Positions 1 to 36,047 of a stretch of 36,047 nucleotides of DNA are shown one piece after another. The stretch covers positions 1-36,047 of the forward strand of contig RCNN01000580.1 of the NCBI GenBank assembly GCA_003667245.1, in the 5' to 3' direction. A program made the translations under genes and the position numbers. Source of the stretch: Heterostelium multicystogenum. Lineage: Eukaryota; Evosea; Eumycetozoa; Acytosteliales; Acytosteliaceae. Positions within the stretch are counted from its first letter, which is position 1, and each line of letters opens with the position of its first letter. Below the pieces are notes generated by a model, which had not been told where the DNA came from, did not search any database, and worked only from the letters and a program-made list of their open reading frames with translations.

Positions 1-684
1 CACGCACCCCAACATGCCCACGGCAATGCCCGGACGCAACAGCACTTCCAGCACCGTCCTCAAGCGGGCGGTCCTGCGGGGTGCGAGCGGCGGCAAGGTG
101 AACAGCTGGAACACCAGGGTCACGCCGCCCACTGCGGCGGCGGCGAGAAACGCGCTGCGCCAGCCGTACAGCCCACCCAAAAAGCTGCCCAGCGGCACCG
201 CCACGACAGTGCCCACCGCGATGCCGCTGAAGATGATCGACAAGGCACGCGGCAGCAGGGCCGCCGGTACAAGGCGCATCGCCACCGCCGCCGCCATGCT
301 CCAGAATCCACCCAGGGCGATGCCCAGCAGGACGCGCATCAGCAGCAACACCGTGAGGCTCGACGAGACCGCCACCAGCAGGTTGGAGCAGATCATCAGT
401 GCGCTGAAGCACAACAGCACCACGCGCCGGTCGATCCCACGGGTCAGGCCCGGTACCAGCAACCCGGCGAACAACGCCACCACCGCCGTGACTGTCACCG
501 CCTGCCCTGCCAAGGCTTCCGAGACGCCGAGTTCGGCCGCCATCGGCGTCAACAAACTGGCCGGCAGGTACTCCGCCGTGAGTAATCCGAACACGCCCAT
601 CGCCAACGAAAACACCGCCATCCAGGCCGGTGTCGCGGGCGCCACATCTGCACCGGTTACGGCGTCACACACACAACTGCTCAT
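1..684 (-). CDS. MFS exporter, NepI/AraJ-like (3' part outside window)
   Basis: The minus frame is open from an ATG at 684 to the window edge (228 codons seen), so the C-terminal part is missing. It encodes an inner-membrane major facilitator protein of the DHA1 drug/metabolite efflux class. Hydrophobic segments alternate regularly. An N-terminal stretch reading LTAEYLPASLLTPMA, followed by GVSEALAGQAVTVTA, resembles the purine-nucleoside exporter NepI and relatives, and RGIDRR fits the conserved loop between helices 2 and 3. GGGAGG lies about 10 bases before the ATG. It is divergent from an AraC regulator at 747, a likely controller. The substrate cannot be read from sequence. No indel is seen in the visible part. 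Confidence 0.8.
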   Translation of the reverse strand, partial: MSSCVCDAVTGADVAPATPAWMAVFSLAMGVFGLLTAEYLPASLLTPMAAELGVSEALAGQAVTVTAVVALFAGLLVPGLTRGIDRRVVLLCFSALMICSNLLVAVSSSLTVLLLMRVLLGIALGGFWSMAAAVAMRLVPAALLPRALSIIFSGIAVGTVVAVPLGSFLGGLYGWRSAFLAAAAVGGVTLVFQLFTLPPLAPRRTARLRTVLEVLLRPGIAVGMLGCV

Positions 685-746
685 CACTGGTCACCCTCCC
701 AAAGTTATCGCGACCGCCAGTCTAGGTACGCAGGGCAGGATGATCT

Positions 747-1747
747 ATGATGCAAAATCTTGAATCCTTTACCGAAACCCCGAAAATGATGCCTCCAGAA
801 CCGTTCGACGGTCCTCTGACCTCATCAACGAGCTGCTGCGCGGCATGCGCCTGCGGGGCGTCGAGTACCGCCGTATCCAGGCTGGGCCGGCGTTTGGCCT
901 GGGCTTTGCGGCCAAACCCGGGCATTGCGTACTTCCACCTTGTCGCCGCCGGCGGCGTCACCCTGCGTACCGAGGACGGCACGCAGTACGAACTGACGCC
1001 GGGCAACGCCGTGTTCATCTCCCACGGGGGCGCCCATCAGTTGCTCTCCAGCCCGGAGGTGCCGGTGCAGGACATCGACAGCTTCAACGCCGCAGCCCTC
1101 GGCGATGCGGTGTGTGCCGTGGATGCCCGCGCCGATGCAGGCGTGGCTCAAAGCACCCTGCTCTTCAGCGGCTGCATGGAGTTTGAACTGGGGAGTTTGC
1201 ACGGCCTTGGCCGCCTGATGCCGGACCTGATGCTGATCGACGCCAAGGGCCAAACGTTATCCGGGGCTGATGCCGATCCTGCGGCCATGGAGCGTGAAGT
1301 CAGCAGCGCCCGCATCGGCTTCGCCGGCATTCTGGCGCGCCTGGCGGACGTGGTGGCGGCCAATGGTTGTTCGGGGCTGGGTCGAATGTGCCTGCGGGAA
1401 TGCGTCCGGCCTGGTGGGCCGCGCTACGCGACCGCGCCTGGCCAAGGCCCTGCTGGCGTTGCACCAGCAGCCTGGGCGCGACTGGACGGTGGAAGAGCTG
1501 GCGGCGCAGTGTCATACCTCGCGCTCGGTGTTCGCCCAACACTTTCAAACCACGATCGGCACGCCACCGTTGCGCTACGCCACCGAACTGCGGATGCGCC
1601 TGGCCAGCCAGTGGCTGACGCTGGAGCGGCTGCCCATTGAAACCGTGGCGCAACGCCTTGGCTATAACTCCCAGGCCGCGTTCAGCCGGGCATTCAAGCG
1701 CGTCACCGGGCAGCCGCCGGGGCCAGCCGGCGATCTTGAGCCGCTAG
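747..1747 (+). CDS. AraC-family transcriptional regulator (several frame breaks)
   Basis: A cupin-type sensor domain (cupin_6 class; YFHLVAAGGVTL, then GNAVFISHGGAHQLL) is followed by a C-terminal AraC double helix-turn-helix (WTVEELAAQCHTSRSVFAQHF, then ETVAQRLGYNSQAAFSRAFKR). The reading jumps frame near 820, near 920, between about 1360 and 1415, and near 1720. The segments join into one regulator of normal length, about 320 residues. AGGA at 737-740 supports the ATG at 747. After the last shift the stop would be TAG at 1745-1747. It is divergent from the NepI-like exporter, which it probably controls. The family call is firm; the effector is unknown. Confidence 0.8.
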
Positions 1748-2608
1748 GAAAAGTGCGTGATCAACATTTCTCGCACTGCACTGACCAGCGAAGCCTCGCC
1801 CGGACGCGGCGGTAACAGGCTGAACTCGACATCGGGCAGCGCCGGAAGCGTTTGAATCGACCGGCATGCCTCGGCCCCGGCAGGCACGGCCGAGCTGTTC
1901 AGGCACGCCACGCCCAGCCCCGCCAGCAGTGCGATTGCAGGCCCGCCACCCCGGACGCGGAATGCGCAATGACATACGGCACCCCGCGCGCATCCAACAG
2001 GTCGATGGTGAAACCGCTGCAAGCTGCAATCCTGGGGAAGTACCACCAACGGCAGCGGCGCCACGAGTTCGTGCTGGTGCGTCGAACCACTGAGTGCCAC
2101 CCACCGCAGGGCCTCTCGTCGTACGGGAATGCCTTCGGAAGGCTGCGACCATCGAGGATGCGCATCGACAGGCCAATGTCGAATTCGCCGCTGTTGGCGC
2201 CTTTTCGATTTGCAGGCTCTTGCGCACCGAAACATGCAACCGAAGCTGCGGATATCGCGTGCGCAAACCCTTCAACATGCCCGCGATGGCGCTCGGCAAA
2301 AAATAGTCGGGTGATGGCCAGGCGAGTTCGCCGCTCAAGGTTACGCCGCGCATATCCTCAAGCACGCAGTCACTCAGCGCGAGGCAAATTCACGCGCATG
2401 TGCCAGCAGGCGCTCTCCGGCAGGTGTGGGGCTCACGCCTTTTTTTGCCGCGCTCCAGCAGCTCACGGCCGGTGAAGTTTCCAGCTTGCGAAGTTGCTCA
2501 CTGAGCGCGGACTGGGAACGGCACAACTTGGGCGCGGCCGCCGAAAGGCTGCCGGAATTCCAGGATGGGACGAAGGAGCGCAGTTGCTCAAGGTCAAAAG
2601 GGGCGCAT
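1744..2608 (-). CDS. LysR-family transcriptional regulator (multiple frame breaks)
   Basis: From an ATG at 2608 the pieces read FDLEQLRSF, an N-terminal helix-turn-helix region with SQSALSEQLRKLE, then the substrate-binding domain (GELAWPSPDYFLPSAIAGML, then RYPQLRLHV), and end LVSAVREMLITHFS before TAG at 1744-1746. At least five indels separate these pieces, one an extra T in the TTTT just after the start. Length and order fit a normal LysR protein of about 290 residues. It is divergent from the tautomerase at 2716 with a palindrome between them, so the tautomerase is the likely target. Its stop overlaps the stop of the convergent AraC gene in one CTAG. Confidence 0.75.
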
Positions 2609-2631
2609 GTCTAACCTGCGTTTTTTCCGAT

Positions 2632-2647
2632 AGATATCATTATATCT
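2632..2647. promoter_or_regulatory. 16-bp palindrome, candidate operator
   Basis: AGATATCATTATATCT is a perfect dyad (6-bp arms, 4-bp spacer) in the 107-bp gap between the LysR gene and the divergent tautomerase. The position suits autoregulation and control of the divergent gene by the LysR protein. It is not an exact T-N11-A box, so the assignment is inferred. Confidence 0.4.
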
Positions 2648-2715
2648 TCCCGTTTTTCAGATCCGAATAATTTTCTTAATCTGGCACCTCACCCTACCCT
2701 TACGAGGAATTCGCC

Positions 2716-3109
2716 ATGCCAGGCCATCACCCTGAAAATCTCCGGAGAACGCAATCCCGAACTGGTCCGCCAGCTCGTCCCGCAGCTCACTGCACTGACT
2801 GTGAAGTGCTCGAAAACGCCCGAGCAGAACCTTGCTGATTCTCGATTTTGTGCCGCACGACCAGTGGTTCATTCATAACCGCTCGCTGGCCGAACACCGG
2901 GCGCAACGCATTCCGCCTGGAAGTCACCGTGACCGATGAGACCAACACCAAGGCGCAAAAAGGCGCGTTTTCATCGTGAGGTCCTACACGCTGTGGCGGA
3001 GTTGATCGGCAACCTGCACCCGCACTCCAATGTGCACATCATCGACTGCCGGGCCAGTGCCTACGGCTATGAAGGGGTGACTCAGGAGTACCGCTATCAA
3101 CACACTTGA
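2716..3109 (+). CDS. Tautomerase-superfamily protein (frame breaks)
   Basis: This small cytosolic enzyme resembles the 4-oxalocrotonate tautomerase/MIF superfamily. The start MP leaves the N-terminal proline that serves as catalytic base in this family. Readable pieces, in order, are ITLKISGERNPELVRQLVPQL, LLILDFVPHDQWFI, FRLEVTVTDETNTKAQK, then HAVAELIGNLHPHSNVHIID and a C-terminus ending YRYQHT, for about 130 residues. Indels fall near 2725, 2800, 2890 and 2965. AGGA at 2705-2708 is a good ribosome binding site. It is divergent from the LysR gene. The substrate is unknown. Confidence 0.7.
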
Positions 3110-3140
3110 TAGGCCGGGAAAAAGCCGCGCATGAAATCGA

Positions 3141-3337
3141 TCAGGTCAATGCGCGGCTCATCAAGTCCGTGAACAGTTGCAGAACCCGTTCATCATCCAC
3201 GCCCAACAATCGGTTCACCCACATAGCATTCGGTCTTGCACCATCCCGGTCCATGAACGACAGCACGCCCAGCCGCGACACCAGGTAACGCCCCGGCAAA
3301 GGACCGTTGACGCGGGCTTTTATGACAAAAAATTCAT
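3141..3337 (-). CDS. Short hypothetical protein (one frame break near its start)
   Basis: An ATG at 3337 runs out of frame in a six-T run. With one more T it would continue as about 65 residues containing VNGPLPGRYLVSRLGVLSF and LLGVDDERVLQLFTDLMSR, ending at TGA (3141-3143). Codon use looks like a real gene, with strong G/C at third positions. I do not recognise the family. It lies convergent with the tautomerase and divergent from the MarR gene, with a perfect dyad between. It could instead be the remnant of a longer gene. Confidence 0.35.
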
Positions 3338-3343
3338 ACAGCT

Positions 3344-3358
3344 AAACTGGTACAGTTT
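3344..3358. promoter_or_regulatory. 15-bp inverted repeat AAACTG-GTA-CAGTTT, candidate operator
   Basis: A perfect dyad with a 3-bp spacer lies in the short gap between the minus-strand hypothetical gene and the plus-strand MarR gene, 27 bp before the MarR start. MarR repressors commonly bind such dyads over their own promoters. Binding here is an inference from position and symmetry. Confidence 0.4.
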
Positions 3359-3384
3359 TTCTGCACGCATGCTAATGTCCGAGC

Positions 3385-3828
3385 ATGAAACAAACCTTCC
3401 ATCACCTCCGAACCCAATCCGCCGCCCTGGCTGCCGAGCTGCGCATCTCCCTGGGCAAGCTGATACGCCGGCTGCGGGAACAACCCATCCGAACGATTTC
3501 ACTTCCGCCAGAAGTCGTGCTGCTGCGCCTGACCGAGACGGGCCCAGCACCGTCTCGGCCCTGGCCAGGGCGGAGAGCGTGCGGCCGCAGTCCATGCGCA
3601 TCACCGTGGCCGGGCTGGAAACGATGAAAGCGATCAGGGGCAAACCCGACCCCAGCGATGGGCGCCAACCCTGATCGAGCTGACTCCCGGCTTTCGTAAG
3701 CACCTGATCGCCAGCCGGGCAGCCAAGACGATTGGCTGCTGCGGGCGCTGCAGGAGCAACTGTCTGCCGAAGAACAAGCTGAACTCGCGGCAGCGGTAAA
3801 GCTGCTGGAGCGCCTCGCCGACTTTTGA
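3385..3828 (+). CDS. MarR-family transcriptional regulator (frame breaks)
   Basis: The start reads MKQTFHHLRTQSAALAAELR. It continues through SLGKLIRRLREQ, the winged-helix region (GPSTVSALARAESVRPQSMR, then ITVAGLE), a helical C-terminus with RKHLIASRAAKD, and ends EEQAELAAAVKLLERLADF before TGA. Three frames are used, with indels near 3480, 3520, 3670 and 3725. The restored protein is about 147 residues, normal for MarR. The isochorismatase-like gene begins 29 bp downstream on the same strand and is probably co-transcribed and regulated. Confidence 0.75.
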
Positions 3829-3857
3829 GCCCCCCTATCCCCGTTCGAGGACATCCC

Positions 3858-4425
3858 ATGGCCGTCACCTTGCTGGATCCCAACACCGCGCTGATCATCG
3901 TGGACTTGCAAAAAGGCATCGCCGAATACCCGTTCATCCACCCCATCGGCGCCGTGGTGGAACGCTCCCGTGCACTGCTCGACGCGTTCCGCGAGCGCGG
4001 GCATGCCGGTGGTGCTGGTCAACGTCACAGGCTTCGCCCCCGGGCGCACCGAGCGGCCACGGCGCAGCGATGTATTTCCACCGGGATGGGCCGACCTGCT
4101 GCCCGAACTCGATTCAGCAAACCCGGCGACATTGGGGTGACCAAACGCACCTGGGGTGCCTTCGCCAGCACTGATCTTGAGGCGCAACTCAAAAGCACTC
4201 GGCGTGACTCAAGTAGTGATCACCGGCGTTGCTACCGGAACCGGCGTGGAGTCCACCGCGCGCCAGGCCTACGAGGCCGGCTTCAACGTGACCCTGGCCG
4301 TCGATGCCATGACCGACGCGAACGCCGAGGCCCATCACTACAGCCTGAACCAGGTATTCCCGAAGCTGGGGGAAACCGGCACGGCGCAAGAGATCATCGG
4401 CTTGCTTGAAACAAGGGGGGCGTGA
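3858..4425 (+). CDS. Isochorismatase-like hydrolase lacking the usual cysteine (frame breaks)
   Basis: The Rossmann-like cysteine hydrolase fold is clear: ALIIVDLQKGIAEYP near residue 12 holds the family aspartate, and GVTKRTWGAF holds the lysine. The segment where the family has a nucleophilic cysteine reads VVITGVATGTGVESTARQAY, with glycine in place of cysteine. Indels occur near 4000, 4050, 4115 and 4190; the C-terminal third is intact. GAGGA at 3846-3850 precedes the ATG. It follows the MarR gene and its stop touches the next gene, so it sits in an operon. The fold is well supported; catalysis is uncertain because of the missing cysteine. Confidence 0.75.
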
Positions 4426-4427
4426 CG

Positions 4428-4758
4428 ATGCAATGGCATGAGCTGGTGTCTTATTTCTTCGGCGGCGTATTGCTCACCAACGCGCTGCCCCATTTGCCTC
4501 AGTGGCTTGATGGGCCAGTCCTTCCAGACGCCGTTTGCCAAGCCGCGCGGCCAGGGCGGTCCTCCTCGACGCTGAATGTGCTCTGGGGTTTCTCAACCTG
4601 GTGATCGGCTACGTGCTGGTCTGCCGGGTCGGGGACTTCGACCTCAAAAAACACCGCTGATGTGCTCGCCCCTCGGGCTCGGGGCCTTGGCCCTGAGTGT
4701 ATTCCTGGCGCAGCATTTCGGGCGCTTCAACGGTGGTCATTCCTCAGGGCCGGTGTGA
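4428..4758 (+). CDS. Small inner-membrane protein of unknown function (frame breaks)
   Basis: GGGGGG at 4415-4420 and an ATG at 4428, just after the hydrolase TGA, suggest tight coupling. The product reads MQWHELVSYFFGGVLLTNAL, then a central NVLWGF...VIGYVLVCRVGDFDL helix and a last helix LGLGALALSVFLAQHFGRF, ending GGHSSGPV. About 110 residues with three hydrophobic segments are expected. Indels fall near 4505, 4595 and 4655. I do not recognise a named family. A GTG at 4422 is an alternative start overlapping the upstream stop. Confidence 0.55.
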
Positions 4759-4763
4759 GTTCG

Positions 4764-5978
4764 ATGGGCATTTTCCCGCTCGCTGCGCAGCGTCAACTAC
4801 CGCATTTGGGCCGCCGGCGCCCTGGTGTCGAATATCGGCACCTGGATGCAACGCACGGCCCAGGACTGGCTGGTGCTGACCCAGCTCACGCCGCATAACG
4901 CGTCGGCCGTCGGCATCGTCATGGCGTTGCAGTTCGGGCCGCAATTGCTGTTGCTGCCCTGGACCGGCTTCGCCGCCGATCACTACGACAAGCGCAAGCT
5001 GCTGATGGTCACCCAGGGCGTGATGGGCGTGCTGGCGCTGATGCTGGGGGTGTTTACCCTGACCGGCATCGTGCAGCTGTGGCACGTGTATGTGTTCGCG
5101 TTTTTGTCCGGCTGCGCCTCGGCCTTCGATGCGCCGGTGCGGCAGATATTCGTGGCAGAGCTGGTGGGCGAAGCGGACCTGTCCAATGCCATCGCGCTCA
5201 ATTCCACCTCGTTCAACATGGCGCGCATGATTGGCCCGGCGGTGGCCGGCGTGACCATCGCGTCGGTGGGCACCGGCTGGGCGTTCCTGCTCAATGGCGC
5301 GAGTTTTTTCGCGGTGCTGGCCTCGCTGTTTCTGCTGCGGGTTTCCGGCCTGCACACCAGCCTGCGGGCGCTGCGCACCAAGGGCAGCCTGACTGAAGGC
5401 CTGCGCTATGTGTGGGCGCGGCCGGACCTGATGGCGATCCTGATCATGCTGTTCTTGATCGGCACCTTCGGCATGATTTTCCGATCTTCATTTCGACCAT
5501 GGCCGTCACCGTGTTCCACGCCGATGCCCGCGGCTATGGCCTGCTGACGTCGACCCTGGCCATCGGCACCGTTGCCGGGGCGCTGCTCGCAGCCGGTCGC
5601 GAGCGGCCACACTTCAAGGCGTTGTTGATCGGCGCGCTGGTGTTCGGGGTGGGCTGCACGCTGGCGGCGATTGCCCCGAACTATTGGTTGTTCGCCGGGG
5701 CGCTGGTGATCATCGGCGTGGGCGCGCTGACCTTCAGCAACACCACCAACAGCCTGATGCAACTCACCACCGAACCCTCCATGCGCGGCCGGGTAATCGC
5801 CCTGCGGGTGGGCGTGGCCCTGGGCGGCACACCGATTGGCGCACCGATTGTGGGCTGGGTGGCCGACCATCTTGGGCCGCGCTGGGCGTTGGCGGTCGGC
5901 GCGGCTTCGGGCATCCTGGCGGCCGGCGTGGCGGTGTACACCATGACGCGCAAGCTGGATCGGCCTAAAAATATGTGA
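4764..5978 (+). CDS. MFS transporter, MFS_3/enterobactin-exporter-like (two frame breaks)
   Basis: This inner-membrane exporter of about 405 residues is related to MFS_3 proteins. The pieces include YRIWAAGALVSNIGTWMQRT (the NIGTWMQ motif typical of this group), DHYDKRKLLM in the helix 2-3 loop, and FDAPVRQIFVAELV. The C-terminal half has SMRGRVIAL and ends LDRPKNM. Frame changes lie near 4785 and near 5480. The start overlaps or abuts the stop of the small membrane protein (GTG 4755 or ATG 4764), so the MarR-to-MFS genes form one operon. The substrate is unknown; a drug or metabolite export role is inferred. Confidence 0.8.
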
Positions 5979-6024
5979 TGGGCAACACAGCTCCCACAGT
6001 TGATCTTCGCAGGCTCGCACAGTT

Positions 6025-6159
6025 GATCGTTCCCACGCTCTGCGTGGGAATACATCCTGTGACGCTCCGCGTCACCATTGCGCAGGACTTGAACCTTGCA
6101 TCGTCAGCTGGACGCAGAGCGTCCGAGGCGGCGTTCCCACGCAGAGCGTGGGAACGATC
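6025..6159. repeat. Array element B (first copy): nested hairpins inside a long inverted repeat
   Basis: The element begins GATCGTTCCCACGC and ends with its complement GCGTGGGAACGATC. It contains four small hairpins: TTCCCACGC/GCGTGGGAA, GTGACGC/GCGTCAC, GGACGC/GCGTCC and TTCCCACGC/GCGTGGGAA. Further copies lie at 6323-6457, 6621-6755 and 6919-7053. This palindrome type is widespread between genes in fluorescens-group genomes; that statement is from general knowledge. Confidence 0.85.
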
Positions 6160-6186
6160 AATATCTGAAGGGCAACACGAATCCAG

Positions 6187-6296
6187 TGTGGGAGCTGTCG
6201 AGCTTCAGCGAGGCTGCGAAGAGGCCCTTTCAGGCAATAAAGATGTCGCCTGCCAGTCCGCCATCGCAGCCTCGCCAAAGCTCGACAGCTCCCACA
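6187..6296. repeat. Array element A (first copy): REPIN-like inverted pair
   Basis: The left arm TGTGGGAGCTGTCGAGC is mirrored by a right arm ending GCTCGACAGCTCCCACA. Inner arms GCGAGGCTGCGAAG and CGCAGCCTCGC complete two REP-like hairpins in inverted orientation. Further copies lie at 6485-6594, 6783-6892 and 7076-7185. A half element (5985-5998) opens the array. Confidence 0.85.
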
Positions 6297-7232
6297 GTTG
6301 ATCTTCGCAGGCTCGCACAGTTGATCGTTCCCACGCTCTGCGTGGGAATACATCCTGTGACGCTCCGCGTCACCATTGCGCAGGACTTGAACCTTGCATC
6401 GTCAGCTGGACGCAGAGCGTCCGAGGCGGCGTTCCCACGCAGAGCGTGGGAACGATCAATATCTGAAGGGCAACACGAATCCAGTGTGGGAGCTGTCGAG
6501 CTTTAGCGAGGCTGCGAAGAGGCCCTGTCAGGCAATAAAGATGTCGCCTGCCAGTCCGCCATCGCAGCCTCGCCAAAGCTCGACAGCTCCCACAGTTGAT
6601 CTTCGCAGGCTCGCACAGTTGATCGTTCCCACGCTTTGCGTGGGAATACATCCTGTGACGCTCCGCGTCACCATTGCGCAGGACTTGAACCTTGCATCGT
6701 CAGCTGGACGCAGAGCGTCCGAGGCGGCGTTCCCACGCAGAGCGTGGGAACGATCAATATCTGAAGGGCAACACGAATCCAGTGTGGGAGCTGTCGAGCT
6801 TCAGCGAGGCTGCGAAGAGGTCCTGTCAGGCAATAAAGATGTCGCCTGACAGTCCGCCATCGCAGCCTCGCTAAAGCTCGACAGCTCCCTCAGTTGATCT
6901 TCGCAGGCTCGCACAGTTGATCGTTCCCACGCTCTGCGTGGGAATACATCCTGTGACGCTCCGCGTCACCATTGCGCAGGGCTTGAACCTTGCATCGTCA
7001 GCTGGACGCAGAGCGTCCGAGGCGGCATTCCCACGCAGAGCGTGGGAACGATCATCTCGATCCGACAAAATCCTGCGTAGGAGCTGTCGAGCTTTAGCGA
7101 GGCTGCGAAGAGGTCCTGTCAGGCAATAAAGATGTCGCCTGCCAGTCCGCCATCGCAGCCTCGCTAAAGCTCGACAGCTCCTACAGTGGATCTCTCGCGT
7201 ATCATCACCCTCCTCGCTCCTCAAGGAATCCC

Positions 7233-7604
7233 ATGTCTTCAAGCAAACGCGACAGCGCACGCATCGAACGTCGCCTGGTCGCGACCCTGACCGATGCCTG
7301 TGAGATCGCGAAGGCCGAAATCACCGGCTTCGACTGGCTGACCCACGAAGTAGACTACCAGGCCTTTGCCCAAAGCCTGCGGGTCATCTGGGTATTCGAT
7401 ACCAGGGCGAACCGGGAACTGGCCCTTTCTACCGGACTGGACCTGCGCATGCGCGAGCTGACGGCCACCGCGCTGGAGGATGCCGGGGTGGATCGCCCTT
7501 CTTCGGACCGCTACGTGCGCTTCGACTCCGAGGAAGAATGCCACCTGCAGCATGGCGGCAATTGGCGCCTGCGCCTGCTCAAACTGTATGCGGTAAAGGG
7601 GTAA
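7233..7604 (+). CDS. Conserved hypothetical protein, 123 aa
   Basis: This is an intact frame with AAGGA six bases before the ATG. The soluble, mixed-charge protein contains RRLVATLTDACEIAKAEI, then FDWLTHEVDYQAFAQSLRVIW and a C-terminal FDSEEECHLQHGGNWRLRLLK. Similar Pseudomonas proteins are sometimes labelled as Fis-family regulators, but no helix-turn-helix is evident here, so I leave the function open. The DUF1289 gene follows 4 bp after its stop and uses an AAGGGG within this gene's last codons as ribosome binding site, so the two are co-translated. It is one of the few genes here with no indel. Confidence 0.75.
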   Translation: MSSSKRDSARIERRLVATLTDACEIAKAEITGFDWLTHEVDYQAFAQSLRVIWVFDTRANRELALSTGLDLRMRELTATALEDAGVDRPSSDRYVRFDSEEECHLQHGGNWRLRLLKLYAVKG

Positions 7605-7608
7605 AGCC

Positions 7609-7788
7609 TTGGCTAAAGATATCGAGAACCCGTGCGTCTCAACCTGCCAGCTCAGTGGTGAGCTGTGCGTGAGTTGTGGACGCACCAAGGACGATATTCG
7701 CAAATGGAAAAAGATGAAGCGGCCAGAGAAGATGGCCGCTGTGCAGCGCGCAACGTTGCGCTTGAAGACGTTGAAAAAGGGCAAGTGA
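7609..7788 (+). CDS. DUF1289-family small cysteine protein, TTG start
   Basis: The product has 59 residues. Four cysteines in the pattern NPCVSTCQL...LCVSCGRT, followed by DDIRKWKKM, match DUF1289 proteins (C-x3-C...C-x2-C then IxxW). The arrangement suggests a bound metal, though the family's role is not established. TTG at 7609 is chosen because AAGGGG lies six bases upstream and no ATG fits the conserved N-terminus. It is coupled to the gene at 7233. The sequence is intact. Confidence 0.75.
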   Translation: MAKDIENPCVSTCQLSGELCVSCGRTKDDIRKWKKMKRPEKMAAVQRATLRLKTLKKGK

Positions 7789-7830
7789 CGCACCCGGTTT
7801 CAGGCCGTCAAGTACGCCCGACTGACCCCG

Positions 7831-8670
7831 TCACCGGCAAATCCCGAGCAACTTGAGCCCGGTGGTTTTCACAAAACGTCGCGTAGTCCATCGGCTTTCT
7901 CGATACGGGTTTCAGCGTTGGGCAGTACATACGCCCAGGCGCGCTTGGACGACACGTCGTAAACCAGCTTGAACAGGCGGGTCGGCACCCAGACCTTGTT
8001 GTCGCCAATGGTGCTGTAGCCCGGGTCAAACAACGGCCCGGTGAACACGAACACATTGCCGTCGGCGCGCTTGGCAAACTTGCGCACGTCCGCCTCGACC
8101 TTGCTCCAGATCTTGCGGTTGTTGGTCGGGTCTTGCGGGACCATGTTCGACAGCGCAAAGGACTGGGCCATGGCGTTGGTGCTCGGCGCATCCGCCGCCG
8201 GGATTGATGGCCACGGTCCACGGCCGGGTGTTGGCCACGGTAGTCGCTCAACTCGGCGCGCGCGCCCTTGGGAATACGCGGGTCGGGGTAGAACTGGTTG
8301 GTGCGTTCTTCGCCTTTGGCATCCTTCAACTGGCCGGCATTCAGGCGTTCGACCACCACCAGCGGGGTCTTGCTGGTTTGCGAGTACAGCACCGCGAAAT
8401 TATCGGAACACAGCGCCAGGGGTTTCATGGTGGCCGGCACGGTGGCCGTGTTGATCGGTTGTGCGGCCGGGAACAGGTCGGCGCAACTGTCGAACGATGG
8501 CTTTTTCTGTTGGCTTGAATACAGATCCAGGGCCGCGCCCTGGCTGATGGAGCCCGAGCGGGAGGTATGGGTTGAGGTGGTGTGATGAGGTCCAGCAGGC
8601 CACGGGCTTGCGCCCCGGTGGAGAGCAAAACAAGGGCCGACAGCCCAACTGCAATTTTGCGTAGGTGCAT
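7831..8670 (-). CDS. Secreted DNA/RNA non-specific endonuclease (frame breaks)
   Basis: An N-terminal signal peptide ([20 protein letters not shown]) precedes a mature NUC1/EndA-type nuclease. The catalytic DRGH motif is in AVDRGH. It is followed in another frame by [20 protein letters not shown], where the family's metal-binding asparagine and helix lie, and [11 protein letters not shown]. Other pieces are [20 protein letters not shown] and [12 protein letters not shown]. Indels fall near 8580, 8195, 7900 and 7870; with the last two repaired the end reads [11 protein letters not shown] before TGA at 7831-7833. A role in periplasmic or extracellular nucleic-acid degradation is expected from the family. 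Confidence 0.8.
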
Positions 8671-8763
8671 GGGTTAAATCTTCAAAAGTTCGATTGCGGG
8701 GCTTATGGACCCATGGATGTGACTTTAGTGCGAAGCAGCGCCGCAAAATACCCTGAACACGGT

Positions 8764-9396
8764 TTACGTAAGTGACTGATAGGTTTGAAGATAAGCTCGC
8801 AGCATGCGGGTCACCTGCTGTTCCAGGCCGGCTTCAAAGGCCGCAGATGCATTGCCTTCAAGCAACGCCCGAACCGGTCCACCACCGCGCTGAGCGAGAT
8901 GGCGGCGGTAAGGGATGGGTCTTCAAACCGGGCATCCGACGCCGTCGCCAACATCGCTGCAATCGCGGCCACCACCCGCTTGTTGATCCGCGCCACAAGC
9001 TCCGCACCGCCCCGCTCACCTGCGATGGCATACAGGGCTTTGGACGCCGTCGGGTCCATCAGCTTCACGGCGAGAAAAGCCGTGACAAAACCCCGATGCC
9101 ATTTCCGCCACCGTGGTGCCCTGGTGTGATCGCACGCCTGCTCGACGGTCTCGGCCACCTGCACCAGATGCTTCTCCAATACCGCAGCAAGCAGTGCATC
9201 GCGGTTCGGATAGTACTGATAGAGACTGCCCACCGACATGCCCGCCCGCTCGGCCACGCGGGTCGTGGTGCAGCGCACCAGGCCCTGAGCGGTCAAAACC
9301 TGAAGGGTTGCCGTGTGCAGCGCTTCCACCGTCGCCGCCGACCGGGCCTGGACCGCTGATTTTCTTGGCTTTTAACGACGCTTTGAGAGGGCTCAT
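8764..9396 (-). CDS. TetR-family transcriptional regulator (frame breaks)
   Basis: An N-terminal helix-turn-helix reads ALHTATLQVLTAQGL...TTTRVAERAGMSVGSLYQYY, a classical TetR DNA-binding domain. The ligand domain includes NRDALLAAVLEKHL and AITLYAIAG-like helices (KALYAIAGERGGAELVARI). After a shift near 8880 the end reads LLEGNASAAFEAGLEQQVTR and stops at TAA (8764-8766). Other indels lie near 9340 and 9130. It is divergent from the aldo/keto reductase with a perfect 14-bp palindrome between them, so it probably represses both itself and the reductase. Confidence 0.8.
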
Positions 9397-9415
9397 GGAA
9401 TGCGAATTCTAAACC

Positions 9416-9429
9416 TGAAGGATCCTTCA
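9416..9429. promoter_or_regulatory. Perfect palindrome TGAAGGATCCTTCA, probable TetR operator
   Basis: This 14-bp perfect dyad is centred in the 71-bp gap between the divergent TetR and aldo/keto reductase genes, 20 bp from the TetR start and 39 bp from the reductase start. Next to it is an AT-rich TATTATAG stretch that could serve as a -10 region. Operator function is inferred from symmetry and position. Confidence 0.6.
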
Positions 9430-9467
9430 TATTATAGGCTTCCTCCCGTCAAGCAAGAGCCCCGACC

Positions 9468-10321
9468 ATGACCCCCAGCACATTCAATCTCGGCGATCGC
9501 ACCGTCAACCGCATCGCTACGGCGCCATGCAACTGGCCGCCCAGGCGTGTTTGGCCCGCCCAAGGACCGTGATGCAGCGCTGGCCGTACTGCGCGAGGCC
9601 GTCGCTTGCGGCGTGAACCATATCGACACCAGCGACTTCTACGGGCCGCATGTCACCAATCAGATTATTCGTGAGGCACTGCACCCGTATAAAGACGATC
9701 TCACGATCGTCACCAAGGTAGGCGCCCGCCGTGGCGACGATGCGCGCCTGGTTCAACGCTTCGTCGAAGGCCGAGCTGACCCAGGCCGTGCACGACAACC
9801 TGCGCAACCTGGGCCTGGATGTGCTGGACGTGGTGAATGTGCGGGCCATGCACGGCGTGATGGGCACTGCCGAAGGCTCGATCGAGGAACCCCTGAGTGC
9901 CATTGCCGAGCTGCAACAACAGGGCCTGATACGCCATATCGGCATCAGCAACGTTACCCCGACGCAGGTCGCCGAGGCGCGAAAAATCGTGCGCTTCGTG
10001 TGCGTCCAGAACCTGTACAACATCGCCCACCAACACGATAACGCGATGCTCGACGAATTGGCCCGGGACGGCATCGCCTATGTGCCATTCTTCCCGCTGG
10101 GCGGATTTTCGCCAGTGCAGTCAGCGGTGTTGTCGAACGTTGCACAGCGCCTCGGCGTCACCCCGATGCAACTGGCCCTGGCATGGCTGCTGCGCCGTTC
10201 CCCCAATATCCTGCTGATCCCGGGAACGTCCTCGGTCACCCATCTACGGGAAAACATCGCGGTGGGCGAGCTGGATCTTTCGGGCGAGGTACTCGCAGAG
10301 CTGAACACCCTCGCAGGCTGA
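9468..10321 (+). CDS. Aldo/keto reductase, YdbC-like (frame breaks)
   Basis: This cytosolic NADPH-dependent oxidoreductase has a TIM-barrel fold. Visible motifs are YGAMQLAG (after two G deletions near 9510 and 9535), NHIDTSDFYGP with the catalytic Asp and Tyr, TIVTKVG with the catalytic Lys, and the cofactor-binding GISNVTPTQVAEA and ILLIPGTSSVTHLREN. A third frame change is near 9745. The restored length is about 284 residues, close to E. coli YdbC. It is divergent from the TetR gene, suggesting induction by a reactive aldehyde or xenobiotic; the natural substrate is unknown. Its stop is 3 bp from the convergent trmK stop. Confidence 0.85.
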
Positions 10322-10324
10322 CCC

Positions 10325-11020
10325 TCACGCCAGCAGTTCTGCGATCCACCGCGCCTGCTGGGCGACCTCTTGCACCTTGTCCTCGGGCACCGCTTGCCGC
10401 GCCTGGGCGAAGTCGCTCAGGGTCTGCTGTTTGTGGCGCAGGATGCGCTGCCACTTGAGCAGGAATTCCGGGCTGCGGGTCTGCATTTGCAGCGGGCCGA
10501 AGTACAGTTCTTCGGCGGTGTAGGTCACAGGCCCGGCGTGCTCGGCAACGATGATTTCGTAGAAGAATCGGTTCTCCCGCAGCAGCTCTTCGCACACGAT
10601 GCGGTAGCCGTTCTCCATCAACCACTGGCGCAACGGTTGCTCGCCGCCGTTGGGCTGCAGCACCAGGCGCTCCTCGCCACTGAGACGCGCCTTGTCGCTG
10701 TCGAGGATGTCGCGGATGGTCTCGCCGCCCATGCCGCAAATGCTGATCGCGGTGATCCCGTCTCCCGGCTCGATCGCCGCCAGGCCACTGGCCAGGCGTA
10801 CGGTGATGTGTTGCTCCAGCTCGTTCTCGCGCACCGTGCGCTCGGCTGCGCGAAACGGCGTCAGGGCCACCTCGCCCGCCACCGCCGCCACGATGGCGCC
10901 GCGGCGCATCAATGCCACCGGCAGGTAGCCGTGGTCGGAGCCGATATCCGCCAGGCGCGCCCCGGCGGGGACGTGCGTCGCCACGCGCTCAAGGCGCATG
11001 GACAATGTGTGTTCGTTCAA
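10325..11020 (-). CDS. trmK: tRNA (adenine(22)-N1)-methyltransferase TrmK
   Basis: This is an intact class I SAM methyltransferase of COG2384. The SAM motif is LADIGSDHGYLPVALMRRGA, the motif IV region is ISICGMGGETIRDIL, and LVLQPNGGEQPLRQWL follows. The family methylates N1 of adenine 22 in the D-loop region of tRNAs. TTG at 11020 is chosen because AAGGA precedes it by about six bases and family proteins begin close to NEHTLSMRLERV; the ATG at 11071 has no ribosome binding site. The C-terminal 60 residues are helical and charged, as in homologues. Confidence 0.85.
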   Translation of the reverse strand: MNEHTLSMRLERVATHVPAGARLADIGSDHGYLPVALMRRGAIVAAVAGEVALTPFRAAERTVRENELEQHITVRLASGLAAIEPGDGITAISICGMGGETIRDILDSDKARLSGEERLVLQPNGGEQPLRQWLMENGYRIVCEELLRENRFFYEIIVAEHAGPVTYTAEELYFGPLQMQTRSPEFLLKWQRILRHKQQTLSDFAQARQAVPEDKVQEVAQQARWIAELLA

Positions 11021-11099
11021 CTGCCGTTCCTTTTCGGTAATACCCTGGCCATTGTATTGCGGGTTCATCAAAGAGGAACGTCACTTTGGGTGAGCGCCG

Positions 11100-12010
11100 T
11101 CAATCAGTGGCCGCCAGCCTTACCAGTTCCTTGCGCAACAGCGAACGATCCAGCACCGCCATCCCGGCCTGCCAGTCGATGGAAAGCAACTGGCTCAGTT
11201 TTTTCCTGGCTGACCTTGGGCTCAGCCAGGAAATAGCTTCTGCACTCGCGGATACTGATGAGATTCACCAGCCAGTCCTCCCCCTGCGCCGCCAGCCAAT
11301 CAGCGATGGTCGAGCGATGCTTTCGGATCAGCGCACCGGCATCCCACACCGTCATCTGCGCAAAAACCTGCGGCAGGTTGCTGTCGGCTTTCAGCCACTT
11401 CAGGTCACCCGCCAACGCGCCTGCAAGGTCTGACTCGATAGTGGCCTGGCACTCGGAGAAATACCGCTCAGGCCAGTCTGCCGCGAGTTTCGCCAGCAGC
11501 GCGAGGGTTTCATAAGCCCGAACATCCGCCGCGGTGGTCAACTGCCCGGTAAAAATTCAGGGTATTGTCCAGGATTGCCGTGGCCAGCAGCGCGGCACTG
11601 TGCTCACTGATCAGCGGCAACAAACCGGCCGCTTCCCAACGCAGGAAAACCTGCGTCGCTGCTGCACCGATCAAACGGATGTCTGCGGCACTTCCCAGCC
11701 TCTGCGCCCAATAGGTTTCAAACCCCGGGTGATGGTCAATCACCTCCACCACCTGATCGAGCACGACCACCGGGTCGAAGTGGTGGAAGTCCGAGATATC
11801 CACCATCACAAACTCATCGCCGGGCCCGGGTCGGTAGTCATCCAGTGACGATCGCCAGCCGAGCACGGTCCTGGAGATGCTGGCATTCAGTGGAGCACTG
11901 CTGACGGCACGCGCCTCGATTCTCTGACGATTCAACAACTCGGCATACGCAATGCAGCAGGCGTATGCATCGATGTCCAGATACGCCGAGCCGGAGGTGA
12001 CTACCCTCAT
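11100..12010 (-). CDS. DHH-family phosphohydrolase-like protein (frame breaks)
   Basis: The N-terminal half carries the DHH motif series: SAYLDIDAYACCIAYAELLN, FVMVDISDFHHFDP, VVEVIDHHPGF and LLATAILDNTLNF. These match the metal-binding sites of DHH phosphoesterases and manganese pyrophosphatases. After a shift near 11550 the C-terminal part continues AADVRAYETLALLAKLA, and after another near 11200 it ends RKELVRLAATD. GGAG nine bases before the ATG at 12010 supports the start. The first motif is DIDAYAC instead of the usual DxDAxG(S), so activity cannot be assumed. Length is about 300 residues. The substrate may be a phosphoester or pyrophosphate. Confidence 0.7.
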
Positions 12011-12112
12011 CGGAAAAAACTCCATGATTTCATATTTTTGGCAGGCAAATTTCACACGCCTTTATGACGAAAACATGACTAAATGGACAGAACAACCCTG
12101 GAGATTCGAGCA

Positions 12113-12618
12113 ATGACGTCATTTCGCGTTCGCGAGCTGAGCAGTACGGACACTGAAGCATTGCTGGCCTTCGAAGCCCGTAACCGTGACTGGTTCGAGT
12201 CGCATATCGAGGCGCGCGACCCATCGTTTTACTCGGTGCAGGGCGTCGCCGAGCATATTGACGGTTATCTATCAGGCCTGGCCACCGGCACATGGCACCC
12301 GTTCGTGATCGAAGACGCCAACGGCGAAATCGTCGGTCGCGCCAACCTGAAAAGCATCGACTCGCCAAAGGCTCTGCCGAAGTCGGCTACCGCGTGGGTG
12401 AGCGCTCGTGCGGGCAAGGGCTGGCAACCCTGGCGCTGAACCATCTGATCCGCGAGGCACAGGTGCGCTGGGCACTGACCCAACTGGTGGCGTACGTGTA
12501 CCCCGAGAATGTGGGCTCACAAAAAGTCCTGACCCGCTGCGGTTTCGTGCCCGACCAGCCCGCACCGGACGGCAAGCCCCAGGGCGAAAACCGCTTTGTC
12601 CTGACATTCCAGGCCTGA
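12113..12618 (+). CDS. GNAT acetyltransferase, RimJ/RimL-like (one frame break)
   Basis: MTSFRVRELSSTDTEALLAF opens a protein of about 168 residues. It has the GNAT core: PFVIEDANGEIVGRANL as the central beta strands, then after a frame change near 12375 VGYRVGERSCGQGLATLAL with the acetyl-CoA pyrophosphate loop, and AYVYPENVGSQKVLTRCGF as the typical last motif. Such enzymes acetylate N-terminal amino groups or small molecules. GGAG at 12100-12103 supports ATG 12113. It is divergent from the DHH gene. The acceptor is unknown. Confidence 0.8.
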
Positions 12619-12675
12619 AGACCCGACCCGCCGGCGAACCTTTACCCGGTAAAACACCGTCCGAGCTAGGCATTG

Positions 12676-13595
12676 ATGTTTACCGCTCGCCGCGAGGTTT
12701 CCGTTTGAAAGCTGCCATCATCAAAAAAATACCGCCTGATCATCAAGACCATGGGCTATGTAGGCTGGGCGCTGTTCTGGCTGCTGCTCTGGGATATCGC
12801 CGTCACCGTGGACTTCATGCTGTTCCTCAACAGCAAGATCAACCTGCCGCTGATGCCGCTCACCCTGCTCGGCTCGGCGCTGGTGGTGCTGATCAGTTTC
12901 CGCAACAGCAGCGCCTACAACCGCTGGTGGGAGGCACGCACGTTGTGGGGGGCTATGGTCAACAATTCCCGCAGCTTCGCCCGGCAAGTGCTGACGCTGC
13001 TGGATGACCCGGACAATGAGGTCAACCCGATAAAGGCGACCTTGCTGCGCCGTCACGTGGCGTATGTGAACTGCCTGGCGGCGCACTTGCGGGGCCAGCC
13101 TTGCCCGGAAGAAATCCGCGCCTTCCTGCCGGCCAACGAGTTCGCCCGCAGCACCAGTACCAATAACTTTTCCAACGACATCATCAACGGCTCCGCAGCC
13201 CTGCTGGCCCAGGAATACAAGGCCGGGCGCCTGGACAGCATTCGCCTGGCACGGTTGGAGTCGACTCTGGTGGATTTGTCCAACAGCCAGGGCGGCATGG
13301 AGCGCATCGCCAATACGCCGCTGCCCTACCCTTACGTGTATTTCCCACGGCTGTTCATCTCGCTGTTCTGCCTGATCGTGCCGGTGGGCCTGGTGGAATC
13401 CCTGGCTGGTTCACCCCGCTGGCGTCCACGGTGGTGGGCTTCATGCTGCTGGCCATCGAACGCATCGGCACCGATTTGCAAAGCCCGTTCCGCGACAGCG
13501 AGCACCAGATCCAGATGGAAGCCCTTTGCGAAACCATCGAGAAAAACCTGCAGTCGATGCAGCGTGATTCCCTGGGGGGCGAGCGGATCAGTTAA
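12676..13595 (+). CDS. Bestrophin-like chloride channel family protein, YneE type (frame breaks)
   Basis: The protein has about 300 residues and bestrophin signature features: GYVGWALFWLLLWDIAVTVD (first helix), LISFRNSSAYNRWWEARTLW (the conserved RNxxxxxRWWEA segment), LSNSQGGMERIANTPLPYPY, and after a shift near 13410 GFMLLAIERIGTDLQSPF. Prokaryotic members form pentameric cation or chloride channels in the inner membrane. The N-terminus is unclear: the ATG at 12676 is in the main frame but meets TGA at 12706, while TTG 12705 is out of frame unless a base of the A7 run is removed. The end is TAA at 13593-13595. Confidence 0.8.
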
Positions 13596-13674
13596 TCCTT
13601 GCCGGGCCGTCAACAAAAAAATCCAGCCAGTGGTGAATTATTCAGTGTCCGCATGTATCTGACCCATTAAGCGC

Positions 13675-13695
13675 ATGCCACCAAAACAGTGGCAT
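13675..13695. promoter_or_regulatory. Hairpin in proP leader region
   Basis: ATGCCAC and GTGGCAT form a 7-bp stem around a 7-base loop, 29 bp before the proP ATG. No T run follows, so it is not a typical terminator. It could be a leader structure or a binding site for a repressor. Confidence 0.25.
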
Positions 13696-13723
13696 CGAAA
13701 TGGACCTGCGGCTGAGTATTCCC

Positions 13724-15230
13724 ATGAAATCACGCAAGAAAACCGTCAATCCGATTGGATTGGATGACATCACCATCGTCGACGACGCCAAGATGCGCAA
13801 GGCGATCACCGCCGCTGCGCTGGGCAATGCCATGGAGTGGTTCGACTTCGGGGTGTATGGCTTTGTCGCCTATGTGCTGGGCAAGGTGTTCTTCCCCGAA
13901 GCGTCTCCCAGCGTACAGATGATCGCGGCCCTGGCGACCTTCTCGGTGCCGTTCCTGATTCGCCCGCTGGGCGGCCTGTTCTTTGGCCGGCTGGGGGACA
14001 AATACGGCCGGCAAAAAGGTCCTGGCGGCGACCATCGTGATCATGTCCCTGAGCACCTTCGCCATCGGGCTGATCCCCTCCTATGACTCGATAGGCATCT
14101 GGGCGCCGATCCTGTTGCTGCTGGCCAAGATGGCCCAGGGCTTCTCGGTGGGCGGTGAGTACACCGGTGCCTCGATCTTCGTCGCCGAATACGCCCCGGA
14201 CCGCAAGCGCGGCTTCCTCGGCAGTTGGCTGGACTTCGGCTCCATCGCCGGCTTCGTGCTCGGCGCGGGCGTGGTGGTGCTGATTTCGGCGGTAATCGGC
14301 GAAGACGCCTTCCAGTCCTGGGGCTGGCGCCTGCCGTTCTTCCTCGCCCTGCCGCTGGGCATGATCGGGCTCTACTTGCGTCATGCCCTGGAAGAAACAC
14401 CGGCCTTTCAACAGCACGTGGAGCAACTCGAACAAGGTGACCGCGAAGGCCTGGCGGGCGGCCCGAAAGTCTCGTTCAAGGAAGTCGCCACCAAGCACTG
14501 GCGCAGCCTGATGACCTGTGTCGGCGTGGTGGTGGTGACCAACGTCACGTACTACATGCTGCTCACCTACATGCCGAGCTACCTGTCGCACAACCTGCAC
14601 TACAGCGAAAACCACGGCGTGTTGATCATCATCGCGATCATGGTCGGCATGTTGTTCGTGCAGCCGATGATTGGCTTTGTCAGCGACAAGATCGGGCGCA
14701 AACCCTTCATTCTGTTCGGCAGCATCGCGCTGTTCTTTCTCGCCATTCCGGCGTTCATGCTGATCAACAGCGGCAAGCTCGGGCTGATTTTCTCGGGGCT
14801 GCTGATCATTGCGGTGGTGCTCAACTTCTTTATCGGCGTGATGGCGTCCACCCTGCCGGCGATGTTCCCCTACCCACATCCGCTACAGCGCGCTCGCCAG
14901 CGCCTTCAACATCTCGATCCTGATTGCCGGCCTCACGCCAACCGCCATGGCCTGGCTGGTGGAGACCACTAACAACCTGTACATGCCGGCCTATTACCTG
15001 ATGGTATTCGCCGTACTGGGGCTTTTCACCGCCCTGACCATGAAGGAAACCGCCAACAAACCCCTGCGCGGCGCGGCACCGGCGGCCGTCGGATATCGAG
15101 GAAGCCAAGGAGCTGCTGCAGGAGCACGAAGACAATATCGAGCAGAAGATCGAAGATATCGACGCGCAAATCGCCGAGCTGGAAGCCAAGCGTGAAAAAC
15201 CTGGTGCAGCAACATCCACGCATCAACTGA
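13724..15230 (+). CDS. proP: Osmosensing proline/glycine betaine:H+ symporter ProP (frame breaks)
   Basis: The sequence is close to E. coli ProP throughout. It includes DITIVDD, MEWFDFGVYGFVAYVLGKVF, RPLGGLFFGRLGDKYGRQ, MAQGFSVGGEYTGASIFVAE and the C-terminal SDIEEAKELLQEHEDNIEQK, then EDIDAQIAELEAKR. That last part is the cytoplasmic coiled coil that tunes osmotic activation in ProP. The restored length is about 501 residues. Indels lie near 14015, 14868, 15085 and 15198. The ATG at 13724 matches the conserved N-terminus (KSRKKTVNPIGL); the upstream ATG at 13700 is unlikely. The protein imports proline, betaine and related osmolytes at high osmolality. Confidence 0.92.
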
Positions 15231-15305
15231 CGCAACATATTTGGAAACGAATAGCGGGTGAACTAACGCGCAAGCAGCACGCTCCTTCCTTAAGCGCAGT
15301 CAGCG

Positions 15306-15332
15306 CGGCCCTGATGAGCCTCATCAGGGCCG
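15306..15332 (+). terminator. Perfect 13-bp-arm hairpin after proP
   Basis: CGGCCCTGATGAG and CTCATCAGGGCCG form a near-continuous inverted repeat with a single central base. It lies 75 bp after the proP stop and 9 bp before AAGGAG of the next gene. No T run follows, so it may be a factor-assisted terminator or a leader structure of the downstream pair. Confidence 0.5.
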
Positions 15333-15353
15333 CTCAACGATAAGGAGCCGCCC

Positions 15354-15782
15354 GTGACCGTCACCACCACCCTCACCTACCGCTGCACGCCTGGCCCGCT
15401 TCATGCGACCTTGCTGGCCGGTACCGTCCCGCTGTTTCTCGGCGCCCTGCTGAGCGACATTGCCTACTACCAGACCTACCAGATCCAATGGAGCAACTTC
15501 GCCGCCTGGCTGATCGCCGGCGCCCTGCTGTTCTGCGGGCTGGCGGGGTTGTTTGCACTGGTCAACCTGCTGCGTGCCGACCGCAAGGCCGGGCGCCCCA
15601 CGGTGTACTTCCTGCTGTTGCTGGTGACCTGGGCGCTGGGCCTGGTGAATGCCTTTGAGCATGCGAAGGATGCCTGGGCCGTGATGCCTTCGGGCCTGGT
15701 GCTGTCTGCCGTCGTGACCCTGCTGGCCTGCGTGACCACGTGGGTCGGGCTGACCAACCTGCGCTCGGGAGGTGCCCAATGA
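15354..15782 (+). CDS. DUF2231-family membrane protein, GTG start
   Basis: This intact 142-residue inner-membrane protein has four hydrophobic helices (LLAGTVPLFLGALLSDIAYY; AAWLIAGALLFCGLAGLFALV; VYFLLLLVTWALGLV; VLSAVVTLLACVTTWVGL). The arrangement and the HATLLAGTVPLFLGALLSD start match DUF2231. AAGGAG lies six bases before the GTG. Its TGA overlaps the ATG of the sorbosone-dehydrogenase-like gene (ATGA), so the pair is translationally coupled. DUF2231 proteins are often found beside PQQ-type sugar dehydrogenases and may serve as a membrane partner; that role is inferred. Confidence 0.8.
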   Translation: MTVTTTLTYRCTPGPLHATLLAGTVPLFLGALLSDIAYYQTYQIQWSNFAAWLIAGALLFCGLAGLFALVNLLRADRKAGRPTVYFLLLLVTWALGLVNAFEHAKDAWAVMPSGLVLSAVVTLLACVTTWVGLTNLRSGGAQ

Positions 15783-17071
15783 AGCCTTCCAGCACGCTGA
15801 CCGTTTTAAGCATGGCGATGTTGTTGAGCGCCTGCGGTGGCGAAGCCGACAGCACCCAGGCTCGTGGCCCCGACCCCAAGCTGCCGGAACCCCAGCGCGG
15901 CCTGTTGCCCAGCATGAAGATCGCCGAACCGGTGGCCTGGGCCGAGCAGAAACCCACGGTGCCCGAGGGTTTCAGCATCACGGCCATCGCCACCGACCTG
16001 CGGATCCCGCGCCAGACCCTGGTGCTGCCCAACGGCGACATTCTCGTCGCCGAAGGCCGGGGCGGCAGCGCAGCGAAACTCAAGCCCAAGGATGTGATCG
16101 CCAGCATGATCAAGGCCGAGGGCAACACCAAGGTCAAGGGCGGCAATCGCCTGACCCTGCTGCGCGATGCCGACGGTGACGGCACCTACGAGTTGAAAAC
16201 CGTATTCGCCGAAAACCTCAACGCGCCCTACGGCCTGGCCTTTGCCGACGGCAAGCTGTACGTGGCGAACCAGGATGCGCTGGTGCGCTTCGACTACGCA
16301 GACGGCCAGACCAAGGCCGGTGGCCCGCCCACCACCGTCACCGAGCTGCCCGCCGCGATCAATCACCACTGGACCAAATCCCTGGCGATCAGCTCCGACG
16401 GCCGCTCGCTGTATGTGGGCATCGGGTCCAACAGCAACATCACCGAACGCGGCATGGAGGTCGAGATCGACCGGGCGATGGTCTGGCAGATCGACGCCGC
16501 CACCGGTGCCCACAAGCCTTATGCAACCGGCTTGCGCAACCCGACGGCATTGACCATTCAACCGGGCTCCGGGCAGGTATGGGCGGTGGTCAACGAGCGG
16601 GATGAACTGGGGCCGGACCTGGTGCCGGATTACCTGACCTCGGTGCGCGAAGGCGAATTCTACGGCTGGCCCTACAGTTATTGGGGCCAGAACGTCGACA
16701 CCCGCGCCCAACCGCAGAACCCGGCCAAGGTCGCCGCTGCGATCAAGCCGGATTACAGCCTGGGTTCCCACGTCGCCGCGCTGGGCGTCGATTTTTCCAT
16801 CCCGGCCATGGGCGAGAAATATGCCGACGGCGTCTTCGTCGGCGAGCACGGCAGCTGGAACCGGGACAATCCGGTGGGCTACAAGGTGATCTTCGTGCCG
16901 TTCAGCAATGGCCGGCCTGCCGGTGAGCCGCTGGACTTCGCCACGGGTTTCCGCGGGGACGATGGCAAGACTCGCGGGCGGCCGGTGGGGGTCACGGTTG
17001 ATCCGAAGGGTGCGCTGATCATTGCCGATGACCTGGCCAACACGGTGTGGAGGGTGACGCGCAATAAATAA
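15779..17071 (+). CDS. PQQ-dependent sugar dehydrogenase-like lipoprotein (sorbosone dehydrogenase family)
   Basis: This is an intact 430-residue protein with a lipoprotein signal peptide and lipobox (AMLLSACGG; the Cys is near residue 17). The beta-propeller reads FSITAIATDLRIPRQTLVLP, GDILVAEGRGG, NRLTLLRDADGDGTYEL, ATGLRNPTALTIQPGSGQVW, VNERDELGPDLVPDYL, YGWPYSYWGQ and FVGEHGSWNRDNPVGYKV, as in soluble aldose/sorbosone dehydrogenases that bind PQQ and calcium. No cytochrome motif (CxxCH) is present. It probably oxidises a sugar or aldehyde in the periplasm. The start overlaps the DUF2231 stop, and GGGAGG precedes it. Confidence 0.85.
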   Translation: MKPSSTLTVLSMAMLLSACGGEADSTQARGPDPKLPEPQRGLLPSMKIAEPVAWAEQKPTVPEGFSITAIATDLRIPRQTLVLPNGDILVAEGRGGSAAKLKPKDVIASMIKAEGNTKVKGGNRLTLLRDADGDGTYELKTVFAENLNAPYGLAFADGKLYVANQDALVRFDYADGQTKAGGPPTTVTELPAAINHHWTKSLAISSDGRSLYVGIGSNSNITERGMEVEIDRAMVWQIDAATGAHKPYATGLRNPTALTIQPGSGQVWAVVNERDELGPDLVPDYLTSVREGEFYGWPYSYWGQNVDTRAQPQNPAKVAAAIKPDYSLGSHVAALGVDFSIPAMGEKYADGVFVGEHGSWNRDNPVGYKVIFVPFSNGRPAGEPLDFATGFRGDDGKTRGRPVGVTVDPKGALIIADDLANTVWRVTRNK

Positions 17072-17153
17072 GGCCTGAAGCGGCCGATGTGGTTGCCTTC
17101 CTGTGGAGCGCGGCGGTACCTTCGCCGCACTCACGAACAGGAAGGTAACCGCA

Positions 17154-17450
17154 ATGCCAGACACCACCGACAACGGCTTCTATGATCGCGCGGACGCGCA
17201 CATCGAGCTGTCCAACGAGCAGTTCAGGGCGTTCGCCGACCTGGGCAAAGTCAGCGCCTCGATGATGTTCGGCACCACACGCTTCAATGCCTGGGTCAGC
17301 GCACGCAGCTTTAAATCCGGCGAAGAAATGGCCCAGGCGCGTGAGGCGATGCTGAAGTATTTCTGTGATCAGTACCGGATGATGCTTGAGGATAATCTTG
17401 ATGATCACATCAACAATTTCAGCAAGTACATGCTCGTTAAGGGCAGTTGA
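17154..17450 (+). CDS. DUF3144-family protein, 98 aa
   Basis: This small intact cytosolic protein begins MPDTTDNGFYDRADAHIELS after a strong AGGAAGG. It contains the family core FADLGKVSASMMFGTTRFNA and FCDQYRMMLEDNLDDHINNF. The family has no established function; it is helical and common in Pseudomonas and Shewanella. It stands alone between the sorbosone dehydrogenase gene and the convergent ABC operon. Confidence 0.8.
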   Translation: MPDTTDNGFYDRADAHIELSNEQFRAFADLGKVSASMMFGTTRFNAWVSARSFKSGEEMAQAREAMLKYFCDQYRMMLEDNLDDHINNFSKYMLVKGS

Positions 17451-17452
17451 AC

Positions 17453-17469
17453 CCGCCCGCACAGGGCGG
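17453..17469. terminator. Short GC hairpin between convergent genes
   Basis: CCGCCC-GCACA-GGGCGG lies 3 bp after the DUF3144 stop and 25 bp from the ABC operon's last stop. It can fold on either strand. The flanking T tract is missing, so efficiency is uncertain. Confidence 0.4.
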
Positions 17470-17493
17470 TGTGTCGACCTGTGATACCGGCGC

Positions 17494-19317
17494 TCAAATT
17501 GCAACGAAGTGGCCCGCGGCGACCTCGCGGTAACTGATCGGCGGAGCCTTGTAGCCCACCTCGTAAATCCTGCTGGGCACGCTCTCCTCCATCAGGCTGA
17601 ACGGCTTTCTGGGCACGTTCAGGTCCGCCGAGGGCACCGCGCTCAGCAACCTTTGGGTGTAAGGGTGCTGAGGCTGCTCGAACACTGACTGGCGTGGCCC
17701 GATCTCAACGATGCGTCCGTGGTACATCACCCCGACCCGGTGGCTGACCCGCTCGACCACCGCCAGGTCATGGGAAATAAACAGGAATGAAATGCCCATC
17801 TCGCGCTGCAGGTCCTGCAGGAGATTAATCACCTGGGCTTGAATGGACACGTCCAGCGCCGAGACGGCTTCATCGGCGATGATCAGCTTCGGAGACAGAG
17901 TCAGCGCCCGCGCGATGCAGATCCGCTGTCGCTGCCCACCCGAGAACTCGTGCGGATAGCGTTGTGCATGCTCCGCCGACAGCCCCACCTTCTCCAGCAA
18001 TATTCGCACCTGCTTTCGTGCTTGCGCGCCATGTGCAATGCCATGAACATGCAGCGGCTCCAGCAGGCTGTTCTCGATCGTGAGACGCGGGTTCAGGGAT
18101 GCATAGGGATCCTGGAAGACCATCTGGATATCGCGGCGCAGCGAGTTCATATCGCTCTTGTTCAACGTCGTAAGGTTCTTGCCACCGAAAACGATATTCC
18201 CGCCCTGTATCGGCATCAGCCCGGCAATCGCACGAGCGCTGGTGGATTTCCCGCACCCGGACTCGCCCACCAGGGCCAGCGTTTCACCTGAGTAGATATC
18301 AAAGTCGATGCCTTCGACGGCATGCACACGGCGCCGGACCTTCCCGAGGAGACCACCTTTGAGGTCGTACCGAATGGACAACGACTCGACTCTGAGCACC
18401 GGCGGACTCTGGTAGTCCGGGGCCACGCCAGGCGCAGGTTCTGCACCCGCTGCGACGTCATCATCGATCAAGGCAAATTTTGCGGGAAGTTGAGTGCCAC
18501 GCATTGAGCCGATTTTTGGAACAGCCGCCAGCAATGCCCGGGTGTAGGGCTGCTTGGGCTCCTGCAGCACTGCCCTTGCCGGACCTTGCTCAACGGTCTC
18601 GCCTTTCTTCATCACCATCACATGGTCTGCGACTTCCGCCACCACGCCCATATCGTGGGTGATAAAGATCACACCCATGGCCAGGCTATCTTGCAGCTCC
18701 TTGATAATCCGCAGGATCTGCGCCTGCACCGTCACATCCAACGCTGTGGTCGGCTCGTCGGCGATCAGCAGTGTGGGCTCGCAGACTAGCGACATCGCAA
18801 TCATGATCCGTTGGCGCATGCCGCCGGAAAGCTCATGGGGAAACCGGTTCATGACCTGCTTCGCATCCGGAATACGCACCAGGTCCAGCATGCGTAATGC
18901 CTGGGCTTCGGCTTGCGCACGGCTGCACCGCTGATGCAGCAAGATGCCTTCGATGAGTTGCGCGCTGATCTTGAAGACCGGATTCAGCGAAGTCATGGGC
19001 TCCTGAAAGATCATCGACATGGACGAGCCCCGCAGTGTGCGCATGACAGACTCGGGCGCCGCCACCAGGTCGACAATCTGGTTATTCCTGGTTTGCAGCT
19101 CCATCGAGCCCGAAAGCACCCGTCCGCCGGCGCGCTTGATCAGGCCCATCATCGCCATTGAGGTGACGGATTTGCCGGAGCCGGACTCACCCACGATCGC
19201 CAGCGTCTGACCGCGCATCACCTCGAAGGACACATCGCGCACCACCGGCGTCTCGCGCCCTCTGGTGCCGAAGCCGACACTCAGGTTTTTCACCCGGGCT
19301 ACCAAATTCTCGTTCAT
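17494..19317 (-). CDS. Peptide/opine-type ABC importer, fused double ATPase (DppD-DppF / GsiA-like)
   Basis: An intact 607-residue protein carries two nucleotide-binding domains. Domain 1 (about residues 5-260) has Walker A GESGSGKS, signature LSGGMRQR and Walker B LLIADEPTTALD. Domain 2 (about 310-560) has GESGCGKS, FSGGQRQR and LIIADEAVSALD. Each domain ends with the oligopeptide-ATPase tail (KQPYTRALLAAVP and QHPYTQRLLSAVP). In Dpp/Opp systems these are usually two proteins; the fusion resembles glutathione importer GsiA. AAAGGAG precedes the ATG. It is the last gene of the operon, 11 bp after the lyase gene. It powers import through the two permeases encoded upstream. Confidence 0.92.
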   Translation of the reverse strand: MNENLVARVKNLSVGFGTRGRETPVVRDVSFEVMRGQTLAIVGESGSGKSVTSMAMMGLIKRAGGRVLSGSMELQTRNNQIVDLVAAPESVMRTLRGSSMSMIFQEPMTSLNPVFKISAQLIEGILLHQRCSRAQAEAQALRMLDLVRIPDAKQVMNRFPHELSGGMRQRIMIAMSLVCEPTLLIADEPTTALDVTVQAQILRIIKELQDSLAMGVIFITHDMGVVAEVADHVMVMKKGETVEQGPARAVLQEPKQPYTRALLAAVPKIGSMRGTQLPAKFALIDDDVAAGAEPAPGVAPDYQSPPVLRVESLSIRYDLKGGLLGKVRRRVHAVEGIDFDIYSGETLALVGESGCGKSTSARAIAGLMPIQGGNIVFGGKNLTTLNKSDMNSLRRDIQMVFQDPYASLNPRLTIENSLLEPLHVHGIAHGAQARKQVRILLEKVGLSAEHAQRYPHEFSGGQRQRICIARALTLSPKLIIADEAVSALDVSIQAQVINLLQDLQREMGISFLFISHDLAVVERVSHRVGVMYHGRIVEIGPRQSVFEQPQHPYTQRLLSAVPSADLNVPRKPFSLMEESVPSRIYEVGYKAPPISYREVAAGHFVAI

Positions 19318-19328
19318 GAGGCGCTCCT

Positions 19329-20834
19329 TTAATCGACGATCGCCGAGATGGCCGCGTCAAGGTCGGCACGGGATTGATCGACCTTGCGCCGGCTCTGCGC
19401 AACCCACTCGCGGTCCTGCTCCAGCTCGTTCTGGGCGATCGACAATAATCGCCGGACCTCGTCCGGGCCGACGCCGCCCGCGGAAGTGCGGGTCTCGACA
19501 AAACGGCGCGGGTTCAAAGCATCGCGGACCTGGGCATCCGAGTAGCCCAGGGTTGAGCCGACAGTTTCCACGCTGGCTTGATCCAGTGCGGCGCCGGTCA
19601 CCCCGGCAGGAGCCACGCCCTCGTACAGGCAGTTACGCACCAGGCGGGCCACGATGTGGTGGACCTGGCGGAAAGAGATGCCCCGGTCCCGAACGATCAC
19701 ATCGGCGAGGTTGCTGGCGGTGCACCAACTCCCGGAGAGCAGGGCTGTCATCCGGTCCTCATGCACCACCAGGGTTTCAATGATGCCGGTAAACAGGTCC
19801 AACATGCCTTCGGTGGTGGCCAGCGCATCATGGATCAACGGCAGGTCGCGCATCGCCTGGTCGCCGGTGCCTTCGGACCGGAAAGTGGCCAGGGCCGTGC
19901 TGAGCCAGGTCACCGATCCACCTGCAGCTTTCTTGATGGTTTCCAAGCCGCTGGGGTTTTTCTTCTGCGGGAAAATACTGCTGGTGCCGCAATAGCCGTC
20001 GTGGCTTTCCACCGTTCCAAATTCGACGCTCGACCAGATATGCAGGTCGGTTGCCAGGTCGTTCAGGTCGGCCATGACAAAGGACAATGCGCCAATCGTC
20101 TCTGCTGCGTACCATGCTTCGCGGCCCAGCTTGGAGTTTTCTACCAGGCTGTCGAACCCCAACAGGTGCGTGGTGCGCCCACGGTCCAGCGGCCAGGACG
20201 TGCCGGCCAGGCCGACGGCACCAAGGGGGTTGCGATTGACCCGGGTGTAAGCGTGCATCAAGCGGCTGAAGCTGTCGTGCAGCCTCGACGTAAAACTCAA
20301 AAGGTAGTGGCCGAACACCCAGGGCTGGGCATGCTGCATATGGGTGTAGCCGGGCATGATGGTGCCCGAATGCGTGGAGGCCTTCTGAATCAACGCCACC
20401 TGGAACTCATTGATACGGTCCAGCACCGCCAGGATGCGCTTGCGGTCGTACAGGCGGCGTACCGTTGCCCCTTGGTCTATCCGGCTGCGGCCGGTGTGCA
20501 TCTGCCCGGCCGAGTCTTCGCCGATCCGGGAGAAAAGGTACGATTCAACCTGAAGTAGGAAGCTGCCTTTCTTTACATCAAACGGGAAGTCGGCGGGAAC
20601 CATGTCCCGAATCAACCGCAGCTCCGCGAGGATGGCTTGCCCGACCGACACAGAAAGAATCTGCTGTTCAACCAGCATCACGGTGTGCGCCAGGTCCACT
20701 TCGACAAACTCGTGAAACTGACGTTTCTCGGTCTCAAGTGCCGGAATATCATGGTACTTGACCATGCGTTCAGCGGGAGGAGCACTCAGGCGAGCGTCGG
20801 TTAACAGTGTTTCGTTGGCATGTAAATTCGACAT
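19329..20834 (-). CDS. Argininosuccinate-lyase-like enzyme (fumarase/aspartase superfamily)
   Basis: An intact 501-residue protein. Superfamily regions are GQMHTGRSRIDQGATVRRLY (ASL has GRSRND here), MPGYTHMQHAQPWVFGHYL with the catalytic His, and the flexible loop GTSSIFPQKKNPSGLE that holds the catalytic serine. The enzymes cleave a C-N bond by beta-elimination and release fumarate. It is longer than housekeeping ASL (about 457-470), with an N-terminal extension and Ile in place of a substrate-binding Asn. Its place inside an ABC import operon argues for catabolism of an imported N-substituted aspartate-like compound, as in EDDS lyase, and not arginine synthesis. The start is 5 bp after the binding-protein gene's stop. 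Confidence 0.8.
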   Translation of the reverse strand: MSNLHANETLLTDARLSAPPAERMVKYHDIPALETEKRQFHEFVEVDLAHTVMLVEQQILSVSVGQAILAELRLIRDMVPADFPFDVKKGSFLLQVESYLFSRIGEDSAGQMHTGRSRIDQGATVRRLYDRKRILAVLDRINEFQVALIQKASTHSGTIMPGYTHMQHAQPWVFGHYLLSFTSRLHDSFSRLMHAYTRVNRNPLGAVGLAGTSWPLDRGRTTHLLGFDSLVENSKLGREAWYAAETIGALSFVMADLNDLATDLHIWSSVEFGTVESHDGYCGTSSIFPQKKNPSGLETIKKAAGGSVTWLSTALATFRSEGTGDQAMRDLPLIHDALATTEGMLDLFTGIIETLVVHEDRMTALLSGSWCTASNLADVIVRDRGISFRQVHHIVARLVRNCLYEGVAPAGVTGAALDQASVETVGSTLGYSDAQVRDALNPRRFVETRTSAGGVGPDEVRRLLSIAQNELEQDREWVAQSRRKVDQSRADLDAAISAIVD

Positions 20835-20839
20835 TTAAA

Positions 20840-22419
20840 TCACCGCTCAATAAGTTCTACATTCGTCAAATCGATGGTCCCTTCATAATCGACATCCAGG
20901 CCATTCAACGCTTTACGCACACCAATTATTTGCTCCTGGTCAAACAGCGGCAGATTGTCCGGGTCTTGTTCCCATAGAATCTGCTGAATCTGGCCGTAAT
21001 AGGACATGCGTGTTTTTTCATCCAGTTCACGCGAGGCCAACTGAAGTAATTTGTCTACCTGAGGGTTGCTGTAACCCGTGAGATTCTGCGGGTCGCCGCT
21101 GGACAACTTTCGACGCAAACGAATATCCGCGTCAGATATGCCCGTTCCCAGTAACCACATGTTTGCGTCATTGCTACCTTTGCCCGTGCCCTTGCCCGGC
21201 TCGGGGCGATACAAGTTCTTTTGATACGTTGCCCATTCCCATACCTTAAACTCGGTCTTCAGCCCCACGGCGTTAAGATAGCCTTGGACAACTTCCGAGA
21301 CCTGGCGATCTTTGGTATAGCGTCCCGCCGGGGTCCATATAACTACGGTGCCTGGATAACCGCCTGGATATACCTCGTTAATTATTTTTCTTGCCGCATC
21401 AGGGTCGTACTTCACCGGAGGGAATTCACGTCGGGCTTGCGTACCCTCCGGAAATGGGCCAGTGGGTACTTTTCCATATCCCAACAACACTTTGTCGACC
21501 AATGCCTGGCGATCAATCGCCATACTCACCGCCCTCCGTATGCGCGGGTCATCAAAGGGCGGTTTGGTCAGGTTCATTTCAAAGAACACCTGGAATGTGC
21601 TGGGTACCCGCAGCAAGGTGGATTTATTCAGTTCCTTTAATTCGATAGCCGCCTCGGGCGATAAATTTGCCGCGATATCCGCATTGTTCGTTCGCAGCTC
21701 TATGACTCGGGAAGAATCTTCCCTGACCGGACGGAACACGATGGTTTCCGGTTTTGCCGTTGTTCCATAAAAAGCGTTGTTCTTATGAATAACGGCCTGG
21801 TCGTTGGGTATCCAACTATCAAATACGTAGGGCCCGGTACCGACGGGATGGTGCCCATAAGCCCGTCCATATTTAACGACAGCGGCCGGACTGCTGATTG
21901 ACGAAGATTCTTTTGCCAGTAACTCCAACATTGTGGGTGACGGATTTTTTGTGGTGATGCGTAACTCATTCGGCGCTAGCGCATCCACCGAAGCTATATC
22001 CGCATAGTAGGACCGGTGCGGAGAACCGAGCTTGGGGTTCATGATTCGGTCCAGGTTAAACTTCACCGCTGCAGCATCAAACGCCGTGCCGTCATGAAAG
22101 GTAATTCCCGGTTTCAGGATAAAAATCCATTGCCGTCCATCCTCGGACCTTGACCATGACTGCGCCAAATCAGCTACAAACGTGTTATGCCCGTGACCGT
22201 CCCATGCGACCAACCGATTAAACAGGTGATTAATCACGTTATAGGAAGGCACACTGCGCGAAATCGCTGGGTCCAGGTATCGATATCAGCGCCTTGAACG
22301 AATGTCAGCTTCTTCAGGTCTTTGGCGTTGGCAACAAACGATAGGCCCGCCGACAGTCCAAGGATGCCGACAACAGCGAAACTCCGTATCAATACTTCCA
22401 GGCAATTCAGACGCCGCAT
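20840..22419 (-). CDS. ABC transporter substrate-binding protein, family 5 (DppA-like; one frame break)
   Basis: A signal peptide (FAVVGILGLSAGLSFVANA) precedes a periplasmic SBP_bac_5 protein: VINHLFNRLVAWDGHGHNTF, LAQSWSRSEDGRQWIFILKP, ITFHDGTAFDAAAVKFNLDR, GTGPYVFDSW, FEMNLTKPPFDDPRIRRAV and SMAIDRQALVDKVLLG. The size is about 526 residues. One C is missing near 22270, splitting the first 55 residues from the rest; the repaired joint reads DIDTLDPAIS. The family binds peptides, nickel chelates, opines and similar ligands. It is operon gene 3, and its codon use is visibly more AT-rich than its neighbours. Confidence 0.9.
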
Positions 22420-22481
22420 AATCTTTCTCGCTTGATAATTCTGGTGGACACACAGGGCGTGTTTAACCGCGCCGAACTCAT

Positions 22482-23345
22482 TTATGCGTTACGTGATTTC
22501 GGGTCGATATAGTCTCGCAACGCATCCCCCACAATGTTGAAACTCAATATGGTCAAAACCAGTGCAAATCCGGGCGCAATCAATACGTAGGGATGGGTGG
22601 TCAATAACGGCCGCGACTCGGCAATCATCGAGCCCCACTCCGGGGTGGGCGGCGGCGGGCCAAGCCCCAGAAAGCTGAGCCCGGAACCAATGAGGATTGC
22701 TTCAGCCAGCGAGACGGTGGCCTGGATAATGACCAGCGAACCGATATTCGGCAGGATATGTATCAGCAGCAGCCGCAGATCGCTGACGCCAATCGACTTG
22801 GAGGCCAATACAAACTCGCGGTTTCTCAATGCCATGACCGGCCCGGCAAAGAAACGCACGTAAATCGGGATCGTTGAAATGGCGATGGCCAGTGTCAGGC
22901 TTACTATGCTGTTGCCCGCCACCGTGATGACCAGAATGGCAACCAGTGTCCGGGGAAATGCAATCATCGAGTCCATGACCCGCATCACCACCCCGGCGAT
23001 GGCGCCGTTTGTAATAGCCACACGCCGCACCTAAAGCGATGCCAATGACCATCGCAATGCTGACACTTGAAACTGCGACGGTGAGCGTAATTCGTGCCCC
23101 CACACGACTCGACCCAACAAGTCACGGCCCAATTGGTCCGTGCCGAGCCAGGAACTTGCACCGGGCTCGACAAGGGACGTTGATAAGTTGATCTTGGTGA
23201 CCGAATCCCAATCAAACAACAAAGGGGCAGCTATCGCCGCAGCAACCATCACCAGGATCACGATCAATGAAGCAAACGCGAACCAGCGCTTATTGGAAAT
23301 AAGGAAACTGACAAAGCCCAACCGATATTTTTTCGGAAGTTTCAT
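22482..23345 (-). CDS. ABC transporter permease, DppC-like (frame breaks)
   Basis: The N-terminal helix (FASLIVILVMVAAAIAAPLL) and the SSWLGTDQLGRDLLGRVVWG motif are typical of DppC/OppC. After indels near 23095 (a G missing from a G run) and 23015 the protein continues DSMIAFPRTLVAILVITVAG and the EAA-like loop EFVLASKSIGVSDLRLLLIHI. It ends DPKSRNA after GLSFLGLGPPPPTPEWGSMI. ATG 23345 is preceded by GAGG and lies 7 bp after the DppB stop; an in-frame ATG at 23387 would overlap DppB. It forms the channel with the DppB-like partner. Confidence 0.88.
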
Positions 23346-23352
23346 ATCGGCC

Positions 23353-24273
23353 TCAGTTGTAAGTGACGCGAGGGTCGAGGACGCCATAAACCAAATCCAC
23401 CATTAAGTTGATAATTACCACCACCGCGGCAAACACAAGAACTGTGCCTTGGACGACATAAATATCCCGAGCCATGATTGCATCAATCAAGAGCCGCCCC
23501 ATTCCCGGCCAGGCAAATACTGTCTCGACAATAACCGCGCCACCCAGTAACCGGCCGAAGTCCATACCGAATACTGTCACCAATGGAATGGCCGCATTGG
23601 AAAGTGCATGCTTGAGTACTACCTTGTAACTCGGTACACCTTTCGCATAGGCAGTACGAATATAATCTTCCCTCAGCACATCCATCATGGTGGATCGGGC
23701 CAGCCGTGAAAAAGTTGCAACATACGGCAAACCAAGTGTCAAGGCCGGTAATATCAGGTGTTGCAGCCCGCCTCTGCCGGTCGGCGGCAACCATCCGAGG
23801 TTGGCTGAAAAGATCAGCATCAATATCAGTCCCAGAAAGAAGCCAGGCATTGATATGCCCAGAACTGCAACGGTGGTCAGCGAACTATCAAGGAAGCCTC
23901 TGGGCTTCAAAGCGGCCGCAATACCGAGGGGAACGCCAATGATGACGGCAAGCAACATTCCGGCAGCGGTCAGTTCAATCGTGGCGGGAAGAGTTCTGGC
24001 TATACCTTCGAGCACGGGCGTGAATGTCTGGAATGACTCGCCAAAATCACCCACGACAACTTTCCTGACATAAATAAGGTATTGATTGATTAGCGGCTTA
24101 TCCAATCCGTAGTTTTGCCTTATTTGCGCAACATCTTCCGCTGTTGCATCCGGACCTGCTGCCAGCTGCGCAGGATCTCCCGGAATAAAGTGCATGACCA
24201 GAAAGACCACAATGGAGACTCCCAGCAGCATCGGAAGCAGAAGTAACAACCTGCGGACGGTATAATTCAGCAC
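23353..24273 (-). CDS. ABC transporter permease, DppB-like, GTG start
   Basis: An intact 306-residue inner-membrane permease. It starts LNYTVRRLLLLLPMLLGVSI, with the family pattern HFIPGDPAQLAAGPDATAED, the GLDKPLINQYLIYV segment, GESFQTFTPV, and the EAA loop RTAYAKGVPSYKVVLKHAL. It ends VDLVYGVLDPRVTYN. AGAGGA precedes the GTG by six bases. It is the first gene of the ABC-lyase operon and is divergent from the LysR regulator across 198 bp. Confidence 0.92.
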   Translation of the reverse strand: MLNYTVRRLLLLLPMLLGVSIVVFLVMHFIPGDPAQLAAGPDATAEDVAQIRQNYGLDKPLINQYLIYVRKVVVGDFGESFQTFTPVLEGIARTLPATIELTAAGMLLAVIIGVPLGIAAALKPRGFLDSSLTTVAVLGISMPGFFLGLILMLIFSANLGWLPPTGRGGLQHLILPALTLGLPYVATFSRLARSTMMDVLREDYIRTAYAKGVPSYKVVLKHALSNAAIPLVTVFGMDFGRLLGGAVIVETVFAWPGMGRLLIDAIMARDIYVVQGTVLVFAAVVVIINLMVDLVYGVLDPRVTYN

Positions 24274-24377
24274 GCGCTATCCTCTTTTTTATTTTTACTT
24301 AAGCGGCACCCGATATTTAATAACGGGAACGGCTTTTCTTTGGTAAAACCACGCAACTAAATCATCGCGCCGTTACA

Positions 24378-24388
24378 TGCTTATAGCA
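24378..24388. promoter_or_regulatory. Short palindrome TGCT-TAT-AGCA upstream of ABC operon
   Basis: This 11-bp dyad is one of two symmetrical sites in the divergent region between the permease and LysR genes. It lies about 105 bp from the permease start and could be a secondary activator site. Confidence 0.3.
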
Positions 24389-24411
24389 AACCGGTAACAG
24401 GTTGGACGCAC

Positions 24412-24426
24412 ATAACAAAATGTTAT
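24412..24426. promoter_or_regulatory. LysR-type T-N11-A box (ATAAC-N5-GTTAT)
   Basis: ATAACAAAATGTTAT is a perfect 15-bp dyad that contains the T-N11-A pattern of LysR recognition sites. It lies 45 bp before the LysR ATG at 24472 and about 139 bp from the divergent permease GTG, a usual position for autorepression and activation of the divergent operon. Confidence 0.6.
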
Positions 24427-24471
24427 ACGCTCGCAAAAAATGCGCCCTCCAACATTCGATCGAGAGCTACA

Positions 24472-25393
24472 ATGAAACTCAATCCTCGCCAATTGGAAGC
24501 TTTCAGGGCGGTCATGCTCACCGGAAGCATGACTATCGCCGCCGAGGCACTTCAGGTCAGTCAACCGGCCATCAGCCGGCTCATCCGCGACCTCGAAATT
24601 GTCCTTTCCCTTCGACTGTTTCGCCGTGAAGGCAATCGCCTCATTCCCGGGCGGAAGCACAGGTGTTGTACGCGGAGGTGGACAAGTTTTATCAAGGCAT
24701 AGAACGCATCGAGCGGGTTGCAGAGGACCTTGTGACGCTGCGCACCGGCACATTGAGGATCAGTTCAATGAGCACGCTGGGGCTCAGTGTGGTGGCTGAG
24801 GGGGTATGCCGATTCGCGCGAAAGCACCCCGAGGTCAGAACCTCGTTGGATGTGCGCAACTCGGTGGGCATCCTGGAACTGACGTCTGCCAACCAGATCG
24901 ATATTGGTTTTGTGCAGATTCCTTCAGGGGAATATCCCGGGATCCAGGTGATCAACCTGCCACCCATCAGCGCGGTGTGCGTGATGCCGGCCAACGATAT
25001 GTTGGCCACCAAAGACGTGGTGACCCTGGAGGATTTGCACGGGCGACGCCTGATTACCCTGAACGCCAACAATCCTTTGCAGCGACGCATCACATCAGCC
25101 ATGGAGGCTCGGGGTGTTGCAGGCGTCTCCAGCGTTGAAACCACCGCCGCGCACTCCGCCTGCGGAATGGTGTCCGGGGGGCTCGGCATCACCGTGTGTG
25201 ATCCATTCACCGCCTCCTACTCGAAATACCCGGGCCTTACGTTCAGACCGCTGGACCAGGACATACCCTTCGAGTTTCGATGGTATTTCCGGGTCACCAG
25301 CAGCGCTCCAAGCTCGCCTCGGATTTCATGCAGGTCATGGAAGGTATCTTCAGGTCGGAGTTTATTTCCATGATTCCCCGTGAAGCGTACTAA
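24472..25393 (+). CDS. LysR-family regulator, NocR/OccR-like (frame breaks)
   Basis: The N-terminus [20 protein letters not shown] and the helix-turn-helix [18 protein letters not shown] resemble opine-responsive NocR/OccR regulators. After an indel near 24650 it continues [20 protein letters not shown] and [16 protein letters not shown]. After another near 25315 it ends with [13 protein letters not shown] before TAA 25391-25393. The restored length is about 305 residues. It is divergent from the ABC-lyase operon and is the likely substrate-responsive activator. Family membership is firm; the effector is unknown. Confidence 0.85.
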
Positions 25394-25405
25394 TCGCGAG
25401 TCACT

Positions 25406-26392
25406 TCAGTTCGTTGAGTAATTCAGCGGCACCCATTGCCACGCGGCGCCCTGACCACGCAAATGCCCCAGGCCGGGAAACGAGAGGTGCGCCGCGCCGA
25501 CCAGCGCGCCCTCTTTCGCAGCCAGGCTGAACACGGTCTCGCGGGCAGTGGTGGCGGCTTTCTTGTCCGTATCAAACTCGATAGTCACCGACGGGTCGGC
25601 AAACTGCACGGCACCGGCGTGGATCAGATCACCGGCGACAATCATCTTCTGGCCTTTGCTCTCAACCAGGTAGCTGGTGTGCCCCAGGGTATGGCCATAG
25701 CTGGACAGCGCCTTGAACCCCGGCAGGATCTCCCGCTGCCCTGGAAAGGCTGGAACTTTCCAAGCGCGATATACGGGTTCAAGGAAGCCATTGCACCCTT
25801 CGCGAACTCGGGTACGAAAGCTGTTGGCGTCGGCCGAGGCAGGCTCCAGCCTCGCCGGCGAGAGCCAGTAATCGGCGTCACGCTTGTCGGCGTGTACCGT
25901 GGCGTTCGGAAACACCATCACCCCTTCGGCAACCAGCCCACCCACGTGGTCCGGGTGCATGTGCGTGAGAAGGATGTCATCGACCTGCTCCGGCTTGTAG
26001 CCGGCTGCCTGCAGGTTGGCCGCGAGCTTGCCCAGGGTCGGCCCGAAGAGCGCACCAGCGCCGGTATCGATCAGGATGAGCCGAGTGCCGGTATTGACGA
26101 GATACGCGTTCGTCGAGGTCTCGGTGGGCACCCCGAGGAACGCCTTGCGCAGTGCGGTAGTGGTCTTGGCAGCCGGCTCATTCAGCAATTTGTCGAACGG
26201 TGCATCGATGGTGCCGTCACTCAGCGCGGTGACCTCGAAATCTCCAAGCATCGTGCGATAGTAACCAGGGGCCTGGGTTTTGACTTGGGGCGCGGCGGCA
26301 ACTGCCACCGCCGGTGCCGCGATGGCTCCCAGTGCCAGGGCAGCAGCAAGGGCCGTGTAATTCAACACGCGGGTAAATGTCAGCTTGGTCAT
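25406..26392 (-). CDS. Metallo-beta-lactamase-fold hydrolase, methyl-parathion-hydrolase-like
   Basis: A signal peptide (LAAALALGAIAAPAVAVAAA) precedes a protein strongly resembling the MPH/OPHC2 group: APGYYRTMLGDFEVTALSDG, KLLNEPAAKT, YLVNTGTRLILIDTGAGALF, the dinuclear-metal motif LTHMHPDHVGGL, YGHTLGHTSYLVES, VAGDLIHAGAVQFADPSVT and AAHLSFPGLGHL. The frame is open for 328 residues, but about 25745-25825 reads nonsense; a neighbouring frame there reads AKGAMASLNPYIALGKFQPF, the family sequence. Two compensating indels are therefore present. Relatives include organophosphate hydrolases and lactonases; the native substrate is unknown. A LysR gene lies upstream on the same strand. Confidence 0.85.
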   Translation of the reverse strand: MTKLTFTRVLNYTALAAALALGAIAAPAVAVAAAPQVKTQAPGYYRTMLGDFEVTALSDGTIDAPFDKLLNEPAAKTTTALRKAFLGVPTETSTNAYLVNTGTRLILIDTGAGALFGPTLGKLAANLQAAGYKPEQVDDILLTHMHPDHVGGLVAEGVMVFPNATVHADKRDADYWLSPARLEPASADANSFRTRVREGCNGFLEPVYRAWKVPAFPGQREILPGFKALSSYGHTLGHTSYLVESKGQKMIVAGDLIHAGAVQFADPSVTIEFDTDKKAATTARETVFSLAAKEGALVGAAHLSFPGLGHLRGQGAAWQWVPLNYSTN

Positions 26393-26508
26393 GGTGCAGC
26401 TCTCCAGTTGGAATCGGCGGCATCCTATTCAAGCGTTTTTTATAGTTGAAATCGAAACTCCGCACGCCAGGTATGTGTGGCGTAGATACCTGCCAGGGCC
26501 TGATGTCG

Positions 26509-27414
26509 TCAGGAAAGCACGCAGAGCTTGAGTTGTTCGCGCAACCAGAGATGTGCCAGGTCCTTGTCGAACCGTGGATGCCAGGCAGAGAACAAACTGA
26601 AGTCGCGCACCTCGAGGGGCAGAGCAAGGGCCGCCAGCGAGCGCTCATAACGGCTCAGGAAACGGGACGGAAGCACACTTACACAGTCGCTGTTCTGCAG
26701 CAGCAATGGAACGATGCTGTAGTAAGGCACCGACACCGCGACACGGCGCGCACGCCCCTTCTGCGCGAGCACATCATCAATAAAACCGTGAAAGCTGTTC
26801 ACGGCACCCGACACCACCACATGCTCCAGGCCCAGGTATTCCTCCAGCGTTGGTGGCGCGGATCCGCGAGGGTGATCGGCGCGCTGGGCCATCTTGAATT
26901 CTTCCTGCAGCAGCAACTCGTGCGACAGGTTCCCGATACGGCTGTGTGATACCAGCGCGACGTCAATCTCGCCGCTTTCCAACTGATCGCCAAGCAACAC
27001 CTGGTCGATCGCACGTATCGAAACCCGGATGCCCCCAGGACTCGCAGCATGCACAAGCTGCACCAGCCGGGGCGCGACGATCGCAGCGGCGTTATCGTTC
27101 GCGCCAATCACAAAGGTCCGGTCCGACTTGGCAGGATCAAAGCATGGAAGGTCACCGACCACCGTCCCCAGTACCTGCAACGCCTGGCGCAACGGCTGAC
27201 GCAAATGTTCGGCACGTGCTGTCAGCACCATGCCTTTTCCGGACTGAGCAGGCATCAATAAAGGGTCGCCGAACAGGTCACGCAACCGCGACAACTGCGC
27301 GGATAACGCCGACTGCGTCAGGTTGAGCTTCGCCGCCGCCCGCGTGACGTTCCTCTCCTCAAGCAAGACGCTGAGGGAAGTCAGGAGCGCGAGGTTGTGT
27401 CCAGTCAGGTTCAT
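26509..27414 (-). CDS. LysR-family transcriptional regulator
   Basis: An intact 301-residue protein. It has the helix-turn-helix LLEERNVTRAAAKLNLTQSALSAQLSRLR, then RTFVIGANDNAAAIVAPRLV opening the sensor domain, GEIDVALVSHSRIGNLSHEL, and SDCVSVLPSRFLSRYE near the end. The NodD/NahR-like type II layout (early NVTRAAAKLNLTQSA) suggests control of a degradative enzyme. The MPH-like hydrolase gene lies 116 bp downstream on the same strand and is a plausible target, though not divergent. The short fimbrial gene ends 22 bp upstream. Confidence 0.88.
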   Translation of the reverse strand: MNLTGHNLALLTSLSVLLEERNVTRAAAKLNLTQSALSAQLSRLRDLFGDPLLMPAQSGKGMVLTARAEHLRQPLRQALQVLGTVVGDLPCFDPAKSDRTFVIGANDNAAAIVAPRLVQLVHAASPGGIRVSIRAIDQVLLGDQLESGEIDVALVSHSRIGNLSHELLLQEEFKMAQRADHPRGSAPPTLEEYLGLEHVVVSGAVNSFHGFIDDVLAQKGRARRVAVSVPYYSIVPLLLQNSDCVSVLPSRFLSRYERSLAALALPLEVRDFSLFSAWHPRFDKDLAHLWLREQLKLCVLS

Positions 27415-27436
27415 CGGGTTGATCCACTGCCATCTC

Positions 27437-27817
27437 TCAAGGTGACGTTAATGTAATCAGATACTGCCCCGACGTCACAGGCCTCCCTTGGCCATCCACC
27501 AACGCATATTGCTGCTGGTAATAGCGGTCTCCCCGGCCACTGTCGGCGACCAGCTTCACGTTCACGGCGCTGTGGTCGAGGGCCGTGACCGAGCCCACCG
27601 GTTGCACACTGCGCACGCTGATGGCACTTCCGCGTGCGGACGTAGGGCAATTGTTGAGTTTCATCCCGTTGGCCACGGCGAGCGGCGTGCAAGACGCCTC
27701 GACAATGCTGCCGTGAAAGTTAATGACTCCCTGCCCCACCGGGCTCGCGGCCATGCAGGCACCGGACAGGCTGAACAACAGGCCAACATGGATTGCAGAC
27801 ATTCTCTTGATGCGCAT
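27437..27817 (-). CDS. Type 1 fimbrial subunit-like protein, 126 aa
   Basis: An intact small exported protein. The signal peptide is MSAIHVGLLFSLSGACMAAS, and mature pilin-like features are GQGVINFHGSIVEASCTPLA and KLNNCPTSARG. The two mature cysteines would form the typical pilin disulfide, and the end reads GQYLITLTSP. It is shorter than normal fimbrillins (about 160-180 residues), and no chaperone or usher gene is nearby, so it is an orphan subunit. Two ATGs are possible; 27817 is chosen because GGGAG lies seven bases upstream. That site is inside a strong hairpin. Confidence 0.7.
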   Translation of the reverse strand: MRIKRMSAIHVGLLFSLSGACMAASPVGQGVINFHGSIVEASCTPLAVANGMKLNNCPTSARGSAISVRSVQPVGSVTALDHSAVNVKLVADSGRGDRYYQQQYALVDGQGRPVTSGQYLITLTSP

Positions 27818-27863
27818 GCCGATACTCCCGGGGGTGATAAAGCCTATGCCCCGGGATATCGGC
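27818..27863 (-). promoter_or_regulatory. Leader hairpin covering the fimbrial gene's ribosome binding site
   Basis: On the coding strand the arms GCCGATATCCCGGGG and CCCCGGGAGTATCGGC pair over 15 bp with one bulged base and a 15-base loop. The second arm includes GGGAG, the ribosome binding site of the fimbrial gene, and ends directly at its ATG. A structure of this strength should limit translation unless opened. Confidence 0.55.
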
Positions 27864-27908
27864 CGAGCAGCAGGTTATTTTAAGATTTGTCTGATGTTAG
27901 AAGCGGTT

Positions 27909-27927
27909 TTTCCAAAGACTTTGGAAA
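27909..27927. terminator. Hairpin just after the MFS gene stop
   Basis: TTTCCAAA-GAC-TTTGGAAA is an 8-bp stem with a 3-base loop, 2 bp beyond the minus-strand MFS stop. On the minus strand the following bases are AAACC and not T, so it is not a canonical terminator. Confidence 0.3.
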
Positions 27928-27929
27928 TA

Positions 27930-29151
27930 TCAGTGCCCGCCAACCACAGGTTTACCGTGGGCCCGGTGCCCCGGCTTGAAGCCATGGAGTCGCGCGCACC
28001 ACACAATCGCGAAGCCCACCGCCAGCAACACCAACATTGCCCATGGGAAAGACGCCACGCCCCAGGTATCCAGCAACACGCCACCCACCACGCCGCTTCC
28101 GGCGATCGCGCTGTTCCATGCCACCACGTTCAGCGACAGTGCCACGTCCGCTCCATCGCCTGCCGCGTCCGCCAATGCGGTTTTGCAGCAACGTCGCAGC
28201 GCCGCCGAAACTCAAGCCCCACACCGCCACGCCGAGGTAAATAACGCCCGGCACTTGCGCCAGAAAACCAAACGCCAAACACGTCGCCGCAAAGCCCGCC
28301 AGGCTGACCAGCACCGTCTTGCGCAACGCCACATCCACCAACCGGGCAGTCAGCCAAATCCCGAGCAGCGCCGCTATACCAAACACCAACAACACCAGAT
28401 CCACACGGTCCACCAAGCCCGCCGGGGCCACAAACGGCGCGATGTAGGTATAGAGAATGTTATGGGCGAGCATCCATGAGATCACCACCGCCAGCACTGG
28501 CCGTACGCCCGGCGTGGTCAGCACCTTGCGCAACGGCATGCGCTGATGGGCCGACTGGCCGGGGTAATCCGGCACTTTCACCAGCACCCAGACAATCAGC
28601 ACCAGGGTCAGTGCCGACATGATCCCGAAGGTGGTGCGCCAGCCCACCAGCCCACCCAGCCAGGTGCCCAGCGGTACGCCGAGTGACAGGGCAATCGGCG
28701 TTCCTACCATGGCCAGCGCCAACGCCTTGCCCTGCTGATGTGGCTCAACCATGCGCCGCGCATAGCCGGCCAACAAACTCCAGGCCAGCCCCGCCGCCAT
28801 CCCGGCGAGCAACCGCGCCAGCAACGTCAGCCCGTAGTGGGAGGACAGCGCCGTGATGGAGTTGAACAGCATAAAACCGACGATGGTCAGCAGCAGCACA
28901 TTGCGTCTACGCCAGCCGCGAGTCGCGATGGTCAGCGGGATCACCGCCAGCACCGAGCCCAGCGCATATGCGGTGACCATCTGCCCGGCCATGGAGGCTG
29001 AAACTCCCAGCCCATCGCTGATCAGCGGCAACAGGCCCGCCGGCAGGGTTTCGGTGACGATGCAGATGAAACCTGTCATGGCCAGGGCGAGCAAGGCGCC
29101 GACGGGCAAGCGGTCGGGAACGGCGTCTTCCAATAAGGTGGTTGAGGGGGT
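27930..29151 (-). CDS. MFS exporter, DHA1/AraJ-SotB-like (one frame break), GTG start
   Basis: An inner-membrane transporter of about 406 residues. It reads LLALAMTGFICIVTETLPAG, SMAGQMVTAYALGSVLAVIP, TIATRGWRRRNVLLLTIVG, LARLLAGMAAGLAWSLLAGY and VGTPIALSLGVPLGTWLGGL. After an indel near 28175 it ends NSAIAGSGVVGGVLLDTWGV and GKPVVGGH at TGA (27930-27932). GTG 29151 has AAGGAG seven bases upstream. It is divergent from the TetR gene at 29277, with two operator-like repeats in between. Sugar or drug efflux is likely; the substrate is unknown. Confidence 0.85.
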
Positions 29152-29180
29152 CACAGGGAAACTCCTTGAGCGAGAGGACT

Positions 29181-29252
29181 TAAATACCGATCGATATAAA
29201 TGTTGGGCGCCCACGCAGCGTTGTCAACGACTTATGTATCGACTAGTATTTA
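29181..29252. promoter_or_regulatory. Paired inverted TetR-operator-like motifs
   Basis: TAAATACCGATCGATA at 29181-29196 and, on the other strand, TAAATACTAGTCGATA at 29237-29252 share 13 of 16 bases. They face each other across the 125-bp divergent region. The first contains ATACCGATCGATAT (29184-29197), a near-perfect dyad. One copy is near each promoter, fitting dual repression by the adjacent TetR protein. Confidence 0.55.
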
Positions 29253-29276
29253 TCTCATCACCCGAGAGGATTTCAC

Positions 29277-29880
29277 ATGGCGCAGATGGGCCGCCCCCGC
29301 ACCTTCGACCGCGACCAGGCCGTGGAACAAGCCATGCACCTGTTCTGGCAGCACGGTTACGACGCGACGTCCCTGAGCCAGTTGAAAGCCGGATTGGGCG
29401 GCGGCATCTCCGCGCCGAGTTTCTACGCGGCGTTCGGCTCCAAGGACGCGCTGTTCCAGGAGTGCGTGCAGCGTTATCTGGCGACGTTCGCCCAGGTCAC
29501 CGAATGCCTGTGGGATGACAGCCTGCCACCGCGCCAGGCCATCGAGACGGCGTTGCGCCAATCGGCACGCATGCAGTGTGAAGAGGGGCATCCCAAAGGC
29601 TGCATGGTAGCCCTGGCGTGATGAGCGCGCCCTCCCCCGAGAACGCACAAGTCACCCATGGGCTGACCCATTCGCGAGAGCGCACACGGGCGGGCATCGT
29701 GCATTGTGTCGAGCGCGGCATCCGGGCGGCCAGTTACCGGCCGAGACCAATGCACGTGCCATGGCCACGGTCTACGACAGTTTTCTGCAAGGCGTGTCGA
29801 TCCTGGCCCGGGATGGCGTCGACGCTGATGCCATCGATTACTGCCATTGGCCAACTGATGCTGACCTGGGACTTATCCGC
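29277..29880 (+). CDS. TetR-family transcriptional regulator (frame breaks; end approximate)
   Basis: MAQMGRPRTFDRDQAVEQAM begins a TetR protein with helix-turn-helix LFWQHGYDATSLSQLKAGLG, APSFYAAFGSKDALFQECV and GHPKGCMVAL. After frame changes near 29617, 29725 and 29840 it reads ARAMATVYDSFLQGVSILAR, then AIGQLMLTWD. The stop cannot be placed because the frame runs on past the convergent LysR stop; the end is probably near 29880. The expected length is about 200 residues. It is divergent from the MFS exporter and probably its repressor. Confidence 0.75.
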
Positions 29881-29882
29881 CG

Positions 29883-30804
29883 CTACAGCGCCGCCCATTC
29901 GGCGCGATGCTCCAGCAGAAAATCCACAAACGCCCGCACCCGATGGGGCACATAGCGGCCGTGGGATACAGCAAGGTAAACGGCCGTGATCGCCGCCGTA
30001 AGGCTGTAAGACCTCTACCAGGCTGCCGTTGGCCAACTCCTCCTCGACGATGAACTTGTAAGGTCTGGAATAACCCCGCGCCGTGCTTGGCCAGGGTTAC
30101 GCCACCCAGCACATCGTCAGAGCAGCTGTAGCCTGCTTCCCCGGCAAACTCCCGCTCCTTGCCGTCCACCTGGAACAGCCAGGAAATGCGCCGCCCGTTG
30201 CTCGGCAATTCGTACTGGATGCACTCATGGTTCGGCAAATCCTCCAGGGCATGGGGCGTGCCGGCACGCTTCAGGTATGACGGCGTCGCGACCACCACCA
30301 GCCTGGCGTCTTCCAGCAACCGCGCAATCAGCGTCGAGTCCGGCTGGGCCCGCACGCGAATGGCCAGGTCATAGCCTTCGGCGACGAAATCGATGTTGCG
30401 GTTGCTGATGTGGATATCCACGCTGACTTGCGGGTACAGCGCACGGAATTTCGGCAGCAGCGGCAGGATCCGGTGATGGCCGTAGGTGGTCGGATGCTGA
30501 TGCGCAACAGCCCGGACGGCACCGATTGCGCGCCCATCATTTCCTGCTGGGCTTCCACCAGTTGCGTCAGCGCCTGGCGGCATTGCTCGAAAAATGTCCG
30601 GCCGCCATCGGTCAGGCGGATGCTGCGGGTGGTGCGCACAAACAGCCGGGAGCCCAGGCGCTCTTCCAGCCGCGAGATGCTGCGGCTCACCGCCGCCGGG
30701 GTCACGCCTGCCACCTGGGCGGCGGCGGTAAAGCTGCTGGCCTCGGCGGCCAGGCAGAACAGCTCGATGCTGCCCAGCTGCAAATCTTCGAAATGGCGTT
30801 TCAT
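29883..30804 (-). CDS. LysR-family transcriptional regulator (frame breaks)
   Basis: The N-terminus SIELFCLAAEASSFTAAAQ and the helix-turn-helix VAGVTPAAVSRSISRLEERL are clear. The middle reads PTTYGHHRILPLLPKFRALY and VDIHISNRNIDFVAEGYDLA with ATPSYLKRAG. Frame changes near 30490, 30060 and 30000 precede the end VRAFVDFLLEHRAEWAAL at TAG (29883-29885). The full length is about 305 residues, of the common LysR group that includes DmlR-like regulators. It is convergent with the TetR gene; no divergent partner is evident, and its target is unknown. Confidence 0.82.
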
Positions 30805-30855
30805 GATGGATTACACCGGGTAGGTCTTTAAGGACTCGCTCACTGCTTCGAAAAA

Positions 30856-31751
30856 CTAAAACAACAACCGCGAAAAATCACAACACTGCACCGCCAACTG
30901 CGCCACACTCTGGTTCAAGCCAAACTGCCGATCCCCGCGATGCAACGCCACATACCCAACCCTCGGTAGCGCCGGTTCCGTCACCAGCGCGCGCAGCTCC
31001 TCGCGCTCGATCAAATGCGACAAACACCCCTTGGGCAAATAACTCACCCCCACCCCCGACAGCGCCAGCCCGACCTGCACCAACAGGTTATGACTGGTCA
31101 ACTTGCGCGGCATCTGCACAGCATGCGCTGCTAACCAGCGCTCATAAATCAGCCCCGTCCCCGAGTGCGAACCCTGGGTCAACACCGTATACCCGGCCAA
31201 TGCCTCAAGCCCCACCGGATCAGGCTCGCTGACCAACCCCGGTGCGCACATCCAGGCATTTTCCACACTGCCCAGCGGCGTACTCAGGAAGCGCGAATCA
31301 CTGTAGGCATCAGGCACGATCACCAGGTCCAGCTCATCACTCTCCAGCTTGCGAAACAGCTCACTGCTCAACTCCACCGACGGCTCGATCTGCACCTTGG
31401 GATAGGCCTCGCGCAACGCTTCCACCAGCGCCGGCAACCAGGTGAAGGCCGTCAGTTCCGTCACCCCCAGGCGAAACCTGCGCACCAGCACTTCACGGGT
31501 ACTCACCCGCTCCAGCATGTAGTCACGACGCTCCAGCAGGTCCTTGGCGTAGTCGAGCAACTCGGCGCCTTTTTCGGTCAGCCGGGCATTGCGTTTGCTG
31601 CGGTCGAAAATCTCCACATCGAAGGTTTCTTCCAACTCCTGGATGCGCTTGAAATCGCCGACTGCGACATGTTCAGCTTGTTCGCCGCCGCCTCGAAACT
31701 GCCCAGCTCGGCAATCCAGTACAACGCGTCGATTTGCTTGAACGTGATCAT
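30856..31751 (-). CDS. LysR-family regulator of the RraA-aminotransferase operon (one frame break)
   Basis: ATG 31751 begins MITFKQIDALYWIAELGSFE, then AAANKLNMSQSAIS. After a shift near 31660 it joins RIQELEETFDVEIFDRSKRN, FRLGVTELTAFTWLPALVEA, ELDLVIVPDAYSDSRFLSTP and VGLALSGVGVSYLPKGCLSH, ending CCDFSRLLF. About 298 residues. It is divergent from the rraA-like gene across 118 bp and is the likely activator of that operon. A second ATG-initiated frame through here would give a false N-terminus. Confidence 0.85.
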
Positions 31752-31786
31752 CGGCCACCTCCCATTGAGAAAAATCGATCCTATCA

Positions 31787-31800
31787 GATAATAAAATATC
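31787..31800. promoter_or_regulatory. Dyad GATA-N6-TATC in divergent LysR/rraA region
   Basis: GATAATAAAATATC is an AT-rich inverted repeat 36 bp from the LysR start and 69 bp from the rraA-like start. It may be part of a LysR site or simply an AT-rich promoter element; the T-N11-A pattern is not exact. Confidence 0.3.
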
Positions 31801-31869
31801 GCTAAAACTGTATGTTCATCACTCCTAAGATCTAGCCACAGACCCATAAGATCAATCGGAGTTACAGCC

Positions 31870-32533
31870 ATGTCCTTGCCCGGTTCCCGCATCCTCCCCA
31901 ACCCACCTCTGGCTTGCGCCGAAGTGCTTGAAGCCTTCACTCACGTGGTCACCCCGCACATCAGCGACAACCTCGGCCGGCACATCGGCGCCCGTGGGCT
32001 GAACCGCTACAACCGCACCGGCAAGCTGGTGGGCACCGCGCTCACGGTGAAAACCCGCCCGGCGACAACCTGCTGATCTACAAGGCCTTGAGCATGCTGG
32101 AGCCGGGCCACGTGCTGGTGGTGGACGCCCAGGGCGACACCAACAACGCGGTGATCGGCGAACTGGTCAAGCTCTACGCCCAGCAACGCGGCTGCGTGGG
32201 GTTTGTGATGACGGGGCGATTCGCGATGTCGCGAGCTTCGAGGACACCCTTGCTACGCCCGCAGCGTGGTGCATTGCGGCCCCTACAAGACCGGCCCGGG
32301 CGAGGTGAATGTGCCGGTGTCCATCGGCGGCATGCTGATCAACCCGGGGGATGTGCTGGTAGGTGACGAAGACGGCCTGGTCGCCTTCTCCCAGGCCGAC
32401 GCCGCCGAAGTGCTGCGCAAGGCCGCGCCAACACGCGGCCCACGAAGAGCAAGTCAAAGCCGAAATCGCCAGCGGTGCGGTGCGCCAGAGCTGGATCGAC
32501 AAGGTGTTGCAACAGGCCGGCCTGGCAGGCTGA
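31870..32533 (+). CDS. RraA / 4-hydroxy-4-methyl-2-oxoglutarate aldolase-like protein (frame breaks)
   Basis: The RraA fold is seen in ISDNLGRHIGARGLNRYN, VGTALTVKTRP, SMLEPGHVLVVDAQGDTNNA, IGELVKLYAQQRGCVGFVMT, CGPYKTGPGEVNVPVSIGGM and INPGDVLVGDEDGLVAF. The AIRD segment needed for metal and pyruvate binding reads correctly once one G is restored near 32215. Other indels are near 32060, 32250 and 32430. About 222 residues. GGAG precedes ATG 31870. Given the aminotransferase 11 bp downstream, an aldolase giving pyruvate is more likely than an RNase E inhibitor. Confidence 0.8.
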
Positions 32534-32544
32534 GGGGAGTCATC

Positions 32545-33754
<1,210 letters not shown>

Positions 33755-33761
33755 CGGATTC

Positions 33762-33789
33762 CCGCCCCACCGGGCGGCCAGGGATGGCC
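33762..33789 (+). terminator. Two consecutive short hairpins after the aminotransferase gene
   Basis: CCGCCC-CACC-GGGCGG and GGCCA-GGGA-TGGCC share two bases and lie 7 bp after the stop. No T run follows. They may attenuate transcription into the symporter gene or protect the upstream mRNA end. Confidence 0.4.
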
Positions 33790-33845
33790 GCTCATTGACT
33801 GCCTAGAACAACACTCATAATCATTGATATAAATGAGGCATTCCC

Positions 33846-35136
33846 ATGCACAAGCCCCGCATCGCGCTGGTCTGGCAAATCCTGATCGGCTTGCTCGCCG
33901 GCATCGCCATCGGCGCCCTGCTGCACGTTTTCCCGAATCCCGGCCGTGGCTGGTGGACAACCTGCTGCAACCGGCGGGCGATATCTTTATCAAGCTGATG
34001 AAGATGATCGTCGTGCCCATCGTGTTTGCCTGCATGGTGGTGGGCATTGCGGGCACGGTGACGGTAAATCCCTGGGACGCATCGGGGCCAAGTCCTGGGC
34101 TATTTCTTCTGCATCACCACCCTGGCGATCATCGTCGGCTGGTGATGGGCAACCTGCTCAAGCCGGGCGCCGGTACCGAACTGGCCAGCCTGCAAGCGAG
34201 TGCCGTGACCTTGCCCACCAGCAGCGCCGGCGGCGGCCACAGCCTGGGGCAGATCATTGTCGGGATCATCCGGACAACGTCATCAACGCCATGGCCCAGG
34301 GCAGCCTGCTGTCGGTGCTGTTTCTTCGCGGTGATGTTTGGCCTCGGGGTTTCGCGCTTGCCCGCCGAGCGCAAAGACCCGGTGATTGCCCTGCTGCGCG
34401 GGGTGTCGGAGGCGATGTTCAAGGTCACGTCGATGATCATGGCCTACTCGCCCATCGGCGTGTTCGGGATGATTGCAGTGACCGTGGCCAACTTCGGGTT
34501 CAGCTCGCTGTTGCCGTTGGCCAAGCTGATCCTGGTCAGCTACGTGTCGATTGCATTCTTCGTGCTGGTGGTGCTCAACCTGATCGCGCGGCTGTGGGGA
34601 TCAACCTGTTTGCGTTGATGCGACATATCAAGGACGAACTGATCCTGGCGTTTTCCACCGCCAGTTCGGCGGCGGTGATGCCACAACTGATGAAGAAAAC
34701 TCGAAACCTACGGCGTGCCGCCTTCACTGGTGAGCTTTGTGGTGCCGTGGGGTATTCGTTCAACCTGGACGGTGCGTCGCTGTTCCTGGGGATCGGCACG
34801 CTGTTTGTGGCGCAGCTGTATGGCATCGACCTGAGCCTTGGCGACCAGGCCCTGCTGGTTGTGACCATGGTGCTGACATCCAAGGGCGCGGCCGGGGTGC
34901 CGGGGTTCATGTTCGTGATTCTGTCGGCGACCCTGGCGAGTGCGGGCTTGCCGTTGGAGGGCATCGCCTTCATCGCCGGGGTGTATCGCCTGATGGAAAT
35001 GCCAACCACCGCGTTGAACGTGCTGGGCAATGCCCTGGCACCGCTGGTGATTGCCAAGTGGGAAAGGCGTGAGAGCACCGCAGAAACCTGTGGCGAGGGA
35101 GCTTGCTCCCGCTGGGCCGCGAAGCGGCCCCAATAA
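33846..35136 (+). CDS. Dicarboxylate/glutamate:cation symporter, GltP/DctA family (frame breaks)
   Basis: An inner-membrane SDF-family transporter. WQILIGLLAGIAIGALLHVF, IFIKLMKMIVVPIVFACMVV, SPIGVFGMIAV, ILAFSTASSAAVMPQLMKK (serine-rich substrate loop), YSFNLDGASLFLGIGTLFVA and TSKGAAGVPGFMFVILSATL are the family hallmarks. Indels lie near 33930, 34065, 34270, 34325, 34600, 34700 and 34740. About 415 residues to IAKWERR. The open frame then runs on through a REP sequence to TAA at 35136, so the last 20 or so residues are probably not native. It is the third gene of the rraA-aminotransferase set and is proposed to import its substrate. Confidence 0.87.
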
Positions 35137-35220
35137 GCATCCCGCATTCTTTCAGGTAGAACGTGGGCGCAGGTTCTGGGGCTGCTGCGCAGCCCAGCGG
35201 GAGCAAGCTCCCTCGCCACA
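35089..35220. repeat. REPIN: inverted pair of REP sequences
   Basis: TGTGGCGAGGGAGCTTGCTC at the left is mirrored by GAGCAAGCTCCCTCGCCACA at the right. Inner arms GCTGGGCCGCGAAGCGGCCCC and GGGGCTGCTGCGCAGCCCAGC each form a hairpin. The elements flank about 45 bp. This is a typical fluorescens-group REPIN, between the convergent symporter and GST genes, and a different REP class from the 6-7 kb array. Confidence 0.85.
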
Positions 35221-35237
35221 AGGGTGGGTGTGGTGGG

Positions 35238-36047
35238 TCAGTCGAGGTCCGACGCCTCATGCCGCTCGCGCAGTGCTCTGACGGCTCGCCCGACACACGG
35301 TTGACCCGGCGCCCACGCTGCACCGCCGGCCGCGCTTCGATGGCATTGGCCCAGCGCACGACGTGCTTGTAATCCTGCACCGAGAGAAACTCCCCCGCCT
35401 CATATAAGCGGCCTTTCACCAGGCCGCCGTACCACGGCCAGATCGCCATGTCGGCGATGGTGTACTCATCCCCGGCAATGTATTCGTGCTCGGCCAATTG
35501 CTTGTCCAGTACGTCCAGTTGGCGCTTGGTTTCCATGGCGAAGCGGTCGATGGCGTATTCGATCTTGGTCGGCGCGTAGGCATAGAAATGCCCGAAGCCA
35601 CCGCCCAGGTACGGCGCGCTGCCCATCTGCCAGAACAACCACGACAGGCATTCAGCACGGGCCGCCGGTTCGGTGGGCAGGAACGCCGCCGAACTTCTCG
35701 GCCAGGTACTGCAGGATCGCACCCGACTCGAACACCCGAATCGGCTTGGGCCCGCTGCGGTCCAGCAGCGCGGGAATCTTCGAGTTCGGATTGACCCCGA
35801 CGAAACCGCTGCCGAACTGGTCGCCGTCACCGATCCTGATCAACCACGCATCGTATTCCGCCCCCTGGTGACCAGGGCCAGCAGCTCTTCCAGCAGGATC
35901 GTGACCTTCTGGCCATTGGGCGTTGCCAACGAATACAGCTGCAACGGATGACGGCCTACCGGCAATTCCTTGTCGTGGGTCGCGCCGGCAATGGGCCGGT
36001 TGATGCTGGCGAAGGTGCCGCCGTTTTGGGTCTTCCAGGTCCAGACT
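35238..36047 (-). CDS. yghU: Glutathione S-transferase family disulfide reductase, YghU-like (5' end outside window)
   Basis: The visible part starts inside the N-terminus (GTFASINRPIAGATHDKELP). It closely follows E. coli YghU: VGRHPLQLYSLATPNGQKVT, AEYDAWLIRIGDGDQFGSGF, VNPNSKIPALLD, IRVFESGAILQYLAEKFG, LGGGFGHFYAYAPTKIEYAI and EYIAGDEYTIADMAIWPWYG. Indels lie near 35870, 35690 and 35270; the last restores the end LRERHEASDLD at TGA (35238-35240). The family has glutathione-dependent disulfide reductase and peroxidase activity. It is cytosolic and convergent with the symporter across the REPIN. Confidence 0.88.

Follow-up and report, generated by a model that had tools for sequence, protein, structure and literature searches.

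The noc and occ operons for nopaline and octopine uptake combine a divergent LysR gene with an ABC importer for an N-substituted amino acid and carry an opine oxidase; their regulators, NocR and OccR, sense N-substituted amino acids. An iminodisuccinate (IDS) epimerase and lyase pathway occurs in Agrobacterium. EDDS lyase, a non-ArgH enzyme, is an N-substituted aspartate lyase. EDTA is taken up, according to PMC7312458, by an ABC importer whose periplasmic binding protein may also accept other aminopolycarboxylates. The locus described here resembles noc and occ in its importer and in its divergent LysR gene of the same class, but the importer is of the Dpp/Gsi type and a lyase stands in place of the opine oxidase. 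With GsiABCD it shares a fused double ATPase, a family-5 binding protein, and two permeases; it differs in the embedded lyase, in the adjoining LysR gene, and in that all four Gsi models score under their cut-offs.

Organization of the locus

The window is the whole stretch of DNA that was analyzed (36,047 nucleotides). A preliminary description of it had proposed an importer operon with an embedded argininosuccinate lyase (ASL)-like gene and a divergent LysR gene, and this arrangement was confirmed by open reading frames and Pfam domains:

24273-23353, minus strand: permease B, 306 aa (PF00528 and PF19300)
22482..23388, minus strand: permease C (PF00528), not a single open frame in the window; upper limit approximate, estimated from G285
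20840..22420, minus strand: family-5 periplasmic binding protein, GsiB-like (PF00496); upper limit approximate, inferred from G285
20834-19329, minus strand: ASL-superfamily lyase of clade A, 501 aa, intact (ASL_C2, PF14698, and Lyase_1, PF00206)
19317-17494, minus strand: fused double ATPase, GsiA-like, 607 aa (two ABC_tran and two oligo_HPY stretches)
24412..24426, strand not assigned: inverted repeat resembling an operator, ATAA-N7-TTAT, matched exactly nowhere else in the window
24471..25393, plus strand: LysR regulator of NocR/OccR type, frame broken in the window; start inferred from G285

The minus-strand gene order is permease B, permease C, binding protein, lyase, and fused double ATPase, with the lyase gene enclosed by Dpp/Gsi-type ABC importer genes and the LysR gene divergent from the operon. 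The binding protein and lyase genes are 5 bp apart and the lyase and ATPase genes 11 bp apart; as called in the intact copy of Pseudomonas genome G285, the permease C and binding protein genes are separated by 62 bp and the permease genes overlap by 35 bp.

In the window, the LysR gene, the permease C gene, and the binding protein N-terminus carry indels and are not single open frames. The HTH and effector domains of LysR fall in different frames, and the open frame of the binding protein reaches only 22252, its N-terminus lying in another frame. The G285 copy is 99.3% identical to the window across 16,012 aligned bases, interrupted by 21 gaps, and all six of its genes are intact (LysR 307 aa, permease C 301 aa, binding protein 526 aa). 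Given these intact frames in a near-identical sequence, and given that the lyase and ATPase genes of the window are themselves intact, true pseudogenization of the three genes was thought unlikely. The window corresponds to contig C517 in an assembly of 528 contigs and 29.7 Mb, in which no further match above the argH cut-off was found; it is therefore probably a Pseudomonas contig within some other project's assembly.

Relationship of the lyase to ArgH

The lyase scored 119 bits against Lyase_1 and 337.1 bits against TIGR00838 (argH), above the cut-off of 279.5. An SSxxPxKxNP loop with a catalytic Ser is a signature of the aspartase/fumarase superfamily; the loop in the window enzyme reads SSIFPQKKNP, and Ser285/286 was present in 100% of 44 rows. 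In a 69-row tree, clade A (23 rows) and ArgH (21 rows) separated with support of 100/100 each, and a 118-row tree gave the same split. Input for these trees comprised every sixth P row, plus P0121, and one in seven of L029-L081, with frames limited to 380-640 aa (134 of 180 rows kept); removal of 12 P rows and 4 duplicates gave the 118-row set. The 69-row tree was built without the long-branched L115, L116, and P0240, six group-E rows, and two of five rows of a second argH-like group, and kept 23 of 44 clade-A rows and 18 of 35 ArgH rows. A position of clade A as sister of all ArgH was not rejected by an AU test that included the second argH-like group (p 0.155). An earlier AU test (p 4e-5 for A+ArgH) lacked that group and was therefore not used.

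A further argH match of 576-645 bits was present in 26 of 26 genomes carrying a clade-A lyase, a count that leaves out the genome of the 27th locus (L019). Genome G285 likewise has a separate argH (641.6 bits), bringing the count to 27 of 27 genomes checked.

Clade A keeps the superfamily catalytic residues Thr164, His165, Ser286, Lys291, Asn293, and Glu298, as well as the positions equivalent to His162 and Glu296 of delta-crystallin, which are described in PMC2779060 as holding or positioning the fumarate half. Several residues conserved in ArgH are changed (Asn115 to Ile, Tyr322 to Gly, Lys324 to Gly), and Glu328, Asp88, and His90 of ArgH are also missing, with substitutes that are fixed or nearly fixed. 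The Asn-to-Ile change noted previously in the motif GRSRID is present as Ile119 and occurs in 97% of 44 clade-A members. Where ArgH has the Asn of GRSRND and conserved Tyr, Lys, and Glu residues around 322-328, clade A has Ile119, Gly322, Gly324, and Arg329; L115 and the five second-argH rows were assigned to no group in this residue table. The first three of these residues and Phe288 are nearly fixed in clade A, and its pocket differs from those of both ArgH and EDDS lyase.

ArgH and the clade-A lyase share superfamily domains, catalytic residues, and the ASL_C2 domain. The clade-A enzyme differs in its length (501 aa vs 464 aa for most Pseudomonas ArgH rows), its coexistence with a true argH, its linkage to import genes, its place in another clade, and its loss of ArgH residues. 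On the basis of these sequence comparisons, the clade-A lyase is not ArgH. Its separate clade, the second argH in every genome checked, and the lost residues bear out the earlier view that it is no housekeeping ASL; a position inside ArgH together with a genome lacking any other argH had been named as an outcome that would overturn that view, and the opposite was found on both points. Argininosuccinate, which had been listed among the possible substrates, is disfavored because ArgH-conserved residues are replaced in clade A, and on these residue grounds it was rejected as the main reading.

EDDS lyase and other superfamily relatives

The best-scoring solved relative of the lyase is EDDS lyase from Chelativorans sp. 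BNC1 (PDB 6g3d-6g3i, 239.5 bits, 33% identical), while the best ArgH entry, 2e9f, scored 189.8 bits. The two enzymes are of similar length. The EDDS clade (15 rows) was supported at 100/100 in the 69-row tree with clade A outside it, and a sister relationship of the two was neither shown nor rejected (p-AU 0.376). The pocket residues of EDDS lyase given in PMC12363623 are Arg112, Asn113, Gln159, Asn288, Asp290, and Tyr320. The window enzyme keeps Arg112 and Asn288, while Ile, His, Ser, and Gly replace Asn113, Gln159, Asp290, and Tyr320, respectively; Gln159 and Tyr320 vary within the EDDS clade too, each occurring in only 37% of 16 rows. Membership in the EDDS lyases was rejected on the position of clade A, and EDDS itself, an earlier substrate suggestion, is unsupported because the lyase lies outside the EDDS clade and keeps neither Asn113 nor Asp290. 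Among NCBIfam models, that of XcbC, a protein of coenzyme M synthesis, ranked second for the lyase (261 bits against a cut-off of 575).

Lyases of a separate clade, D, are also embedded in ABC operons, and their LysR proteins are of the same class as those of clade A. Family-3 binding proteins were confirmed in four clade-D operons. The L137 lyase was assigned to this clade, scoring 503 bits with D compared with 284 for L115 and no more than 244 for any of groups A, B, C, and E. At L116, the sole locus where an MmgE/PrpD protein was seen, this protein, whose best solved relative is IDS-epimerase, adjoins a lyase that is a long-branched relative of clade D. In combining an ASL-like lyase with neighboring genes for amino-acid uptake and for an epimerase-like protein, L116 resembles the Agrobacterium IDS pathway (epimerase PDB 2hp0), but its lyase was placed with D and not A, and no epimerase gene was found beside the lyase in the window operon by frames, Pfam, or the G285 copy.

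Distribution and neighboring genes

The cassette is rare but widely scattered among bacteria. All five genes were found together in 15 of 30 loci, plus G285, and in nine others of the 30 a TctC receptor comes after the LysR-lyase pair (all nine Pfam-confirmed); TctC-type receptors take up carboxylates. The proposed linkage of lyase and importer is conserved across families. Of 1118 matches from 7995 candidates scored, the best 120 each showed 64% or more identity to the window enzyme, and the source names displayed for these 120 gave argininosuccinate lyase in every case.

A porin gene follows the cassette in some relatives (OprD in L006, a porin in L008), and OprD or general porins are among the cassette neighbors. 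Other neighbors include FAD oxidases with a sarcosine-oxidase-like subunit in L023, a PLP enzyme and a dehydrogenase in L112, and, after the Roseibium cassette, a Cys/Met-metabolism PLP enzyme and an amino-acid dehydrogenase; clustering found no homologue of the Roseibium PLP enzyme in the other 29 loci. Four clade members that are ~50% identical (L024, L025, L114, L166) lie near mandelate-racemase-like genes, and L166 also has a sugar-type binding protein. Neighboring enzymes were considered as a clue to the amine product. This led nowhere, as they differ between loci and point to no common product.

Importer, regulator, and candidate operator

Comparisons of the binding protein, LysR, and operator used named subsets of the loci rather than all of them. 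The best NCBIfam model for the fused ATPase was GsiA (856.6 bits, cut-off 1077). Scores for GsiB (227.4, cut-off 594), GsiC (329.7, cut-off 463), and GsiD (151.3, cut-off 484) also fell below threshold, with the binding protein and permease C incomplete in the window; the intact binding protein of L022 reached 237.8 against the GsiB cut-off of 594. Among proteins of solved structure, 5u4o and YliB (1uqw) come nearest to the binding protein, placing it closest to 5u4o and the glutathione-type GsiB/YliB proteins, not to opine or chelate binders.

In a quick tree of 48 rows with long outer branches, the LysR protein fell in a 34-row clade (SH-aLRT 99) that includes the LysR at the NocR position of Ti plasmids; the remaining rows numbered only 14 and came from flanking sequences. 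For this LysR protein, the top PDB match was OccR (5vvh, 52 bits), followed by a Rubisco-operon regulator (50 bits). The regulator is NocR/OccR-like, as had been claimed for its N-terminus, by its grouping and, with a small margin, by its best solved match. Upstream of the operon, ATAA-N7-TTAT was exact in 17 of 22 loci and had one mismatch in the other five. Two mismatches to it were found in the Ti-plasmid NocR gaps and one to three in clade-D gaps, and PMC5002191 gives the same sequence for CynR, a different LysR protein; for these reasons, the candidate operator does not point to opines.

Proposed function and alternatives

Judged from gene content and sequence, the locus is probably a catabolic cassette that takes up and cleaves a secondary amine of opine-like character. 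N-(1,2-dicarboxyethyl)amines, in other words N-substituted aspartates, are the most likely candidates. An outside compound would reach the periplasm, in some relatives through a porin, be bound by the family-5 binding protein, and be imported by the ABC transporter. The cytoplasmic lyase would then take the beta proton and cleave the C-N bond, giving an amine or amino acid and fumarate, which would pass to the TCA cycle. LysR may sense the compound and turn the operon on from the ATAA-N7-TTAT site. We infer the substrate class, the fumarate product, C-N over C-S or C-O cleavage, the degradative direction, and the role of the compound as inducer from an observed basis of gene order and its conservation, a distinct clade, the residue pattern, conservation of the operator-like site, and regulator kinship. 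Weighed in favor were the 15-locus cassette, the TctC loci, the separate argH, the lyase's own clade and catalytic residues, LysR kinship, the operator, the EDTA-importer precedent, and the clade-D operons. Weighed against were the TIGR00838 score, the GsiB/YliB-like binding protein, OccR's narrow PDB lead, the small outer LysR set, the operator's mismatches in the NocR and clade-D gaps and its match to CynR, the two sister placements of clade A that AU tests did not reject, and the non-converging neighbor enzymes. What stands of the preliminary interpretation is the non-ArgH enzyme, its importer linkage, and its NocR/OccR-type regulator, while argininosuccinate and EDDS as substrates do not.

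The unusual pocket (Ile119, Gly322, Gly324, Phe288), the mandelate-racemase-like neighbors of the four distant loci, and the sugar-type binding protein of L166 would also suit a catabolic uptake cassette for a different N- or O-substituted acid, yielding a product other than fumarate such as a substituted fumarate. We regard this as rather unlikely, since the fumarate-half residues described in PMC2779060 are kept. An alternative in which a glutathione-like transporter brings in a succinylated thiol, for example S-(1,2-dicarboxyethyl)cysteine or -glutathione, and the lyase breaks its C-S bond would fit the GsiA and GsiB matches, YliB among the nearest solved relatives, the XcbC match, and the genes after the Roseibium cassette. 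It is nevertheless unlikely: all four importer proteins are under the Gsi cut-offs, a TctC receptor replaces the importer in nine of 30 loci, the Roseibium PLP enzyme has no counterpart at the other loci, and the LysR relatives NocR and OccR respond to N-substituted amino acids.

The TIGR00838 score, and an importer that could carry a peptide-like amino acid, would agree with a second ASL that uses external argininosuccinate, but the replacement of all six ArgH-conserved residues by (nearly) fixed substitutes and the true argH already present make this very improbable. We give still less credence to a synthetic role, in which the lyase would join an amine to fumarate, producing a metal-binding compound whose metal complex the transporter would recover. 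An argininosuccinate lyase-like protein is reported from a putative Pseudomonas siderophore cluster in PMC8719888, and EDDS lyase is run in the addition direction in synthesis (PMC12363623). However, no synthetase or receptor was evident among the G285 genes called beside the cassette, part of which were identified, and opine-type LysR control and the porin gene of some relatives fit catabolism.

Implications

The clade-A lyase differs from argininosuccinate lyase and is apparently an unstudied enzyme; no description of the cassette was recognized in the literature by titles and abstracts, most subscription journals lying outside the coverage. Many database proteins named argininosuccinate lyase are probably misnamed. 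More tentatively, and with some doubt, clade A may be a new C-N lyase family that forms, with an opine-type sensor, a self-contained unit for consuming a natural opine derived from fumarate. This would be an N-(1,2-dicarboxyethyl) amino acid, for example toxin A or an aspergillomarasmine-like fungal chelator. The enzyme-sensor core of this unit would have been fitted to unrelated importers (Dpp-type ABC and TctC), with distant members beside sugar-type ABC genes and the separate clade D repeating the design in amino-acid-type ABC operons. If the reading as an uptake and cleavage cassette for N-substituted aspartates holds, the LysR protein and its operator would be a possible biosensor, the lyase would add a new C-N lyase scaffold to those with which N-substituted aspartates are made, and this compact cassette would provide a pathway by which opines or chelators derived from fumarate are catabolized.

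The operon and its contig

The window carries an ABC importer and lyase cassette with a LysR regulator gene alongside.

Features of the window operon
24273 to 17494, minus strand: cassette of permease B, permease C, family-5 binding protein, ASL-like lyase and fused double ATPase
about 24471 to 25393, opposite orientation to the operon: LysR gene
19329-20834, minus strand: ASL-like lyase, 501 aa, intact

The lyase, ATPase and permease B genes are intact. Frame breaks split LysR, permease C and the beginning of the binding protein. All six genes are open in G285, a 6.9 Mb Pseudomonas genome (LysR 307, permease B 306, permease C 301, binding protein 526, lyase 501 and ATPase 607 aa), whose lyase protein is 100% identical to that of the window and whose DNA matches at 99.3% identity (16,012 aligned bases, 21 gaps). 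Because the genes are all open in so similar a genome, the window's frame breaks are most simply read as indel errors of its contig. The whole window (1-36047) is probably Pseudomonas DNA, and the 21 gaps in 16 kb of alignment to a genome 99.3% identical point to a sequence rich in indels. Its assembly comprises 528 contigs and 29.7 Mb; a search for argH in the rest of this assembly found nothing over the cut-off (best other match 70.6 bits), and the contig is thus probably a bacterial stray.

Beyond LysR, 25406-26392 encodes an MBL-fold protein akin to AidB-type lactonases (177 bits, cut-off 360); a 75% identical counterpart also adjoins the cassette at locus L005. A frame-split MFS transporter gene at 13700-15220 encodes 508 aa in L148 (12484-14010), and its plasmid matches are annotated proP. 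Positions 1-10782 of L149 (MT836058.1), a human faecal record labelled Bacteriophage sp. (UNVERIFIED), match window 17511-28291 at 99.46% identity, so this part is bacterial DNA. The match breaks off close to where the ATPase gene ends and gives way to different open frames, a sign that this record may be a chimera or carry the wrong label.

The lyase is distinct from ArgH

Against TIGR00838 the window lyase scores 337.1 bits and passes the cut-off of 279.5; genuine ArgH proteins reach 576-645 bits. A 118-row tree places it inside a 44-row clade A (SH-aLRT 99). In a 69-row tree, clade A (23 rows), ArgH (21 rows, counting a second argH-like group) and the EDDS-lyase clade (15 rows) each have 100/100 support, and the 10 rows of clade D have 100/99. 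Long branches meet at the joins among these four clades, where A with D has 77/50 support and the AU test rejects neither A with EDDS (p-AU 0.376) nor A with ArgH (p-AU 0.155). A separate true argH is present in 26/26 genomes with the close lyase family, the L019 genome being outside this count, and in G285 (641.6 bits). The preliminary description had argued against a housekeeping argininosuccinate lyase, and both the clade apart from ArgH and the distinct argH genes uphold this: judged by sequence, the window lyase is not ArgH.

Several genomes also carry a second ArgH-like gene (504-536 bits) in addition to the true argH (L110, L111, L132, L133, L134), and G285 has one at C1:5267331-5268686. 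A further ASL-like group in six Pseudomonas genomes scores 207-230 bits to argH (L127, L128; G001:C194, G002:C36, G004:C1, G285:C1); Gln replaces the ArgH Asn of GRSRND in 6/6 rows, two of them from Pseudomonas. It may be the argininosuccinate lyase-like protein that an excerpt of PMC8719888 includes in a putative Pseudomonas siderophore cluster.

Gene order and distribution

Thirty loci were compared, 27 at 51% identity or more and three on plasmids at 50-68%. The importer-lyase linkage proposed earlier recurs: the cassette, in the order permease B, permease C, binding protein, lyase, ATPase on one strand, occurs in 15/30 loci (nine Pseudomonas, Pandoraea, Burkholderia, Bradyrhizobium, Bosea, a Rhizobiales isolate and Roseibium). 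LysR adjoins it in all 15; the two diverge in 14 and share a strand in Roseibium. Nine loci instead have LysR and lyase followed by a TctC receptor, assigned by Pfam in 9/9 (L010, L012, L013, L015, L019, L021, L027, L028, L113; Cupriavidus, Variovorax, Comamonas, Hydrogenophaga and kin). The last six of the thirty differ or lack a settled order (L011, L014, L023, L024, L025, L114). TctC also lies behind the lyase in L165, with LysR beyond it. Next after the ATPase comes an OprD-type gene in Pseudomonas L006 and L022 and a general porin gene in Burkholderia L009 and Pandoraea L008; L016 has a porin 1.6 kb downstream, and L113 has one upstream. In Roseibium L112 (12334-14740), genes for a cystathionine gamma-synthase-family enzyme and a dehydrogenase come after the cassette; the latter is closest, though under the cut-off, to tryptophan dehydrogenase ScyB.

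Distribution is patchy, with 4/298 genomes positive in the genus of G020 (E 1e-100), 10/398 in the family of G008 (E 1e-140) and 2/397 in the order of G016 (E 1e-120); true shares may well be lower, since these samples contain starting genomes, which supply 3/4, 7/10 and 1/2 of the positives.

Regulator and operator-like site

In a quick tree of 48 rows, of which the 14 outside the clade came from locus flanks, the intact LysR falls in a 34-row clade (SH-aLRT 99). Its clade-mates include the LysR that neighbours nocP on a nopaline-type plasmid (L162, 39% identity), the pTiAF3.44 counterpart (40%), an Azospirillum LysR and LysRs adjoining clade-D lyases. The L162 regulator is read as NocR from its position by nocP, nocT, nocQ and nocM; the plasmid record does not name it. 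The top PDB match was the OccR effector domain, by a small margin (52 bits; next, a full-length Rubisco-operon regulator, 50 bits), and the best NCBIfam match of the L022 LysR was an unspecific LysR model, below cut-off. The tree and the OccR match agree with the description of the regulator as having a NocR/OccR-like N-terminus.

A predicted operator-like site, ATAACATTTTGTTAT or a close form, lies upstream of the operon. ATAA-N7-TTAT occurs 18 times in the 447,088 bases of 24 loci, 17 of them between LysR and operon, and is exact in 17 of this set's 22 cassette or LysR-lyase loci. The other five (L010, L011, L013, L017, L028) have one mismatch, which is weaker evidence because such sites are not rare by chance in so long a gap; two Ti loci have two mismatches. 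Beyond the 24 loci, one mismatch was found in L019, L020, L021, L113 and L165 and three in L014; the Azospirillum gap has an exact copy, and the five clade-D gaps deviate from the motif at one to three positions. Since ABC-type and TctC-type loci have the motif in common, one kind of sensor probably controls both. An excerpt of PMC5002191 gives ATAA-N7-TTAT as the CynR motif; being of this general LysR type, it backs LysR control, not opines as such.

Parallel designs around clade-D lyases

Clade-D lyases are likewise embedded in ABC operons: in L140, L141, L139 and L137 (two Pseudomonas, a Bosea and a metagenome genome), the lyase gene is flanked by those for permease and ATPase, and the binding protein belongs to family 3, the amino-acid type. 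The L137 lyase owes its place in D to BLAST, not to the tree. The LysRs beside the five clade-D lyases tested are of the window's class. An Agrobacterium plasmid lyase joins D on a long branch in the 118-row tree and is preceded by an MmgE/PrpD protein, which among solved structures scores highest with IDS-epimerase (206 bits, against 148 for IRG1). In G009, G021, G022 and G023, some 9.5 to 15.4 kb separate the A and D lyases, and in L137 the interval between the two holds sarcosine-oxidase-like and DAO proteins.

In L117, L118, L024 and L025, a GroEL-like gene adjoins the clade-A lyase, and AtuA-like and DUF4387 genes lie between the A and D lyases (the families were tested in L117 and extended to the other loci through clustering). 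A third, incomplete ASL-like frame at a contig end (L137:18452-19132) is directly beside the clade-A lyase and nearest clade D (142 bits) and the EDDS clade (139 bits).

Lyase residues and proposed function

Residues were compared between 44 clade-A and 35 ArgH rows, numbered by the window protein and by P. fluorescens PS833 ArgH. Clade A conserves Ser117, Arg118, Asp120, Thr164, His165 (97%), Ser285-286, Lys291, Asn293 and Glu298. It has Ile119 (97%) at ArgH Asn115 (100%), and these fixed or nearly fixed replacements: Gly90-Ser91 at Glu87-Asp88, Leu93 at His90, Phe288 at Met285, Gly322 at Tyr322, Gly324 at Lys324 and Arg329 at Glu328. The lost ArgH residues are presumably those holding the arginine half, and argininosuccinate itself is a very improbable substrate. 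According to an excerpt of PMC2779060, the fumarate half in delta-crystallin is contacted by His162, which Glu296 positions; clade A keeps both equivalents, and a product other than fumarate seems unlikely.

The top-scoring solved relative is EDDS lyase (6g3d, 239.5 bits; best ArgH entry 189.8), so identified because its sequence is that of 6G3H, named in PMC12363623, and because the identical protein P0121 bears the Chelativorans BNC1 name. Yet the EDDS clade is separate, and the window lyase keeps two (Arg112, Asn288) of the six near-substrate residues that this paper names. As Gln159 and Tyr320 vary within the EDDS clade too, it is the loss of Asn113 and Asp290 that is informative.

C-N lyases of the ASL superfamily and ABC uptake of opines and aminopolycarboxylates are already known in kind; in the titles and abstracts searched, we recognised no description of clade A, its cassette or its operator. 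We somewhat favour a general scheme, drawn from sequence comparison, in which the importer would take up an opine-like N-(1,2-dicarboxyethyl)amine, the lyase would free fumarate and an amine from it, and LysR would sense the imported compound. A succinylated thiol as substrate is rather improbable, and a synthetic role is the least probable reading. The clade-D parallels point to, without proving, N-substituted amino acids as the common theme.
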